Assembly (NCBI RefSeq): GCF_001905465.1
Contig: NZ_LISX01000002.1
Span: forward strand, 309,425 to 373,424
Direction of reading: 5' to 3'
Origin: Kitasatospora sp. CB01950
GTDB lineage: Bacteria; Actinomycetota; Actinomycetes; Streptomycetales; Streptomycetaceae
DNA: 64,000 nt
Below the pieces are notes generated by a model. The model did not search any database, had not been told where the DNA came from, and worked only from the letters and a program-made list of their open reading frames with translations. The translations under genes and the position numbers were made by a program. How positions within the stretch are numbered: the stretch's first letter is position 1; every line of letters starts with the position of its first letter. This document shows, in pieces, positions 1 to 64,000 of this stretch.

Positions 1-2
1 CG

Positions 3-854
3 TGGTACCGCGGCCGCCGGCTGGTCGCCCTGGACGGCGCGATCCTCGACGTCCCGGACACCCAGCCGAACGCCGATCACTTCGGCCACTCCGTCCGCAC
101 CACCACCCAAGCCGCCCGTACCGCCGCCCGAGCCGCCACGAGGCCGCCGACCCGGCCCGCCGACGAGGAGTCCGTCAGCTACCCGCAGGCCCGCGTCAGC
201 GCCCTGGTCGAGTGCGGCACGGGCACCGCACTCACCGCTGACGTCGGGCCGCTGTCGACCCACGAGCGCGCCCTCGCCGAGGCCATCTACCCGACGCTGA
301 CCCGCGACATGATCGTCCTCGCCGATCGCGGCACCACCGACCCCGCGACCTGGCAGGCAGCCCTCGCGGGCGGCGCGGACCTGCTCTGGCAGGTGCCGTC
401 CCGTCTCCAACTCCCCTTCACCACACGGCTGGACGACGGCTCCCACCTGACCGCCCCGGCCGGCGAACCCGTCGGTACCGGCGGCCCCGCCCACCGCGCA
501 CAGGTCCGCGTCATCGACTTCGCCCTCGACACCGACCGTCGCAACGACCCGCCCCACCGGCTGATCACCTCCCTCCTCGACCCCGCCGACGCCCCGGCCG
601 CCGACCTCGCCGCCCGCTACGCCCACCAGTCCCGCAGCGGAACGGCGCTCGACCGCCTGACGCCGCCTCACCCGGCCCGCACGCTGCGCTCCCGCCACCC
701 CGACGGCATCGAGCAGGAGATCTTCGCCCTGCTGCTCCTCGACCGCGCCTTCCCCTCCGCCGGACCCTCCGCCGGGCCCGCCACCGCGCCCACCGCCGCC
801 GTCCCTGCCCAGGCAGCGCCGCCCACCGTGCAGGTAGTGTCCGCGCCCCACTGA
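3..854 (+). CDS. IS4-type DDE transposase, 5' end outside window
   Basis: The reading frame is open from the left edge to the stop at 852-854, so only the C-terminal ~283 residues are present. The DDE layout of IS4-type transposases is visible: a first Asp in ALDGAILDVPDT, a second Asp in VLADRG, and a Glu in the late helix IEQEIFALLL that follows the basic stretch LRSRHPDG, as in the YREL region of this family. The product would cut and join element ends. The N-terminal IS4 domain and the left inverted repeat must lie outside the window. I could not identify a right inverted repeat or target duplication after 854, so I cannot say whether the element is active. Confidence 0.85.
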   Translation, partial: WYRGRRLVALDGAILDVPDTQPNADHFGHSVRTTTQAARTAARAATRPPTRPADEESVSYPQARVSALVECGTGTALTADVGPLSTHERALAEAIYPTLTRDMIVLADRGTTDPATWQAALAGGADLLWQVPSRLQLPFTTRLDDGSHLTAPAGEPVGTGGPAHRAQVRVIDFALDTDRRNDPPHRLITSLLDPADAPAADLAARYAHQSRSGTALDRLTPPHPARTLRSRHPDGIEQEIFALLLLDRAFPSAGPSAGPATAPTAAVPAQAAPPTVQVVSAPH

Positions 855-1019
855 CACACCCCACTGACACGCCCTACCGACGCACCCGGGGGCGCGCCCG
901 GGGGACGGCGCGGTGTGGCCAATGTCGCACAGCGGATCTCCGCAGCTCGTGGGGGGTATGACGGTCGGCTGCAGGTAGGCTGCGGGCTGCCCGTCCCCCG
1001 AGCTGTGAGGAGTTTGCGC

Positions 1020-2297
1020 GTGTCTGCGATCACCGTGGTGGGGATCGGTGCGGACGGCTGGCCGGGGCTGTCCCCGGCCGCCCGGGAGGCACTGTGCGCG
1101 GCGGACGCGGTGCTGGGCGGGGCCCGGCAGTTGGCGCTGCTGCCGGGCGAGGTGACGGCGGAACGGGTGTCGTGGCCGTCGCCGTTGCGTCCGGCGGTGC
1201 CGGGGTTGCCGGACCGGCTCGCGGGACGGCGGCTGGTGGTGCTGGCGAGTGGCGATCCGATGTTCTACGGGATCGGGCGGACGCTGGTCGAGTGCGGCAT
1301 ACCGGCGTCCTCGCTGCGGGTGCTGCCGCATCCGTCCTCGGTGTCGCTGGCGTGCGCCCGGCTGGGCTGGGCGGTGGAGGAGACCGAGGTGGTGACGCTG
1401 GTCGGCCGCGCCCCGGAGACCCTGCACGCGGCGCTCTACCCGGGCCGCCGCATCCTGGTGCTGAGCGCGAACGCCTCGACTCCGGAGCTGGTGGCGAAGC
1501 TGCTGAGGGAACGCGGCTTCGGCCCGAGCCGGATCCGAGTGCTGGAGCAACTCGGCGGCCCCACCGAGGCGTTGCACGAGGGCGTGGCGGACGGCTGGTC
1601 GCTGCCGCCGGGCGATCCGCTGAACGTGCTGGCCATCGACTGCGCGGCCGCCGAACCGAACGCGCCGCGCCAGCAACTGACTTCCGGCCTGTGTGACGAA
1701 CTCTTCGAGTCCGACGGACAGTTGACGAAGCGTCACATTCGCGCGGCGACGCTCGCGGCGCTCGGTCCGGCCCCGGGCGAGCTGCTCTGGGACATCGGCG
1801 GCGGCTCCGGCTCGATCGGCATCGAATGGCTGCGGGCGCACCGCAGTTGCCGGGCGGTCAGTGTGGAGCGCGACCCGGTGCGGGTGGAGCGGATCGTCCG
1901 CAACGCGGCCGCCCTGGGGGTGCCGCGGCTGCGGGTGGTGCACGGCTCGGCGCCGGCGGCGCTGGCCGGACTGGACGTCCCCGACGCGGTGTTCGTCGGC
2001 GGCGGGCTGACCGTGCCGGGCGTGCTGGAGGCATGCTGGGCGGCGCTGCGGCCGGGTGGTCGACTGGTGGCGAACACGGTGACGCTGGAGTCGGAGGCGC
2101 TGCTGACGCAGTGGTACCGGCGCTGCGGCGGCGAGTTGGTGAAGCTGAGCGTCGCGCACGCGGTGCCGGTGGGCGGGTTCACGGGGTGGCGGCAGGCGAT
2201 GCCGGTGACGCAGTGGAGCGTCGTCAAGGACGGCGGCAAGGGCGACGGTGCCGGGACAGCCGGTGCGGTCGAGGAAGTCGGAGGAGCAGCGAAGTGA
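1020..2297 (+). CDS. cobL: Precorrin-6Y C5,15-methyltransferase (decarboxylating), CobL
   Basis: Cytosolic bifunctional cobalamin enzyme that methylates precorrin-6B at C5 and C15 and removes the C12 acetate carboxyl. The N-terminal ~200 residues are a CbiE-type uroporphyrinogen-methyltransferase fold (ITVVGIGADG near the start, LVVLASGDPMFYGIG in the middle). The C-terminal half is a CbiT-type class I methyltransferase with the SAM loop DIGGGSGSIG at residues ~258-267. At 425 aa it has the fused CobL length. I chose GTG 1020 because GTGAGGAG lies 7 nt upstream and the protein then begins at the conserved ITVVGIG; the frame stays open upstream to 915. The stop overlaps the cobM start by four bases, which implies translational coupling. 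Confidence 0.95.
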   Translation: MSAITVVGIGADGWPGLSPAAREALCAADAVLGGARQLALLPGEVTAERVSWPSPLRPAVPGLPDRLAGRRLVVLASGDPMFYGIGRTLVECGIPASSLRVLPHPSSVSLACARLGWAVEETEVVTLVGRAPETLHAALYPGRRILVLSANASTPELVAKLLRERGFGPSRIRVLEQLGGPTEALHEGVADGWSLPPGDPLNVLAIDCAAAEPNAPRQQLTSGLCDELFESDGQLTKRHIRAATLAALGPAPGELLWDIGGGSGSIGIEWLRAHRSCRAVSVERDPVRVERIVRNAAALGVPRLRVVHGSAPAALAGLDVPDAVFVGGGLTVPGVLEACWAALRPGGRLVANTVTLESEALLTQWYRRCGGELVKLSVAHAVPVGGFTGWRQAMPVTQWSVVKDGGKGDGAGTAGAVEEVGGAAK

Positions 2298-3034
2298 CGG
2301 TCTTTTTCATCGGCGCCGGTCCAGGCGCGGCCGATCTGATCACGGTGCGCGGTCAGCGCACGTTGGCGAGCTGCGGGGTGTGCCTGTACGCGGGGAGCCT
2401 GGTGCCGCAGGAGTTGCTGGCGGACTGCCCACCGGGGGCGCGTCTGGTGGACACCGCGAACCTCGACCTCGACCAGATCATGGCGGAGATCGTCCGGGCG
2501 CACGGCGAGGGCCAGGACGTGGCGCGGCTGCACTCGGGCGATCCGTCGGTGTTCTCGGCGATGGCGGAGCAGATGCGTCGCCTGGACGCGGCGGACATCC
2601 CGTACGAGGTGGTGCCGGGCGTTCCGGCGTTCGCGGCGGCCGCGGCGGCGCTGAAGCGGGAGTTGACGGTCCCGACGGTCGGGCAGACGGTGATCCTGAC
2701 CCGGGTGGCCCGGCAGGCGACGCCGATGCCGCCCGGCGAGGATCTGTCCGTCCTCGGCAAGAGCGGCGCGCTCCTCGTTCTGCACCTGGCGGCCCGTTAC
2801 GTGGACAGCATCGTCGAGGAACTCCTCCCCCACTACGGCCCGGACTGCCCGGCCGCAGTGGTGGCGATGGCCAGCCGCCCCGACGAGCTGGTCCTGCGCG
2901 GCACCCTCGGCGACATCGCCGTCCAGGTGAAGGCCGCGGGCGTGCTCCGCACCGCGGTCATCATCGTCGGCCGCACCCTGGCGGCGACGGAATTCCGCGA
3001 CAGCCACCTGTACTCCACCACCCGCAGCCGGTAG
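2294..3034 (+). CDS. cobM: Precorrin-4 C11-methyltransferase, CobM
   Basis: SAM-dependent methyltransferase that converts precorrin-4 to precorrin-5 in aerobic corrin synthesis. At 246 aa it is full length for the family. Visible motifs are the N-terminal FFIGAGPGAADLIT, the loop GDPSVFSAM, and VVPGVPAFAAAAA, all diagnostic of CobM/CbiF. The start is the GTG that overlaps the cobL stop (GTGA), preceded by GGAGGAGC. The cob run stops here: the next ~6.5 kb encodes an unrelated catabolic cluster before cobK resumes. CbiF, the anaerobic counterpart, is the alternative name, but the company of cobG and cobN supports CobM. Confidence 0.95.
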   Translation: MTVFFIGAGPGAADLITVRGQRTLASCGVCLYAGSLVPQELLADCPPGARLVDTANLDLDQIMAEIVRAHGEGQDVARLHSGDPSVFSAMAEQMRRLDAADIPYEVVPGVPAFAAAAAALKRELTVPTVGQTVILTRVARQATPMPPGEDLSVLGKSGALLVLHLAARYVDSIVEELLPHYGPDCPAAVVAMASRPDELVLRGTLGDIAVQVKAAGVLRTAVIIVGRTLAATEFRDSHLYSTTRSR

Positions 3035-3142
3035 GCCGACCGCAGCGGGTAAGCGCTTTCCCGTTCCACCCCGCCGGCAGGTCCAGGCAACGGGTAAGCG
3101 CTTTCCCGCCCCCGGCGGGCGGCCCAGCACTCGGCCCGGCAA
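3035..3142. other. cobM/aldolase convergent spacer with two copies of AAGCGCTTTCCC
   Basis: This 108-bp gap between two converging genes holds two copies of AAGCGCTTTCCC (3051-3062 and 3096-3107), 45 bp apart and in the same orientation, each preceded by CGGGT. The second is followed by a short GC hairpin (CCCGCC/GGCGGG) that might help termination. The motif recurs elsewhere in the window inside genes; see the findings. Confidence 0.6.
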
Positions 3143-3772
3143 TCAGCCCAGCGAGGCGACGAAGGCCTTGGCCCGGCGGGTGATTTCGGCCCAGTCGCCG
3201 GCAGCGACGGTCTGCGGGGGGACGACGTCGGTGCCGGCGCAGACGGCGAGGGCGCCGTTGTCGAGGAAGGCCTTGGCGTTGGTGGCGTTGACGCCGCCGG
3301 AGGCGACCAGGGGGACGTCGGGGTAGGGGCCGCGGAGGTCCTTGAAGTAGCCGGGGCCGAAGGTCTTGGCGGGGAAGATCTTGACGGCGGCGGCGCCGAG
3401 GTCAAGGGCTTCGGCGACCTCGCTGGGGGTCAGGGCACCCATGACGACGGGGATTTCGGCGGCGCGGGCGGTGGCGGCGACGACAGGCCGCAGGCCGGGG
3501 GTGACGAGGAACTGGGCGCCGGCGTCGATGCCTTCGCGGGCCTGTTCGGCGGTGAGGACGGTGCCGACGCCGATCCGACAGCCGGCCTTCGCGGCGGCGG
3601 CGACGTGGCGGGTCACGTCCGGTGTGGTGAAGGTGAGTTCGGTCCACTCGATGCCGCCTGCGGCGAGTGCTTCGCAGAGGGCGACCGCGTCGGGGATCTC
3701 CGGTGCGCGTACCACGGCTATCACGGGCTGTGCGGCCAACGCGGCGCGCAGATCGGTCACTTCGGTTCCCAT
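3143..3772 (-). CDS. KDPG-type aldolase (2-keto-3-deoxy-6-phosphogluconate/4-hydroxy-2-oxoglutarate aldolase)
   Basis: Class I aldolase of the Eda family, cleaving 2-keto-3-deoxy-6-phosphogluconate to pyruvate and glyceraldehyde-3-phosphate. The 209-aa protein has the Schiff-base lysine in AAVKIFPAKTFG (Lys131), the catalytic Glu45 in WTELTFTT, and the phosphate-binding loop VASGGVN. The Arg of the enterobacterial LRT motif is replaced (TFTT), so the exact 2-keto-3-deoxy acid is uncertain. I took ATG 3772 because CAGGAG sits 8 nt upstream; the frame extends 12 codons further without a better site. It lies downstream of the deacylase gene on the same strand after a 114-bp gap filled with short repeats, and would complete the pathway begun by the KDG-type kinase at 7182. 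Confidence 0.88.
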   Translation of the reverse strand: MGTEVTDLRAALAAQPVIAVVRAPEIPDAVALCEALAAGGIEWTELTFTTPDVTRHVAAAAKAGCRIGVGTVLTAEQAREGIDAGAQFLVTPGLRPVVAATARAAEIPVVMGALTPSEVAEALDLGAAAVKIFPAKTFGPGYFKDLRGPYPDVPLVASGGVNATNAKAFLDNGALAVCAGTDVVPPQTVAAGDWAEITRRAKAFVASLG

Positions 3773-3839
3773 GTCTCCAACTCCTGGTGTTTCACAAGCC
3801 TGTGGCACCCGCTCGGGGCACCGATTGCACAGCGGGCGC

Positions 3840-3898
3840 GGTCAGTCCCCCGACGGTCAGTCCCCCGACGGTCAGTCCCCCGGCGGTCAGTCCCCGGC
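3840..3898. repeat. 15-bp tandem repeat (GGTCAGTCCCCCGAC), ~4 copies
   Basis: Four near-identical 15-bp units are stacked here; the last two differ slightly (GGC for GAC, then a shorter unit). On the minus strand each unit contains ACTGA, so the deacylase stop codon (3887-3889) is itself duplicated in every copy. The array therefore looks like slippage that began at the gene's 3' end. It fills most of the gap between the deacylase and aldolase genes. Confidence 0.75.
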
Positions 3899-5500
3899 GG
3901 CCCGCACCAGCCCGTCGGCGTCGCGTCGCAGGGCGCGGCCGGCCAGGTCGCCGGTGGGTTTGCCGTCGGTGAGGGCGGCGATGCCGCCGAGCAGGACGTG
4001 GGCGATGCCTTCGGCGGGGCGACGGGGGTGGTCGAAAGTGGCGGTGTCGCGGACGGTCTCCGGGTCGAAGAGGACCAGGTCGGCGTGGTGGCCGGGACGG
4101 ATCAGTCCGCGTCGGTCGAGGCGCAGCCGGCGGGCGGGTCGGCCGGTCATCCGGGCGATGGCCTGTTCGAGGGTGAGAACGCCCAAGTCCCGGCTGTAGT
4201 GGGCGAGGTAGCGCGGGAAGGTGCCCCAGGCGCGGGGGTGGGGTCGGGCGCCGACGAGCAGGCCGTCGCTGCCGACGGTGTGCGCGGGGTGCCGCATGAT
4301 GGCGCGGACGTTCTCCTCGTGGCCGACGTGCTGGAGGATGGTGGTGCCCAACTGGTCGGCGAGCAGGAGGCCGAAGAACACTTCGGTGCCGGTGCGGCCC
4401 TGTTCGGCGGCGAGTTCGGAGATCTTCCGGCCGACGACGGCGGTGAGGGCGGTGTTGCGGACGCCGGAGATCTGGATGGTGTCCCAGTCGGTGACGACGC
4501 CGTGGCAGCCGTCGCTGCCGTGTTCTTCGACGTCGGTGCGGATGCGGTCCCGCGCGGCGGGGTCTGCGAGGCGGCCGAGGGTGGCTTCGGGTCCGCCTTC
4601 GGTGGCCCAACTGGGCAGCAGGGCGGCCAGGGTGGTGGAGCCGGGCAGGTAGGGGTAGCTGTCGAGGGTGACGTCGATGCCGTCGGCGAGGGCGCTGTCG
4701 ACCAGGGCGAGGAATTCGCCGGCGCGGCCTTCGTTGACGCCGAAGTTCATGGTGGCGTGGGTGAGGTGCAGCGGGCAGCCGGATCGCCGGGAGATCTCCA
4801 CCATCTCCGCGTAGCCTTCCAACGCGCCCGCGCCGTAGGAGCGTTGGTGGGGTGCGTGGTAGCCGCCGCGGGCGGCGACGAGGCGGCAGAGTTCGACGAG
4901 TTCGGCGGTGTCGGCGTACATGCCGGGGGTGTAGGTGAGGCCGGTGGACATGCCGACCGCGCCGTCGGCTAGCGCCTGGTCCAACAGGGCCCGCATCCGG
5001 TCGAGTTCGTCCTCGGTCGGCGGTCGGTTGTCCCACCCCATGGCGAGGGTCCGGATGGTGCCGTGCGGGGCGAGGTAGCAGGCGTGGGCGCCGATGCCGC
5101 CGTCGAGGCGGTCGAGGTACTGGGCGACGGTGCGCCAGTTCCAGTCGAAGTCGTCGGGGTCGCCGTTCCAGCCCGCGAGTTGGCGGCGCAGTGCGACGAG
5201 GGTGATGTCGTCGACGGGGGCGTAGGACAGTCCGTCCTGGCCGAGGACGTCGAGGGTGACGCCCTGGGTGATGCGGGACGGGTGGTCGGGTTCGACGAGC
5301 AGGTTGAGGTCGGAGTGGGCGTGCAGGTCGATGAAGCCGGGGGCGAGGACGAGGCCGTCGGCGTCGATGGTGCGGCGGGCGGTGAGGCCGTGGCCCACCT
5401 CGTCGATGCGGCCGTCGGCGTCGATGGTGACGTCGGCGCGGTAGCGGTCGGCGCCGGTGCCGTCGATGACGGTGGCGGCGCGCAGCAGCAGGTCGGGCAT
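3887..5500 (-). CDS. N-acyl-D-amino-acid deacylase (D-aminoacylase family amidohydrolase)
   Basis: Metal-dependent TIM-barrel amidohydrolase of 537 aa, the usual D-aminoacylase length. It should hydrolyse an N-acyl group from a D-configured amine acid. Visible are the metal motif PGFIDLHAHSD (about residues 54-64), conserved histidines in YHAPHQRSYG and LHLTHATM, the late metal Asp in HTVGSDGLL, and the C-terminal return to the small beta domain (LIRPGHHADLVLFD). ATG 5500 shares its A with the stop of the upstream PLP enzyme (TGATG), so the two are translationally coupled. With the kinase, aldolase and RidA of this cluster, an N-acyl-D-glucosaminate is a plausible substrate; plain N-acyl-D-amino acids remain possible. 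Confidence 0.9.
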   Translation of the reverse strand: MPDLLLRAATVIDGTGADRYRADVTIDADGRIDEVGHGLTARRTIDADGLVLAPGFIDLHAHSDLNLLVEPDHPSRITQGVTLDVLGQDGLSYAPVDDITLVALRRQLAGWNGDPDDFDWNWRTVAQYLDRLDGGIGAHACYLAPHGTIRTLAMGWDNRPPTEDELDRMRALLDQALADGAVGMSTGLTYTPGMYADTAELVELCRLVAARGGYHAPHQRSYGAGALEGYAEMVEISRRSGCPLHLTHATMNFGVNEGRAGEFLALVDSALADGIDVTLDSYPYLPGSTTLAALLPSWATEGGPEATLGRLADPAARDRIRTDVEEHGSDGCHGVVTDWDTIQISGVRNTALTAVVGRKISELAAEQGRTGTEVFFGLLLADQLGTTILQHVGHEENVRAIMRHPAHTVGSDGLLVGARPHPRAWGTFPRYLAHYSRDLGVLTLEQAIARMTGRPARRLRLDRRGLIRPGHHADLVLFDPETVRDTATFDHPRRPAEGIAHVLLGGIAALTDGKPTGDLAGRALRRDADGLVRAAGD

Positions 5501-6930
5501 CAGAAGTACGTCCTCACCAGGTCGACCACGCGCGGGTGTTGGGCGTCGGCGTGGTCGAGGACGGGGATGAGGTTCCACTTGTCGAAGGCGGTGCAGGGGT
5601 GGGAGAGGCCGAGTCGGACGACGGCGCCGATCGGGGCGTGTTCGCCGGCGCCGCGCAGGAAGGTGTGCTGGTCGTTCAGTGCGGTGACTTCGGCGTCCTT
5701 CAATGCGCCCGTGCCGCGGACGAGTTGGGGTTCGGGGAGGCCTTCGTCGAACGGCAGGTCGCGCTTTCCGGCGTCCAGCAGGGCGAGTTGGGGTTCGGGG
5801 TGGGACACGACGCGGGCCCAGCCGTGCATGGCGGAGTGCAGGGGGGTGGCGCCGGTGGTGCGGGCGAGGGGGGAGATGCCGCGGTAGAAGCCGTCGTCGT
5901 GGGCGAGGTAGGCACCGGCCCGGACGATGACCGTGGTGCCGGGGAACTCGCTTGCGAGGGGGGTGAGTTCTTCGGCGACGGTGTCGAAGTAGGCGCTGCC
6001 GCCGGCGGTGACGACGGGGGTGGCGGTGGGGTAGTCGGGGGCGAGGCGGCGGTGCAGTTCGGCGAGGTCGCGCAGGTAGTCGCGGACGGCGGCGAGTGCG
6101 GTGTCGGAGGCGTCGTGGGCGAGGGCGCCTTCGTAGCCGCCGACGCCGGCCAGGCGGAGGGTGGGGGCGGCGTGCACGGCCGCGGCGACGTCGAGGGCGG
6201 CGGGGATGCCGCGGGCGCCGGTGCGGCCGCCGGGGCCGCCGAGTTCGACCAGGACCTCGACGGGCCGGCGGGCTCCGGCGGCGCGCAGGGCGGCGTCCAT
6301 CTGCCGGACGCTGTCGGCGGAGTCGACCCAGGAGGCGAAGGCGAAGTCGGGGTCGTGGTCGAGTTCGGCGGCGAGCCAGGCGAGGCCGGCGGGGTCGAGC
6401 AGGGTGTTGGCGAGCAGCAGGCGCTGAACGCCGAAGGCGCGGGCGACGCGCAGCTGGGGCAGGTTGGCGAGGGTGATGGCGTGGGCGCCGGCGGCGAGTT
6501 GGGCCTGCCAGAGGGCGGGGGCCATGGTGGTTTTGCCGTGCGGGGCGAGCAGGACGCCGGTCTCGCGGCACCAGGCGGCCATGGTGTGCAGGTTGTGGTC
6601 GAGGGCGGCGGCGTCGAGGGTGAGCAGCGGAGTGCCGAGGCCGTCGAGGGTGGGGCCGGTGGCGAGCCAGTCGCGGACGGTGCGGCCCGAGGCGTCGGCG
6701 GGGGCGGCCTTGAAGCGCCAGTCGAGCACTTCGTCGGCGAGGGCGGCGACGGCGGCGGTGTCGATACCGGGCCCGTGGACGGGGTCGGCGAAGAAGACGG
6801 GTTCCGCGGAGGGAACGGGTTCCGCGGAGGGGGCATGCCCGGCGGAAGGAACGGGCCCGGCGGAGGAGGCGGGCTCCTCGGCGGAGCGGTGTCCGGTGTG
6901 CTGGTGCTGGTGTGCTGCCGTGTCACCCAT
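5500..6930 (-). CDS. Fold-type III PLP deaminase/dehydratase (D-serine dehydratase/D-threonine aldolase-like)
   Basis: The PLP lysine lies in APHGKTTMAP (Lys133) at the start of an alanine-racemase-like barrel. The C-terminal beta domain ends with SHPCTAFDKW, the His/Cys metal pair of D-serine-dehydratase-like enzymes. Such enzymes eliminate ammonia from D-amino acids or D-glucosaminate through an enamine intermediate. The first gene of the minus-strand operon, it overlaps the deacylase by one base. ATG 6930 has GGAGG 11 nt upstream; the frame stays open to 7035 without a better site. The first ~45 residues are low-complexity (repeats of SAEPVPSAEPV) and look like a lineage-specific extension. 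Family certain, substrate inferred from neighbours. Confidence 0.82.
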   Translation of the reverse strand: MGDTAAHQHQHTGHRSAEEPASSAGPVPSAGHAPSAEPVPSAEPVFFADPVHGPGIDTAAVAALADEVLDWRFKAAPADASGRTVRDWLATGPTLDGLGTPLLTLDAAALDHNLHTMAAWCRETGVLLAPHGKTTMAPALWQAQLAAGAHAITLANLPQLRVARAFGVQRLLLANTLLDPAGLAWLAAELDHDPDFAFASWVDSADSVRQMDAALRAAGARRPVEVLVELGGPGGRTGARGIPAALDVAAAVHAAPTLRLAGVGGYEGALAHDASDTALAAVRDYLRDLAELHRRLAPDYPTATPVVTAGGSAYFDTVAEELTPLASEFPGTTVIVRAGAYLAHDDGFYRGISPLARTTGATPLHSAMHGWARVVSHPEPQLALLDAGKRDLPFDEGLPEPQLVRGTGALKDAEVTALNDQHTFLRGAGEHAPIGAVVRLGLSHPCTAFDKWNLIPVLDHADAQHPRVVDLVRTYF

Positions 6931-6977
6931 GGCTGTCCCTGCCTCCGTTCCGGTCCCGGCTCGCCCGGCGAACTGGG

Positions 6978-7013
6978 ATGTTGCAACATGCGCAACCTCT
7001 ATTGCGCATGTTG
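6978..7013. promoter_or_regulatory. Composite palindromic operator in the divergent promoter
   Basis: CAACATGCGCAA (6984-6995) and TTGCGCATGTTG (7002-7013) form a perfect 12-bp inverted repeat with a 6-bp spacer. The left arm also pairs with upstream bases to make a second perfect palindrome, ATGTTGCAACAT (6978-6989). Three ATGTTG/CAACAT half-sites therefore lie in 36 bp. The site sits ~50 bp before the PLP enzyme start and ~170 bp before the kinase start. The IclR protein encoded at 8291 is the obvious candidate ligand, as IclR regulators often control the operon that encodes them. Confidence 0.75.
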
Positions 7014-7181
7014 GTGTTACGGTTCTAGCATTCACGCCGGACGGCGGTCAACGGACCGCGACGCGGCCCGTCCACCCTCCCACCTGGTACGCAGCGCCCG
7101 GACTCACCGCCGAGCACCGGCCGCGCGGGCCGTCGTGGCGGGAGCGGGGGGCGCGGGCCCGAGGGTGAGGGAGCGGGATTG

Positions 7182-8294
7182 ATGGCGGATCAGGACGGCG
7201 GGGCGGCGACCGCCCGGGCGGTGTGCCTGGGCGAGTCGATGGCGGTGCTGCTGCCCGACCGGCCGGGACCGTTCGAGGCCGTCGGCGCGTTCCGGCCCTC
7301 GGTGGGCGGCGCGGAGTCCAATGTCGCTTCGGCGCTCGCGGCGCTGGGGGTGCCGACCGCGTGGATCAGCCGGGTCGGCGCGGACGGCTTCGGGCGCCGG
7401 CTGACCGGCGACCTGGCGGCGGCGGGCGTGGACGTCTCCGCGGTCGCGGTGGACCCGCACCGGCCGACCGGCGTCTACCTGAAGGAGACCGGCGGCTCCG
7501 GCCTCCCGCACGACCTCGGCGCGGGCCGCTCCCGCCTGCACTACTACCGCACCGGGTCGGCGGCCTCCGCGCTCTCCCCCGCCCTGCTGGACGACCCGGC
7601 AGCGGCCGCGCTGCTCGACCGGGCCCCGCTGCTGCACCTGACGGGCATCACGCCCGCCCTGTCGGACGACTGCCTGGCCCTGGTGCGCGCACTGCTGGCC
7701 CGCCGCCGGCCGGGTCGGCTGGTCTCCTTCGACCTCAACTGGCGTCCGGCGCTGTGGCGCCGGCGCGACCCGTCGGTGCTGCCGGCCCTGCTGGACGCCG
7801 CCGACGTGCTGCTGCTCGGCGCGGACGAGGCCGAGGACGCGTTCGGCACCGGCGATCCGGCCGCACTGAGAAAGCGCTTTCCCTCTCCCTCCGTGCTGGT
7901 CGTCAAGGACGCCGGACACCTCGTCACCGCGCTCGACCGGGACGGCGGTGCGGTCACCGAGGCCGCGCTCGCCGTGGAGGTGGTCGAGCCGACCGGCGCG
8001 GGCGACGCCTTCGCGGCCGGCTACCTGGCCGGCACCCTGCGCGGACTCGACCAGCGTTCCCGGCTGCGGCTCGGCCACCTGTCGGCGGCCAGTGCGCTGA
8101 CCGCGCCCGCCGACCACGGCACGCCGCCGGATGCCCGTACGGTGGCCGCGCTGCTCGCCGCCGACGAGCGGGCCTGGGCGGCGACCCGGGTCTGCGTGTC
8201 CGGCATCACCTCCCCCGCGCTCGACTCGGCGGTCGTCGGGCCGCGTAGCCTCCCCGAAGCCCTCGAAACCCTCGGAACATCGGGACACCCATGA
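7182..8294 (+). CDS. PfkB-family sugar kinase, probable 2-keto-3-deoxygluconate kinase
   Basis: Ribokinase/PfkB fold, 370 aa. Visible are the substrate-binding SVGGAESNVASALAALG near residue 35, VSFDLNWRP in the middle, and the anion hole/catalytic motif EPTGAGDAFAAG near residue 270 whose Asp is the base. The GAESNVA variant and the company of a KDPG-type aldolase suggest KDG kinase, producing KDPG. ATG 7182 follows GAGGGAGCGGGATTG; an in-frame TTG lies one codon upstream. The stop region overlaps the iclR start (ATGA). A copy of AAGCGCTTTCCC at 7872-7883 is read as K-R-F-P and brings the rare codons AGA, TTT and TCT nearby. Another 2-keto-aldonate kinase cannot be excluded. Confidence 0.82.
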   Translation: MADQDGGAATARAVCLGESMAVLLPDRPGPFEAVGAFRPSVGGAESNVASALAALGVPTAWISRVGADGFGRRLTGDLAAAGVDVSAVAVDPHRPTGVYLKETGGSGLPHDLGAGRSRLHYYRTGSAASALSPALLDDPAAAALLDRAPLLHLTGITPALSDDCLALVRALLARRRPGRLVSFDLNWRPALWRRRDPSVLPALLDAADVLLLGADEAEDAFGTGDPAALRKRFPSPSVLVVKDAGHLVTALDRDGGAVTEAALAVEVVEPTGAGDAFAAGYLAGTLRGLDQRSRLRLGHLSAASALTAPADHGTPPDARTVAALLAADERAWAATRVCVSGITSPALDSAVVGPRSLPEALETLGTSGHP

Positions 8295-9049
8295 GCCAGA
8301 CCGTCACCCGCGCCCTGCGCCTGCTCGCCGAACTCGGCGAGGGCGAACGCTCCCTGGACCAGCTGGCCGACCTGATCGGCGTGCACAAGACCACCGTGCT
8401 GCGGCTGTTGCAGACCCTGGAGGAGGAGCGGTTCGTCCACCGCGACGCCCAGTACCGCTACCACCTGGGCGCGGGCCTGTTCGCGCTGTCCAGCCTGGCG
8501 CTGGAGCAGCGCGGCATCCGGCGCACCGCGGCCCCGCGCCTGGCGGAGCTGAACGCGGCGACCGGCCAGACCGTGCATCTGGCCGCGTACGAGGGCGGCG
8601 AGGTGGTCTACATCGACAAGTACGACTCCCGGCATCCGGTGCGGATGTACTCGCGGATCGGGCTGCGGGCGGCGCTGCACAACACGGCCGTGGCGAAGGT
8701 CCTGCTGGCCGACCTGCCGCCCGCGGAGCGCCGCCGGGTGGTGGCCACCATAGAGTTCACCGTCCACACGCCGAACACCATCACCAGTCCGCACGCGCTG
8801 CTCGCCGAGCTGGAGCAGGTCGCCGCGCAGGGCTGGGCGCAGGACCACGCCGAGCACGAGGCGTTCATCAACTGTGTGGCCGCGCCGATCCGGGACGTCT
8901 CCGGCCGGGTGGTCGCCGCCGCTTCCATCTCGGTGCCGGACGTCGTCCTGCCCTACGAGCAGGTGCTCGACCTGCTCCCCCAACTGCTCGCCTGCACCCG
9001 GGCGATCTCCGCCGACGCGGGCCTCCCCGTCCGCGGCAGTTTTTCCTGA
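8291..9049 (+). CDS. IclR-family transcriptional regulator
   Basis: Of 252 aa, with an N-terminal winged helix-turn-helix (LDQLADLIGVHKTTVLRLLQTL, quoted in part; recognition helix around residues 30-43) and a C-terminal IclR effector domain (EVVYIDKYDSRHPVRMYS, then AAPIRDVSGRVVAAASIS). Such effector domains commonly bind small acids, so KDG, KDPG or glucosaminate is a reasonable guess for the ligand. It is translationally coupled to the kinase by a four-base overlap and followed by ridA. It most likely controls both divergent operons through the 6978-7013 palindromes. Confidence 0.93.
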   Translation: MSQTVTRALRLLAELGEGERSLDQLADLIGVHKTTVLRLLQTLEEERFVHRDAQYRYHLGAGLFALSSLALEQRGIRRTAAPRLAELNAATGQTVHLAAYEGGEVVYIDKYDSRHPVRMYSRIGLRAALHNTAVAKVLLADLPPAERRRVVATIEFTVHTPNTITSPHALLAELEQVAAQGWAQDHAEHEAFINCVAAPIRDVSGRVVAAASISVPDVVLPYEQVLDLLPQLLACTRAISADAGLPVRGSFS

Positions 9050-9081
9050 CCCATCGTCAATTCTCCTCTGGAGCACCGCAC

Positions 9082-9492
9082 ATGAGCGACAAGATCGAGA
9101 TCCGCACCGACGGCGCGCCCGCCCCGGCCTGGATGTTCTCGCAGGGCGTCCGCAAGGGCCCGATCCTGCAGGTCTCCGGCCAGGGCCCGCAGGACCCGGC
9201 CACCGGCGAGTACCTGTACCACGGCGACGTGAAGGCCCAGACCCGCCGCACCCTGGAGAACGTCAAGGCCATCGTGGAGGCCGGCGGCGCGACCATCGAG
9301 GACGTCGTGATGTTCCGCGTCTACCTCACCAAGCGTGCCGACTTCCCGCTGATGAACGAGGTCTACGCCGAGTTCATCGACGAGAACGTCAAGCCGGGCG
9401 GGGTGAAGCCCTGCCGCACCACGATCTTCGTCGAACTCCCCCAGGAGCCCATGCTGGTGGAGATCGACGCCCAGGCCGTCGTCACCGACTGA
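9082..9492 (+). CDS. RidA-family enamine/imine deaminase
   Basis: A 136-aa YjgF/YER057c/UK114 protein. The conserved Arg of the active site lies in MFRVYLTKRADFP and the C-terminal signature is CRTTIFVELPQEPMLVEID. RidA proteins hydrolyse reactive enamine or imine intermediates released by PLP dehydratases, which fits the fold-III PLP enzyme of this cluster. ATG 9082 follows CTCTGGAGCACCGCAC (GGAG with ~8 nt spacing). It lies 32 bp after iclR, in the same operon, and a strong hairpin follows. Confidence 0.92.
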   Translation: MSDKIEIRTDGAPAPAWMFSQGVRKGPILQVSGQGPQDPATGEYLYHGDVKAQTRRTLENVKAIVEAGGATIEDVVMFRVYLTKRADFPLMNEVYAEFIDENVKPGGVKPCRTTIFVELPQEPMLVEIDAQAVVTD

Positions 9493-9536
9493 CACCGCCA
9501 CACGCCACGCCACCACGCCGCCACGACGTCACCGCG

Positions 9537-9573
9537 CGGAGGGGCCCCGACGGACGTCGCCGGGGCCCCTCCG
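9537..9573 (+). terminator. Hairpin terminator after the kinase-iclR-ridA operon
   Basis: A perfect 13-bp inverted repeat, CGGAGGGGCCCCG and CGGGGCCCCTCCG, surrounds an 11-nt loop. There is no U-run, as usual in high-GC actinomycetes. It closes the catabolic operon before cobK. Confidence 0.75.
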
Positions 9574-9645
9574 GCGTCTCCGGCGTCCCCGGCGGGCCGG
9601 TTAGGCTGGTGCGTCCGAACCGCGTCGGCCTCCGGGAGTCCGCCC

Positions 9646-10398
9646 ATGCACGTCCTGATCCTCGGCGGTACCAGTGAGGGCCGCCGGTTGGCGGAGGCGC
9701 TGGTGGCCGATCCGGCGTTGCGGGTGACGAGTTCGCTGGCGGGCCGGGTGGCGCAGCCGCGGCTGCCGGCCGGGGAGGTGCGGGTCGGCGGGTTCGGCGG
9801 GGCGGCGGGCCTCGCGGGGTGGTTGCGCGGGCACCGGGTGGACGCGCTGATCGACGCGACGCATCCGTTCGCGGAGACGATGAGCCGCAATGCGGCGGTG
9901 GCCGCCGCCGAGACGGGTGTGCCGCTGTTGGCGCTGCGGCGGCCGAGTTGGCTGCCCGAGGACGGCGACCGGTGGCATCCGGTGCCGAGTCTGGCCGCGG
10001 CGGCGGACGCGCTGCCCGGGCTCGGTGCGCGGGTGTTCCTGACCACCGGACGTCAGGGCATCGCCGCGTTCGCGCATCTGGACGCGCTCTGGTTCCTGGC
10101 GCGTTCGGTCGAGCCGCCGGTGGCGCCGATGCCCGCGTCGGCCGAAGTCCTGTTGGAGCGTGGGCCGTTCGCGCTCGACGGGGAGCGCGAGCTGCTGCGG
10201 GCGCACCGGATCGACGTGCTGGTCACCAAGGACAGCGGCAGCGCCGCCACCGCCCCGAAGCTGACCGCCGCCCGCGAGCTCGGACTACCGGTGGTGGTCG
10301 TCCAGCGCCCGGCCGCCCCGCAGGGCGTGCGGACCGCCCCGGACCTCGCCGGGGCGGTCAACTGGCTTCAGGAGCTGAGGAGTCAGGCCTCCGGGTAG
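9646..10398 (+). CDS. cobK: Precorrin-6A reductase, CobK
   Basis: NADPH-dependent reductase that makes precorrin-6B (dihydro-precorrin-6) from precorrin-6A; 250 aa, normal for the family. Visible motifs are the N-terminal nucleotide loop LILGGTSEGRRLA, IDATHPFAETMSRNA, TTGRQGIAAFA, and the C-terminal LVTKDSGSAATAPKL. The start ATG is immediately followed by HVLILGG as in homologues. Its last 16 bases overlap the 3' end of the convergent cobIJ gene, so the two stop codons lie inside each other's genes. It is separated from cobL-cobM by the catabolic cluster. Confidence 0.95.
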   Translation: MHVLILGGTSEGRRLAEALVADPALRVTSSLAGRVAQPRLPAGEVRVGGFGGAAGLAGWLRGHRVDALIDATHPFAETMSRNAAVAAAETGVPLLALRRPSWLPEDGDRWHPVPSLAAAADALPGLGARVFLTTGRQGIAAFAHLDALWFLARSVEPPVAPMPASAEVLLERGPFALDGERELLRAHRIDVLVTKDSGSAATAPKLTAARELGLPVVVVQRPAAPQGVRTAPDLAGAVNWLQELRSQASG

Positions 10399-11942
10399 CG
10401 GCGCGGCGTCCACACCACGTCGCGTTCCTCGCCGCGCTGCACCCACTGGGTCTGGGTGGAGCCGATCAGCAGCAGGGTGCGCATGTCGACGTCGGCGGGG
10501 TCGAGGTCGGCGAGGGCGACGGTGCGGACGCGTTCGGTGGGGCCGCCGACGTCCCGGGCCAGCACCACGGGGGTCGCCGGGTCGCGGTACTCCAGCAGCA
10601 GGTCCCGGGCCGAACCGACCTGCGTGGTACGGGACTTGGAGCCGGGGTTGTACAGCGCGAGGACCAGGTCGGCCTCGGCGGCGGCGCGCAGCCGGCGGGC
10701 GATCACCTCCCACGGCTTGAGCCGGTCGGAGAGCGAGATCACCGCGTAGTCGTGGCCGAGCGGCGCGCCGGCCCGGGACGCGGCGGCGTGCGCGGCGGTC
10801 ATGCCGGGCAGCACGCGCACGGCGACGTCCCGGTACGGGTCCTCACAGGCGGCTTCCAGCACGGCGGTGGCCATCGCGAAGACGCCGGGGTCGCCCGAGG
10901 AGACGACCGCGACGCGGCGGCCGCGACGCGCCAACTCCAGGGCGAATTCGGCGCGTACGCCTTCGACCTTGTTGTCGGAGCCGTGCCGGACCTGCCCGGC
11001 GCGGACCGGCACCCGGTCCAGGTAGGTGGTGTAGCCGACCAGGTCGGTCGCGTTGGCGAGCGCGCCGCGAGCCTCGGGCGTCAGCCACAGTGGCCCGGCC
11101 GGCCCGGTGCCGACCACCACCACCTCGCCCAACGGCGCTTCGCCGTCGGGGAGTTCGGGGGCCGAAAGCGCCTCGAACGGCTGCCCTTCGGAGTCCAGGG
11201 CGGCGACCCGGCTGGGCACCACTGCGACCGAGAAATACGGCACGCTGTCGGCGTCGATCTCGGCGAGCCGGCCGGTGCGTTCGCCGTCCATGGTGGCGCG
11301 TTCGACGTAGCGGGCCTCGGCCAGCCGCCCGGAGCGCTCCAGGGCGCGTCGCACGGTGGGGAAGGTGCGGCCGAGCTTCATGACGACGGCGGAGTCGGTG
11401 GCGGCGAGGCGGGCCGTCAGCTCCTCCTCGGGCAGGGTGCCGGGGATGATCGTCAGCACTTCCTCGGCCTCCACCAGCGGGGTGCCCAGGCGGGCGGCGG
11501 CGGCGCTGATCGAGGTGACGCCGGGCACCACCTCGGTGGGGTAGCGGTGGGCGAGGCGCTTGTGCATGTGCTGGTAGGAGCCGTAGAACAGCGGGTCGCC
11601 CTCGGCGAGGACGACGACGGTGCGCCCGGCGTCGAGGTGCGCGGCGAGCCGCTCGGACGCTTCCTGGTAGAAGTCGTCGAGCGCGCCGCGGTAGCCGCCG
11701 GGGTGGTCGGTGGACTCCACGGTGACGGGGTACATCAGGCGCTCTTCGACCTGACGGCCCGTCAGGTACCGTTCGGCGATGGCCCGGGCGTGCGAGCGGC
11801 CGTGCCGGGCGCAGTGGTAGGCGATGACGTCGGCCCGGCCGATGAGTTCGGCGGCGCGCACCGTGATCAGCGAAGGGTCGCCCGGGCCGACGCCGACGCC
11901 GTACAGCCGGCCGACCGCAGAGTCGTTCTGACGTTCCGTCAT
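10383..11942 (-). CDS. cobIJ: Fused precorrin-2 C20-methyltransferase/precorrin-3B C17-methyltransferase, CobIJ
   Basis: Two SAM-dependent methyltransferases in one chain of 519 aa, an arrangement common in actinomycetes. The CobI half (about residues 1-240) has [18 protein letters not shown] and [14 protein letters not shown]. The CobJ half (about 255-500) has [30 protein letters not shown] and the CobJ hallmark [11 protein letters not shown]. CobI makes precorrin-3A; CobJ methylates C17 with ring contraction after CobG acts. The start ATG overlaps the cobH stop (ATGA). The order cobG-cobH-cobIJ on the minus strand is a tight operon. Confidence 0.95.
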
Positions 11943-12565
11943 TCCTGTTCGCTCGCAATCGCGTTGATCGCGGCAGCGGCTATCGCGCTGCCGCCCCGGC
12001 GACCCCGGACCACCAAGTGCTCCAGGGCGGCGGGGTGTTCGGCCAGGGCCTGCTTGGACTCGGCGGCACCGATGAAGCCGACGGGGACGCCGATCACGGC
12101 GGCGGGCCGGGGCGCGCCGGCCTCGATCAGCTCCAGCAGGCGGAACAGCGAGGTGGGGGCGTTGCCGACGGCGACCACCGCGCCTTCCAGGCGGGGCAGC
12201 CAGAGTTCCATGGCGGCGGCGCTGCGGGTGGTGCCCATGGCGCGGGCGAGTTCGGGCACCGACGGGTCGGTGAGGGTGCAGATCACCTCGTTGTCGGCGG
12301 GCAGCCGCTTGCGGGTGACACCGCTGGCGACCATGTTGACGTCGCAGAGGATCGGCGCACCCGCGTGCAGGGCGCGGCGGGCGTCGGCGACCACATCGGG
12401 CGACCAGAGCAGGTCCTCGACCAGGTCGGTCATGCCGCAGGCGTGGATCATCCGGACGGCGACCTGCGCGACGTCGGCGGGCAGCGCGGCGAGGTCGGCC
12501 TCGGCGCGGATGGTGGCGAAGGACTGGCGGTAGATGGCCGCGCCGTCCTTCTCGTAGTCGATCAT
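11939..12565 (-). CDS. cobH: Precorrin-8X methylmutase, CobH
   Basis: Moves the C11 methyl to C12 to give hydrogenobyrinate. At 208 aa it is the normal CbiC/CobH size. The catalytic histidine is His41 in [26 protein letters not shown] and [14 protein letters not shown] are also diagnostic. I chose ATG 12565, whose A is shared with the cobG stop (TGATG) and which has GGAGG 5 nt upstream; an in-frame start five codons earlier (12580) would lie inside cobG. Coupled to cobG upstream and cobIJ downstream. Confidence 0.95.
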
Positions 12566-14037
12566 CAGGTCCTCCGCCATTCGGCATTGCGCGCCTCGGC
12601 GACTGCTTCGGCGGTCTCGTACTCGGTCGGGTCGTGCTCAGTCGGGTCGTTCTCGGTGCGGTCGCGCTCAGTGCGGCCGGTGCGGCCGTGCTCAGTGCGG
12701 CCGGTGCGGCCGGTGCCGCCGTTCTCGGTGGATTCGTTCGGGCTCGCCGGGCCGGTCTCGCGGGTCCGGCCGTCCACGGTGACGCGGTGTCCGGTGCCGG
12801 TGGCCAGTACGTCGACCCAGCGTCCGGCGGGGTGTCCGCAGCGGCGCTCGCAGCCGGACCAGTGCACGGGCAGGCCTGCGACGGGGACGGCCGCGATCGC
12901 GCGGGCGGCCTGTGCACGGACGTCGGCAAGCGCTTTCCCGCAGCCGGGCAGGCCGGTGCAGGCGGTGACGCCCTCCCAGGGGCCGCCGGACTCGACGCGG
13001 AAGCCCGCGTCGGCGAGGCGCGGCAGCCATTCGACCCCGGCGCCGGGCACCACGACGCCGCGCCACGGTGTGAGCCGCACGCTCTCGCCGCCGTCGCCCG
13101 GCCCGAGCGCGTCCGCGAGCAGTCGCCACTGCGCGCTGCTCGCCCGCCCGAACCGCAGCCCGACCGACACACCGCCCCCGACCGGTACGGCACCCCCGAC
13201 CGACACCGCGCCGTCGACCGCCACAGCACCCCCGACCGGTACGGCACCCCCGACCGCCACACCACCCCCGACCGCCACAGCACCCCCGACCGCGCCCAAC
13301 AGGGGCCGCTCCCCGGTGAACCGGGGCAGCAGCGTCTCCCCCTCCGGCAGTTCGTCCTGCACCTCGCGCAGGTGCCAGGCCCGGCCGGCGGCCAGCTCAA
13401 GGAAGCGGCGGGCGGCGTCGAGCGCGGCAGGCACGGGGTCGTCGACGAGGGTGGCGCGGCGGGCGCGGCCGAGGCGCAGCAGGGCGCGACCGTCGCCGAC
13501 TGCGATCAAGGTCACATCGGCGTCGAGGGTGGCGATGTCGCCGCGGCCGTCGTCGAGGGCGAACAGGAACTTCCCGGAGAGTCGGGCGGCCCACGGCGCG
13601 GCGCACAGGGCGGCGTCCAACTCGCTTACCCAACGCGGGAGTTCCGCCGAAGCGGCACCGCGTCCGTCGAGGCCGGCGAGCGGCGAGGCGACGATGTTGC
13701 GGACGCGTTCGTGGGTGTCGGAGGGCAACAGGCCGACGGCGCGCAGCCGTTCGGCGAGGTCGGCGGCGCACTGTTCGGTCAGGCCGCGCAGCTGGGCGTT
13801 GCCGCGGGAGGTGATCTCGATCTCGCCGTCGCCGAGCGCGTCCGCCGCGTCGGCGATCGCGAGCAACTGACGGTGCGTCAAGTAGCCGCCGGGGAGCCGG
13901 AGTCGGGCGAGGTGGCCGTCCTCGGCGGGGTGCAGGCGGAGCGCGCCGGGGCAGGCGTCGGCGCGGCCTCGGTCGGGCCCGACGGAGGGTGTCGCGAGGG
14001 CGTCGGGTGTGGGTGGCATGGCGGCGAGCATACCCAT
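12565..14037 (-). CDS. cobG: Precorrin-3B synthase, CobG, with repeat expansions
   Basis: Oxygen-dependent monooxygenase related to sulfite/nitrite reductases; it makes precorrin-3B and marks the aerobic corrin route. The 4Fe-4S/sirohaem cysteines are visible as CTGLPGC and CERRC in the C-terminal half; the N-terminal ferredoxin-like half has [17 protein letters not shown] and [13 protein letters not shown]. Two expansions are unusual: a [12 protein letters not shown] six-residue repeat between the halves (about 45 residues) and a [15 protein letters not shown]-like hydrophilic tail after the catalytic domain. The start is ambiguous: GTG 14043, ATG 14037 and ATG 14031 are in frame with no clear ribosome-binding site, so the mRNA may be nearly leaderless. 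Confidence 0.9.
12605..12722. repeat. Degenerate tandem repeats in the cobG 3' end
   Basis: Units such as CAGTGCGGCCGGTGCGGCC and CGGTCGGGTCGTGCTC alternate over ~115 bp and encode the Thr/Arg/Glu/Asp-rich CobG tail. They fall after the last conserved CobG motif. Confidence 0.65.
13165..13303. repeat. 18-bp tandem repeat inside cobG, about 7 copies
   Basis: Units of the form CCCCCGACCGGTACGGCA, with variants ending GCCACAGCA or GACACCGCG, follow each other without spacers. Each is six codons, so copy-number change keeps the cobG frame. They encode an Ala/Gly/Val linker between the two ferredoxin-reductase-like halves. The lack of unique spacers excludes CRISPR. Confidence 0.85.
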
Positions 14038-14185
14038 GGCCACGGGTCGCGCCAGTGCGCCGACTCCCGCTCCCGGGGTTCGAGTGCCCGGCGTCTGCCC
14101 AGCTCAGCGGGGTGTTCGGGGGCGGGCGCCGCTCCGGATCGGGGGCGCGTCGCAGGTCACACTCCCGGGATGCGCGATCTACCCG

Positions 14186-14191
14186 TACGAT
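14186..14191 (+). promoter_or_regulatory. Candidate -10 element upstream of the cobalamin riboswitch
   Basis: TACGAT lies ~8 nt before the first bases of the riboswitch and ~330 nt before cobN, as expected if transcription begins at the aptamer. I see no convincing -35 hexamer, so this is tentative. Confidence 0.35.
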
Positions 14192-14194
14192 GCT

Positions 14195-14340
14195 GGCGGG
14201 TGCCTCTCGGGGCGTCCCGGTCACCTTTCGGGGTGTCCGCTGCCAGCGACGGCACAGCGGAGGAAGTCCGGTGCGAATCCGGTGCGGTCCCGCCACTGTG
14301 ACCGCGGCTCAGTGAGCCGTGGGAGCCAGGAACTCCGGCC
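14195..14340 (+). ncRNA. Cobalamin riboswitch (AdoCbl aptamer)
   Basis: The conserved core is plain: GAGGAAGTCCGGTGCGAATC, then CGGTCCCGCCACTGTGA containing the B12 box GCCACTG, and the closing GAGCCAGGAACTCCGGCC. Upstream GGGTGCC and paired arms complete the aptamer. Cobalamin binding would repress downstream cobN, the cobalt chelatase subunit, as feedback on the pathway. It points toward cobN only; the divergent cobG operon has no such element in this gap. Confidence 0.93.
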
Positions 14341-14382
14341 GTCCTCCACTGCCCGGGGCGAGGACCCCGAGGAAGGCCTGTG

Positions 14383-14525
14383 CCATGCGTTGTCGCATGC
14401 CCGCGTTCCGGCGGGTGTCCGTGGGGTTCGTTCCCGCCGGGCCGTTCCGCGTCCTCGACCGCATCTGTGCTTCCACGACCGGGTTGTCCGCGCTGTTCGA
14501 GACGCCCGGGAGGGCTTTCGCATGA
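14383..14525 (+). CDS. Possible 46-aa leader peptide between riboswitch and cobN
   Basis: After the aptamer, GGAAGG stands ~9 nt before an ATG whose frame runs 46 codons and stops at TGA 14523-14525, overlapping the cobN start as ATGA. The peptide begins MRCRMPAFRRVSVGF and is basic, with no family I recognise. The good ribosome-binding site and exact stop/start overlap suggest translational coupling. The cobN start also has its own GGGAGGG, so the leader may be incidental. Confidence 0.35.
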
Positions 14526-17500
14526 TCCTGCTGCTGTCCACGTCCGACACGGACCTGTTGAGTGCCCGGGCGTCGAGCGGTCCGGTGCGGTTCCGGTGGG
14601 GCAATCCGGCGCGTCTGGACCCGGCCGACCTGCCCGAACTGCTGGACGGCGTCGAGCTGGTGGTGGTGCGGCTGCTGGGTGGTCGGCGGGCCTGGCAGGA
14701 GGGGCTGGACGTGCTGCTCGCGGGGCCGCGCCCGGTGGTGGTGCTGACGGGTGAGCAGGCGCCGGACGCGCAGCTGATGGAGTTGTCGACGGTGCCGGCG
14801 GGCATCGCGGCGGAGGCGCACGCGTACCTGGCGCACGGCGGTCCGGAGAACCTGGCGGAGCTGGGCGCGTTCCTGTCGGACACGGTGCTGTTGACCGGTC
14901 ACGGTTTCGCGCCGCCGGCCTCGGCCCCGTCGTGGGGTCCGCTGGAGCGGGTCGCGACCGCGCCGCAGGAGGGTCCGCGGGTGGCGGTGCTGTACTACCG
15001 GGCGCACCACATGAGCGGCAACACGGCGTTCGTGGAGACGCTCTGCCGGGCGGTCGAGGAGCAGGGCGCGCAGGTCCGCGCGTACTTCTGCGCGTCGCTG
15101 CGCGGCGCGGAGCCGGAGCTGCTGGCGGAGCTGGGCGCGGCCGATGTGCTCGTGACGACGGTGTTGGCGGCGGGCGGCACCCGGCCGGCCGACGCGCAGG
15201 CCGGCGGCGACGAAGAGGCGTGGGACGCGGGGGCGTTGGCGGCGTTGGACCGGCCGATCCTGCAGGCGCTGTGCCTGACCTGGTCGCGGGCGCAGTGGGA
15301 GGGCAGTGACGACGGGCTGTCGCCGCTGGACACTGCGACGCAGGTCGCGGTGCCGGAGTTCGACGGCCGGCTGATCACCGTTCCGTTCTCGTTCAAGGAG
15401 GTCGACGAGGACGGGCTGACGGTGTACGCGGCGGATGCGGAACGTGCGGCGCGGGTGGCGGGCATCGCGGTGCGGCACGCCCGGCTGCGGCACACGCCGG
15501 CGTCCGAGCGCCGCCTCGCCCTGGTGTTGTCGGCGTATCCGACGAAGCATGCGCGGGTCGGCAACGCGGTCGGTCTGGACACCCCGGCGTCGGCGGTCCG
15601 GCTGCTGGAGCGGCTGCGCGCGGAGGGCATGGACCTGGGCGACGCCCTGCCGGGGCTGGACACGGACACCGACCGCGGTCACGAGGGCGACGCGCTGATC
15701 CATGCGCTGATCGAGGCCGGCGGCTACGACCAGGCGTGGCTGACGGAGGACCAGCTGGCCCGCAACCCGGTGAGGATCCCGGCGGCCGACTACCGGCGCT
15801 GGTACGCGACGCTGCCGGCCGGGCTGCGCGAGCGGGTCGAGGAGCACTGGGGCCCGGCGCCGGGCGAGTTGTACGTGGACCGTTCGCAGAACCCGGACGG
15901 CGACATCGTCCTGGCGGGGCTGCGCTCGGGCAATCTGCTGGTGCTGATCCAGCCGCCGCGCGGGTTCGGCGAGAACCCGGTGGCGATCTACCACGACCCG
16001 GACCTGCCGCCGAGCCACCACTATCTGGCGGCGTACCGCTGGATCGCGGCGGCGCAGGAGGACGGCGGTTTCGGCGCGCACGCGGTGGTGCACCTGGGCA
16101 AGCACGGCAACCTGGAGTGGCTGCCGGGCAAGACGGCGGCGCTGTCGGCGGAGTGCGGCCCGGACGCGGCGCTGGGCGATCTGCCGCTGGTCTACCCGTT
16201 CCTGGTGAACGACCCGGGCGAGGGCACCCAGGCCAAGCGCCGGGCGCACGCCACGCTGGTCGACCACCTGGTGCCGCCGATGGCGCGCGCCGACTCGTAC
16301 GGCGACATCGCCCGACTGGAACAGCTGCTGGACGAGCACTCGAACATCGCGGCGATGGACCCGGCGAAGCTGCCGGCGATCCGCGCGCAGATCTGGACGC
16401 TGATCCAGGCCGCCAAGCTGGACCACGACCTGGGCCTGGCCGAGCGGCCGGAGGACGACGGCTTCGACGATTTCCTGCTGCACGTCGACGGCTGGCTGTG
16501 CGAGGTGAAGGACGCGCAGATCCGCGACGGCCTGCACGTGCTCGGTCAGGCCCCGGCGGGCACGGACCGGGTGAACATCGTGCTGGCCATCCTGCGGGCG
16601 CGGCAGATCTGGGGCGGTGTCAGTGCGCTGCCGGGTCTGCGGGAGGCGCTCGGCCTGGACGAGGCGGCGCTGACGCTGGGTGCGACGGACGCCGCCGAGG
16701 CGCAGGCGCGGGCGCTGGTGGAGGCGATGGAGGCGGAGGGCTGGAACCCGGCCGCCGTCGAGAAGGTCGCCGCCGGTCTGCCGGCCGCCGTGGCGGAGGT
16801 GCTGTCCTTCGCGGCCGCCCAGGTGGTGCCCCGACTGGCGTCCACGACGGACGAGTTGGACGCGGTGCTGCACGCCCTGCAGGGCGGGTTCGTCCCGGCG
16901 GGCCCGTCGGGTTCGCCACTGCGCGGGCTGGTCAACGTGCTGCCGACGGGCCGCAACTTCTACTCGGTGGACCCGAAGGCGGTGCCGTCGCGGCTCGCCT
17001 GGGAGACCGGGCAAGCGCTTTCCGCCTCCCTGATCGAGCGTTACCGGGCCGACAACGACGGGCAGTTCCCGCCGTCGGTGGGCCTGTCGCTGTGGGGCAC
17101 TTCGGCGATGCGCACCGCCGGCGACGACATCGCCGAGGCCCTCGCCCTGCTGGGCGTGCGCCCGGTCTGGGACGACGCCTCGCGCCGGGTGACGGGCCTG
17201 GAGGCGATCCCGCTCGACGAGCTGGGCCGTCCCCGGATCGACGTGACGCTGCGCATCTCCGGTTTCTTCCGGGACGCGTTCCCGCACGTGGTGGCGCTGC
17301 TGGACGACGCGGTGCGGCTGGCGGCCCGCCAGGAGGAGCCCGCCGAGCAGAACTTCGTCCGGGCGCACGTGCAGGCCGACCTGGCCGAGCACGGCGACGA
17401 ACGCCGGGCCACCGTCCGGGTGTTCGGCTCCCGTCCGGGGACGTACGGTGCGGGTCTGCTGCAGCTGATCGACAGCCGGGACTGGCGCACGGACGCCGAC

Positions 17501-18133
17501 CTGGCCGAGGTGTACACGGTGTGGGGCGGCTACGCGTACGGCCGCGACCTGGACGGGCGGCCCGCCCGGGAGGAGATGGAAACCGCTTACCGGCGGATCA
17601 CGGTGGCGGCGAAGAACACCGACACGCGCGAGCACGACATCGCCGACTCGGACGACTACTTCCAGTACCACGGCGGCATGGTGGCCACCGTGCGCGCGCT
17701 GACGGGCAGCAGCCCGGCGGCGTACATCGGCGACTCGACCCGCCCGGAGACGGTCCGCACCCGGACTCTCACCGAGGAGGCGGCCCGGGTGTTCCGGGCC
17801 CGGGTGGTGAACCCGCGCTGGCTGGAGGCGATGCGCCGGCACGGCTACAAGGGCGCGTTCGAGATGGCCGCGACGGTGGACTACCTGTTCGGCTACGACG
17901 CCACCACCGGCGTGGTCGCGGACTGGATGTACGAGAAGCTCACCGAGGAGTACGTCCTCGACCCGGTCAACCGGGAGTTCTTCGCCGAGGCCAACCCGTG
18001 GGCGCTGCACGGCATTTCGGAGCGCCTGCTGGAGGCCGCCGAGCGCGGGCTGTGGGCCGAGCCGGACCCGCGGCTGCTCGCGGAGCTGCGGCAGGTGTTC
18101 CTGGAGACCGAGGGCGACCTGGAAGGCGAGTGA
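14522..18133 (+). CDS. cobN: Aerobic cobaltochelatase large subunit, CobN
   Basis: ATP-dependent insertion of cobalt into hydrogenobyrinate a,c-diamide, acting with CobS/CobT-type or ChlI/ChlD-like AAA partners that are not in this window. At 1203 aa it is full length. Recognisable CobN/ChlH stretches are YYRAHHMSGNTAFVETL, LSAYPTKHARVGNAVGLDTP, VHLGKHGNLEWLPGK, GRNFYSVDPKAVPSRLAWE and DSDDYFQYHGGMVATVRA. ATG 14522 has GGGAGGG 8 nt upstream and gives the conserved N-terminus MILLLSTSDTDLL. The cobalamin riboswitch upstream should control it. A copy of AAGCGCTTTCC at 17013-17023 is read through as QALS with rare CAA and CTT codons. Confidence 0.96.
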   Translation: MILLLSTSDTDLLSARASSGPVRFRWGNPARLDPADLPELLDGVELVVVRLLGGRRAWQEGLDVLLAGPRPVVVLTGEQAPDAQLMELSTVPAGIAAEAHAYLAHGGPENLAELGAFLSDTVLLTGHGFAPPASAPSWGPLERVATAPQEGPRVAVLYYRAHHMSGNTAFVETLCRAVEEQGAQVRAYFCASLRGAEPELLAELGAADVLVTTVLAAGGTRPADAQAGGDEEAWDAGALAALDRPILQALCLTWSRAQWEGSDDGLSPLDTATQVAVPEFDGRLITVPFSFKEVDEDGLTVYAADAERAARVAGIAVRHARLRHTPASERRLALVLSAYPTKHARVGNAVGLDTPASAVRLLERLRAEGMDLGDALPGLDTDTDRGHEGDALIHALIEAGGYDQAWLTEDQLARNPVRIPAADYRRWYATLPAGLRERVEEHWGPAPGELYVDRSQNPDGDIVLAGLRSGNLLVLIQPPRGFGENPVAIYHDPDLPPSHHYLAAYRWIAAAQEDGGFGAHAVVHLGKHGNLEWLPGKTAALSAECGPDAALGDLPLVYPFLVNDPGEGTQAKRRAHATLVDHLVPPMARADSYGDIARLEQLLDEHSNIAAMDPAKLPAIRAQIWTLIQAAKLDHDLGLAERPEDDGFDDFLLHVDGWLCEVKDAQIRDGLHVLGQAPAGTDRVNIVLAILRARQIWGGVSALPGLREALGLDEAALTLGATDAAEAQARALVEAMEAEGWNPAAVEKVAAGLPAAVAEVLSFAAAQVVPRLASTTDELDAVLHALQGGFVPAGPSGSPLRGLVNVLPTGRNFYSVDPKAVPSRLAWETGQALSASLIERYRADNDGQFPPSVGLSLWGTSAMRTAGDDIAEALALLGVRPVWDDASRRVTGLEAIPLDELGRPRIDVTLRISGFFRDAFPHVVALLDDAVRLAARQEEPAEQNFVRAHVQADLAEHGDERRATVRVFGSRPGTYGAGLLQLIDSRDWRTDADLAEVYTVWGGYAYGRDLDGRPAREEMETAYRRITVAAKNTDTREHDIADSDDYFQYHGGMVATVRALTGSSPAAYIGDSTRPETVRTRTLTEEAARVFRARVVNPRWLEAMRRHGYKGAFEMAATVDYLFGYDATTGVVADWMYEKLTEEYVLDPVNREFFAEANPWALHGISERLLEAAERGLWAEPDPRLLAELRQVFLETEGDLEGE

Positions 18134-18190
18134 CCGCCGCCGCGGGGCCCACCGGCGCCGCGGACGGCTGCGGAACGGGCGCGAAACGGG

Positions 18191-18211
18191 CGCGGCCGTC
18201 GGACGGCCGCG
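18191..18211 (+). terminator. Hairpin after cobN
   Basis: CGCGGCCGTC-G-GACGGCCGCG is a near-perfect palindrome with a one-base centre, followed by a second GC-rich inverted repeat (CGCGGCCC/GGGCCCCGCG). It lies ~60 bp after the cobN stop and ~100 bp before lnt, so it probably ends the cobN transcript. Confidence 0.55.
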
Positions 18212-18311
18212 GCCCGGGCGGGCCCCGCGGAAGGTGAACGCCGGACGACACTTGACGGGGCGATGATCGCCAAGGGGTGTCTTCCGGCCCGCCCGGGCGG
18301 ACAATCTCCGC

Positions 18312-19868
18312 ATGAGCCTGCGAACCGCCCTGACCCGCCCGGCGCGCTACGGCGCGCTGGCCGCGGGCGCGTTGCCCGTCCTGACGTTCCCGGGCGCCGG
18401 CCTGGCCGTACTGGCCTGGGCGGCGCTGGTGCCGGGCCTGTTGCTGATGCGGGCGGCGGGCACCGCGCGCGAGGCGGCGGTGCGCGGCTGGTGGTTCGGC
18501 GCGGGTTTCATCCTGACCGGCATGTACTGGCTGATCCCGTCGATCGGCCCGGCGCTGCCGCTGCTGGCGGCGGTGTTCGGGGTGTTGCAGGCACCGGTCG
18601 GGCTGGCCGCGTGGTGGCTGCTGCGCGGCGAGTTGACGCTCCGCCGCTCGGCGGCGGCGCTGGTGGTCGTCCCGGCGGTGTGGGTGAGCGCCGAGTTCGC
18701 CCGGTCCTGGCATGCGCTGGGCGGGCCGTGGGCGCTGCTGGGCGCGTCCCAGTGGGAGCATCCGGCGGTGCTCGGCCTGGCCTCGGTCGGCGGGGTGTGG
18801 CTGGTGAGCGGCGCCCTCGTCGCGGTCAACACGGCATTGACGATCGTGGTGCTGGCACGCGAACTGCGGCTGCGGCTGCTGGCGGGTGCGACGGCGCTCG
18901 CGGCGGTGCTGGCGGGCCCGTTGGCGTTCGCCGCGCAGGCCGCGCCGGCGTCGCACGGCTCGGCGTCGGTGGCGCTGGTGCAGGCGGGGCAGACGCCGGA
19001 CGAGCGGGCCCGGCTGGAGGCGAACGTCCGGATCACCCGCTCGTTGGCGGGCGATCCGGTGGACCTGGTGGTGTGGGGCGAGAGTTCGACCACCGCCGAC
19101 CTGGACCGCGACACCGCGACGCTGGACCGGCTGGCGGCGCTGTCGCGGTCGACGGGCGCGCAGCTGCTGGTCGGCGAGGACGCCCGGAAGGCGGACGGCC
19201 GGATCTCCAAGGACGCGGTGCTGGTCGACCCGTCGGGCATCGTGGCGCGCTACCGCAAGATCCGGCTGGTGCCGTTCGGCGAGTACATTCCGCTGCGTTC
19301 GCTGCTGGGCTGGGTCGCGGGGGTGAGCGCGGCGGCGGGCGAGAACCGGGCGCCGGGCGGGTCCGTGCACCTGCTGCCGGTGGTCGGCCGGGACGGCCGT
19401 CCGCTGCCGGTGGGCACACTGATCTGCTTCGAGTCGGCGTTCCCGGACATGTCGCGGACCGTGGCCCGGCAGGGCGCGGGCCTGATCGTCTACCAGTCGG
19501 CGACCTCGACCTTCCAGTCGACGTGGGCGCCGGCGCAGCACGCCTCGCTGGGGGCGATCCGCGCGGCGGAGACCGGCCGGCCGGTGGTGCAGGCCGCGTT
19601 GACCGGCGAGTCGGTGGCGTACGACGCGCAGGGCCGCCGGCTGGCGCGGCTGACCACGGGCGAGGCGGGTGCGCTGACCGTCCGGCTCGCCCCGGCCGAC
19701 CCGGCGGCCCGGACGTGGTACGTGCGGTGGGGCGACTGGGTGCCGCTGTCGGCGCTGGCGGTGACGGCGGCCGCCGGGGCGACGGCGCTGGTGCCCCGGC
19801 TGCGCGGGCGTCGCCGGCCCGGCGCCCCGGCCGCGCCGCCCTCCGACCTGCCGTCGGCTCGGGTCTGA
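18312..19868 (+). CDS. lnt: Apolipoprotein N-acyltransferase, Lnt
   Basis: Integral membrane enzyme that transfers a third acyl chain to the N-terminal cysteine of lipoproteins. Of 518 aa: about six hydrophobic segments occupy the first ~215 residues, followed by an extracytoplasmic nitrilase domain and one last segment (LSALAVTAAAGATALV). The Glu-Lys-Cys triad is visible in VVWGESSTT (~residue 257), YRKIRLVPFGEY (~315) and GTLICFESAFP (~372). Actinomycetes often carry two Lnt copies; nothing here says which this is. The start ATG follows a weak site (AATCTCCGC). A 27-bp repeat array begins at the stop codon. Confidence 0.93.
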   Translation: MSLRTALTRPARYGALAAGALPVLTFPGAGLAVLAWAALVPGLLLMRAAGTAREAAVRGWWFGAGFILTGMYWLIPSIGPALPLLAAVFGVLQAPVGLAAWWLLRGELTLRRSAAALVVVPAVWVSAEFARSWHALGGPWALLGASQWEHPAVLGLASVGGVWLVSGALVAVNTALTIVVLARELRLRLLAGATALAAVLAGPLAFAAQAAPASHGSASVALVQAGQTPDERARLEANVRITRSLAGDPVDLVVWGESSTTADLDRDTATLDRLAALSRSTGAQLLVGEDARKADGRISKDAVLVDPSGIVARYRKIRLVPFGEYIPLRSLLGWVAGVSAAAGENRAPGGSVHLLPVVGRDGRPLPVGTLICFESAFPDMSRTVARQGAGLIVYQSATSTFQSTWAPAQHASLGAIRAAETGRPVVQAALTGESVAYDAQGRRLARLTTGEAGALTVRLAPADPAARTWYVRWGDWVPLSALAVTAAAGATALVPRLRGRRRPGAPAAPPSDLPSARV

Positions 19869-19985
19869 ACTCCCCTGCCGTCGGCGCGGGTCCGAACTCC
19901 CCTGCCGTCGGCGCGGGTCCGAACTCCCCTGCCGACGACCGCAGGGCCGAACTCCCCTGCCGACGACTGCGGGTCCGAACTCCCG
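19857..19985. repeat. 27-bp tandem repeat between lnt and the VOC gene, ~5 copies
   Basis: Units contain the constant core GAACTCCCCTGCCG preceded by CGGCGCGGGTCC, with two later copies diverged at the left (GACGACCGCAGGGCC). The first unit overlaps the lnt stop and the last reaches the convergent VOC gene. No spacers separate the units, so it is not a CRISPR. It may be slippage, or a bidirectional 3'-end structure; the core itself is not self-complementary. Confidence 0.8.
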
Positions 19986-19996
19986 CGCCCCGGCGT

Positions 19997-20761
19997 TCAG
20001 TTCTCGGGGTAGGCGACGTGGATGCCGAACACCGCGCCCTGCGGGTCGCGCAGCACGGCGAGGCGCGGGCCGTCGGGGACGTCGGTGGGCGGCAGGGTGA
20101 CGGTGGCGCCGAGCAGCGCGGCGCGTTCGGAGCTCAGGTCGACGTCGGCGACCGCGAAGTACGGCATCCAGTAGGGCGGCACTTCGGCGGGGAACTGGTC
20201 GGCCATGTCCATCATGCCGCCGAAGTCCCTCCCGTCCAGGCCGAATTGGGTGTACATCTCGCCGGTGGCGACGCTCCAGCCGAACACCCGGGTGTAGAAC
20301 ACGGCGGCGGCCTTCGGGTCGCGGGTGGCGAGTTCCACCCAGCCGAGCGCGCCGGGCTCGTTGATCAGGTCGCAGCCGCGCAGGGTGCCGGGCTGCCAGG
20401 CGGAGAACACCGCGCCGCCGGGGTCGCGGGCGACGGTGAAGCGGCCCCAGCCGAGGGCGTCCATCGGGGGGACGATCAGGGTGCCGCCGGCATCGGCGAT
20501 GGCGGCGGCGGTGGCGTCCAGGTCGGGGGCGTGGAAGCTGATGTTCCACGCGGTGGGCTGGTCGGGCTGCATCAGCCCGACGAGTCCGGCGACGAGTTCC
20601 TCGCCGACGTACAGCCGGGTGTAGCCCATGGCCTTCTCGTCGGGGACGGCCTCGGTGCGCCAGCCGAACAGTTCGTGGTAGAAGGTCTTGGCCGCCAGCG
20701 GGTCCTTGGTGGACAGTTCGGCCCAGCAGGGCGCGCCGGGCCCGAATCCGGTGGTCTTCAC
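19997..20761 (-). CDS. VOC-superfamily protein with two glyoxalase-like domains
   Basis: A 254-aa protein made of two vicinal-oxygen-chelate domains: residues ~8-125 (CWAELSTKDPLAAKTFYHEL) and ~135-254 (GWVELATRDPKAAAVFYTRV). Each ends with an AVFS/AVFG beta strand as in the glyoxalase/dioxygenase superfamily. Proteins of this type in actinomycetes are often annotated as hydroxylases, but no reaction can be assigned here. The start ATG overlaps the stop of the upstream quinone oxidoreductase (ATGA), so the pair is one operon. Confidence 0.88.
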   Translation of the reverse strand: MKTTGFGPGAPCWAELSTKDPLAAKTFYHELFGWRTEAVPDEKAMGYTRLYVGEELVAGLVGLMQPDQPTAWNISFHAPDLDATAAAIADAGGTLIVPPMDALGWGRFTVARDPGGAVFSAWQPGTLRGCDLINEPGALGWVELATRDPKAAAVFYTRVFGWSVATGEMYTQFGLDGRDFGGMMDMADQFPAEVPPYWMPYFAVADVDLSSERAALLGATVTLPPTDVPDGPRLAVLRDPQGAVFGIHVAYPEN

Positions 20762-21672
20762 GGGCGGTTCATCTCCAGGATCAGCTTGCCGCGGGCGTGT
20801 CCGGACTCGACCGCGGCGATCGCCTCGGCGGCGTGTTCCAGCGGGTAGCGGGCGCTGATGTGCGCGTCGAGCGTCCCGTCGGCGACCAGGTCGGCGAGGG
20901 CGGTGAGCACGGCGGCGGTGCCGTCGCGTTTCACGTACGCGCCGCCGAGTTCCTCGACGGTGGCCCGGTCGGCGGTGGACACCAGCCGCCCGGGCCGGCG
21001 CAGCGCCCCGGCGACGTCGCGGACGGCGGTGCCGCCCACCAGGTCGAGGACGGCGTCGACGCCGTCGGGGGCGGCCTCGCGCAGCCGGTCGGTGACACCC
21101 TCGCCGTAGCGGACGGGGGTGGCGCCGAGGGCGCGGACGTGGTCGGCGCTGGACGCGCCGGCGGTACCGAGGACGGTGATGCCGCGGGCGCGGGCGATCT
21201 GGGTGGCGGCGGTGCCGACGCCGCCGGCGATACCGACGATCAACAGGAGTTCGCCGCTGTGGAGTTGGAGCTGCTGGAGGGCGTCGTAGGCGGTGGCGGC
21301 GGCGACCGGCAGCGCGGCGGCCTGGTCGAAGCCGATGGTGGCGGGCTTGCGGGCGGTGGCGCGGGCGGCGAGCAGCGTCTGTTCGGCGAACGCCCCTGCG
21401 GGCGCGATGCCGAACACCTCGTCGCCGACGGCGAACCCGTCCGCGTCCTCCCCCACGGCGGTCACCACGCCGGCGGCCTCGCTGCCCATCACCAGCGGCG
21501 GTTCGGCGACCGTCCCGAACCAGCCCTCGCGCTTCTTCCAGTCGGCGGGGTTGACGCCGGCCGCCCTGACCTCGATCCGCAGCCCGCCCGGGCCGGGCTC
21601 GGGCAGCGGCCGGTCCAGGAACTGTTGCTGCTCCGGTCCGCCGTAGGCGACGAACCCGAATGCCTTCACCAT
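20758..21672 (-). CDS. Quinone oxidoreductase-like MDR dehydrogenase
   Basis: NAD(P)H-dependent medium-chain reductase without catalytic zinc, 304 aa. Visible are VRAAGVNPADWKKREG, MGSEAAGVVTAVG, the Rossmann motif LLIVGIAGGVGTAATQIARA and the C-terminal HARGKLILEM. The zinc ligands of alcohol dehydrogenases are absent, placing it with zeta-crystallin-type quinone oxidoreductases. I chose ATG 21672 (MVKAFGFVAYGGPEQ) because GGGAAGAG lies just upstream and the protein then begins as homologues do; the frame stays open to 21780. Coupled by ATGA to the VOC gene. A five-copy 10-bp repeat lies 140-190 bp upstream. Confidence 0.9.
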   Translation of the reverse strand: MVKAFGFVAYGGPEQQQFLDRPLPEPGPGGLRIEVRAAGVNPADWKKREGWFGTVAEPPLVMGSEAAGVVTAVGEDADGFAVGDEVFGIAPAGAFAEQTLLAARATARKPATIGFDQAAALPVAAATAYDALQQLQLHSGELLLIVGIAGGVGTAATQIARARGITVLGTAGASSADHVRALGATPVRYGEGVTDRLREAAPDGVDAVLDLVGGTAVRDVAGALRRPGRLVSTADRATVEELGGAYVKRDGTAAVLTALADLVADGTLDAHISARYPLEHAAEAIAAVESGHARGKLILEMNRP

Positions 21673-21810
21673 CTCTTCCCGCCTCTTCCCGTCGTCCTCG
21701 CCGGTAGCGCCCCGGTGGCCTCCCCCAGCTTGCCGGGGTACCGGCGGGTAGCCGGGGACGGGTGGGCCGAACGGAAGCACGGGCCCCGACGGCCGCTACG
21801 GTCCGTGACA

Positions 21811-21860
21811 GGCCTTGAAGCGCCGTGAAGCGCCGTGAAGGGCCGTGAAGCGCCGTGAAG
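21811..21860. repeat. 10-bp tandem repeat CGCCGTGAAG, five copies
   Basis: Five head-to-tail decamers (GGCCTTGAAG, CGCCGTGAAG twice, GGCCGTGAAG, CGCCGTGAAG) end three bases before the stop of the diguanylate-cyclase-like gene and lie upstream of the oxidoreductase gene. A 10-bp period puts every copy on the same face of the helix, which would suit cooperative protein binding. Simple slippage is the null explanation. Confidence 0.8.
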
Positions 21861-21862
21861 GC

Positions 21863-24157
21863 TCAGGCCTCGCGGTCGGTGCCCGGCGCGCTCTCCGGGC
21901 CGATGCCCGGCGCGCTCTCCGGGCCTGCGCTCGGCGCGATCTCCGGCTCGTCCGCGAAGTCCGGCCCGGGAACGGGCAGTTGGCGGGCGGCGGGCGCGGC
22001 GTCGAGCGGTGCGTGGCGGCGTTCGACGCCGCCGGGGCCGGTCTCGGCCGGGAGTTCGGCGGTGCGGTCCGGGTCGCCCTCGGCGATCCGGCGGGCGATC
22101 TCGGCGGGCCGCACCGGCCGTCCGAAGTGCCAGCCCTGGGCGAGGTCGCAGCCCATCAGCCGCAGGCGTTCGGCGTCGGCGCGACTCTCCACGCCCTCGG
22201 CGGTGACGGACAGGCCGAGGGTGTGGGCGAGCGAGACCAGGCCGCTGACGATCCGCCAGCCGAGGTGGGTGTCCTTGGCGGGGTCGTGCAGGTCGCCGAC
22301 GAACGAGCCGGCGATCTTCAGGTTGGACACCGGCAGGTCGCGCAGGTAGGCGAGGTTGGACCAGCCGGTGCCGAAGTCGTCGACGGCCAGCGAGACGCCC
22401 ATGTCGACCAAGGCGTGCAGCGCCTTGAGGGCCTCGTCCTCGGGGCCGACCACGGTCGATTCGGTGATCTCCAGCTGCAACATGGACGGGTCGAGGCCGG
22501 TGCTGCGCAGGATCCGGTCGATGTCGCCGACGAGTCCGGCGTTGCGGGCCTGCCGGACGGCGAGGTTGACGCTGACCTTCGGCGCCCGGTCGCCGAACCG
22601 GGCGACCCAGTCGGCGGCCTGCTCGCAGGCCTGTTCGAGCACCCAGCGGCCGAGCGGCATGATCAGCCCGGTCTCCTCGGCGACGCCGACGAACTCCTCG
22701 GGGCTGAGCACGCCCAGCTGCGGGTCGCGCCAGCGCACCAGTGCCTCGACGCCGGTCATCGCGCCGCTGGAGAGGTCGATCATCGGCTGGTAGTCGATGA
22801 AGAACTCGCCGCGGTCGAGGGCGGCGGGCATCCGCACGGAGACCGCGTAGCGGCTGACGGCGCGGGCGTTCTCCTTGGGGTCGAACAGCGTCCAACGGCC
22901 GCGGCCGGCCTCCTTGGCGCGGTACAGCGTCAGGTCGGCGGCGCGGACGGCCGCGCCGGGCGTGGTGCTGGAGATCCGGCGTTCCAGCACGCCGACGCTG
23001 GCGCCGACGGCGAGCCGGTGGTCGCCGATCACCACGGGTCTGGTGAGCGCCGCGAGCACGGTCTTGGCGGCGGCGACGGCCTCCTGTTCGCCGCGGCAGT
23101 TCTCCAGCAGGACGACGAACTCGTCGCCGCCGAGCCGGGCCACCATGTGCCCGAGCGGGCTGAGCGCGGACTCCAGCCGGCGGGCGACCACCGTCAGCAG
23201 CTGGTCGCCCATGTCGTGGCCGAGGCTGTCGTTGACGACCTTGAAGCCGTCCAGGTCGACGTAGCACAGGCCGAACCGGGCGTCGGGCTCCGGCGATTCG
23301 AAGAGCCGCTCCAGGCGTTCGAAGAACGCGGCCCGGTTGGGCAGGCCGGTCAGCGGGTCGTGGGTGGCCTGGTGGCGCAGGCGTTCCTGGAGCCGGTAGC
23401 GGTCGGTGACGTCCTCCAGCATGGCCACCTGGTACAGCGGGGAGCCGTCGTCGTCCCGGATCAGCGAGACGGTCAGGTGCGTCCAGACCACTTCGCCGTC
23501 GCGCCGGTAGTACGGCTTGTCGAACTGGAAGTACTCGCGGGTGCCGCCGATCAGCTCCTCGTAGGCCTCCCACACGCCGGGGGTGTCCTCGGGGTGCATG
23601 AGGTCGTTGACGCGGACGCCCTGCATGTCCTCGGGGCCGCCGCCGAAGATCTCGCCGAGGGCCCGGTTGACGGCGAGGATGTTGCCGTCGGTGTCGCCGA
23701 TGCCGATGCCGATCGCCGAGGACTCGAACAGGGCGCGGAAGCGGGCCTCGGAGACCCGCAGCGCCCGTTCGACCTCCTGGCGGGCGGTGTCTGCGGCCAG
23801 CCGGATCGCCTCCTGCTCGCGCAGGGTGCGTTCGCGCAGCGCGGCGGCCCAGCCCGCCGCGAACGCGCCGGACAGCGCCGGTCCGCGCCCGTCGGGGACC
23901 GGCCGGGTCTGGATCAACTGGACGGCGTCGGACAGCAGTTGGGGGTCGGTGAAGTGGTTGTCGATGAGCAGCGCGCCGACCTGCCCGGCGAGTTCGGGGC
24001 GGAACGGGTGTTCCTCGGCGGCGCGGTGCAGCAGGTCGGCGGTCCGCGCGATCAGCGGGTTGAGGACGCCGGGGCGCACCGCCGCGCCGTGTCCGGTGCG
24101 GAGCATGGCGGCCCAGGCGGTGCGGAACCCGTGGTCCGGGGCGGCCGCCTCGGTCAT
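21863..24157 (-). CDS. PAS-GGDEF-EAL cyclic-di-GMP signalling protein
   Basis: A 764-aa cytosolic protein. After a helical N-terminus (~1-130) come a PAS domain (~140-255, FRALFESSAIGIGIGDTDG), a GGDEF domain (~270-430, intact signature ARLGGDEFVVLL) and an EAL domain (~445-690, GVEALVRWRDP, LQLEITES, VDDFGTGWSNLAYL, TAEGVES). Both active-site signatures are intact, so cyclase, phosphodiesterase or both are possible; the order matches Streptomyces RmdA-type proteins that control aerial development. The C-terminal ~60 residues are a low-complexity tail with SAPG/PES repeats. ATG 24157 overlaps the methyltransferase stop (ATGA), so the two are co-translated. Confidence 0.93.
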   Translation of the reverse strand: MTEAAAPDHGFRTAWAAMLRTGHGAAVRPGVLNPLIARTADLLHRAAEEHPFRPELAGQVGALLIDNHFTDPQLLSDAVQLIQTRPVPDGRGPALSGAFAAGWAAALRERTLREQEAIRLAADTARQEVERALRVSEARFRALFESSAIGIGIGDTDGNILAVNRALGEIFGGGPEDMQGVRVNDLMHPEDTPGVWEAYEELIGGTREYFQFDKPYYRRDGEVVWTHLTVSLIRDDDGSPLYQVAMLEDVTDRYRLQERLRHQATHDPLTGLPNRAAFFERLERLFESPEPDARFGLCYVDLDGFKVVNDSLGHDMGDQLLTVVARRLESALSPLGHMVARLGGDEFVVLLENCRGEQEAVAAAKTVLAALTRPVVIGDHRLAVGASVGVLERRISSTTPGAAVRAADLTLYRAKEAGRGRWTLFDPKENARAVSRYAVSVRMPAALDRGEFFIDYQPMIDLSSGAMTGVEALVRWRDPQLGVLSPEEFVGVAEETGLIMPLGRWVLEQACEQAADWVARFGDRAPKVSVNLAVRQARNAGLVGDIDRILRSTGLDPSMLQLEITESTVVGPEDEALKALHALVDMGVSLAVDDFGTGWSNLAYLRDLPVSNLKIAGSFVGDLHDPAKDTHLGWRIVSGLVSLAHTLGLSVTAEGVESRADAERLRLMGCDLAQGWHFGRPVRPAEIARRIAEGDPDRTAELPAETGPGGVERRHAPLDAAPAARQLPVPGPDFADEPEIAPSAGPESAPGIGPESAPGTDREA

Positions 24158-24960
24158 GACAGGCGTCCGACGCCGGCCATTCCGGTCATCCGCTCGGGGT
24201 GCGGGTCGACTGTGTCGGCGTCGTCGGGGCGCCATTCGGGGAGGTAGACCACGCCGGGTTCGACCAGGTCGAAGCCCTCGAACATGGCGGTGATCTGTTC
24301 GCGGCTGCGCATGGTGAGCGGGGTGGGGGTGGCGCGGTAGAGGTCCTGGTGGGAGCCGGCCTGGTCGGGGCGGCCCTCCAGCGAGGCGTGCGAGAGGATC
24401 AGGGCGCTGCCGCTGGGGAGGGCTTCGCGGAGCCTGGCGAGGATCTTCGCGGATTCGTCGTCGTCGGTGACGAAGTGCATCACGGCGTTGAGGATGACGG
24501 CGACGGGTTCGCCGGGGGCGAGCAGCTCCTCGACCTCGGGGCGGGAGAGCAGGTCGTCGGTGTTGCGCAGGTCGGCGTCGACGACCTGGCAGAGGTCGTC
24601 GTCGGCCAGGATCAGGCGGCTGTGGGCGACGGCGACGGGGTCCAGGTCGACGTAGACGACGCGGGCGTCGGGCCGGTACTCGCGGGCGACCTCGTGGACG
24701 GCGCCGAAGGTGGGGATGCCGGAGCCGATGTCGAGGTAGCGGCTGATCCCGTCGGCGGCGACGTACTGGGTGGCGCGGCGCAGGAACGCCCGGTTCGCCC
24801 GCATGATCTTCGGCAGGTCGGGCCAGAGCTCCATCGCCTGGCGTGCCATCCGCCGGTCGACCTCGAAGTTGTGCGAGCCGCCGAGGTAATAGTCGTAGAC
24901 CCGGGCCGCATTGGGCTTGTCGAGGTCGGTCCCTGCGGGCACCCAGTTCGGACGCGCCAT
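24154..24960 (-). CDS. SAM-dependent methyltransferase of the DUF574 (PF04672-type) family
   Basis: A 268-aa class I methyltransferase. Family marks are the N-terminal NAARVYDYYLGGSHNFEVDR, the SAM loop YLDIGSGIPTFGAVHEVA, and VYVDLDPVAVAHSR. This family is greatly expanded in Streptomyces and its substrates are mostly unknown. ATG 24960 (MARPNWVPAG) has AAGGGG 8 nt upstream and starts where homologues do. It is the first gene of a two-gene operon with the cyclic-di-GMP protein. Confidence 0.92.
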   Translation of the reverse strand: MARPNWVPAGTDLDKPNAARVYDYYLGGSHNFEVDRRMARQAMELWPDLPKIMRANRAFLRRATQYVAADGISRYLDIGSGIPTFGAVHEVAREYRPDARVVYVDLDPVAVAHSRLILADDDLCQVVDADLRNTDDLLSRPEVEELLAPGEPVAVILNAVMHFVTDDDESAKILARLREALPSGSALILSHASLEGRPDQAGSHQDLYRATPTPLTMRSREQITAMFEGFDLVEPGVVYLPEWRPDDADTVDPHPERMTGMAGVGRLS

Positions 24961-25147
24961 GACGGCACCCCTTCCGGCGGGCAATCGATCGAAAAATGGC
25001 AACAGGACATAAAGATCTTCCTACACTTCCGATCCCCTCGGCAAGCCGCGTCGTCCGAGGGCCGTACGGGCCTGCGCCGGTCGGGTGAGGTCGCGGGCGG
25101 AGCCGGGTGACGACACGGGCGGAGTCGGGTGACGTCGCGGGGAAAAG

Positions 25148-25190
25148 GGGCCGCCGCCCGCCCGCAGGGTCTGCGGAGGGGCGGCGGCCG
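25148..25190 (-). terminator. Hairpin terminator downstream of the cellulase gene
   Basis: GGGCCGCCGCCCGCCCGCAG and CTGCGGAGGGGCGGCGGCC pair almost completely around a 3-nt loop. The hairpin begins ~20 bp after the cellulase stop and probably ends that monocistronic transcript. Confidence 0.7.
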
Positions 25191-25209
25191 GGGTGGGCGG
25201 GTGCCGCGG

Positions 25210-27183
25210 TCAGCCGGTGGCGCTGCAGCTGAGGGTGGGCAGGGCGTTGGTGCCGGAGTAGTTGGCGCCGAAGCCGAAGGCGGTGGCGGTGCCGGCGCCC
25301 AGGGCGCCGTTGTAGGCGGCGTTGGTGACGCTCACGGCCTGGCCGGACTGGCTGAGCTGGCCGTTCCACAGGTTGGTGATCTGCTGGTTGCCGCCGAAGT
25401 TCCAGGTGACCTTCCAGGTCTTGATCGCCGCGTTGCCGGCGGTGACGGTGACGTCGGCGTTGAAGCCCGCGCCCCAGTCGCTGCTGACCTTGTAGGTGGC
25501 GGTGCAGCCGGCGCTGCCGCCACCGCCGCCGGACGCCTGGGTGGTGGCGACCAGGGCCGCGGACGCCGCGGAGACGTTGCCCGCCGCGTCACGTGCCTTG
25601 ACGGTGTACGAGTACGCCGTCGAGGCGCTCAGGCCGGTGTCGGTGTAGGAGGTGCCGGCGGTGGAGCCGACCAGGGTGGCGCCGCGGTACACGTCGTAGC
25701 CGGTGACGCCGACGTTGTCGGTGGAGGCGGTCCAGGTCAGTGCGACGCTGCCGGCCGTGGTGGTGGCGGCGAGGCCGGTGGGCGCGGTCGGCGCGGTGGT
25801 GTCGCTGCCGCCGGACGAGCCGAGCACCGGGTAGGCGTTCTTCAGCAGCTCCTGGAACTGCGCGGAGAACCAGTGGCCGGCCAGCGGGGCGTTGGCCAGC
25901 GCGCCCGACATGTTGTTGTTGTTGCGCGGGTTGCCGGTGTACGTCGGGTCGCACATCCGGTCGAAGCCCTTGCCCTCGTCGTTCGAGATGGCCGAGCTCG
26001 CGCCGTCCGACTCGCCCGGGGGCTTGATCCACACGTACGCGGCGATGCCGTCCTCGGGGGCGGCCTTGGGGCGCTCGCCGAGGCCCGCGCCGGACTGGTT
26101 GCACCAGTTGCCGGTCTGGAAGCGGCGGTCGATGCGGCCGCCGTCGACGTACGCGTCCACGGTGGTCTTCGGGCCCGGGCCGGCCGGGCGGTTCGCGCCG
26201 CCCCAGCCGTTGCGGGAGGTGTCGATCAGCATGCCGATGTTCGAGTTGAACCCGGAGGCGATCGCCTTGGTGCGCCACGCCTTGGCGAAGGACGCCTCGT
26301 CGACGTACTGGTTCCAGTCGACCCACTTGGACTGGCGGACCGTGGTGCCGTTCACCGTGTCGCCGACGGTGAAGTTGGGCTCGTGCAGCGCGCCGTAGTT
26401 GGCGGTGTTGACGACGAAGCCCTGCACGTTGTTGAGGGTCGAGCCGGAGGCCTGGGCGGCCTGCTTGATGGTGTCGATGGCCGGCTGGAGGTTGGAGTCC
26501 CAGCCGAGCCAGCCGTGGTGGCCGGCGTCCACGTAGTTGTAGACGTTCGAGATCGCGCCGAGCTTGGCCAGCGCGTAGCCGACGCCGTTGATGTAGTTGC
26601 CGTTGGCCTTCATGGTGTCGCACGCGGGGGTGGCGGTGGCGGTGCCGCCCGCGTTGGTCACCAGGTTCGGCAGCGAGTCGAGCTCGACCGTGGTGACGAT
26701 CCGCAGGTTCGCGTAGGCCGGGTCGGCCAGGATCGCGGCGATCGGGTCGACGAACTCGCTCTTGTAGCGCGGCAGATCGGTCGGGCCGAGCTCGCCGTTG
26801 GAGGCCAGCGCGGCGCAGTCGCGGCCCGGCAGGTCGTAGATGACGACCTGGAACACGTACGGCTTGCCGGCGGCCTGCTGCACCGCGGCGTTCAGGTGGT
26901 CGCGCAGGCCCATCACCCCGCTGCCGCCGGCGATGGCCGCGATGCGGTCCATCCAGACGGCGGTGGGCTGGGTGGAGACCGCCGAGCCGCCCGGCTCGGC
27001 GGCGGCGTGCGCCGCCCATTCGGGGTTCACGTACACCCCGGCTCCGACGAACGGGTTGTCCACGCGGGCAGTCGCAGCGGCATGGGCGGCGGTGGTCGCC
27101 GCGGCAATCGGCAGCACGGTCGCGGCGCCGAGCGCCACGGCTGCGGCCGCCGTCCGAAGACGGCGCGTCAGGTTGGCCGACAC
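25210..27183 (-). CDS. Secreted GH6 cellulase with FN3 and CBM2 domains
   Basis: A 657-aa extracellular cellulase. The signal peptide (~1-37, Arg-rich start, hydrophobic core, AHAAA cleavage) is followed by a GH6 catalytic domain (~40-430) with [20 protein letters not shown], whose Asp is the acid, and [14 protein letters not shown]. An FN3 module (~470-555) precedes a CBM2 cellulose-binding module (~560-657, WNGQLSQSG). Insertions over the cleft ([18 protein letters not shown]) are those of cellobiohydrolases rather than endoglucanases, but I cannot settle this by eye. The likely start is GTG 27183, giving the signal peptide directly, with GAAAGGA upstream. Two CebR-type operators flank the promoter. 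Confidence 0.93.
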
Positions 27184-27238
27184 AGTGAAGGGAGTCCTTT
27201 CGGGTGGGGGACGGACTCGACGGAAGGCACCCAACTAG

Positions 27239-27252
27239 TGGGAGCGCTCCCA
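27239..27252. promoter_or_regulatory. CebR-type operator 1 (perfect palindrome)
   Basis: TGGGAGCGCTCCCA is the exact 14-bp palindrome bound by the LacI-family cellobiose repressor CebR in Streptomyces. It lies ~55 bp upstream of the cellulase start codon, on the downstream side of the predicted promoter. Confidence 0.92.
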
Positions 27253-27291
27253 AGTTTGGCCCCGGGCAGAGACGGGCTCGGCCTGGGAACA

Positions 27292-27326
27292 ATCGATATG
27301 AAGCCATGACCTCCGGGGCGCGTCAA
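27292..27326 (-). promoter_or_regulatory. Candidate cellulase promoter
   Basis: Reading the minus strand, TTGACG (27326-27321) is followed after ~18 bp by TTCATATCGATT (27303-27292), giving a plausible vegetative -35/-10 pair. It lies exactly between the two CebR-type palindromes, so a repressor bound to either or both would block it. Confidence 0.55.
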
Positions 27327-27344
27327 GAACTTGCACAGAACCTG

Positions 27345-27358
27345 TGGGAGCGCTCCCG
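27345..27358. promoter_or_regulatory. CebR-type operator 2
   Basis: TGGGAGCGCTCCCG matches the CebR palindrome at 13 of 14 positions. It lies ~106 bp (centre to centre) from operator 1, on the upstream side of the promoter, which would allow repression by looping. Confidence 0.85.
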
Positions 27359-27546
27359 TCGCGGTGGGTGGAACCCGGCCGTCCGGCCGCGCAGTTCACG
27401 GCCCTGCCACCCGGGGCGACGCCCCTTCGGTGGTACCCCGGAAGGGGGCCGGTCACCCCGGCGAAACTTTCACGCTGCGTGCGGTCCCGGCGGCCGGCGG
27501 TGGGCCGTGGCAGGCTGGGGCGTCCCTTGAGTCCCAGGAGGAACGC

Positions 27547-28728
27547 GTGCCCGCCCGACCGCAGTTCGACGACGACCGGCGCCGCGCCCGGCTGGCCCTC
27601 CGGCACCGTCTCGCCCCGGTCGCCCGGGCGGAGCGGGCCGAGCAGGTGGTGGACGACCTGGTGGCCGTGCACGCCACCGACCCCGCCACGGTCTTCCTCG
27701 CCGTCTCGGCCCGGCTCGCCGCGCCCGGCATCGCCGACACCGAGCGGGCGCTGTACCGGGACCGCACGGTGCTGCGCCGACACGGCATGCGCGGCACGCT
27801 GTTCGCGATCCCGGCCGCGCTCGCCCCGACGCTGTACACCTCCACCACCGCGAAGGCGGTGGCCCGCGAACGGGCCCGCCTGCTCAAGGACTTCGCCGCC
27901 TCGGGGCGCGACGCCGGGTGGACGGCGCGGGTGGAGGACGCCGTCCGGGCCGCCCTCGCCGACCCGGGGGCCGAACTGACCGGCAGCCGACTGAGCGAGC
28001 TGGTGCCGCAGTTGCGGGAGACGATCGACTACGGCGTCGGCACCGCGTATCAGGCCACGCAGCCGGTGGGGATGCGGCTGCTGCGGCTGCTCGGCATGGA
28101 GGGCGCCATCGTGCGCCGTCGCCCGGTGGGGAGTTGGACCAGCAGCCGGCACCGCTGGACGCTCGGCCAGGCCGCCCCGGCCGCGCCCTCGGCCGCCGAA
28201 CGGGCTGATGCGCAGCGCGAGTTGGCGCGGCGCTGGCTGGAGCGGTACGGCCCCGCGACGGAGGACGACCTGGTGTGGTGGACCGGCTGGGGCGTCCGCG
28301 AGGTCCGTGCGGCGCTGGCCGCGTGCGCCGCCGTGGAGGTCGAACTCGCGGGCGGTGCGGCGGGGTTCGCGCTGCCCGGGGATCTCGACCCGGTCGCCGG
28401 TCCGGACCCGTGGGCGGCGCTGCTGCCGGCCCTGGACCCGACCGTGATGGGCGTGAAGCACCGCGACTGGTACCTGCCCCCCGCCCACCGCCCGCAGCTG
28501 GTCGACCGCTCCGGCAACCTCGGCCCGACCGTGTGGTGGAACGGCCGCGTGGTCGGCGGCTGGGCCCAACGCCCGGACGGCGACGTGGTGTTCGAGCTGC
28601 TGGAGGACGCCGGCCGGGACGCCCGGGACGCCGTCGGGGCCGAGGCGGCGGCGCTGCGCGGCGTCCTCGCGGACGCCCGGGTCACGCCGCGGTTCCGCAC
28701 CCCGTTGGAGCGCCGCCTCACGTCCTGA
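27547..28728 (+). CDS. Winged-helix DNA-binding-domain protein (PF06224 type)
   Basis: A 393-aa protein of the HTH_42/YcaQ-related family, some members of which are DNA glycosylases acting on crosslinks or alkylated bases. Typical stretches are VVDDLVAVHATDPATVFLAV, RRHGMRGTLFAIP, LARRWLERYGPATEDDLVWW and the C-terminal VWWNGRVVGGWAQRPDGDV. GTG 27547 follows AGGAGG with 6 nt spacing. It is monocistronic and faces away from the cellulase; the stretch 27359-27546 carries its promoter but I see no clear hexamers. Family assignment is confident, a glycosylase activity is not. Confidence 0.88.
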   Translation: MPARPQFDDDRRRARLALRHRLAPVARAERAEQVVDDLVAVHATDPATVFLAVSARLAAPGIADTERALYRDRTVLRRHGMRGTLFAIPAALAPTLYTSTTAKAVARERARLLKDFAASGRDAGWTARVEDAVRAALADPGAELTGSRLSELVPQLRETIDYGVGTAYQATQPVGMRLLRLLGMEGAIVRRRPVGSWTSSRHRWTLGQAAPAAPSAAERADAQRELARRWLERYGPATEDDLVWWTGWGVREVRAALAACAAVEVELAGGAAGFALPGDLDPVAGPDPWAALLPALDPTVMGVKHRDWYLPPAHRPQLVDRSGNLGPTVWWNGRVVGGWAQRPDGDVVFELLEDAGRDARDAVGAEAAALRGVLADARVTPRFRTPLERRLTS

Positions 28729-28857
28729 ACGGGTCCGTGCCCGGGTCGTCCGAACGGCAGGTCCGAAGGTGCGGCGGCCCTGCCGCTCGGGTCCACTCGT
28801 CGGGACGGGGCCGTTCGGCCCTGTCGTCGACCATCGACCGACGAGGAAGGCCACCTG

Positions 28858-29922
28858 ATGAAGACCAGGGAATTCGAGTTCAAGCAGACCGCGGAGGACA
28901 TGCCGACCGACCCCGTGGAACTGCGCGGAAAGCGTCGCGGGAACGAGCGGATGGTCGTGCTCGACCGCTCGGCGGGAACGATCGAGCACACCGCTTTCCC
29001 GTCCATTCTGGGGCATCTGCGGGCCGGTGATCTGCTGGTGCTGAACGACAGCTACATCCTGTCGAACACGCTGGCGTTCCGGTACGGCGACGAGACGATG
29101 GACGTCACCGTGTACGGCCACGAGCCGGACGGCGCGAACATCGTGAAGATCGACGCGGCGCGGCCGCCGGAACCGGGGACCACGCTGACCTCGGTCGACG
29201 ACGACCGGCTCTCCTGTACCGTCGTCGAGCCGCAGCCCGATCGGCTCTGGAAGGTCTCGTTCGAGCCCGCCGAGCTGCTGATGCCGACCCTCGACCGGCA
29301 CGGGCGGCGGCTCGACGAGACGATTCGGCTCGACCCGAAGAGCTGGAAGTCGAAGCCCGAGGCGTACCGCTCGGTCTACGCCAGGAAGCCCGGTTCGCTG
29401 GAGATTCCGTCGGCGGGCCTGCATTTCTCGCGCGAATTGCTGGACCGTATTTCGGAGAAGGGCGTCGAGCTGGCCTATCTGACGCTGCACGTGGGAGCCA
29501 CCGAGGTGCTGGCGGTGCGCCACATCAGCGCGGAGGACGTCGAGAACCACAAGGTGCGCTCCGAGTACTTCGAGGTCGGGGCGGAGACGGCCGCGCAGAT
29601 CAACCGGGCGCTGGCCGAGGGGCGGCGGATCGTCGCGGTCGGCACGACGGTGATGCGGACCCTGGAGTCGCTGATGATCGACCGGGAGCCGGGGAGTCCG
29701 GTGCAGGCCCGGGCGGGGTGGACGGACCTCTACATCTACCCGGGGTTCCGGTTCAAGATCGTGGACGCGCTGGTGACCAACCTGCACCGGCCGCGCTCCA
29801 GCCACATCGTGCTCACGGCGGCGTTCGCCGGGAAGGACCTCGTCATGAAGTCCTACGGCGAGATCCTCGACCGGGGCGGGTACGAGTTCGACATGTTCGG
29901 CGACTGCATGTTCATCGTGTAG
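28858..29922 (+). CDS. Divergent QueA-family protein (SAM:tRNA ribosyltransferase-isomerase-like)
   Basis: At 354 aa it has the length of QueA, which adds the cyclopentene ring precursor to 7-aminomethyl-deazaguanine in tRNA. Conserved blocks are YRSVYARKPGSLEIPSAGLH, VELAYLTLHVGATEVLAV, IVAVGTTVMRTLES and the C-terminal RPRSSHIVLTAAFAGKD. Several family positions differ: the usual NNTRV-type loop reads LNDSYILSN, TAGLHF is SAGLHF, and the C-terminus is MFGDCMFIV. No tgt, queC-F or queG gene is visible. GAGGAAGG stands ~8 nt before the ATG. It may be a queuosine enzyme or a QueA relative recruited to other chemistry. Confidence 0.8.
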   Translation: MKTREFEFKQTAEDMPTDPVELRGKRRGNERMVVLDRSAGTIEHTAFPSILGHLRAGDLLVLNDSYILSNTLAFRYGDETMDVTVYGHEPDGANIVKIDAARPPEPGTTLTSVDDDRLSCTVVEPQPDRLWKVSFEPAELLMPTLDRHGRRLDETIRLDPKSWKSKPEAYRSVYARKPGSLEIPSAGLHFSRELLDRISEKGVELAYLTLHVGATEVLAVRHISAEDVENHKVRSEYFEVGAETAAQINRALAEGRRIVAVGTTVMRTLESLMIDREPGSPVQARAGWTDLYIYPGFRFKIVDALVTNLHRPRSSHIVLTAAFAGKDLVMKSYGEILDRGGYEFDMFGDCMFIV

Positions 29923-30028
29923 CGGCCGCCGAGGTGTTCATCGCGCAGCTTCTGCCGGCCGTCCTCCTTGCGCCGGGCGGGGCGAAATTCCTTTGCCGGG
30001 CGCTGCCGCGGGGCCCGATGCTGGGGCC

Positions 30029-30604
30029 ATGCTCGGATTCGTCAAGACCGACAACGAAGCCCTGGTTTCGTACCTGGGCGACCCGCAGCGCGCCGTGGCG
30101 GCCTACTGGGAGCTGCTGCGACGCAAGGAGGACGCGCTGGGCGCGATCCGCGCCGGCCTGTCCCACGAGAGCGCAGCCGTCCGTGAGGGCTGCTGCCGTC
30201 TGCTGGACCACCTCGTCGACACCGACTCGATGGACCAGCTCGTCGCCATGGCCGACGACCCCGACGCCAAGGTGCGGGTCGCCGCGTTCCACGCCCTGGC
30301 CTGCGACCGCTGCAAGGGCGACGCCTGTGCGCCCGGCGCCGGCCGGGTGCTCGGGCCCGCGCTGCGCCACCTGGCCTCCGACCCGGACCCGCAGGTCCGG
30401 ATGCGGGCCGTCGAACTCGTCGGCAAGTTCGTGCACACCGATGCCCGCGCCGTCGCCGCCCTGGAGGCGGCGCACGCCCAGGACCCGAGCCCCGCCGTCC
30501 GCAAGACGGCCGGCTGGTTCGTGCCCGGCGGGGCCGTCCACCGGCGGACGGCGCCGCGTCCGGCGCGGCGACGGACGGCCGTCCGGGCTGCTCACCCAGC
30601 GTAA
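30029..30604 (+). CDS. HEAT-repeat protein
   Basis: A 191-aa cytosolic protein with at least three HEAT-like helical pairs: AAVREGCCRLLDHLVD, KVRVAAFHALACDRC and QVRMRAVELVGKFVH, each preceded by a DPDP/DPDA turn. The Cys cluster CDRCKGDAC interrupts the middle repeat and could bind a metal or form disulfides. The C-terminus turns basic (RRTAPRPARRR). Proteins of this kind are scaffolds; no partner is evident from the neighbours. ATG 30029 has no strong ribosome-binding site. Confidence 0.7.
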   Translation: MLGFVKTDNEALVSYLGDPQRAVAAYWELLRRKEDALGAIRAGLSHESAAVREGCCRLLDHLVDTDSMDQLVAMADDPDAKVRVAAFHALACDRCKGDACAPGAGRVLGPALRHLASDPDPQVRMRAVELVGKFVHTDARAVAALEAAHAQDPSPAVRKTAGWFVPGGAVHRRTAPRPARRRTAVRAAHPA

Positions 30605-30798
30605 GATCGAACTGGTGCACGAATCGGCTTTCGGTCCGGCCGGATCCGGCCGCCCGCGGCCGGATTTCGCCCTGTCGCCGGGCCGACCCCGGGCCGCTAT
30701 CACCCACTTGACCTGCGCTGCTGCGGGCCGGGCGGCGTCAAGGTTTGCCCGGGGGCAGACTGAGCAGGAACAACCGGGCCCTAGTCGCGTACCGAGGG

Positions 30799-32139
30799 AT
30801 GGTGAGTCCGGTGACATCTTTACGTCCACAGCAGGCCGATCGACCGGCCGATTCGACACTGAGCGTGACCCCGCCGACGGAGTTGTCCGAGGCGTCGGCG
30901 GAACGGCACCTGGGTGCCATCTGCTTCAAGATCGGGCCGCCGGCGCTGGTCGGGGTGGAGGCGGAGTGGTTCGTCCATGACGGGCGATGTCCGACCGCCC
31001 CGGTGGATCCCGCCCGGGTGGCGGCCGCGTTGGCGGCGCTGCCCGGGTCGGCCGACGGCCCGGTGTTCCCGGCCGGGTCGCGGCTGACGTACGAACCCGG
31101 CGGACAGGTCGAGCTGAGCTCCCCGCCCGCCGCCGACCCGGCCGCCTGCGCGGAGGGTCTGAGCGCCGACCAGGCGGTACTGCGGGCGGCGCTGGCCGCC
31201 GAGGGCCTGCGGCTGACCGGCAGCGGCACCGATCCGCTGGACCGGGAGCGCCGGATGCAGGCCTCCCACCCGCGCTACCGGGCGATGGAACGCCACTTCG
31301 GCCGCGGCGGCCCGTGGGGCCGGATCATGATGACGGGCACCGCCTCGGTGCAGGTCTGCGTGGACGCGGGCACCGAAGCGACGTTCCGCGACCGCTGGCA
31401 GCTGGCGCACCTGCTGGGGCCGGTGCTGGTCGGCGCGTTCGCCAACTCGCCGCTGCTGGAAGGCCGTCCGACCGGCTGGAAGTCGACCCGGCAGCTGGTC
31501 TGGTCCCGGATGGACCCCACCCGCACGCTCGCCCCGCCGCCGCAGGGCGACCCGCGCGAGGCGTGGACCCACTACGTGCTGGACGCGACGGTGCTGTGCG
31601 TGCGCCGCCCGGAGGGCCTGCCGTGGGACGCGCCCGCCGGGCTGACGTTCCGCGACTGGCTGCGCGGCGGCGGCGAGCGCGGCGCCGCGCTGGCTGACCT
31701 CGACTACCACCGCACCACGCTGTTCCCGCCGGTCCGCCCGCGCGGCCACCTGGAGCTGCGGATGATGGACGCCCAGCCGGGCGAGGGCTGGCGGGTGCCG
31801 CTGGCGCTGGTCTCCGCGCTGATGGACGACCCGATCGCCGCCGGGGAGGCCCGGGACGCGCTGGAGCGCCTCGGTCACGCGGGCACCCGCGCGCCCCGCT
31901 CGGGCCTGTGGCGGCGCGCCGCCGCGCTCGGCATGGCGGACGCCGAACTGCGCCGGGCCGCGCTGGCCTGCTTCTCCGCCGCCGAACGGGCCCTCGCCCG
32001 CCGCGACGGCAGGCTCCGGCCCGCCCTGCTGGAGTTCGCCGAACGCTACCCGGCCCGGGGCCGCTGCCCCGCCGACGACCAGTTGGCCGCGCTGCGCACC
32101 GGCGCCGCGCCCGCGTTGCAGGAGGACGCCCCGTGCTGA
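30799..32139 (+). CDS. egtA: Glutamate-cysteine ligase, EgtA
   Basis: Makes gamma-glutamylcysteine, the sulfur donor of ergothioneine synthesis. At 446 aa it belongs to the GCS2 ligase family: VGVEAEWFV, RLTYEPGGQVELSSPP, RIMMTGTASVQVCVDA and the late HLELRMMDAQP are typical. First gene of a tightly overlapping egtABCD operon; its stop lies inside the egtB start region (7-bp overlap). The start is not certain: ATG 30799 gives MVSPVTSL, while GTG 30811 has GGTGAG at a better distance. The frame stays open upstream to 30745. Confidence 0.93.
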   Translation: MVSPVTSLRPQQADRPADSTLSVTPPTELSEASAERHLGAICFKIGPPALVGVEAEWFVHDGRCPTAPVDPARVAAALAALPGSADGPVFPAGSRLTYEPGGQVELSSPPAADPAACAEGLSADQAVLRAALAAEGLRLTGSGTDPLDRERRMQASHPRYRAMERHFGRGGPWGRIMMTGTASVQVCVDAGTEATFRDRWQLAHLLGPVLVGAFANSPLLEGRPTGWKSTRQLVWSRMDPTRTLAPPPQGDPREAWTHYVLDATVLCVRRPEGLPWDAPAGLTFRDWLRGGGERGAALADLDYHRTTLFPPVRPRGHLELRMMDAQPGEGWRVPLALVSALMDDPIAAGEARDALERLGHAGTRAPRSGLWRRAAALGMADAELRRAALACFSAAERALARRDGRLRPALLEFAERYPARGRCPADDQLAALRTGAAPALQEDAPC

Positions 32140-33461
32140 ACGCCGACCGCACCGACCCCGCCGTGCTGCGCGAGCTGATCGCCGCCGAGCTGCTGGCCGC
32201 CCGGGAGCGCACCGGGCTGCTGACCGGAGCCGTGGACGACGCCGAACTCGCCGCCCAGCACTCGCCGTTGATGTCGCCGCTGGTGTGGGACCTGGCGCAC
32301 ATCGGCAACCAGGAGGAGCTGTGGCTGCTGCGCAACGTCGGCGGCCGCGACCCGATGCACCCGGAGATCGACCCGCTCTACGACGCGTTCGAGCACCCGC
32401 GTGCCGAGCGCCCCAGCCTGCCGCTGCTGCCGCCGGCCGAGGCCCGCGCGTACGCGCACGAGGTGCGCGGGCGGGTGCTGGACCTGCTGGCCGCCTCGCC
32501 GCTGGAGGGCGCACCGCTGCTGGACGCCGGGTTCGCGTTCGGGATGATCGCCCAGCACGAGCAGCAGCACGACGAGACGATGCTGATCACCCACCAGCTG
32601 CGCAAGGGGCCGGCGGTGCTGGACGCCCCTCCCCCGCCCGCCGCCGAGGGCACTCTCGCGCCCGAAGTGCTCGTCCCGGCCGGGCCGTTCACCATGGGAA
32701 CCGACACCGAGCCGTGGGCGCTGGACAACGAGCGCCCCGCCCACCGGGTGGATCTGCCGGCGTTCCGGCTGGACACCGCGCCGGTCTCCAACGCCGCCTA
32801 TCAGGCGTTCATCGCCGACGGCGGTTACCGCGAGCCGCGCTGGTGGACGCCGGCCGGCTGGCGGCACCGGATGGACGCCGACCTGACGGCGCCGCTGTTC
32901 TGGACCCAGGAGGGCGGGCAGTGGCTGCGCCGCCGCTTCGGCCACGTCGAACCGGTTCCGCCGAACGAGCCGGTGCTGCACGTCAGTTGGTACGAGGCGG
33001 ACGCGTACGCCCGGTGGGCGGGGCGACGGCTGCCGACCGAGGCGGAGTGGGAGAAGGCGGCCCGGCACGACCCGGCGACCGGCCGCTCCCGGCGCTTCCC
33101 GTGGGGCGACGGCCCGCCCGGCCCGGAGCACGCCAACCTCGGCCAGCGGCACCTGCGCCCGGCCCCGGTCGGTGCCTACCCTGAGGGCGAATCGCCTTAC
33201 GGGGCACGGCAGTTGATCGGTGACGTGTGGGAGTGGACGTCCTCCGACCTCACCGCCTACCCGGGCTTCCGGGCGTGGCCGTACCGGGAGTACTCGGAGG
33301 TGTTCTTCGGGCCCGAGTACAAGGTGCTGCGCGGCGGCTCGTTCGCGGTCGCGCCGGTCGCCTGCCGGGGCACGTTCCGCAACTGGGACTACCCGATCCG
33401 GCGGCAGATCTTCTCCGGCTTCCGCACCGCCCGCGACGCCGAGGGCGAGGCCGGTGCCTGA
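32133..33461 (+). CDS. egtB: Hercynine oxygenase (sulfoxide synthase), EgtB
   Basis: Non-haem iron enzyme coupling hercynine with gamma-glutamylcysteine and O2 to form the sulfoxide. 442 aa. The N-terminal DinB-like domain has LAHIGNQEELWL and the iron motif HEQQHDE (HxxxHxE); the C-terminal formylglycine-generating-enzyme-like domain begins at VLVPAGPFTMGTDTEPWALD and ends KVLRGGSFAVAPVACRGTFR. GTG 32133 has AGGAGG 7 nt upstream. Its stop shares a base with the egtC start (TGATG), continuing the translational coupling. Confidence 0.96.
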   Translation: MLNADRTDPAVLRELIAAELLAARERTGLLTGAVDDAELAAQHSPLMSPLVWDLAHIGNQEELWLLRNVGGRDPMHPEIDPLYDAFEHPRAERPSLPLLPPAEARAYAHEVRGRVLDLLAASPLEGAPLLDAGFAFGMIAQHEQQHDETMLITHQLRKGPAVLDAPPPPAAEGTLAPEVLVPAGPFTMGTDTEPWALDNERPAHRVDLPAFRLDTAPVSNAAYQAFIADGGYREPRWWTPAGWRHRMDADLTAPLFWTQEGGQWLRRRFGHVEPVPPNEPVLHVSWYEADAYARWAGRRLPTEAEWEKAARHDPATGRSRRFPWGDGPPGPEHANLGQRHLRPAPVGAYPEGESPYGARQLIGDVWEWTSSDLTAYPGFRAWPYREYSEVFFGPEYKVLRGGSFAVAPVACRGTFRNWDYPIRRQIFSGFRTARDAEGEAGA

Positions 33462-34237
33462 TGTGCCGTCACTTCGCTTATCTGGGACGGTCGGTGGCGT
33501 TGCGCTCGGTGCTGCTGGATCCGCCGTTCGGCCCGCTGCGGCAGTCCTGGGCGCCGCGTCTGCAGCGGCACGGCACGGTCAACGTGGACGGCTACGGGGT
33601 GGGCTGGTACGCCGAGGGCGACGAGCGGCCGGCCCGCTACCGGCGGGAGGGGCCGATCTGGGCGGACGGCGACCTGGCCGACCTGGCCCGGGTGGTGCGC
33701 TCGCACGCCGTCCTGGGCGCCGTCCGCTCGGCGACGCCGGGCTGTGCGCCGGGCCCGCAGGCGGCGGCGCCGTTCGCGGCCGGGCGCTGGCTGTTCAGCC
33801 ACAACGGCATCCTGCCGGGCTGGCCGGGCGCCTTCGAGCCGCTGGCCGAACTCGTTCCCACCAGTGAGCTGTTGGAGCTGGAGGCGCGCACCGATTCGGC
33901 ACTGCTGTGGGCGGTGGTGCTGAACCGGCTGCGCGCGGGCGTCGAGTTGGGCAAGGCCCTCGCCGAAGTCTGCCTGGCCGCGTCCGAGTTGGCCGATTCG
34001 CGGATCAACCTGCTGGCCACCGACGGGCGTTGCGTGGTGGCGACCGCGTGGGGCGACACGCTGTTCCATCGGCGCGACGCGGACGGTTCGCTGCTGGTGG
34101 CCTCCGAGCCGTTCGACGACGGGCCGGGCTGGTCCGAAGTCCCCGACCGTACCCTGCTGGTGGCCGATGCGGCCGGCAGCGCGCTCACCCCGCTGGCCCC
34201 GATCGGGCCGCGCACCCGAGAGGACGCCCCGCTGTGA
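33461..34237 (+). CDS. egtC: Gamma-glutamyl-hercynylcysteine sulfoxide hydrolase, EgtC
   Basis: Class II glutamine-amidotransferase-fold hydrolase that removes the glutamyl group. After Met removal, Cys2 of MCRHFAYLG becomes the N-terminal nucleophile. Conserved pieces are [34 protein letters not shown] and [19 protein letters not shown]. 258 aa, full length. Overlaps egtB by one base and egtD by four. Confidence 0.95.
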
Positions 34238-35223
34238 CCGGATACCGGCTGACCCGGCTGCTGCCCGCCGACCACCTGCACCACGCGCTGCGCGCGGACG
34301 CCCGCTCCGGTCTGACCGGGCAGCCGAAACGGCTGCCGCCGAAGTGGTTCTACGACGCCCGGGGCTCCGAGCTGTTCGAGGAGATCACCCGGCTGCCCGA
34401 GTACTACCCGACCCGGGCCGAGCGGGAGATCCTGACCGCCCGGGCCGGGGAGATCGCGGCCGCGACCGGGGCCCGCACCCTGGTCGAACTCGGCTCGGGC
34501 TCCTCGGAGAAGACCCGGCTGCTGCTGGACGCGCTGCGCGCGCACGGCACGCTGGAGCGGTACGTGCCGGTCGACGTCAGCGAGAGCGCGCTGGAGTCGG
34601 CGGCGAAGGCGCTGATCGCCGAATACCCGGGCCTGGAGGTCTCGGCGGTGCTGTCGGACTTCACCACCGGCCCGGTCCTGCCGGAGGAGGGCGGCGGCCC
34701 CCGGCTGGTGGTGTTCCTCGGCGGCACGCTGGGCAACCTGGTGCCGGCCGAGCGGGCGGCGTTCCTGTCCGGCCTGCGGGACCAACTGCTGCCCGGTGAC
34801 GCCCTGTTGCTGGGAACGGACCTGGTGAAGGACCCGGCGGTGCTGGTCGCCGCGTACGACGACGCGGCGGGGGTGACGGCGGCGTTCAACCGGAACCTGC
34901 TGTCGGTGCTGAACCGGGAGCTGGACGCGGACTTCGACCCCGCGCAGTTCGCGCACGTCGCGCTCTGGGATCCGGAGCAGGAGTGGATCGAGATGCGGCT
35001 GCGTTCGCTGCGGGCGCAGAGCGTGAAGGTCGGGGAGCTGGGCCTCGCGGTCAATTTCGAGGAGGGCGAGGAGCTGTACACGGAGGTGTCGGCGAAGTTC
35101 CGCCGGGAGCGGGTGGAGCGTGAACTGTTCGCCGCCGGGCTCCGGTTGAGCGATTGGTGGACCGACCGGGAGGACCGGTTCGGGCTGTCGCTGTCCCGCC
35201 CGATGTCGGACGCCTCGGACTGA
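34234..35223 (+). CDS. egtD: L-histidine N-alpha-methyltransferase, EgtD
   Basis: Trimethylates histidine to hercynine, the first committed step of ergothioneine synthesis. 329 aa. EgtD motifs are [18 protein letters not shown], the SAM loop [34 protein letters not shown] and [13 protein letters not shown]. It starts at GTG overlapping the egtC stop (GTGA). No egtE (PLP C-S lyase) follows, so the last step must be supplied from elsewhere in the genome, as in many streptomycetes. Confidence 0.96.
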
Positions 35224-35295
35224 TCCGTGCACCCCGGCCCGCCCGCCGGCGGAAATTCGCTGGCGGGCGGGCCTTCGCGCCCGCACAATGCCGGG

Positions 35296-36510
35296 GTGCA
35301 GAACACTGAACAGCGGACGGCAACCGTCCTGATCGCATGGCAGGGCGAACTCCTCGGCGCGGTGGGCCCTTTCACGCCCCCCTCGCCTTACTGGGCACAG
35401 ATCGCGGAGGTGGTGCGGGCCGCGTCGGAGGCCGCGGGGGCACCGGTGGCGCTGCTGCGGATGCTCTCCGTCGACGGCGGCGAGACCGGCAGCGACGGCG
35501 ACGTGGTGTACCTGGCGCAGGCCCTGGAGCGCCCGACCCGGCCGCTGGCCGAGGCGCCGGACGTCGCACCGGGCGCCGCCCTGGACGGGCACCCGTTGCG
35601 GCTGGCGTGGGCGTCGGCGGACGGCCTTCGGGCGGAATGGGCGTGGGCGGACGACGAGTTGGCGGCGCTGGGGCGGCCGCGCACCGGCCCGGCGGAGCAG
35701 GTGCGCAGCTGGAACCTGTCGGCGCTGACCAGGTTCCCGACCGGCGCGGGCACGGCCTGGCTGAAGAGCACCCCGCCGTTCGCGGTGGCCGAGGCCGAGG
35801 TGATCGCCCGGGTGGCGAAGGCCGATCCGGAGCTGGTGCCGCAGGTGCTGGCCTCGGACGGGCGGCGGATGCTGCTGGACGACGTGCCGGGCGTGGACTG
35901 CTGGGGGCTGCCGGAGGACGGCATGCTGGGCGTCGTCGACCGCTGGGCGGCCGTGCAGGCGGCCGTCGCCGCGGACGGGCCGGGCGGATTGGCGGACCGT
36001 TCGCCGGCGGCGCTGGCGGCGCTGTACCCGGCGCTGCTGGAACGGCTGCGGCCCGAGCTGACCGCCGAGGAGCAGGAGCAGGCCGTCGCGCTGGGCGAGC
36101 TGCTTCCCGCGCTGGTGGACGAACTCGCTGACTGCGGGCTGCCGTTGACGCTGGTGCACGGCGACTGCCACCCGGGCAACTGGCGCTGGGACGGTGAGCG
36201 CGGGGTGCTGCTGGACTTCTCCGACGCGGTCTGGAGCCACCCGGCCCTGGACGGCCTGCGTCCCGACCCGTTCCTCTCCCCCGAGCGCGCCGCCACCGTC
36301 CGGGCCCGCTGGGCCGCCGCCTGGCAGGCCCTCGTCCCGGGCAGCGACCCGCTGCGCGCGCTGGCCCCGGCCGCCACGCTGATGCACCTCCACTACGCGG
36401 TGCGCTACCAGGAGTTCCTGGACGGCATCGAGCCCAGCGAGCGCCCGTACCACGAGGGCGACCCGGTCGCCTCGCTACGCCACGCGCTGCGCAAGGTGCC
36501 GGTGCAGTAG
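35296..36510 (+). CDS. Aminoglycoside-phosphotransferase-fold protein
   Basis: A 404-aa protein whose C-terminal ~200 residues are an APH/ChoK kinase domain with the catalytic LTLVHGDCHPGNWRWD and metal-binding GVLLDFSDAVWSHPALDG. The N-terminal ~140 residues (TATVLIAWQGELLGAVGPFT) look like a separate, NUDIX-sized beta domain that I cannot name. Actinomycete proteins of this type act on unknown small substrates; it need not be a resistance enzyme. GTG 35296 is inferred from the start of conserved sequence, with only a weak upstream GGGG. It ends against an inverted repeat that separates it from the convergent DUF3592 gene. Confidence 0.75.
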   Translation: MQNTEQRTATVLIAWQGELLGAVGPFTPPSPYWAQIAEVVRAASEAAGAPVALLRMLSVDGGETGSDGDVVYLAQALERPTRPLAEAPDVAPGAALDGHPLRLAWASADGLRAEWAWADDELAALGRPRTGPAEQVRSWNLSALTRFPTGAGTAWLKSTPPFAVAEAEVIARVAKADPELVPQVLASDGRRMLLDDVPGVDCWGLPEDGMLGVVDRWAAVQAAVAADGPGGLADRSPAALAALYPALLERLRPELTAEEQEQAVALGELLPALVDELADCGLPLTLVHGDCHPGNWRWDGERGVLLDFSDAVWSHPALDGLRPDPFLSPERAATVRARWAAAWQALVPGSDPLRALAPAATLMHLHYAVRYQEFLDGIEPSERPYHEGDPVASLRHALRKVPVQ

Positions 36511-36544
36511 GCGAGTTGGCGGTACGCGGGTCGGCGGTGTGCCC

Positions 36545-36597
36545 GGACGCCGCCGGCCGCCGCGCGCGGCGATGCGCGCGGCGGCCGCCGGCGGGGC
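36545..36597. terminator. Bidirectional hairpin between convergent genes
   Basis: GACGCCGCCGGCCGCCGCGC and GCGCGGCGGCCGCCGGCGGG pair, with one small bulge, around GGCGAT. It lies between the kinase-fold gene and the DUF3592 gene, both pointing into it, and could end both transcripts. Confidence 0.7.
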
Positions 36598-36598
36598 G

Positions 36599-37105
36599 TC
36601 AGGGCTGGTCGTCGGTCGGCACGTGCTGGGCGACGACGGCGAAGCCGACGCCCACGGCGGCGAAGCCCAGGCCGGTCAGCGCGAATACCGTGAAGAACGC
36701 GACGGCGAGGCCGATCACGATGCGGCGGCCGGGGCTGTCCACCGCGTCGGTGGGCAGCGCCTCGCGCGGGTGGGCGGGCAGGTAGCGGACGGTGACGTGG
36801 TCGCCCACGAACCGGGGGTTGCCGGAGGTGTCGCGGATGCGGACGTCCTGGCCGTCGGCGGTGCGGAAGCCGAGGACGGCGTTGCGGGGGGCGCGGACGC
36901 CTGCCGCGTCCCTGGTGAGTTGGGCGCCCAGCACCTCGGCCTCGGCGACGAGCCCGGAGGTGCGGACGCGCCTGCGGCGGGTGGCGCGCTTGAGGACGAT
37001 CACGACGACGCCCGCGCCGAGGACGGCGAACAGCAGGCCGATCAGTGCGAAGACGATGCCGAATATGGTGCCGAAAGTGCCGAAAGTCTGTCCGGCGTCG
37101 TTCAT
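36599..37105 (-). CDS. DUF3592-type small membrane protein
   Basis: A 168-aa protein with a first transmembrane stretch at ~10-38 (IFGIVFALIGLLFAVLGAGV), an Arg-rich cytosolic turn (KRATRRRRVR), a soluble beta domain (~50-125, VRYLPAHPREA) and a second transmembrane stretch near the C-terminus (VIGLAVAFFTVFALTGLGF). This is the DUF3592 layout; its role is unknown. The start ATG is preceded by GGGGGGCCC (minus strand). The 177 bp upstream to 37282 show no gene. Confidence 0.75.
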   Translation of the reverse strand: MNDAGQTFGTFGTIFGIVFALIGLLFAVLGAGVVVIVLKRATRRRRVRTSGLVAEAEVLGAQLTRDAAGVRAPRNAVLGFRTADGQDVRIRDTSGNPRFVGDHVTVRYLPAHPREALPTDAVDSPGRRIVIGLAVAFFTVFALTGLGFAAVGVGFAVVAQHVPTDDQP

Positions 37106-37282
37106 GGGCCCCCCTTGTGCCGTGCGGTGCGCCGCATCATAGGGCAGCCGAACACGCGGCCACCAGCCCGTATTTCGGCTGGTCAGGACCGTGATGCCGG
37201 CCCGGTCGGCCCGCAGCGCGCGGTCGTCGCGGACCAGGGCGGTGACGGTGGCGGGTCGGCGCGCGATGGCGGTGGTGCCGGA

Positions 37283-38014
37283 TCAGCGGGCGGTGGCGGG
37301 CCTGCGGTGCTTGTGCCAGCGGGACTTGTGGAAGATCGGGTCGACGGCGACGACGCAGAGCGCGTGCATCGGGTGTTCGGTGTAGCGCGGCTCGAAGAGG
37401 CCGACCAGGTCGGCGAAGTAGGACTCGCCGCGGCGGTGGATCTCCCGGTCCGTGGCGACGGCCCGGCCGGCGGCGGTGAGCAGGTCGCCGATCCAGAAGA
37501 GGAGTTCGGCGCGGGCGGTGACGACCACCGTGCCGGCGTGCTCGGTGAACCGGGCGGGGCGGTTGGCGCAGCGGCGGTGGACGTCCTCGGGGCGTTCGTG
37601 GGGGCGCGGTGCGGGGGCGGTCGCCGTGAGGGGGGTGGCGGTGCGGTGCATGCGTCGGCGGAGGGCGGGCCAGTCGGAGGGGCGCAGGCCGGTGTCCTCG
37701 CGGGCGATCAGCAGGGGCAGCGCCGGGCTGTCGGAGCCGTCGGAGAGCCGCGGCGCAGCGTCCGGCGGGGTGCTCGGTGGGGCCGGGACGTGCACGGCGG
37801 TGTGCGGGCCGGCGGCGGCGATCCGGAAGAGTGCACCGAGGCGGAGCAGGTCGGCGCGAGGGGCGAACAGGTACCCGACGTGCACCCTGGGCGGGTGGAG
37901 GAAGGTGTTGCGGAGCATGGGGCCGCTGCTCAGCACCCGGTTGAGCCGGTGCCCCTCGTCGCCGACCCGGTGGCTGGTCAGGCGCAGCCGCATCCGGCCG
38001 TCGTTGTCGCTCAT
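37283..38014 (-). CDS. Conserved-looking protein of unknown function
   Basis: A 243-aa soluble protein I do not recognise. It has no signal peptide or membrane segment. Segments that look structured are VGYLFAPRADLLRLGALFRI, FTEHAGTVVVTARAELLFWI and HALCVVAVDPIFHKSRWHKH; a Pro-rich stretch (VHVPAPPSTPPDA) lies in the middle. Codon bias supports a real gene. It sits alone between the DUF3592 gene and the TetR gene on the same strand, 55 bp from the latter's stop. Confidence 0.6.
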   Translation of the reverse strand: MSDNDGRMRLRLTSHRVGDEGHRLNRVLSSGPMLRNTFLHPPRVHVGYLFAPRADLLRLGALFRIAAAGPHTAVHVPAPPSTPPDAAPRLSDGSDSPALPLLIAREDTGLRPSDWPALRRRMHRTATPLTATAPAPRPHERPEDVHRRCANRPARFTEHAGTVVVTARAELLFWIGDLLTAAGRAVATDREIHRRGESYFADLVGLFEPRYTEHPMHALCVVAVDPIFHKSRWHKHRRPATAR

Positions 38015-38069
38015 CGGGCAAGTACAGCACGGGTGTTGCGGTGCGCGAACGGGTTTTTGCGCGGGCCGG

Positions 38070-38708
38070 TCAGTCTTCCCGGCGCAGCTGGCGGTAGCGG
38101 AGTTCGAGGCCGTCGAGGAGGGCTTCGAGGCCGGTGTCGAACGCGCCTTGGTCGATGGTGCGGCGGTGTTCGGCGAGGCGGTGGGCGTCGCCGAGGTGGG
38201 GGTAGTCGGCGGTGTAGAGGGCGGCGTCCTCGGGGAAGCCGGCGGCGAAGGAGCCGAGGGCGGAGCCGGTGATGAAGTAGCGCATCAGGGCGCCGATCCG
38301 GGTGGCCTGGCCGCGGGGCCAGCCGGCGGCGACCAGGCAGCCGAAGACGGCGTCGGCCAGGCGCAGCGCGTGGGGGCGTCGGCCGGGGCCCTGGGCGAGG
38401 ACGGGGACGAGGTGGGGGTGGGCGACGAGGGCGGCGCGGTAGGAGCGGGCCCAGTCGTGCAGGGCGGTGCGCCAGTCGTCCGGCGCGTCGAACATGGCGA
38501 GGTCGACCTCGCCCATCACACTGTCGACCACGGCGTCCAGGAGTTCGTCCTTGGTGGCGAAGTGGTTGTAGAGGGACGGTCCGCTGACGGAGAGTTCGGC
38601 GGCCAGGCGGCGGGTGGAGAGGGCGGGCAGGCCCTCGGTGTCGACCAGGGCGAGTGCGGCGGTGACGATCCGGTCCCGGTTGAGCAGGGGGGTGCGGGGT
38701 CGGGCGAT
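38070..38708 (-). CDS. TetR-family regulator, apparent ATC start codon
   Basis: A 212-aa TetR repressor: helix-turn-helix at ~12-50 (LSTRRLAAELSVSGPSLYNH) and a ligand domain with DWARSYRAALVAHPHLVP. The frame has no ATG, GTG or TTG between the upstream stop and the DNA-binding domain. ATC at 38708-38706 stands 5 nt after AGGAGG and is followed by ARPRTPLLNRDRIV, the usual N-terminus of such proteins after Met. A normal start appears only at GTG 38531 or nearby, which would delete the DNA-binding domain. Either ATC initiates, or the base is a mutation or sequencing error. It is divergent from the acyl-CoA dehydrogenase operon and probably controls it. Confidence 0.78.
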   Translation of the reverse strand: MARPRTPLLNRDRIVTAALALVDTEGLPALSTRRLAAELSVSGPSLYNHFATKDELLDAVVDSVMGEVDLAMFDAPDDWRTALHDWARSYRAALVAHPHLVPVLAQGPGRRPHALRLADAVFGCLVAAGWPRGQATRIGALMRYFITGSALGSFAAGFPEDAALYTADYPHLGDAHRLAEHRRTIDQGAFDTGLEALLDGLELRYRQLRRED

Positions 38709-38807
38709 CTCCGCCTCCTGGGGTCGTGGGCCGGTGGGTGGTGCGGGCGGCTCATTGTCTCAGGCGGCCTCTTCCGTGCGGGGCGGGGGCGGGCTACAGT
38801 CGCCGTA

Positions 38808-38826
38808 AAACTTGCACCGCTAGTTT
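38808..38826. promoter_or_regulatory. Probable TetR operator
   Basis: AAACTTGCACCGCTAGTTT is an imperfect palindrome: AAACT and AGTTT arms plus inner GC/GC pair around a central ACC. It is A+T-rich against its surroundings and lies 34 bp before the dehydrogenase start and ~100 bp before the TetR start, as expected for an autoregulated TetR-family switch of a fatty-acyl-type operon. Confidence 0.7.
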
Positions 38827-38859
38827 ATTCGAGTCGTCCGAGTGTCGAGGGGCCGTCGC

Positions 38860-40008
38860 GTGGACTTGGAGCTGACCGAGGAGCAGGCCGCCGTCCGGGA
38901 GTTGGCGGCGGGGTTCGCCGATCGGGAGATCGTGCCGTTCGCCGCCGAGTGGGACCGGGCGGAGTCGATCGACCTGGGCATCGTGAAGAAGCTCGGCGAC
39001 CTGGGTTTCCTGGGCCTGACCCTGCCGGAGGAGTACGGCGGCAGCGGCGGTGACCACCTGGCGTACTGCCTGGTGCTGGAGGAGCTCGGGCGCGGCGACT
39101 CCTCGGTGCGCGGGGTGGTGTCGGTCTCGCTGGGGCTGGTCGGCAAGTCGATCCACGCGTTCGGCACGGAGGAGCAGAAGCGGCACTGGCTGCCGCGGCT
39201 GTGTGCGGGCGAGGCGTTGGCGTGTTTCGCGCTGACCGAGCCCGGTACGGGTTCGGACGCGGCGAACCTGACCACCCGGGCGGTGCGGGACGGCGGGGAC
39301 TGGCTGATCTCGGGCGCGAAGATGTTCATCACCAACGGGACGTGGGCGGATGTGGCGCTGGTGTTCGCCCGGACGGGTGAGCCCGGACACCGGGGGGTAA
39401 GCGCTTTCCTGGTGCCCACCGACACGCCCGGCTTCTCCCGCACGCTCGTTCACGGCAAGTTGGGCCTGCGCGGCCAGGCCACGGCCGAGTTGTCCTTCGA
39501 TTCCGTGCGGGTGCCGGACTCGGCGCGGCTCGGCGCGGAGGGCAAGGGCTTCACGGTGGCGATGGCGGCGCTCGCCAAGGGCCGGATGTCGGTGGCGGCG
39601 GGCTGCGTCGGCATCGCCCGGGCCGCGCTGGAGGCGGCGGTGCGGTACGCCGGCGAGCGCGAGCAGTTCGGGAAGCCCATCGCGCAGCACCAGTTGGTGC
39701 AGGAGCTGCTGGCGGACATCGCGGTGGACGTGGACGCGGCCCGGCTGCTGACCTGGCGGGTGGCCGACCTGATCGACCGCGGGCTGCCGTTCGCCACCGA
39801 GTCCTCGGTGGCGAAGCTGTTCGCGAGCGAGGCGGCGGTGCGGTCGGCGAACAACGCGCTGCAGGTGTTCGGTGGGTACGGCTTCATCGACGAGTACCCG
39901 GTCGGCAAGTATCTGCGCGACGCCCGCGTGATGACGCTGTACGAGGGCACCAGCCAGATCCACAAGCTGCTCATCGGGCGTTCCCTGACCGGGGTCAACG
40001 CCTTCTGA
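38860..40008 (+). CDS. Acyl-CoA dehydrogenase
   Basis: FAD-dependent alpha,beta-dehydrogenase of acyl-CoA thioesters, 382 aa. Family blocks are [43 protein letters not shown]-like [20 protein letters not shown] and the catalytic Glu in [21 protein letters not shown] 38860 (VDLELTEEQ) has GAGGGG 8 nt upstream; a second GTG six codons earlier is less well placed. With the thiolase and ketoacyl reductase downstream it forms a short beta-oxidation-type operon lacking an enoyl-CoA hydratase. A copy of AAGCGCTTTCC at 39399-39409 encodes part of VSAFLV using rare GTA and GCT codons. Confidence 0.93.
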
Positions 40009-40081
40009 CGCCGTCCGCCCACGAGGCGACGGGTCTTGGGAACCATCACTGGGCACCATCACTGAACAGGAGCTCGACGAA

Positions 40082-41263
<1,182 letters not shown>

Positions 41264-41269
<6 letters not shown>

Positions 41270-41297
41270 TCTCAAGCAGTTCGAATTGAGATCAATC
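41264..41297 (+). promoter_or_regulatory. Perfect 12-bp inverted repeat between thiolase and reductase genes
   Basis: GATTGATCTCAA (41264-41275) and TTGAGATCAATC (41286-41297) are exact reverse complements with a 10-nt spacer that contains TTCGAA. It is strikingly A+T-rich for this genome, overlaps the thiolase stop and ends 33 bp before the reductase start. It may be an operator for a second regulator, or an RNA hairpin acting on reductase expression. Confidence 0.8.
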
Positions 41298-41330
41298 AAT
41301 GTGTTGATGATGCATCGGAAAGGTGTGGCT

Positions 41331-42089
41331 GTGGGCAGGTTCGACGGCAAGGTAGCGGTGGTCACGGGCGCCGCGCAGGGCATCGGGGCGGCGACGGCGC
41401 GGCGGTTGGCCGAGGAGGGCGCGGCGGTGGCCGTGGTCGACCTGACGGCGGAGCGGGCGGAGAGCACCGTCAAGGAGATCGTCGCGGCGGGCGGCACCGC
41501 GCGCGCCTTCGGCTGCGACGTGGCGGACTACGAGGCGGTGGAGGCCGTGTTCGCGTCCGTGGTCGAGGAGTTGGGCGGGGTGCACATCCTGGTGAACAAC
41601 GCCGGGATCACCCGCGACAACCTGTTCTTCAAGATGCCGAAGAGCGACTGGGACATGGTGCTGTCGGTCAACCTGACCAGCGCCTACAACTGTTCGCACG
41701 TGGCACAGCGGTACTTCGTGGCGCAGAAGCACGGCAAGATCGTGTCGCTGAGTTCGCGGTCCGCGCTGGGCAACCGCGGGCAGGCGAACTACGCGGCGGC
41801 GAAGGCCGGCATCCAGGGCCTGACGGCGACGTTGGCGATCGAGCTGGGCCCGTTCAACGTGAACGTGAACGCGGTGGCGCCGGGTTACATCGCGACGTCG
41901 ATGACGGCGGCGACGGCCGAGCGGGTCGGGGCGACGCCGGAGTCGCACCAGGCGGAGGTCGCGCAGCGCACCCCGCTGCGGCGGGTGGGTCTGCCGGAGG
42001 AGGTCGCCTCGGTGGTGGCGTTCCTGGCGAGCGAGGAAGCGTCGTACGTCAGCGGGCAGACGCTGTACGTCAACGGCGGTGCACGCTAG
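41331..42089 (+). CDS. FabG-like 3-oxoacyl reductase (SDR family)
   Basis: Short-chain dehydrogenase of 252 aa. NAD(P) loop [28 protein letters not shown], catalytic Ser in [10 protein letters not shown] and YxxxK in [13 protein letters not shown] are all present; the C-terminus [14 protein letters not shown] is FabG-like. I chose GTG 41331 ([13 protein letters not shown]) because GGAAAGG lies 7 nt upstream; in-frame ATGs at 41307/41310 and 41286 are alternatives. Last gene of the dehydrogenase operon; its 3' end overlaps that of a truncated ABC-F gene on the other strand. Confidence 0.9.
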
Positions 42090-42306
42090 GCCGGTTGTGC
42101 GCTTCGACCGGCCCGGGGTCGGGCTCGTGGCGGTCGGGCTCGTCCACTCCGGCCAGCACCCGCAGCAGCGTGGACTTCCCGGAGCCGTTCTCACCGATCA
42201 GCCCGAGCCGCCGCCCGGGCGCGACGGTCAGCGACAGCCCGTCGAGAATCCGACGGCCGCCGAGGACGCGCACCACCTCGTGGGCGAGCAGGGCGGGTTG
42301 GGACAT
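42070..42306 (-). pseudogene. 5' fragment of an ABC-F ATPase gene
   Basis: A 78-aa product starting [19 protein letters not shown] with a perfect ribosome-binding site (GGAGG, 6 nt) and an intact Walker [21 protein letters not shown]. After this it ends in unrelated residues ([13 protein letters not shown]); signature, Walker B and the second ABC domain are missing. It lies downstream of an intact ABC-F gene and overlaps the 3' end of the convergent reductase gene by 20 bp. A deletion or rearrangement that joined an old ABC-F gene to the operon next door would explain it. Confidence 0.8.
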
Positions 42307-42676
42307 GAGGAACCTCCGGTGCGGTCGGGACGGCGGCAAGCCGGGCGGACGGGCGGGCGGCAGGCCGGGCCGCGCACCACCCGCGCTTGCGGGTCAAGAG
42401 ATCGACGGACAGGGCGGGTCGGGGCACCAGGACTTCCCCTGCGATCCGGGCGGACGGTCCGCCGGGCATGCCAACGCGGGCGGGCCGACCCGTCAGCGGG
42501 CAGGCCAAGGTGACGTATGGCCGGGCTCCGGCACGGCCCCACGCGGACCCGCCGAACTCGGCCGGCGGCAACCGCCGTCGTGGTGCGGAGCTGCCGCCGG
42601 CCCGCCCGGCCCCTCCGGCCGGTGCGGCCCAAGTGGCCGGCGGGCAGGGCGGGTTGCGGAAGCTTCGGACGGCGTG
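42307..42676. other. Gene-free stretch between intact and truncated ABC-F genes
   Basis: These 370 bp hold no frame with convincing coding character. The sequence is rich in GGCGGGCGG-type runs. A short minus-strand frame that includes [11 protein letters not shown]-like residues could be a leader for the truncated gene, but I cannot support it. Confidence 0.4.
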
Positions 42677-44314
42677 TCAGAGCGCCGGGGCCGCCGAGGT
42701 CTCCGTGAGGACGCCGTCGGAGAGGAGCAGTCGGCGGTCGACTCCGATCTCGGTGAGGAAGCGTTCGTCGTGGCTGACGACCAGGAACGCGCCGCAGTAG
42801 GCGTTGAGGGCGCTCTCCAGTTGGGCGACGCCGACGAGGTCGAGGTTGTTGGTGGGCTCGTCGAGCAGCAGCAGGTGCGGGGCGGGTTCGGCGCACAGGA
42901 CGCAGGCGAGGGTGGCGCGGAGGCGTTCGCCGCCGGAGAGGACGCCGACGGGGAGGTGCGCACGCCGCCCGCGGAACAGGAAGCGGGCGAGCAGGTTCAT
43001 CCGGTCGGCCTCCGGGCGTTCGGGGGCGAACGCGGCGAAGTTCTCCGCGACCGTGCGGCTCTCGTCCAGCAGGTCGAGGCGCTGCGACAGGTAGGCGATC
43101 CGGCCTTCGCCGCGCCGCAGTTCGCCGCTGTCGGGGGTGAGAGCGCCGGTGATCAGCCGCATCAGGGTGGTCTTCCCGGCGCCGTTGGGGCCGGTCAGTG
43201 CGATCCGTTCGGGGCCGCGGACCATCAGGTCGACGCCGCCGGGGGCGAACACCTCGTGGCCGTCGAGCCGTGCCTGCAGACCGGTGCCGTGGAACAGGGT
43301 GCGGCCGGCGGGAACGCGGGTGTCGGGCAGTTCGAGGCTGAGGCGCTGTTCTTCACGCACGGCCCACCCGGCTTCGTCGAGGCGGGCCCTGGCTTCGTCG
43401 ACGCGGGCGGCGTGCACCTGCCCGGAGCGGCCGGCGGCCTCCTGCGCGCCGCGCTTCATGTTTCCGGCGAAGATCTTCGGCAGGCCGGCGTTCTTCAAGT
43501 TCTTCGCGGCGTTGCCGGCCCGCCGATCGGCGCGTTCGCGGGCCTGCTGGGCCTCGCGCTTCTCGCGCTTCAGGGTCTGTTCGGCGTTGCGGACGTTGCG
43601 TTCGGCGACCTCCCGTTCGGCCCGGACGGCCTCCTCGTAGGAGGTGAAGTCGCCGCCGTACAGGTGCAGTTCGCCGTCGCCGAGTTCGGCGATCCGCTCC
43701 ATGCGGTCGAGCAGCGCGCGGTCGTGGCTGACCAGCAGCAGGCAGCCGTTGAACTCGGACAGCACGTCGTACAGGCGGTGGCGGGCTGCCAGGTCGAGGT
43801 TGTTGGTGGGCTCGTCGAGCAGTAGCACGTCGGGGCGGCGCAGCAGTTGGGCCGCGAGGCCGAGGGAGATGACCTGGCCGCCGCTGAGGGTGTCCAGGTG
43901 GCGGTCGAGGGCGAGGTGGCCGAGGCCGAGGCGGTCGAGTTGGGCGCGGGTGCGCTCCTCGACGTCCCAGTCGTCGCCGATGGTGGCGAAGTGCTCCTCG
44001 GCGACGTCTCCGGACTCGACCGCGTCCAGGGCGCGGATGACGTCGGCGATGCCGAGCACGTCGGCGACGGTGAGCTTTCCGGTGAGCGGCAGCGTCTGCG
44101 GCAGGTGTCCGAGGGTGCCGGAGACCGTCACCGAGCCTGCGGTGGGCTTGAGTTCACCGGCGATCAGCCGGAGCAGGGTGGACTTGCCGGAGCCGTTCGG
44201 GGCGACCAGGCCGGTGCGGCCGGTGGGCACGGTGAACGACAGGTCGTGGAAGACCAGGGTGTCGTCCGGCCAGGAGAAGGACAGGTTGGAGCAGACGACA
44301 GCGGCGTCGGACAT
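42677..44314 (-). CDS. ABC-F family ATPase (ribosome protection/antibiotic-resistance type)
   Basis: A 545-aa soluble protein with two ABC domains and no membrane segment. Domain 1 (~1-230) has [21 protein letters not shown] and LLLDEPTNNLDLAARH; domain 2 (~320-545) has TGPNGAGKTTLMRLI, LSGGERLRATL and LLLDEPTNNLDLVG. Between them lies a charged Arg/Lys/Glu linker (~235-310) of the type that enters the ribosomal E site. Members either confer resistance to macrolides, lincosamides or streptogramins or serve housekeeping roles. The long leader and promoter fit a drug-induced gene. Whether it confers resistance cannot be told from sequence. Confidence 0.92.
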   Translation of the reverse strand: MSDAAVVCSNLSFSWPDDTLVFHDLSFTVPTGRTGLVAPNGSGKSTLLRLIAGELKPTAGSVTVSGTLGHLPQTLPLTGKLTVADVLGIADVIRALDAVESGDVAEEHFATIGDDWDVEERTRAQLDRLGLGHLALDRHLDTLSGGQVISLGLAAQLLRRPDVLLLDEPTNNLDLAARHRLYDVLSEFNGCLLLVSHDRALLDRMERIAELGDGELHLYGGDFTSYEEAVRAEREVAERNVRNAEQTLKREKREAQQARERADRRAGNAAKNLKNAGLPKIFAGNMKRGAQEAAGRSGQVHAARVDEARARLDEAGWAVREEQRLSLELPDTRVPAGRTLFHGTGLQARLDGHEVFAPGGVDLMVRGPERIALTGPNGAGKTTLMRLITGALTPDSGELRRGEGRIAYLSQRLDLLDESRTVAENFAAFAPERPEADRMNLLARFLFRGRRAHLPVGVLSGGERLRATLACVLCAEPAPHLLLLDEPTNNLDLVGVAQLESALNAYCGAFLVVSHDERFLTEIGVDRRLLLSDGVLTETSAAPAL

Positions 44315-44569
44315 GGTGAAGGGACCTCGATGGTGCTGGAGGGCAGGGAGAGGCCACTGCCCTGGAGAACAGGCGGGCGGGAAAAATGGGGACGACGAAA
44401 CGGACCACTCCGGCGGCGCTCCTGTGCACCGGCCCGGTGGCCGTCAGATCCGGATCTCACCCGGAGATGTCGTCGTCACCCGCCACGTCTCTGTCCCTCT
44501 GCTCACCCGACGCGCGCAACTCGCGCAACCCGCGCAACCCGCGCATCGCGTACCAACGGTGTCGCGGCG
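44315..44569 (-). promoter_or_regulatory. Long 5' leader of the ABC-F gene with hairpin and 9-bp repeats
   Basis: About 250 nt separate the predicted promoter from the ABC-F start. Near the start, GGGCAG and CTGCCC (44341-44362) form a hairpin around a 10-nt loop. Further up, CGCGCAACC-type 9-bp units recur four times (44510-44548). Short frames exist, for example a GTG start reading VTTTSPGEIRI, then stop. Such leaders are typical of ribosome-mediated attenuation in ABC-F resistance genes, but I cannot identify a definite leader peptide or alternative hairpin pair. Confidence 0.45.
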
Positions 44570-44575
44570 AGTGTA
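44570..44575 (-). promoter_or_regulatory. Candidate -10 element for the ABC-F gene
   Basis: TACACT on the minus strand fits a vegetative -10 hexamer and would start transcription near 44563. No clear -35 is visible upstream. The rest of the 44576-44729 gap probably also carries the promoter of the divergent carboxymuconolactone-decarboxylase-family gene. Confidence 0.35.
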
Positions 44576-44729
44576 GCGGCTCCCTCCGCCGCAGGTCGCG
44601 CCATTTGTTTCCGGGGCCGCGACACGCTGGGCCGGCCGGGGGCCCCGGCGGCGCGGCCGGACGGCACGGCCACGCTCCGGTGTCTACCGTGGCCTGACAG
44701 CCCACGAATCCCCCACCCAGGGAGCGCAG

Positions 44730-45137
44730 ATGACCACGGACGACCGCCGCGAGCGCTTCGAGCGGGGCATGCAGGTACTGGCCGGGATCGACGGCGAGGC
44801 GGGCGAGCGGGTGGTGGCGGCGCTGGCGGACGTCTCCCCCGAACTCGCGCACCAGATCGCCGCCTGGGGGTTCGCCGAGATCTACTCCCGTCCGGCGCTG
44901 CCGCCGCGCGACCGGCAGTTGGTGACCCTCGGCATGCTGACCGCGCTCGGCGGGTGCGAGCCCGAGGTCGAGGTCCACGTCAACGCCTCGCTGAACGTGG
45001 GACTGACGCCCCAGCAGATCGTGGAGGCGCTGCTGCACGCCGCCGCGTACTGCGGGTTCCCTCGGGCGATCAACGCCACGCTGGCCGCGAAGCGGGTCTT
45101 CGCCGAGCGCGGCCTGCTGCCCGTTCACGACGGCTGA
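44730..45137 (+). CDS. Carboxymuconolactone decarboxylase-family protein
   Basis: A 135-aa all-helical CMD/AhpD-like protein. Family features are the Glu/Asp-rich YSRPALPPRDRQLVTLGMLT, the central EVEVHVNASLNVGLTPQQIV and the late AAAYCGFPRAINA. A single Cys (AAYCGFP) and another in GGCEPE are present rather than the AhpD CxxC, so it is closer to the gamma-carboxymuconolactone type. The substrate is unknown; no aromatic-degradation genes are near. ATG 44730 follows GGGAGC. Confidence 0.87.
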   Translation: MTTDDRRERFERGMQVLAGIDGEAGERVVAALADVSPELAHQIAAWGFAEIYSRPALPPRDRQLVTLGMLTALGGCEPEVEVHVNASLNVGLTPQQIVEALLHAAAYCGFPRAINATLAAKRVFAERGLLPVHDG

Positions 45138-45147
45138 GCGCGCCGGG

Positions 45148-45822
45148 TCAGCCGGACGTGCTCGGCACCGGCCGGATCGCGTCCGCGTCGGCCACCGGCT
45201 CGCCGACGCTCACCCGCACCGGGACGGATCCCGCCACCCGCTGGAGCTCCCGCGCGAACTCCGGCGACGCGGCGCCCGCCGCCGAGGTGGTGACGAGCAC
45301 GCCGTTGCCCTCCGGGCCGTTCCCGGAGGAGTAGACCGGATAGGAGAACGGCTCGGCCTGCTGGGCCGACATGATCTTCCCGGAGGCCTCGGACATCGCC
45401 CTCGCGGTGTACGCACAGGCGACGATCTCGACGTTCACCCCGGCGGTGTCGGGGTGGGCCTCCCGCGCCGCCGCGATCATGCTCGTGGCGCGGCCGGTGT
45501 CGGTGGCGTAAAGGACCACCCGGTTGTGACCGGCGTCCACGTACACCGACCCGTAGACGTCCCGGAACGCGCCGTACCCCAGATCGCCGAGCGCCGACGC
45601 GGCGCCGTTCGCCGGCTGCCAGGCACCCGGAGTGCTCCCGTCCGACGGCGGGGCGGCGTCCGCGTCCGCGACCGCGCCTGCGCCTGCGCCTGCGCCTGCA
45701 CCGCCGGACGGCGCGGCCTCCACGGAGATCCCGCCGCCGGTCGGGGCAACCGAACCGCAGCCGCTCACCAGCGAGATCGCACCGAGGACCAGAGCAGCGG
45801 CGACGAGACGGCGACGGACCAT
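45148..45822 (-). CDS. Secreted lipoprotein of unknown function
   Basis: A 224-aa protein with a lipoprotein signal peptide, MVRRRLVAAALVLGAISLVS, followed by GC; the lipobox cysteine is Cys22. An Ala/Gly repeat (GAGAGAGAGAVADADA) links it to a folded domain (~70-224) with YVDAGHNRVVLYATDTGRA. I recognise no family. ATG 45822 has GAGGGGGA upstream; the frame stays open to 45954 without a better start. It is divergent from the Imm1-like gene across 97 bp, so the two may share a promoter region. Confidence 0.75.
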   Translation of the reverse strand: MVRRRLVAAALVLGAISLVSGCGSVAPTGGGISVEAAPSGGAGAGAGAGAVADADAAPPSDGSTPGAWQPANGAASALGDLGYGAFRDVYGSVYVDAGHNRVVLYATDTGRATSMIAAAREAHPDTAGVNVEIVACAYTARAMSEASGKIMSAQQAEPFSYPVYSSGNGPEGNGVLVTTSAAGAASPEFARELQRVAGSVPVRVSVGEPVADADAIRPVPSTSG

Positions 45823-45919
45823 GATGTCCCCCTCAAGGGCGTTGACGATTCCGGCGATGGGACGGACGCCCCACCCGATCGGTTCCCACCCCGACCCACA
45901 CCGGAAGGAACGCGCCAAC

Positions 45920-46300
45920 ATGATCGAACACCCCGGCGAACACTGGCAGTTCACCGACGTTTCCGCGCAACCGGCGGACGCCGTCGTCGAATTGCGGCGG
46001 CAGATCGCCGACGGCCGGACGGAGAACTGGCTGCACAGCTCGCACGGACGGCAGTTGGCGGTGGTCTCAAACGGCGCGCGGGCGATGGTGATGCTGCTGG
46101 ACGGCCCCGGCGACCCGGGCGAGCACGCCGTCGATCCGGGCGCGGAAGGCTGGAGCGACGGCTACCTGCTCGCCAACGGCCAGCAGGACGAGTACCCGGA
46201 CGAGGACACCGTCCCGCTCGACCGGGCGCTGCTCCTCGTCCGGCACCTGCTCGACCACGGCGCGCCGCCGCCGGGCACGCCCTGGTCGATCGATCGCTGA
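45920..46300 (+). CDS. Imm1-like immunity protein
   Basis: A 126-aa cytosolic protein. The C-terminal half has the pattern of polymorphic-toxin immunity family Imm1: YLLANGQQDEYPDEDTVPLD, then RALLLVRHLLDHGAPPPGTP and a final Trp. Imm1 proteins neutralise secreted deaminase-type toxins. No toxin, WXG100 or polymorphic-toxin gene is visible next to it, so it is an orphan here. ATG 45920 has GGAAGGAA upstream. Its stop lies 8 bp from that of the convergent 816-aa protein gene. The family call rests on pattern memory. Confidence 0.62.
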   Translation: MIEHPGEHWQFTDVSAQPADAVVELRRQIADGRTENWLHSSHGRQLAVVSNGARAMVMLLDGPGDPGEHAVDPGAEGWSDGYLLANGQQDEYPDEDTVPLDRALLLVRHLLDHGAPPPGTPWSIDR

Positions 46301-46307
46301 CGATCCG

Positions 46308-48758
46308 TCACCTCATCGCCGCTGCCTTGGCGCTGACGAGCTGCTGGAGGTAGCGCTCGGAGGCCCGGAGCTTGCGGCTCTCGGGGCCGGGCAGGTGGGC
46401 GCGGAGCTCTATGATCTCGGGCGCGATGCGGATCGCCTCGACCGGGTCCTTGACAGCGCGCCAGCAAGCCTCGGCGTTGGTGGCGGCCCGCTGGGTCTCG
46501 GGATGCTCGGGACCCTCGGTCTGCAGCAGCGCGTTGGCCACCTGACGGTACAACTCGGCTGCCAGCACTGGCAGTCCGGCCACCCGGGAGACGTGCGCGC
46601 GGACCTGCCGGACCTGGAGCACGACCGGGGCGAGTTGGCCGTGCGCCGTGACCGCCCGCTCCTCCAGGGCGAGGGCGAGCGCCGCCGCGGTGTCGTGGTC
46701 ACCGGCCTCGGCGGCCTGGACGATCGGGCCGATGGCCGCCAAGTAGTCGGTCGGCGGGGCCTGTTCGGCCGCTGCGGCGGGTGCGGCGGGTGCGGCCTTC
46801 TTCTCCAGCGGCACCGTGGCCGCCGCCGGGTCGTGCTGAACGGCCGGTCGCGGCTTGTCCAGTGCCACGGTCGACGCCAACGGGTCGTGCTGGACGGTCG
46901 GTTGGGGCTTGTCGAGCGGCACGGTCGGGGTCGTCGCCCCGGGGTCGGGCAGCGGCAGGGCGGCGGCCGGCGCGCTCCCGCTCAGCGGAACCGTCGCGGC
47001 CAGCGGGTCGAACCAGGGCAGGGCGGCGTCCGGTTCGGACACGGTGGGCAAGGCGTCGCCCTTGAGGAAGGTCACGACGCGCGGATCCACCGACTCCGGC
47101 CCCGGCTTGGCGAGTTCGACCCGCGGCGCAGCCGGATCGGGCAGGTCCTTGCCGAGGCGGACGGCGGGCTCGGACGCGCCAGGCACGGCGGCCACAGCGG
47201 CCTCCGGCGCGGCAGGCGCAGCAGGCGCAGCAGGCACAGCGTTCGCAGCAGGCACAGCAGGCTTGGGCACAGCAGGCTCAGGCGCAACAGGCGCAACAGG
47301 CGCGGCGGGCGCGCCGGTGGCCTTGCCGAGGTCGACCAGCCGGGTGTCCACCGGGACCATCGGCACGCCCCGCTCCAGCGAGACGATCATGCGACGGCGG
47401 GCGGGTGTCGCGGGGACGCCGGCCTTGCGCAGCGAGACCAGGACGCGTGGCGTCCAGCCGGGGGCGAGCCGGGGCCGGGCCGGCTCGGCGGGGCGTGAAG
47501 TGGGCGCAGCGGGAGGGGTGTTGGGCGGGACGGGGGGCGCGGCGGGCCGGCCGGCGGCGGGTTCGGCCGGGGCGACCTGCCGGGCGGTGTTGCGGAACCA
47601 GGGCCGGTCGCCGGGGTGCGCGGTGATCACCACGGTGTCGGGGCGCAGCACGGAGTGGACCTGCTGGCGGACGAGTTCGGGGGTGAGCAGCTGGTCGGCG
47701 CCGGGGCGGCCGCGGTGCAGGGTCTCGATGAGGGCGCGGGTGAAGGTGCCGAGCTGGTCGGGGTCGTGGTTGACGACGGCCCAGAGCGGCACGCCTTCGC
47801 TGAGCTGCTGTCCGGCGGCGGCGACGAGGTGCGGCCAGAGCACCGGGTCGGCGCTCAGGTCGCCGATCACCAGGGTGTCGAACTCGGTTCCGCGGTGGCG
47901 CAGTTCGGTGGCGAGGGCGGTCCAGGGGAGGCTTTCGGACGCCTTGTTCTCGCGCAGCGACAGGTACATCTGGTCGCCGCGTCGGTCGGTGACCAGGTGG
48001 CCGCCGAGGTGGATCAGCAGCGGGCCGGGGTGGCGGGCGGCGGCGCGCAGGTGGGCGAGGACGGTCTGCGGGTCGTTGGCGCCGGGGAGGTGGACGGCGT
48101 CGACCTGGTCGGCGGAGAGCAGGATCTGCGGGGCGACGCCGGCCAGTGCGGCGGACAGCACGGAGGCGTGTCCGGTGCCGCCGCGGCCCCAGCGGCGGCC
48201 GCCGCCGTAGCCGCCCTCGACGACCAGGATGCGTCCGCGCAGTCCGCGGCCGATGCCGCGGGCCGGGGCGGGGGTCGAGGCGGAGGCGGGCGCGTGCGCG
48301 GGTGCCGGGCCCGGTGCCGGAGCCGGTGCGGGGGCGCCGGGTGGCGGGGTGTCGGCGGTGATCACCGGGATCATGCCGGTCCAGCCGGTGGTGACCGTCG
48401 CGGGGGGCGCGGTGGGCGGCGGCGGGACGGGTGTGCCGCCGACCGGGGTCGGGGTGGGCGGGGCGGTCCGGTTGCGGCCGGGGGTGAGGTCGGGGGGTGT
48501 CGGGTTGACCCGTAGGTTGACGGAGGTCGCGAACGGGTCGTTGGCGGGCGGCTGTTCGGAGCCCGGTCGGGCGCCCTGTTGGGGGCCGGGGGGTTGGGTC
48601 GGCAGCGTGAAGGTCTCCTCCAGGTCGGCCGCCGCCGGTCCGTCCCCGGTCGTCGATGCCACATCAGCCACCGTCAGGTCACCGCCCCCGTCCGCCGCCT
48701 TCGCGACGTCGTGCCCGTTCACCGTGGCGCCCGGGCGCCACGTTCCGATCCCGGCCAC
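46308..48758 (-). CDS. 816-aa protein with degenerate caspase-like region and C-terminal helical repeats
   Basis: The first ~165 residues are Pro/Ala-rich linker. A globular domain (~170-400) contains GPLLIHLGGHLVTDRRG and EFDTLVIGDLSADP, placed like the His and Cys strands of caspase-like peptidases, but the Cys position appears lost. A second long linker carries near-repeats (TVPLDKPQPTVQHDP). The last ~130 residues are helical and TPR-like (VLAAELYRQVANALLQTEGP). No signal peptide or membrane segment. The start is uncertain: GTG 48758 is the longest, with later GTGs possible and no clear ribosome-binding site. It could be a scaffold or pseudo-protease of a conflict system; the fold call is tentative. 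Confidence 0.55.
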   Translation of the reverse strand: MAGIGTWRPGATVNGHDVAKAADGGGDLTVADVASTTGDGPAAADLEETFTLPTQPPGPQQGARPGSEQPPANDPFATSVNLRVNPTPPDLTPGRNRTAPPTPTPVGGTPVPPPPTAPPATVTTGWTGMIPVITADTPPPGAPAPAPAPGPAPAHAPASASTPAPARGIGRGLRGRILVVEGGYGGGRRWGRGGTGHASVLSAALAGVAPQILLSADQVDAVHLPGANDPQTVLAHLRAAARHPGPLLIHLGGHLVTDRRGDQMYLSLRENKASESLPWTALATELRHRGTEFDTLVIGDLSADPVLWPHLVAAAGQQLSEGVPLWAVVNHDPDQLGTFTRALIETLHRGRPGADQLLTPELVRQQVHSVLRPDTVVITAHPGDRPWFRNTARQVAPAEPAAGRPAAPPVPPNTPPAAPTSRPAEPARPRLAPGWTPRVLVSLRKAGVPATPARRRMIVSLERGVPMVPVDTRLVDLGKATGAPAAPVAPVAPEPAVPKPAVPAANAVPAAPAAPAAPEAAVAAVPGASEPAVRLGKDLPDPAAPRVELAKPGPESVDPRVVTFLKGDALPTVSEPDAALPWFDPLAATVPLSGSAPAAALPLPDPGATTPTVPLDKPQPTVQHDPLASTVALDKPRPAVQHDPAAATVPLEKKAAPAAPAAAAEQAPPTDYLAAIGPIVQAAEAGDHDTAAALALALEERAVTAHGQLAPVVLQVRQVRAHVSRVAGLPVLAAELYRQVANALLQTEGPEHPETQRAATNAEACWRAVKDPVEAIRIAPEIIELRAHLPGPESRKLRASERYLQQLVSAKAAAMR

Positions 48759-48878
48759 GATACGTGGTCGGCGGGTGGGCGGGCCAGGGTGGGTGGCGCG
48801 GCCCGCGGCGGCGCCCGCTGGTCGGCGAGGGCGCCGGGCGGGTGCCGTCGGGGCGGCTCACGGTGCGTCAGTAGGTGG

Positions 48879-49922
48879 TCAGTAGGTGACGGTGATGCGG
48901 CGGGCCGGTCCGTCGACCCGGATCAGGCCGCCGTACGGGACGACCTGCTGGGGCTCGGTGTGGCCGAGGTCGACGTCGAACACGGCCATGGTGTCGGGCG
49001 CGTAGGCGTTCAGGGCGCGCAGGGCGGCGGCGCGCTGTTCGGCGCGGTACCGGGCGCGCTGTTCGGCGTCGAGGGGCTGCTCGAAGGACCAGGCCATGGC
49101 GCGGCCGAACAGCACGGCCGGGAACTGGCGGAGCAGTCCGCGTTCGCCGAGGTTGCGCAGCATCCGGTACACCTCGGTGCCGGACGGCATCTCCTCGGAG
49201 GTCTCCAGCACCAGCACGCACCCGGCGTACGCCTCGACGGGCAGCAGCCGGTCGGCGGCGGCCATCCAGTGCGCGATCTCCAGGTTGCCGCCCCAGCTGA
49301 CGCCCTCGACGACCCGGTCGCTGCGGTGCCAGTACGCGCCGGTGGCGGGTTCGCTCGCGGGCATCCGTTCGAAGGTGGCCGGGTCCTCCCAGCGGCCGAG
49401 TTCGGTGCTGACGTCCTCGGCCTCGCGCAGCTCGTACGCGCCGCCTTCGAACAGGGCGGCGCGCAGCGAGGCCTCGGTGAGCGGGTGGATGGCGCCGGGT
49501 CGGCCGAACTCGGTCATGATCGCGCCGCCGTGGTAGGAGACCACGCCGTGCCGCCAGAGGAAGTCCAGCAGGTTGGTGTTGTCGCTGAACCCGAAGAACG
49601 GCTTGGCGTGGGCCCGGATCAACTCGCCGTCCAGGTAAGGGATCACAGTGATCTGGTCCTCGCCGCCGAGGGTGGCCAGCACGGCCTTGACGGTCGGGTC
49701 GGTGAACGCCGCATGCAGGTCGGCGGCCCGCTCCTGGGGGCTCGCTTCGAGCTTGCGGGTGGTCGGGTACTCGACGGGTTCCAGTCCGAAGTCCTCGCAG
49801 AGGCGACGCAGTCCGAGCTCGTACGGCAGCGGGAACAGCGCCGGTCCGGCGAAGGACGGCGAGAGCACGGCGACCCGGTCGCCGGGGCGGGCCTTGGGCG
49901 GGTAGGTGAGTCGGTCTGACAT
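48879..49922 (-). CDS. S66-family peptidase, LD-carboxypeptidase/MccF-like
   Basis: A 347-aa S66 serine peptidase. The nucleophile is Ser113 in FFGFSDNTNLL; TLGGEDQITVIPYLDG and VSWGGNLEIAHW match the MccF subgroup more than muramoyltetrapeptide carboxypeptidase. MccF hydrolyses the acyl-sulfamoyl or phosphoramidate bond of microcin C-like toxins and gives self-immunity; LD-carboxypeptidases trim muropeptides. It is cytosolic, with no signal peptide. The ATG start is followed by SDRLTYPPKARPGDRVAVLS as in homologues. It follows the divergent sulfatase gene at a 328-bp distance and could be an unlinked stress gene. Confidence 0.85.
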   Translation of the reverse strand: MSDRLTYPPKARPGDRVAVLSPSFAGPALFPLPYELGLRRLCEDFGLEPVEYPTTRKLEASPQERAADLHAAFTDPTVKAVLATLGGEDQITVIPYLDGELIRAHAKPFFGFSDNTNLLDFLWRHGVVSYHGGAIMTEFGRPGAIHPLTEASLRAALFEGGAYELREAEDVSTELGRWEDPATFERMPASEPATGAYWHRSDRVVEGVSWGGNLEIAHWMAAADRLLPVEAYAGCVLVLETSEEMPSGTEVYRMLRNLGERGLLRQFPAVLFGRAMAWSFEQPLDAEQRARYRAEQRAAALRALNAYAPDTMAVFDVDLGHTEPQQVVPYGGLIRVDGPARRITVTY

Positions 49923-50250
49923 GGCGCGATGCTAGCCAGCGCCTTCCGTCGCCCACGAGCGATTTCCGGCGACGGCCCGCCGTGCAGGGCCCGTGCGCCA
50001 GGAGGCTCGCCGGCCCTCGCATCCGACGGTTCGTCATATATCAGGCCTGTGACCTGCGTTCCCTCTGCGAGAGACGGTGCTACTGGCTGGTTGTCGCCCT
50101 GGTGGCGGTGGATCTCGTGCTGACATGATCTGCCCACCGACCGATGACGGAGCGCGTCCGCCCGGTTTCGCTGCGTCATCGCCCGCGCGCCTGTTCGCGG
50201 ACACCTCGGTCCGCGCCGGGAGCCGCCCGGCCGAACGGAAGGAAGCACCC
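49923..50250. other. Divergent intergenic region, 328 bp
   Basis: This stretch separates the S66 peptidase (minus) from the alkylsulfatase (plus) and must hold both promoters. An A+T-rich patch TCATATATCAG (50034-50044) is the likeliest promoter core. An in-frame ATG for the sulfatase lies at 50125, but lacks a ribosome-binding site. No other gene is supported. Confidence 0.45.
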
Positions 50251-52251
50251 TTGACCGGTTCTGCACCTCGTGAGCCCCAGCCCGCGACGCCGTTGACGGC
50301 GGACCTGAACGCGACGGTCGTCGTCCCGCCGCCGGATCAGGACCCGGAGGCGGCGTTCGCCTCGGACCGGCTGATCGAGGCTCTGCCCGCGGACTTCACC
50401 GTGGACAAGTCCGGTAGCAAGGAGGCGGCTTGGAGCCTGGCTCCGTACGCGTTCCTGACCGGGCCGGCGCCCGACACCGTCAACCCGAGCCTGTGGCGCA
50501 ACGCCCAACTGAACATGAACACCGGCCTGTTCGAGGTGGTCGCGAACGCCGTCTACCAGGTCCGCGGCATGGACCTGTCCAACATCACCTTCCTGGAGGA
50601 CCCCACCGGGGTCGACCCGCGGATCGTGGTGGTGGACCCGCTGATCAGCGAGGAGTGCGCGACCGCGGCGCTGAGCCTCTACCGCAAGCACCGCGGGGCG
50701 AACCGCGAGATCTGCGCGGTGCTCTTCACGCACTCCCACATCGACCACTACGGCGGCGTGCTCGGCCTGTTCGACGGCGGGGTGCTGCCCGACGGGGTGG
50801 ACGTCATCGCCCCGGACGGGTTCCTGGAGCACGCGGTGAGCGAGAACGTCTACGCCGGCAACGCGATGCAGCGCCGCGCCCAGTTCATGTACGGCTCGCT
50901 GCTGGAGAAGTCCGCGCACGGGCAGGTCGACGCCGGGCTCGGCAAGACCAACTCCAACGGCACCTCGGGCCTGCTGGCGCCGACGTTCACCGTCACCACC
51001 GACGTCGCTGTGCAGGGCAAAGCGGTGCCGTTCGGCCCGGTGAGGATGGAGTTCCAGCTCACCCCGGGCACCGAGGCCCCGGCGGAGATGAACTTCTACC
51101 TGCCCGACGTGCGGGCGGTCTGCATGGCCGAGAACGCCACGCCGACCCTGCACAACCTGTACAGCCTGCGCGGCGCCCAGGTGCGGGACGCCAAGTCCTG
51201 GTCGGAGTACCTGCGGCAGTCCGTCGAGTGGTTCGCGGACCGTTCCGACACGCTGTTCGCCAGCCACTTCTGGCCGCGTTGGAACAGCCCCGAGAACCCC
51301 ACCGCGATCACCTCCTTCCTCACCAGCCAGTCCGACCTGTACCGCTACCTGCACGACCAGTCGCTGCGGCTGGCCAACCAGGGCCTGACGATGACCGAGA
51401 TCGCCGAGAACCTCGACGGCAACCTCCCCGACGGCCTGGCCGGGCAGTGGTACAACCGCGGCTACTACGGCACCGTCAGCCACGACACCAAGGCGGTCTA
51501 CCAGCGCTACCTGGGCTGGTACGACGGCAACGCCGCCCACCTGCACACCCTGCCGCCCGAGCAGGCCGGCCCCCGCTACGTCGACGCGATGGGCGGCGCC
51601 GCCAACGTGGTCGCCATGGCCCGGCAGACCTTCGAGAACGCCAAGGGCCCCGAGGACTACCGGTGGGCGGCCGAACTGCTCAGCCACGCCGTCTTCGCCG
51701 ACCCCACCGACACCGACGCCCGCGAACTGGAGGCCGACGTCCTGGAGCAGCTCGGCTACCAGGCCGAGAGCGGCCCGTGGCGCAACTTCTACCTCGCCGC
51801 CGCGTTCGAGCTGCGCCACCGACCCGCCGACGACAGCGGCCCCGACCTGCCCAGCCCGCAGATCATCACCCCGGCCGTGCTGGCGGCCATGCAGATGGAC
51901 ATGCTCTTCGACTACTTCGGCATCCGCCTCAACGGCCCGGCGGCCGCGAACTCGCCGCTCACCCTCGGCTTCACCGTCACCGGCGGCGTCGCGGGCGACC
52001 CCGACCGGTGCACCGTCCAGCTGCGCAACGGCGTCCTCGTCTACACCCCCGGCGTCCTGCCCGACACCGCCGACGCCCTCTACACCGTCACCCGGGCCGG
52101 CCTCAACGCCCTCGCCATCGGCGCCACCACCCCGGACCAACTCGCCGCCGACGGCGACCTCACCGTCGACAGCGGCACCCTCGCCCCGCTCAACACCTTC
52201 AACAACACGCTCGAAACCTTCGAGTACTGGTTCGGCCTGACCACCCCGTGA
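50251..52251 (+). CDS. Metallo-beta-lactamase-fold alkylsulfatase (SdsA1/YjcS type)
   Basis: A 666-aa zinc hydrolase that splits primary alkyl sulfates such as SDS. The N-terminal metallo-beta-lactamase domain has the zinc motif LFTHSHIDHYGG (His161, His163, Asp165, His166) after the LISEECATAAL stretch. The middle part holds the second metal set (NFYLPDVRAVCMAENATPTL). The C-terminal ~120 residues are an SCP2-like domain (GFTVTGGVAGDPDRCTVQL). There is no signal peptide. TTG 50251 follows GGAAGGA with 7 nt spacing. A strong hairpin terminates it. Confidence 0.9.
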   Translation: MTGSAPREPQPATPLTADLNATVVVPPPDQDPEAAFASDRLIEALPADFTVDKSGSKEAAWSLAPYAFLTGPAPDTVNPSLWRNAQLNMNTGLFEVVANAVYQVRGMDLSNITFLEDPTGVDPRIVVVDPLISEECATAALSLYRKHRGANREICAVLFTHSHIDHYGGVLGLFDGGVLPDGVDVIAPDGFLEHAVSENVYAGNAMQRRAQFMYGSLLEKSAHGQVDAGLGKTNSNGTSGLLAPTFTVTTDVAVQGKAVPFGPVRMEFQLTPGTEAPAEMNFYLPDVRAVCMAENATPTLHNLYSLRGAQVRDAKSWSEYLRQSVEWFADRSDTLFASHFWPRWNSPENPTAITSFLTSQSDLYRYLHDQSLRLANQGLTMTEIAENLDGNLPDGLAGQWYNRGYYGTVSHDTKAVYQRYLGWYDGNAAHLHTLPPEQAGPRYVDAMGGAANVVAMARQTFENAKGPEDYRWAAELLSHAVFADPTDTDARELEADVLEQLGYQAESGPWRNFYLAAAFELRHRPADDSGPDLPSPQIITPAVLAAMQMDMLFDYFGIRLNGPAAANSPLTLGFTVTGGVAGDPDRCTVQLRNGVLVYTPGVLPDTADALYTVTRAGLNALAIGATTPDQLAADGDLTVDSGTLAPLNTFNNTLETFEYWFGLTTP

Positions 52252-52258
52252 CCCCGGA

Positions 52259-52289
52259 CCGACCCCGCCCGCACCTCGGGCGGGGTCGG
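52259..52289 (+). terminator. Perfect 13-bp hairpin terminator after the alkylsulfatase
   Basis: CCGACCCCGCCCG and CGGGCGGGGTCGG are exact reverse complements around the loop CACCT, seven bases after the stop codon. It is the cleanest terminator in the window. Confidence 0.9.
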
Positions 52290-52527
52290 CCTCCGGCTGC
52301 CCGTCGAGATCGATTCCCAGGACACCGGCCGCGTCGGCGACGCAGAGGCGGCCCGAATCGGTGATGACCAGGCCGACGACGTGGAACGCGCCGGGCCTGT
52401 CGTCCGGCACAGGCTGGTGAGGGAACGCAGATGGGCCAGGACGACCTGAGCACGCGGAAGACGGCGAACGGAAACCGCTGTCTCCTCGGCGCCCTCCCGT
52501 GACCGGGCCGTCCACCGCCGGGCGGAG
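52290..52527. other. Intergenic region with a possible coding remnant on the minus strand
   Basis: No complete gene is present. One minus-strand frame reads FHVVGLVITDSGRLCVADAA and continues VLGIDLDGQPEAD, which looks protein-like and could be the relic of a gene truncated next to the caspase gene. Evidence is weak. Confidence 0.25.
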
Positions 52528-54090
52528 TCAGAAGATGTCGAAGTCCCCACCGCGTGTCTCGGTGTACGTCTCGCGAAACGGACCCCATATCTTCCTGTGC
52601 CGGACCCGCCTGATGTAACCGGGTCCCCTCTCCTCGATGACCTCGTCGTCGGGCCTGCGCGGACGGGCCGCGGCCGAAGCCGCGAACAGCCCGGCGTTCC
52701 CGGACAGTGCGACCAGCACGTCACCCCAGCCGGAGGGGAAGCCGACGGGAAGCCCGGCCAGGCCGGAGACCCATGCCCCGAGACGGAGAACGGCGGGCAG
52801 CAGCCAGATGACCTCGGCGGCGAACACGGCGAGCAGGAGCGCAACTGCGCCGCCGATCGCGAGGCCCGCGAGGACCTTCCGCCCGGTCGGCACGTCCTGG
52901 GCGAACGGCTCGTCCTCCTCCAGCCATTTGCCCAGGCCCGCTGCCACAAGAGCCGCCAGCCCGATCGTCCCGGTCACCACGACGGCGAAGGAGAAGTTGA
53001 GGACAGCCCCGCAGATCGCCAGGGCGAAGAACTTCCCGCCACCGTGCGGCAAGGTAAAACCGCTCACCCAGAGCGAAGCCGTCCACAGGCCGATCGCCCC
53101 GCCGACGATCCCGAACAGCACGCCGAGCATCCGCGACAGCTCATGGGCGCTGCGGGCCCGGGCGCCCTTGTGCTGGGCCGTCTCCACCTCCGCCTTCTTG
53201 ACCTGCTCGCTCAGCTCGGCGGCTCTCGCCTCCGACTCCTTCGCCCGACGGTCGGCCTCGGCAAGTGCCAACTGGTGAACGGGCTGGGGCAGTTCGGCGC
53301 CGGCGAGTGCGCGGCGCAGGGCAGTCTCTGCGGCGCGCGGGTTGAGGGCCAACTCGATGCGCCCGCCGTCGGCGGAGTCGACACTCAGCGTCGGCGTCTG
53401 GTCAGGTACCCGTTCGGGTACCCAGCGGCTGATGAAGCGGTACAGGTCGTCAGCGGTGATGACGCCGTCCTCGTCGAGGTCCGCGTCCCCGGTCCGCAGT
53501 CCGTGCACGACCGCGGAGGTGAACACCGAGGGCTCGCCTTCGACTCGGCTGACCAGGTCGGTCGTGTACGCGGTCTCGTAGCTGTGCTGGAGGGCGGTGG
53601 AGGAGGTGATGACGATCCGGCCCCGGCCTTCGAAGGTCTCGTTGAGCTCGACCTCCTGGTCGCCCCGGGTCCGCATGCCCTTGTTGAACGCTCCGCTGTA
53701 GCAGCAGTCGAGCAGCAGGATGGTGCGCCGGCTTCGGCTCTGCTCCATGCAGTCGGCGACGAACTCGGCGCTGACCGAGGTGGCGGCCAGCGCGCCGTAC
53801 TCGCTGTCGTGGGTGACGAAGTGGAGCCGGTTCCGGCCGTCCTTGCGGCCGTGGCAGGACAGGTGCAGCAGCAGGGTGTCGGCGCCGGTGGCGGCGGCGA
53901 AGAACTGCTCGATCGCCTTCTTCCACTCCCGTGCGGTTTCTTCGAGCAGGACGTTCACCTCGAACCCGCCGACCGCAGGATCGCCCAGCACGTCGCGCAG
54001 CTGCTCGGCGTCGGCGGTCGCGCCGGGAAGGGCTGCGAACCGGTCGTCGTCATAGGTCTCGGTGGCCAGGATCAGGGCTCGCTTAGCCAT
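52528..54090 (-). CDS. Caspase-like (C14) effector with C-terminal membrane segments
   Basis: A 520-aa protein. The caspase domain (~1-250) starts KRALILATETYDDDRFAALP and has the catalytic dyad His80 (LLLHLSCHGRKD) and Cys130 (ILLLDCCYSGAF). An EF-hand-like loop, GDADLDEDGVITADDLYRFI, follows (~201-220). A charged coiled coil (~275-315) leads to three or four hydrophobic segments (~321-345, 354-385, 405-435, perhaps 440-475) and a basic tail (YIRRVRHRKIW). It is therefore probably a membrane-anchored protease facing the cytosol. It overlaps the EACC1 gene by 8 bp and forms a two-gene conflict module with it. Activation would be expected to kill or arrest the cell on an unknown trigger. Confidence 0.9.
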   Translation of the reverse strand: MAKRALILATETYDDDRFAALPGATADAEQLRDVLGDPAVGGFEVNVLLEETAREWKKAIEQFFAAATGADTLLLHLSCHGRKDGRNRLHFVTHDSEYGALAATSVSAEFVADCMEQSRSRRTILLLDCCYSGAFNKGMRTRGDQEVELNETFEGRGRIVITSSTALQHSYETAYTTDLVSRVEGEPSVFTSAVVHGLRTGDADLDEDGVITADDLYRFISRWVPERVPDQTPTLSVDSADGGRIELALNPRAAETALRRALAGAELPQPVHQLALAEADRRAKESEARAAELSEQVKKAEVETAQHKGARARSAHELSRMLGVLFGIVGGAIGLWTASLWVSGFTLPHGGGKFFALAICGAVLNFSFAVVVTGTIGLAALVAAGLGKWLEEDEPFAQDVPTGRKVLAGLAIGGAVALLLAVFAAEVIWLLPAVLRLGAWVSGLAGLPVGFPSGWGDVLVALSGNAGLFAASAAARPRRPDDEVIEERGPGYIRRVRHRKIWGPFRETYTETRGGDFDIF

Positions 54091-54535
54091 CGGAGCCCCC
54101 GGAGCGATCGGAGCCCTCGGAGCCCCCGGAGCGATCGGAGCCCCCGGGGCGATCGGTGGAGGCGTGGTGGGCCAGGAAGGCTTCGGCGATCCGCCGGCGG
54201 TCGGCGGGTGATCCGGCTTCCATGACCAGCTCGTCGTCGCCGATCCGGAGCGTGACCGTGCCCGAGGTGCGGCGGGCCAGCCAGTCCTGGACCAGCAGGA
54301 TCAGCGACCGGACGGCGGGCGCCCCCGCCAGACCCAGGACCAGGGAGCTGTAGACGGTGGCGTCACCGGCCCGGGTGCCTTGCGGGGCAGGCGGGGCCGG
54401 ACTGTGTTCCAGGTGGACCAGCGGAAGCTGATCGAGTTCTTCGATCAGCGATTCCATCTCGCGTTCGGTGGCCTCCATGCCGTCCGGATCGCTGAAGATC
54501 AGGCCGACATCCACTGACCCCAGTGCTCGACTCAC
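54083..54535 (-). CDS. EACC1-family effector-associated protein
   Basis: A 150-aa protein matching, by pattern, the Effector-Associated Constant Component 1 family of actinobacterial conflict systems: an N-terminal domain with EREMESLIEELDQLP, a hydrophobic helix pair (SSLVLGLAGAPAVRSLILLV, then QDWLARR) and a C-terminal beta unit TVTLRIGDDELVMEAG. The last ~25 residues are Ser/Gly/Asp repeats (GGSDRSGGSEGSDRSGGSDG) encoded by a tandem repeat that ends at the caspase start codon. EACC1 proteins lie next to varied effectors (caspase, trypsin) and are thought to sense or relay the trigger. GTG 54535 follows GGGGGC. Confidence 0.75.
   Translation of the reverse strand: MSRALGSVDVGLIFSDPDGMEATEREMESLIEELDQLPLVHLEHSPAPPAPQGTRAGDATVYSSLVLGLAGAPAVRSLILLVQDWLARRTSGTVTLRIGDDELVMEAGSPADRRRIAEAFLAHHASTDRPGGSDRSGGSEGSDRSGGSDG
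54091..54157. repeat. Tandem repeat at the EACC1-caspase junction
   Basis: Units of CGGAGCCC and CCGGAGCGAT alternate with a 9/18-bp period immediately upstream of the caspase ATG. They encode the S-D-R-S-G-G-type EACC1 tail and also supply GGGGGCTCCG just before the caspase start. Because the period is a multiple of three, copy changes keep the EACC1 frame. Confidence 0.7.
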
Positions 54536-54700
54536 TGCGCCCCCAAGGCGTGGGATTTCAGGTCAGGCCAGAGTCCCACAAGTGGACTGCCCACGAGGGG
54601 AGTTCAGACTCCAACCGCCTTGAGTGCGTAGACGGCCTCGCTCCCCGGCACGGCGGCGGACACCCTGGCGTGCGCACAGGGGTGCGTCGTCTGCCATCCG

Positions 54701-55654
54701 TCAGTTCGCGGGGTGGACGTCCAGGAGGGTCTTGCCGAGGGTGGCGCGGGATTCGATGGCGCGGTGGGCGGCGGCGGCGTGCGCGAGGGGGAAGCGGCGG
54801 CCGATGACGGGGCGCAGGCGGTGGGCGGCGGCTTCGGCGAGGACGTGGGCGGTGGCGGCGTGGACGGTGTCGGGGGTGGGGCGCAGGGTGTGGACGGTGA
54901 GCCGGCGGGCGTCGATCTCGTGCTGCGGGATGTTGGTCCAACTGCCGCCTGCGAGGCCGTAGTTGAGGAGGTGGCCGGCGGGGCGGAGCAGGGTGGCGGC
55001 GGTGCGGCCGAGGGCGCCGCCGACGCCGTCGAGGAGGAGGTCGACGGGGGCGGTTCCGGCGGTCCAGTCGGGGTGCAGGTAGTCGAGGGTCTCGGCGGCG
55101 CCGAGTTCGGCGGCGAGGGCGATTTTGGCGGGCCCGCCGGCCGCGGCGACGACGTGCAGGCCTGCCTGGACGGCGAGTTGGACGAGGAGGGTCCCGACAC
55201 CGCCGGCCGCCGCCAGGATCAGGACGCGGGCGCCGGGGGCGGGCGCGACGGTCTCCAGCAGCAGGCGGGCGGTGCGGCCGTCGGCGAGCAGCGCGGTCGC
55301 GGCGTCCAGGGCGAGGCCGTCGGGGACGAGGTGGAGGCCGGCGGCGGGGACGGCGGCGCGTTCCGCGTAGCCGCCGCTGCCGCCGGTGGAGGAGATGACG
55401 CGCCGTCCGAGGAGTGCCGGGTCGACGCCGGGGCCGACGACGGCGACGGTGCCGCCGACGCCGTTGCCGGGGATCATCGGCAGCGCGGCGGTGAACGGCC
55501 CGAGGCCGGTGGCGCGGAACTGCGTCTCGACGAACGTCAGGTTGGCGTGCGCGACGTCGATCAGCACCTGCCCCTCCCCCGCCACCGGGTCCGGGGCCTC
55601 GCCCGGCACCAGCACCTCCGGCCCGCCGAACTCCCGCAGCCACACCGCTCGCAT
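54701..55654 (-). CDS. Quinone oxidoreductase-like MDR dehydrogenase
   Basis: A 317-aa zinc-independent medium-chain reductase. Conserved parts are VDVAHANLTFVETQFRATGL-like IDVAHANLTFVETQF, MIPGNGVGGTVAVVGPGVD, the Rossmann loop VLILAAAGGVGTLLVQLAVQ and the C-terminal AIESRATLGKTLLDV. It should transfer hydride from NADPH to a quinone or enone. I took the second ATG of the ATGATG pair (55654) because GGAGG then has usable spacing; the frame stays open to 55714. It is monocistronic, 165 bp downstream of which the EACC1 gene begins; I see no functional link. Confidence 0.9.
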   Translation of the reverse strand: MRAVWLREFGGPEVLVPGEAPDPVAGEGQVLIDVAHANLTFVETQFRATGLGPFTAALPMIPGNGVGGTVAVVGPGVDPALLGRRVISSTGGSGGYAERAAVPAAGLHLVPDGLALDAATALLADGRTARLLLETVAPAPGARVLILAAAGGVGTLLVQLAVQAGLHVVAAAGGPAKIALAAELGAAETLDYLHPDWTAGTAPVDLLLDGVGGALGRTAATLLRPAGHLLNYGLAGGSWTNIPQHEIDARRLTVHTLRPTPDTVHAATAHVLAEAAAHRLRPVIGRRFPLAHAAAAHRAIESRATLGKTLLDVHPAN

Positions 55655-55771
55655 CATGCCTCCACCGCTCACCGGGCCGGTCGTTCCGGCCGCCCGCCCA
55701 TCCTGCGAGTTCAAGCGCCCTTGAGGTCAAGGGCGGCCGGCCTGTCGCCGTGCCGTGCGAGCATGACGGGC

Positions 55772-56320
55772 ATGAACCTGAACGACTTCTGGGAGCTGGT
55801 GGAGGCCACCGCGCCCACCACCCCGTCCGGCCGGCGCACCGAGCTGCTCACCGAACGCCTGGCTCAGCTCCCGCTGGACGAGGTGCGCGCGTTCCAGCTG
55901 CGTCTGGAGGAGGTGCGGGCGCCGCTGGACACCATGGCGACGGTCGCGCTGGCGAAGCTGGTCGGGCCGGGCTTCGTCAGCGACGACACGCTCTGGTACT
56001 TCCACTCCTGGCTGGTCGGTCTCGGCCGGGACGCCCTCCGCCTGGCCGTCGACGACCCGGACGCGCTCGCCGACCACCCCGAGTTCCACCGCCTGGCCGC
56101 GCTGGACGAGCGCATGGTGCCCGACTGGGAGGAGCTCGACTACTGCGCCGCCTCCGCCTGGGAGGAGATCACCGGCGACGAGGACGGTCTGGAGGAGGCG
56201 CTGCTCGCCGAGGGCCACGACAGCCCGGTGAACGCCGAAGCGGTCGGCGAACCGTGGACGCCCGAGCAGGCCGCGTCCCGGATGCCGAGGCTCACCGTTC
56301 TTTTCGCACAAGGCAGTTGA
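55772..56320 (+). CDS. DUF4240-like protein
   Basis: A 182-aa acidic cytosolic protein beginning MNLNDFWELVEATAPTTPSG, the usual DUF4240 opening, with LWYFHSWLVGLGRDALRLAV and FHRLAALDERMVPDWEELDY in the middle. Its role is unknown; the family is common in actinomycetes next to other conflict- or SMI1-type genes. A second in-frame ATG lies three codons upstream (55763). The gene runs 50 bp ahead of another unknown protein on the same strand that shares its Trp-rich style. Confidence 0.75.
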   Translation: MNLNDFWELVEATAPTTPSGRRTELLTERLAQLPLDEVRAFQLRLEEVRAPLDTMATVALAKLVGPGFVSDDTLWYFHSWLVGLGRDALRLAVDDPDALADHPEFHRLAALDERMVPDWEELDYCAASAWEEITGDEDGLEEALLAEGHDSPVNAEAVGEPWTPEQAASRMPRLTVLFAQGS

Positions 56321-56370
56321 CGTCTCGTCAGCATCCTTCTTGTCGGCGGGCGGTCCTATGCTCGGCGGTC

Positions 56371-57456
56371 ATGACCAGCATCGACGACCCCGAATGGCTC
56401 GACAACCCCCGGCTGAACGAGTGGCTGGCGCTCGGGCGGGACGGGTTTCCCGCCTGGGCCGAACTCACCGGCGGCGGTTGGGACTTCACCACCGGATCGC
56501 TCCCCCGCCTGGAGCAGGCGGTCCGCGGCCGCCACCCCGACTGGGAGCGGGCGGACGCGGCACGGGACGAGCCGTTCCTGACCGCGGCGACGTGGTACTT
56601 CGGCGAGGTGCACGTCCGCAACTACGGTGCGCTGTGGCACTGTTCGCCCGAGCCGCAGCCCCACGCGCCCGACCGGATCCAGCCGCTGCTGCGCCTGCCG
56701 AAGGAGGTGCTGGACGAGGAGGAGGCGGAGGAACTGGCCGAGGCGGAGGAGTTGTGCGAGGACGACTTCCCGATGTGCAACGCGCTCGGCATGGTGGTCG
56801 CGGTGGCCGATCCGGCGGCGGCCGGCCGCCTGCTGGAGACCCTGGAGGGCTACGCGTACTGGGACTCGGTGGTGGACCGGGCGCTGGCCCTGGCCGCCGG
56901 CCGTCCCGCGCAGAACCCGGGCAGCCGCCCCCTGCCCGGCGGCCCCGGCCCGCTCGACCCCGGCCGCCCCGGACAGGACCTCGCGCACTGGCTGGCCACC
57001 CGGGAGGAGGCGTTCGGGCTGTGGGCGCGGGCCACCGGGCTGGACGGCCGACTCGACTTCTCCGAACGGTCGTTGGGGCTGCTGGAGGACGTGCTGCGGC
57101 AGCGCATCGACACTCTCGGCCTGGGCGACCGACTGGACCACATGGCGGCCGTGGAACGGTACCGGATCGCCCATCTCCCGAACGCGATCCGCCTGTTCGA
57201 GGACCCGGTCTTCGACTGCGCGCTCTGGTACCTCGGCGAGACCGCCTGCCGCGCCCGGGGCGCCCGCTGGATCCCGCTGCGCTGCAACAACGACGTCGAC
57301 GCCGAGACCCGTCCCGAGCTGTCGGTGGCCCGGATCGGCCGCCGGATCGGCCCCCGACTGGAGCTGACCGCCGCCGTCCACCGCTGCCTGCGCGACCGCA
57401 CCGACCCGTCCGACGGCTACGGCCCGCTGCGCGAAGCCCTGTCGGCCCTCGACTGA
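56371..57456 (+). CDS. Unknown protein with two related halves
   Basis: A 361-aa cytosolic protein I cannot name. Its halves resemble each other: residues ~14-90 (WLALGRDGFPAWAELTGGGW, ending TWYFGEVHVRNYGALWHCS) and ~208-300 (WLATREEAFGLWARATGLDG, ending LWYLGETACRARGARW). Each half contains a WYxGE motif, which suggests an internal duplication of one domain. An acidic stretch (DEEEAEELAEAEELCEDD) lies between. It follows the DUF4240-like gene by 50 bp and may be co-transcribed with it. Confidence 0.65.
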   Translation: MTSIDDPEWLDNPRLNEWLALGRDGFPAWAELTGGGWDFTTGSLPRLEQAVRGRHPDWERADAARDEPFLTAATWYFGEVHVRNYGALWHCSPEPQPHAPDRIQPLLRLPKEVLDEEEAEELAEAEELCEDDFPMCNALGMVVAVADPAAAGRLLETLEGYAYWDSVVDRALALAAGRPAQNPGSRPLPGGPGPLDPGRPGQDLAHWLATREEAFGLWARATGLDGRLDFSERSLGLLEDVLRQRIDTLGLGDRLDHMAAVERYRIAHLPNAIRLFEDPVFDCALWYLGETACRARGARWIPLRCNNDVDAETRPELSVARIGRRIGPRLELTAAVHRCLRDRTDPSDGYGPLREALSALD

Positions 57457-57631
57457 ACACTCGGCCGAGCACCCGGCCGAGCACTCGCCCGAACGCCCTG
57501 CGGCCGCCGCCGTCCCCCGACCTGCCGCACCGCCGGAGCGCCGCCCGGGCGCACCGCCCCGCCCGGGCTAGCGTCGGGGCGATACAACCCGGGCACGGCA
57601 CGGCACGACAGCGGCGGAAGGCGTTCTCCCG

Positions 57632-58114
57632 ATGAGCCAGAAGATCACCACGTTCCTGTGGTTCGACCACCAGGCCGAGCAGGCCGTCGCGTTGTACCTC
57701 TCGGTGTTCCGGGACGGCCGGGTGACCGACGTCAAGCGGTACTCGGAGGCCGGCCCGGGCGAGGCGGGCAGCGTGATGCTGGTGGAGTTCGAACTGTTCG
57801 GGCAGCGGTACCGGGCGCTCAACGGCGGGCCGGTGTTCACCTTCAACGAGGCGGTCTCGCTCCAGGTGGACTGCGACGACCAGGCCGAGGTCGACCGCTA
57901 CTGGGAGCTGCTGACGGCGGACGGCGGTCAGCCCGGGCAGTGCGGCTGGCTGAAGGACCGCTTCGGCCTGTCCTGGCAGATCGTGCCGCGCCGGATGCTG
58001 GAACTGCTGAACGACCCGGACCCGGAGCGGGCCCGCCGGGCGACGACCGCGATGCTCGACATGACCAGGCTCGACCTCGCGGCGCTGGAGGCCGCCGCCG
58101 ACCGGAAGCCGTGA
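57632..58114 (+). CDS. PhnB-like VOC-superfamily protein
   Basis: A 160-aa protein of the PhnB/3-demethylubiquinone-methyltransferase-like VOC group: ITTFLWFDHQAEQAVALYLS at the start, FELFGQRYRALNGGPVFTFN in the middle, and GWLKDRFGLSWQIVPRRMLE near the end. Despite the family's old name there is no methyltransferase fold. Function unknown. ATG 57632 has GGCGGAAGG upstream. Confidence 0.88.
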   Translation: MSQKITTFLWFDHQAEQAVALYLSVFRDGRVTDVKRYSEAGPGEAGSVMLVEFELFGQRYRALNGGPVFTFNEAVSLQVDCDDQAEVDRYWELLTADGGQPGQCGWLKDRFGLSWQIVPRRMLELLNDPDPERARRATTAMLDMTRLDLAALEAAADRKP

Positions 58115-58320
58115 GCCGGCGGGGCTTCGGGCCGGCGGGGCGGCGGGGCGGCGGTCTCGGGGGGCCGCGTCCGGTCAACGGTTGTCCGGGCTCCGGTAAA
58201 AGTATTCCTGTTCAGCGCCATGACATGTTCAAGCTCTTCTGATCGGCCGTCAGGGCATGCCTTACTGGGCGGCGCTACGCGCGTCACTTCCGTACGTGCA
58301 CCGAACAGCTGGAGCCTGCC

Positions 58321-59796
58321 ATGAGCCTCACCCGCCGCCTGCTGCGCACCCTCGCCGCCGGTGCCACCGCCGCCGCCACCGTGCTGACCCCGGTCGCCGC
58401 CGGGCACGCCGCGACCAGCCCGTACACGCTGGTCATCCTCCCGGACCAGGGCGAGAACGCGATCTACGGCCTGGTCGCCTCCGCCACCAAGTCGGTCGAC
58501 GTCACCATCTACGAGCTGCGCGACACCACCCTCACCACCGCCCTGGTGAACCGTCAGAAGGCGGGCGTGAACGTCCGGGTGGTGCTCGACCCCAACCACA
58601 GCTCGGTCAACAGCGCCGCGTACAACGCGCTGACCGCGGGCGGGGTGAGCGTGGTCTACTCCTCCTCCTCGTTCACCTACACCCACCAGAAGACCATCAC
58701 GGTGGACGGCGCCAGGTCGTACATCTCCACCGGCAACTTCGACACCACCTACTACTCCACCTCCCGCGACTACGGCGTCCTGGACACCGACCCGGCGGAC
58801 GTCGCCGCGATCGAGCAGGTCTTCGACGCGGACTACGCGCACACCGCGATCACCCCGTCCGACGGCACCGACCTGGTGTGGTCGCCCACCGACTCGCAGA
58901 GCCGGCTGCTGGCGCTGATCAACGGCGCGCAGCACAGCCTGGACGTCCAGGAGGAGGAGTTCGGCGACACCGCGCTGGTCAACGCGATCGTCGCCGCCGA
59001 GCAGCGCGGCGTGACGGTGCGGGTGGTCGCCGAGGACACCTCCGCGAAGTACACCGCGCAGTTCAACCAGGTCACCGCGGCGGGCGGGAAGGTCACCACG
59101 TACACCAGCAGCACCGGGTTCTACGTGCACGCGAAGGCGATCGTCGCGGACTACGGCACGTCCACGGCCAAGGTGTTCGCCGGGTCGGAGAACTTCTCCG
59201 ACAACTCGCTCAACCACAACCGCGAACTCGGCCTGATCATCTCCGACCCGGCCGTGATCTCCGGCATCGAGTCCACCTTCACGGCCGACTTCAACCGCGT
59301 CCCGAGCAACGGCGGCACCACCCCGCCGCCCACCGGCACCTGCACGGCCGCCCAGCTGCTCGGCAACCCCGGCTTCGAGACCGGCACCCCCAGCCCCTGG
59401 ACGGGCACCGCCGGAACCCTCAACAGCGCCTCCACCGAGCCCGCCCGGAGCGGCAGTTGGGACGTCTGGCTGGACGGCTACGGCACCGCCCACACCGAGA
59501 CCCTCAGCCAGACCGTCACCGTCCCGGCCGGCTGCACCGCGAGCCTCGGCTACTGGCTGCACGTCGACACCGCCGAGACCAGCACCACCACCGCCTACGA
59601 CAAGCTCACCGTCACCGCCAACGGCACCACCGTCGCCACCCACTCCAACCTCGACCACAACACCGGCTACACCCAGCACACCGTCGACCTGTCCGCCTAC
59701 GCGGGCCAGAGCGTGACGCTGACCTTCACCGGCGCCGAGGACTACCAGAAGCAGACCTCGTTCGTCCTCGACGACCTGTCCCTCAACGTCTCCTGA
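58321..59796 (+). CDS. Secreted phospholipase-D-like protein with C-terminal beta module
   Basis: A 491-aa exported protein. The signal peptide (~1-31) has RR near the start and AGHAA before the cleavage site, possibly Tat. Two HKD-type motifs mark the PLD fold: HQKTITVDGARSYISTGNFD (~122-141) and HAKAIVADYG ... GSENFSDNSLNHN (~270-297). After a GGTTPPPTGT linker, the last ~155 residues form a jelly-roll, carbohydrate-binding-like module (LLGNPGFETGTPSPWTGTAG). The substrate could be phospholipid or another phosphodiester. The upstream 206 bp contain an A+T-rich patch (GGTAAAAGTATTCC) that may be the promoter. Confidence 0.9.
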   Translation: MSLTRRLLRTLAAGATAAATVLTPVAAGHAATSPYTLVILPDQGENAIYGLVASATKSVDVTIYELRDTTLTTALVNRQKAGVNVRVVLDPNHSSVNSAAYNALTAGGVSVVYSSSSFTYTHQKTITVDGARSYISTGNFDTTYYSTSRDYGVLDTDPADVAAIEQVFDADYAHTAITPSDGTDLVWSPTDSQSRLLALINGAQHSLDVQEEEFGDTALVNAIVAAEQRGVTVRVVAEDTSAKYTAQFNQVTAAGGKVTTYTSSTGFYVHAKAIVADYGTSTAKVFAGSENFSDNSLNHNRELGLIISDPAVISGIESTFTADFNRVPSNGGTTPPPTGTCTAAQLLGNPGFETGTPSPWTGTAGTLNSASTEPARSGSWDVWLDGYGTAHTETLSQTVTVPAGCTASLGYWLHVDTAETSTTTAYDKLTVTANGTTVATHSNLDHNTGYTQHTVDLSAYAGQSVTLTFTGAEDYQKQTSFVLDDLSLNVS

Positions 59797-60110
59797 CGCC
59801 CGACCCGCACCGAGTCTCCCAAGACCCTTCCACCGCCCGCCGGGAGCCGTCGGATCGGACGATCTCCGCCCGGTCGCCGGTCAGTTCGACGCGCTCCCCG
59901 GCGGCCAGGAACAGCGGGCGGCACGGGACGAAGGCGTAGCCGTCGTCGGTCTCGAACTCGTCCAGCAGGACCGGGCGGTGGGACGGGCGTGGCCCCATCA
60001 GCGGTCAACTGCATGGCCGGATGCTCCCGGATCGGCCTCGGCGTCGTCGCCACCGGGCGCCGCAGCAGTTCTCGGCTGTGGATTGCCCAGGCGTCCGCCG
60101 GGAACCGGTG
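59783..60110 (-). pseudogene. Possible frameshifted small gene
   Basis: A frame from ATG 59998 to the stop at 59783 encodes 71 aa (VLLDEFETDDGYAFVPCRPL, then GERVELTGDRAEIVR) with good coding character. Just upstream, in another frame, the sequence reads SRELLRRPVATTPRPIREHP, then AMQLTADGATP, which also looks real. The two would join by a single-base shift near 59985. It may therefore be a broken gene, or a genuine 71-aa protein with a fortuitous upstream frame. I recognise no family. Confidence 0.35.
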
Positions 60111-60141
60111 AGGACGTGGTGTTCCGGCTCTCCCTGGACAC

Positions 60142-60786
60142 CTACGCGCCGAGTACAGAGGTATCGAGATCCTTGAGGGACTCCAGTACCAGAGTGGCAA
60201 TCGCAAAGCGCGGATCGCAGCGATCAGCGGCCTCGGGAACGGCGACGACCGTCATCTGGGCTGACACACCGGCGAGGACGCCGTTGAGCGAGTCCTCGAA
60301 CACAATGCATTCGTCGGGTGACGCGCCGAGGGCGGCGGCGGCGCGGAGATAGGCGCCCGGGTGGGGCTTGCCGTGTTCGTCGTCCTCGGCCGAGAACACG
60401 GCATCAAAAGATCGGTCAAGGCCGGTGCTCGCGAGCGCATGCCGAATCACCGACTCCGGCGAAGACGACACGACGGCCATCGCCCTCGATGCACGCGCGC
60501 ACGCCGCGACGGCGTGCTCGGCGCCGGGTTTCAGCGCCACTCCCGCCAGCCCACGGCACACGGCGGCCACGATCTGCTGCTCGACGTCGTCGGGGTCGGC
60601 CTGAAGGGTGGCCCGCTCGAACCAGTAGGCCACCATGTCCCTCTGCCGCAGCCCGCGCGTCGCCGCCTGCATCTCCGTCGTGAGGTGCAGACCGAGCGGA
60701 CCGAACACTTCACGCTTTGCCGCGTCCCAGATCGGCTCGGAGTCGATCAAAAGGCCGTCAAGGTCGAACAGGAAAGTCGGTGGCAT
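60142..60786 (-). CDS. HAD-superfamily sugar-phosphatase-like hydrolase
   Basis: A 214-aa HAD hydrolase with an alpha-helical cap: motif I FLFDLDGLLIDSEPIW, motif II AVVSSSPES, motif III/IV GKPHPGAYL and VFEDSLNGVLAG. It resembles 2-deoxyglucose-6-phosphatase/beta-phosphoglucomutase-like members that dephosphorylate sugar phosphates. ATG 60786 (MPPTFLFDLDG) has AAAGAG ~7 nt upstream; ATG 60801 is five codons earlier. Its codon use is less G+C-extreme than its neighbours, which may hint at later acquisition. Confidence 0.88.
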   Translation of the reverse strand: MPPTFLFDLDGLLIDSEPIWDAAKREVFGPLGLHLTTEMQAATRGLRQRDMVAYWFERATLQADPDDVEQQIVAAVCRGLAGVALKPGAEHAVAACARASRAMAVVSSSPESVIRHALASTGLDRSFDAVFSAEDDEHGKPHPGAYLRAAAALGASPDECIVFEDSLNGVLAGVSAQMTVVAVPEAADRCDPRFAIATLVLESLKDLDTSVLGA

Positions 60787-60983
60787 CGGTTGCTCTTTCA
60801 TTGGCGATCACGCGAGGACGGGACGATTCGCTGCCCGCCATGCATGAGCAGATGGTGCCGTGGTCGATGACGACGCTCATGAGCCGCCGGCCGGCCCGGC
60901 GGCGAGCGTGAACCGTCCCGGGGTGGGATCGTGATCCGCCGACAGTGCCCACCGAATCGTGAGCCCTGCCGGCGAGGTGTCCG

Positions 60984-63900
60984 TCAGCCTCCGGTGAGGA
61001 GGTCGCGGAGGAGGGCGACGGTGTCGGGGTCGAGGTCGCGGCCGGTGCGGCGGCTGAGGGCGTCGAGGCGGTTGACGGCGCGGACGAGTTGGTCGCGGGC
61101 GCCGGCGGAGGCGTACGCGTAGAACAGGTCGCGGTGCAGGAGTTCGACGTCGGGGGCGACGGCGAGGGCGCGGAAGATGGCGGCCTCGGCGGTGCGGTGG
61201 TCGCCGTACTGGAGGCGGCGGGCGGCGAGTTCGTGGGCGGTGTCGACGATCGCGGCCAGCATGTCCTGGCGTTCGGCCTCGGCCCAGGCGAAGGCGCCGC
61301 CGGGGGCCTCGGCGAACGGGGCGCCGCGGACCAGGGCGAGGGCGTGGGCGAGGGCCGCGTCGGCGGTGGTGGAGGTGGAGCGCATGCCGCGCCGGTAGAG
61401 GCTGCGGAACTCGTCCCAGTCGCAGCCGACCGTCGGGGCCAGGCTGTAGGTCTCGGCGGGTTCGGCGGCCAGGTAGTCGCGGCCCTCCGGGGAGGTGCCC
61501 AACCAGGTGGCCAGGGCGGCGAGTTTGACGGGGAGCGGCTCGGCGAGGCGCTCGACGGTGGCCTTCGGGTCGAGGTGGGCGGCGCCGGGGTGGATGTCCC
61601 GGTCGATCACCGAGTGCTCGGAGGCGGGGCGCAGCGCCAGGTAGGCGGCGAGCTCGGTCAGCCGGGGGCGGGCGGCGGGGTCGATGTGCCCGGCGACGCC
61701 GAGGACGTCCACCGGGCCGAGCAGCCGGATCCGCGGCGCAGAGCGCAGGTGGTGGGCCTCCGGGGAGCGGAGGATCGCCAGCAGGTCGTCGCTGTCCGTC
61801 CGCGCGGGGGTGCTTCCGGGCCGGGCGGAGGGCCGGGCGCTGGCGCTCACGGCGTGCGGGTCGAGGGCCTCGGCCTGGTCGTGGATCGGCGCAGGCTCGG
61901 GCACCACCGGTGCGGCGGGCGGGAGTTGGGCCGGGACGAACGGGGCGGGGGCGGGCTCGACGGGCGGCAGTTCGACGTACTGCCGGGAGTTGTCGAGGTT
62001 CGGTTCCGGGGCGGCCTCCACGGGCGGGAGCTCGAAGTACTGCGTGCCCTGCCCGTACTGCGTGGTCCCGGCCACCGGCTCGGCGACCGGTTCGGCGACC
62101 GGTTCCGCCGCCGACTCCGGGGCCGGCGACAGCTCCTGCGACGGCTCGTACGACGGCTCCGACTGCGGCTCCTGCTGCGGCAGTTCCGGCTCGGTCCGCA
62201 CCGGCGGGATCTCGGCGGTGTCGGCCTCGTCCGGGTCGTGCTCCACCGGAGCAACGGGAGCGACGGGGTACGTCGCGCCGAGGCGCGGGTCGACGGGCGT
62301 GCCGTGCGGCGGGGTGGTGGCCTTGCGGGCCTGGCCGTTGGCGGCGTGCCGGGGCGCGGCGGGCGAGGCCTCCGGCGCGGGCGGCGCGGGCGGTCCGGTC
62401 TCCGCCGGCGGGACGGGGGTGACGGGCGTGACGGCGTACGGGTTGGTGGGCGCGGTGGGGACCAGCCCGGCGAACGGGCTGCTGCCGGTGGGCACGACGC
62501 GGGCCAGCACGCGCGGCGCGCCGGGGTCGCCCTCGACGGGAGCGGCGAAGGCGGCGCCGGGCTTGGCCAGCGACAGCGGCACGGGCGTGTCGGAGCCGGC
62601 GGCCGCCCCGCCGGGCCCGCCGAGCAGCGCGATCAGCCGCGCGTCCAGACCGGTGTCCACCCGCTCGGAGGCGAGGTCGGACGCGAGGTCGGACGCGAAC
62701 TCGGAGGCGAACCCGGACGCCCCGCCCGATCCGGCGTCGAAGCCGAACGCCCCGGGGTGGGCGGCGATCGCCGCGCCGACGGTGGCCAGCGCGGGGACGG
62801 CGGGCAGCGGGATCTCGGCCTCGTCCTCGGGGCCGTTGTGCGGGCCGTCGAGGGTCCACTCGGGGGCCGGGTGCTGGGTGAAGTCGCCGGAGGCGCGGAC
62901 GAGTTCGCCGAGCTGGTCGTACTGTTCGCGGCTGAGGCGCTGGAGTTCGACGCTCAGGTGCAGGCCGGGCAGCGTGGACTGGCCGGTGGCGGGCAACGTC
63001 CAGCGTGCGACGGGGCCGGCGCCGCGTTCGGGGGCGCGGGTGAGCACGGCCAGGCAGGTGCGGGGGCGTCCGTCGAGCAGGCGGCCGAGTTCGGCGGGGA
63101 TGCCGCCGGCGGGCGGCTGCGCGGAGAGCACGATCTCCGGCACCCAGGCTTCGTCGGCGCTGCCCCGGCTGCGGGCCTCCCGGGGGCTGCCGGCCTCGGC
63201 GGCGACCAGGGTGGCGCGGGCCTTGGCGGTGCGCGGGCCGAGGGCGGCGAGCGCGGCCTCCAGGGTGGCGTGGTGGTGGACCCGGTCGGTGGCGGGGCCG
63301 GCGGCGGGCAGGTCGGTGGCGATGCCGACCAGGTGCAGGTGGAGGCGGTCGGCGAGCGGACTGTGGGCGAGTTCGACGGCGAGGGTGCGCAGCACGTCGT
63401 CGGCGTCGTCGGGGTGGCCGGAGAGGTGGACCAGGCGGACGGTCTCCAGGTCGGCGAGGACGGTGGACCCGTCGGGGCTGTTGCCGAGGGTGACCAGCGC
63501 CGGGTAGGGGGCGCTGTACTTGGCGGCCTGGCCGGCGGACAGCAGCTCGTTGGAGTCGTCGGGGCACCACCACACGTTGGGGGCGTGCGCGGCCCGGAAC
63601 GGGGCGATCGGCACGGCGGGGGCGGCGAGGTGCAGTTCGACGGTGCCGGCGGTGGTGATCCGGGCGGCGACCAGGGCGGGCAGCCGCTTGTCGCCGCGGA
63701 CGGTGTTGCGGCCGAGGGTGCGCAGCGCGCGGTTGAGCAGGTCGAGGCCGTCGTCGTCCTGGCGGGCCTTCAGTTCGGCCTCGAAGCGGCCGGCGGGGGC
63801 GGACGGCAGGGCGATCCGGTGCCGGGGGCGGCGGGCGCGCTGCTGGTCGGTGCGGCGGCGGGCGACCAGGCTGATCAGGGCGGCGGCCATCAGCACGCCG

Positions 63901-64000
63901 ACGGTGGAGACGGCCAGCGGGACGGTGTAGTCGTCGCCGTGCTGCGCCTGCTGGTGGTCGCGGACGGCGGGCAGGTTGGCGGCGGGGGCGCTGTCCTGCG
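60984..64000 (-). CDS. BTAD-domain regulator with membrane segment, N-terminus outside window
   Basis: At least 1005 residues are open to the right edge. The visible N-terminal part has a transmembrane segment (YTVPLAVSTVGVLMAAALIS), then RRR and a soluble domain that looks NTPase-like (LVHLSGHPDDADDVLRTLAV). A long Pro/Glu/Ala linker follows (PPVEAAPEPN, PVAEPVAEPVAG repeats). The C-terminal ~290 residues form a DNA-binding winged helix (IRLLGPVDVLGVAGHID) and a bacterial transcriptional activator domain of helical repeats (RLQYGDHRTAEAAIFRALAV). This is the layout of streptomycete membrane-bound LysM/BTAD proteins; the LysM part would lie beyond the edge. The 180 bp between it and the HAD gene hold no further gene. 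Confidence 0.85.
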   Translation of the reverse strand, partial: QDSAPAANLPAVRDHQQAQHGDDYTVPLAVSTVGVLMAAALISLVARRRTDQQRARRPRHRIALPSAPAGRFEAELKARQDDDGLDLLNRALRTLGRNTVRGDKRLPALVAARITTAGTVELHLAAPAVPIAPFRAAHAPNVWWCPDDSNELLSAGQAAKYSAPYPALVTLGNSPDGSTVLADLETVRLVHLSGHPDDADDVLRTLAVELAHSPLADRLHLHLVGIATDLPAAGPATDRVHHHATLEAALAALGPRTAKARATLVAAEAGSPREARSRGSADEAWVPEIVLSAQPPAGGIPAELGRLLDGRPRTCLAVLTRAPERGAGPVARWTLPATGQSTLPGLHLSVELQRLSREQYDQLGELVRASGDFTQHPAPEWTLDGPHNGPEDEAEIPLPAVPALATVGAAIAAHPGAFGFDAGSGGASGFASEFASDLASDLASERVDTGLDARLIALLGGPGGAAAGSDTPVPLSLAKPGAAFAAPVEGDPGAPRVLARVVPTGSSPFAGLVPTAPTNPYAVTPVTPVPPAETGPPAPPAPEASPAAPRHAANGQARKATTPPHGTPVDPRLGATYPVAPVAPVEHDPDEADTAEIPPVRTEPELPQQEPQSEPSYEPSQELSPAPESAAEPVAEPVAEPVAGTTQYGQGTQYFELPPVEAAPEPNLDNSRQYVELPPVEPAPAPFVPAQLPPAAPVVPEPAPIHDQAEALDPHAVSASARPSARPGSTPARTDSDDLLAILRSPEAHHLRSAPRIRLLGPVDVLGVAGHIDPAARPRLTELAAYLALRPASEHSVIDRDIHPGAAHLDPKATVERLAEPLPVKLAALATWLGTSPEGRDYLAAEPAETYSLAPTVGCDWDEFRSLYRRGMRSTSTTADAALAHALALVRGAPFAEAPGGAFAWAEAERQDMLAAIVDTAHELAARRLQYGDHRTAEAAIFRALAVAPDVELLHRDLFYAYASAGARDQLVRAVNRLDALSRRTGRDLDPDTVALLRDLLTGG

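Follow-up and report, generated by a model that had tools for sequence, protein, structure and literature searches.

Few bacterial genes with conserved start codons other than ATG, GTG and TTG are named in the reports cited here (infC, sigR, ccpN and cvfC1). One of them, sigR of Streptomyces coelicolor, encodes a sigma factor and begins with GTC in 32 of the 34 species examined, behind an extensive Shine-Dalgarno sequence (AGGAGGTG). Changing this GTC to ATG, GTG or TTG results in overproduction, and repression of sigR by IF3 has been demonstrated (Feeney et al, 2017; PMC5472188). The same report suggests for sigR that a good Shine-Dalgarno may rescue some weak-start complexes, and states that infC, which begins with ATT in E. 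coli, begins with ATC in Streptomyces. IF3 is described as disfavouring weak third-base codon-anticodon pairs (PMC10158994). In Staphylococcus aureus and Bacillus subtilis, ccpN, which encodes a repressor of metabolic genes, has a conserved AUA start and a strong Shine-Dalgarno close by; its output was measured at about 10–30% of that from AUG, with non-standard starts in S. aureus giving about 10% of an AUG reporter in poor medium and ccpN, when the medium was rich, reaching as much as 30% (PMC13009471). A B. subtilis rny-lacZ fusion carrying an AUC mutation was still expressed, at a much lower level (PMC10303841). For lacI of E. coli, the weak GTG start of a repressor gene raises the basal expression of a catabolic operon (PMC11445065).

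Here, we describe a TetR-family repressor gene from Kitasatospora sp. CB01950 that, judging from a comparison of related genomes, very probably has ATC as its real start codon, fixed once and then kept. The window, i.e., the whole stretch of DNA that was analyzed, is 64,000 nucleotides long, and the features relevant to this gene are given below by their positions in it.

38070..38708, minus strand: TetR/AcrR-family repressor gene with an ATC start; 212 codons and a stop, Pfam TetR_N and TetR_C_1 domains, orthologs in 70/70 genomes of the genus.
38706..38708, minus strand: ATC start codon; at the homologous position, the remaining 58 Kitasatospora genomes have ATG (53) or GTG (5).
38714..38719, minus strand: Shine-Dalgarno sequence AGGAGG, 5 nt before the ATC and in the same place in 12/12 ATC species.
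38753..38759, minus strand: conserved GA(C/G)AATG block, probably the -10 region of a promoter; its ATG lies in differing frames among the ATC species.
38808..38826, no strand assigned: palindrome AAACTAGCGGTGCAAGTTT, the presumed operator, between the divergent TetR and dehydrogenase genes.
38860..40008, plus strand: acyl-CoA dehydrogenase gene, the presumed target of the repressor; divergent from and adjacent to the TetR gene in 70/70 genomes.
40082..41269, plus strand: thiolase gene, downstream of the dehydrogenase gene and possibly in the same operon.

Like sigR, the TetR gene encodes an actinobacterial regulator and has a non-standard start codon with C as its third base, an extensive Shine-Dalgarno sequence (here AGGAGG) and a start codon that is kept across species. 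The two differ in that sigR is a sigma factor gene with GTC across most of the Streptomyces examined, whereas ATC at the TetR gene is confined to one Kitasatospora clade, and in that repression by IF3, demonstrated for sigR, would apply to the TetR gene by analogy. The layout of ATC behind AGGAGG is shared with infC, where the spacer is 4 nt; however, infC takes part in an autoregulatory loop, whereas the TetR gene would be a target of IF3 only. The likeness to ccpN lies in the combination of a metabolic-gene repressor, a conserved non-standard start and a strong Shine-Dalgarno nearby, although the codon there is AUA rather than AUC and the reduced output has been measured for ccpN. To our knowledge, CcpN is not a member of the TetR family. 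The consequence proposed below for the TetR gene, higher basal expression of a catabolic operon, is the one known for lacI, although the GTG of lacI ranks among the standard start codons, as a secondary one. Two other features of the window were recorded: a reading frame of 243 aa downstream of the TetR gene (37283-38014, minus strand), which matches no family of Pfam or NCBIfam at E 0.001, and a cobalamin riboswitch (14221-14353, plus strand; 36.4 bits, over the Rfam gathering score).

The TetR frame is open from a TGA at 38762-38760 to the stop ending at 38070, and its earliest in-frame ATG, GTG or TTG is the GTG at 38531, which is codon 60 when counted from the ATC. Read from the ATC, the frame would encode a protein beginning IARPRTPLLNRDRIV. 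The TetR_N domain (PF00440; 44.7 bits vs a cut-off of 24) matches residues 31–77 of the predicted protein P0001, corresponding to codons 14–60 of the ATC frame; therefore, initiation at GTG 38531 would cost the protein this domain, which binds DNA. The initial annotation had argued that ATC is the sole start that both has a ribosome-binding site and keeps this domain, and this was borne out, with no canonical in-frame codon before codon 60. The ligand-binding domain TetR_C_1 (PF02909) was recognized at 63.8 bits (cut-off 21), and the best-matching solved chains are those of the class A tetracycline repressor and SimReg2. The protein lies below the equivalog cut-off for TetR proper, the tetracycline-resistance repressor (NF010319, 91.7 bits vs 265).

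Orthologs of the gene were present in all 70 Kitasatospora genomes searched, and the count of start codons took in all of these, with none dropped. The homologous codon is ATG in 53 genomes, GTG in 5 and ATC in 12, the last being the genomes closest to the window in their TetR protein. Because the ATC agrees in 12 genomes from separate assemblies, we ruled out a sequencing error. The ATC species grouped as a single clade whether the tree was built from the TetR gene minus its start codon (SH-aLRT 92), from the divergent acyl-CoA dehydrogenase by itself (SH-aLRT 100) or from the two jointly (SH-aLRT 100), all three being quick trees without bootstrap; therefore, a single change explains all 12 cases. 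As the nearest other species carry ATG or GTG, their common ancestor with the clade probably had one of these two codons, and ATC can be reached by one base change only from ATG. The initial annotation had implied a single change from ATG to ATC and had proposed looking at the codon in close relatives. This comparison, with ATG or GTG at the same position in 58 relatives and ATC common to the 12-species clade, upheld one ancestral substitution of a standard start, while leaving GTG as a candidate for the codon that was replaced. The accompanying idea that the change was recent, or a partial loss of function, did not hold up, as 12 genomes share the ATC, the frame is intact in all of them (209–212 codons) and the DNA-binding domain is constrained (see below).

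Among named genomes, the ATC is carried by K. griseola and K. cheerisanensis, by three strains assigned to K. phosalacinea and by one other Kitasatospora strain; a pattern search of named genomes gave 15 hits, comprising 6 orthologs, which were not added to the 12 because at least four of them equal an already counted contig in length, and 9 sequences that were unrelated by translation. A search of 394 genomes of the family for the N-terminus behind an ATH start gave 12 matches, all within the genus. However, the N-terminus itself is rarely recognized outside the genus (behind NTG, it was found in 4/136 sampled non-genus genomes vs 52/64 genus genomes), so this search says little about the spread of such starts beyond Kitasatospora. 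Plasmid records contained 7 partial matches, at 65–73% identity. Codon 3 of the gene (38700-38702, minus strand) is CGA in 11 of the 12 ATC species vs 5 of the 58 others, which mostly have CGC, and is thus a further change near the start that marks the ATC group together with some other species.

Judged by its evolution, the stretch right after the ATC is translated, and purifying selection acts on the DNA-binding domain about as strongly in ATC species as in ATG species. For codons 2–59, pN/pS was 0.158 in the ATC clade vs 0.189 in the ATG rows (from pairwise sums, so that the counts are not independent), and within the ATC clade 27 of these codons show no change, 23 differ only by synonymous changes and in 8 the amino acid differs. 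Parsimony changes per position in the clade came to 2.08 at -24 to -12, a figure that takes in misalignment from indels, 0.18 at -11 to -1 and 0 in the ATC. The invariance of the ATC is not statistically significant on its own, because 29 of the 52 fourfold-degenerate sites in codons 2–90 are also unchanged within the clade (mean 0.67 changes per site); selection on the ATC codon itself is not demonstrated.

The sequence AGGAGG at exactly 5 nt was found in 12/12 ATC rows, 4/53 ATG rows and 3/5 GTG rows (7/58 for all non-ATC rows). Because the change to ATC arose once, this association amounts to one event and not twelve, and AGGAGG at this spacing could predate the change as a precondition for it. 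Two kinds of compensation for a weak codon were not supported. The mean Shine-Dalgarno pairing energy of the ATC species (-11.2) is not clearly stronger than that of their relatives (ATG -10.4, GTG -12.5), and the mean folding energies around the start (-25 to +25), -12.5 for ATC, -10.9 for ATG and -14.6 for GTG, lend no support to weaker folding. A possible hairpin across the ATC (GGCG/CGCC), spotted by eye in the window, was dropped, as it is not kept in L002.

We considered whether translation might begin elsewhere. The ATG within the GA(C/G)AATG block, which would give an N-terminally extended repressor, is present in 12/12 ATC species and in frame in two of them (L004 and L007, at -39 or -42). 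In the other 10 it is out of frame, both ways, and its distance from the ATC ranges over 38–47 nt, covering all three frames. An upstream in-frame start common to the clade was thus ruled out, since indels shift the frames between species; L003 has an in-frame GTG at -144. Moreover, several ATG-start species (L023, L025, L026, L027 and L030) read AATC for AATG in this block, so it behaves as expected of a promoter element, and a simple promoter scan gave no sigma-70 consensus hit. We regard initiation at this ATG as highly improbable. A start downstream, yielding a protein without its DNA-binding domain, or the decay of the gene into a pseudogene, would agree with the GTG that is the first canonical codon after the ATC in all 12 ATC species (codon 60 or 64), which automatic annotation might choose. 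The intact frames, the purifying selection on codons 2–59 and the conserved palindrome argue against this, and no Shine-Dalgarno sequence was found in the 18 bases preceding the GTG, making such a start or decay very unlikely. Some other nearby non-standard codon could also be used, e.g., the CTG at codon 8, which is invariant in 12/12 ATC species; however, it is equally constant in the ATG and GTG species (57/58) and lies 26 nt past the AGGAGG, and we give this option hardly any weight. Setting aside the upstream ATG, the downstream GTG and the CTG leaves ATC as the one candidate that the clade shares and that has a ribosome-binding site.

In Kitasatospora, infC itself, which served as an internal control for the use of ATC as a start, reads AGGAGG, 4 nt and ATC, followed by codons for Ser-Thr-Glu-Pro-Arg-Ile-Asn, in 20/20 genomes (L118-L137). 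Of the three bases of AUC, two can pair with the initiator anticodon CAU. In the same number of genomes, all 78 matches to an initiator-type anticodon stem, i.e., putative tRNAs found with one exact stem pattern, carry CAT, and this search of 20 genomes gave no initiator tRNA with an anticodon reading ATC. There were 2–3 such stems in each of the 12 genomes of the ATC clade vs 3–8 in the 8 others searched; few initiator tRNAs might affect the use of weak starts, and draft assemblies may under-count them. As a second control, sigR told little in this genus, as its pattern had matches, putatively sigR, in 2 of 15 genomes.

On the other side of the intergenic region, all 40 rows listed, out of 70, have ATG or GTG at the start position of the dehydrogenase, and in many of these 40 the palindrome lies within about 30 bases of it. 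In its strict 19-bp form (AAACTAGCNNTGCAAGTTT), the palindrome is found in 69/70 genomes of the genus and is one base off in the 70th (L061). Allowing up to 2 mismatches, it occurs at a single place per genome in 8/8 genomes searched. This is what the operator of a repressor that acts locally and controls its own gene should look like, and the palindrome probably serves as such. In several ATC species (e.g., L003, L006 and L032), a GGAAGA block and the -10-like block are set apart by insertions of tens of bases (38760-38775, minus strand, and the corresponding places in relatives), which move the palindrome away from the presumed promoter of the repressor.

The explanation that we favor is that the ordinary initiator tRNA would start the repressor at ATC (AUC), aided by the perfect AGGAGG 5 nt upstream. 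The substitution took place once, in the ancestor of the 12-species clade to which K. griseola, K. phosalacinea and K. cheerisanensis belong, and was kept thereafter. As IF3 would discriminate against AUC, synthesis of the repressor would be low and IF3-dependent, as with infC, sigR and ccpN. With less repressor, the basal expression of the divergent acyl-CoA dehydrogenase gene would be higher and the gene would be easier to induce. That ATC is the start and has a lower, IF3-sensitive yield is, in our assessment, highly likely. Given sigR, ccpN and lacI as precedents, a lowered amount of repressor is plausible, and species of the ATC clade should then hold less of it and express the dehydrogenase more readily.

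The ATC may also be the start and yet be selectively neutral: a change that did almost no harm, was tolerated thanks to the strong AGGAGG, has persisted by inertia and plays no part in regulation. This overlaps with the explanation above, as the yield may drop without consequence, and the two are not shares of one whole. The single origin of the ATC is consistent with neutrality, as are the invariance of its third base, matched by the 29 of 52 unchanged fourfold sites, and the AGGAGG at 5 nt in seven non-ATC relatives, which may be older than the change. Against it, weak starts lower output in the cases where this was measured (PMC5472188, PMC13009471), and switches of AUG to codons other than GUG and UUG are very rare: among 61,358 reconstructed ancestral AUG starts, Belinky et al list 2 changes to CUG and 1 to AUU, i.e., 3 in all, and the term AUC is absent from their text (PMC5622118). 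We consider neutrality possible but on the unlikely side.

Conserved non-standard starts are a small known kind, to which the ATC of this TetR gene adds a case that has apparently been reported nowhere before. A literature search, with most subscription journals outside its reach, gave no report joining Kitasatospora and a noncanonical start codon, and none on this gene by title among the matches listed. Because 58 genomes of the genus retain the earlier state of the start, the replacement of a standard codon by a non-standard one can be located on a tree and is directly testable. We also put forward, tentatively and as a rather doubtful proposal, that the ATC is an adaptive coupling, by which, in one Kitasatospora clade, repression of a beta-oxidation-type operon (acyl-CoA dehydrogenase and thiolase) came to depend on IF3 and on ribosome status, within an IF3-controlled set that includes infC; the gene may be one visible case among actinobacterial regulators whose AUC starts are concealed by misannotation. 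Comparing close relatives can reveal starts that gene callers limited to ATG, GTG and TTG cannot call. For this clade, the comparison argues for a functional gene, whose output may be held low, and against both a broken gene and a sequencing error.
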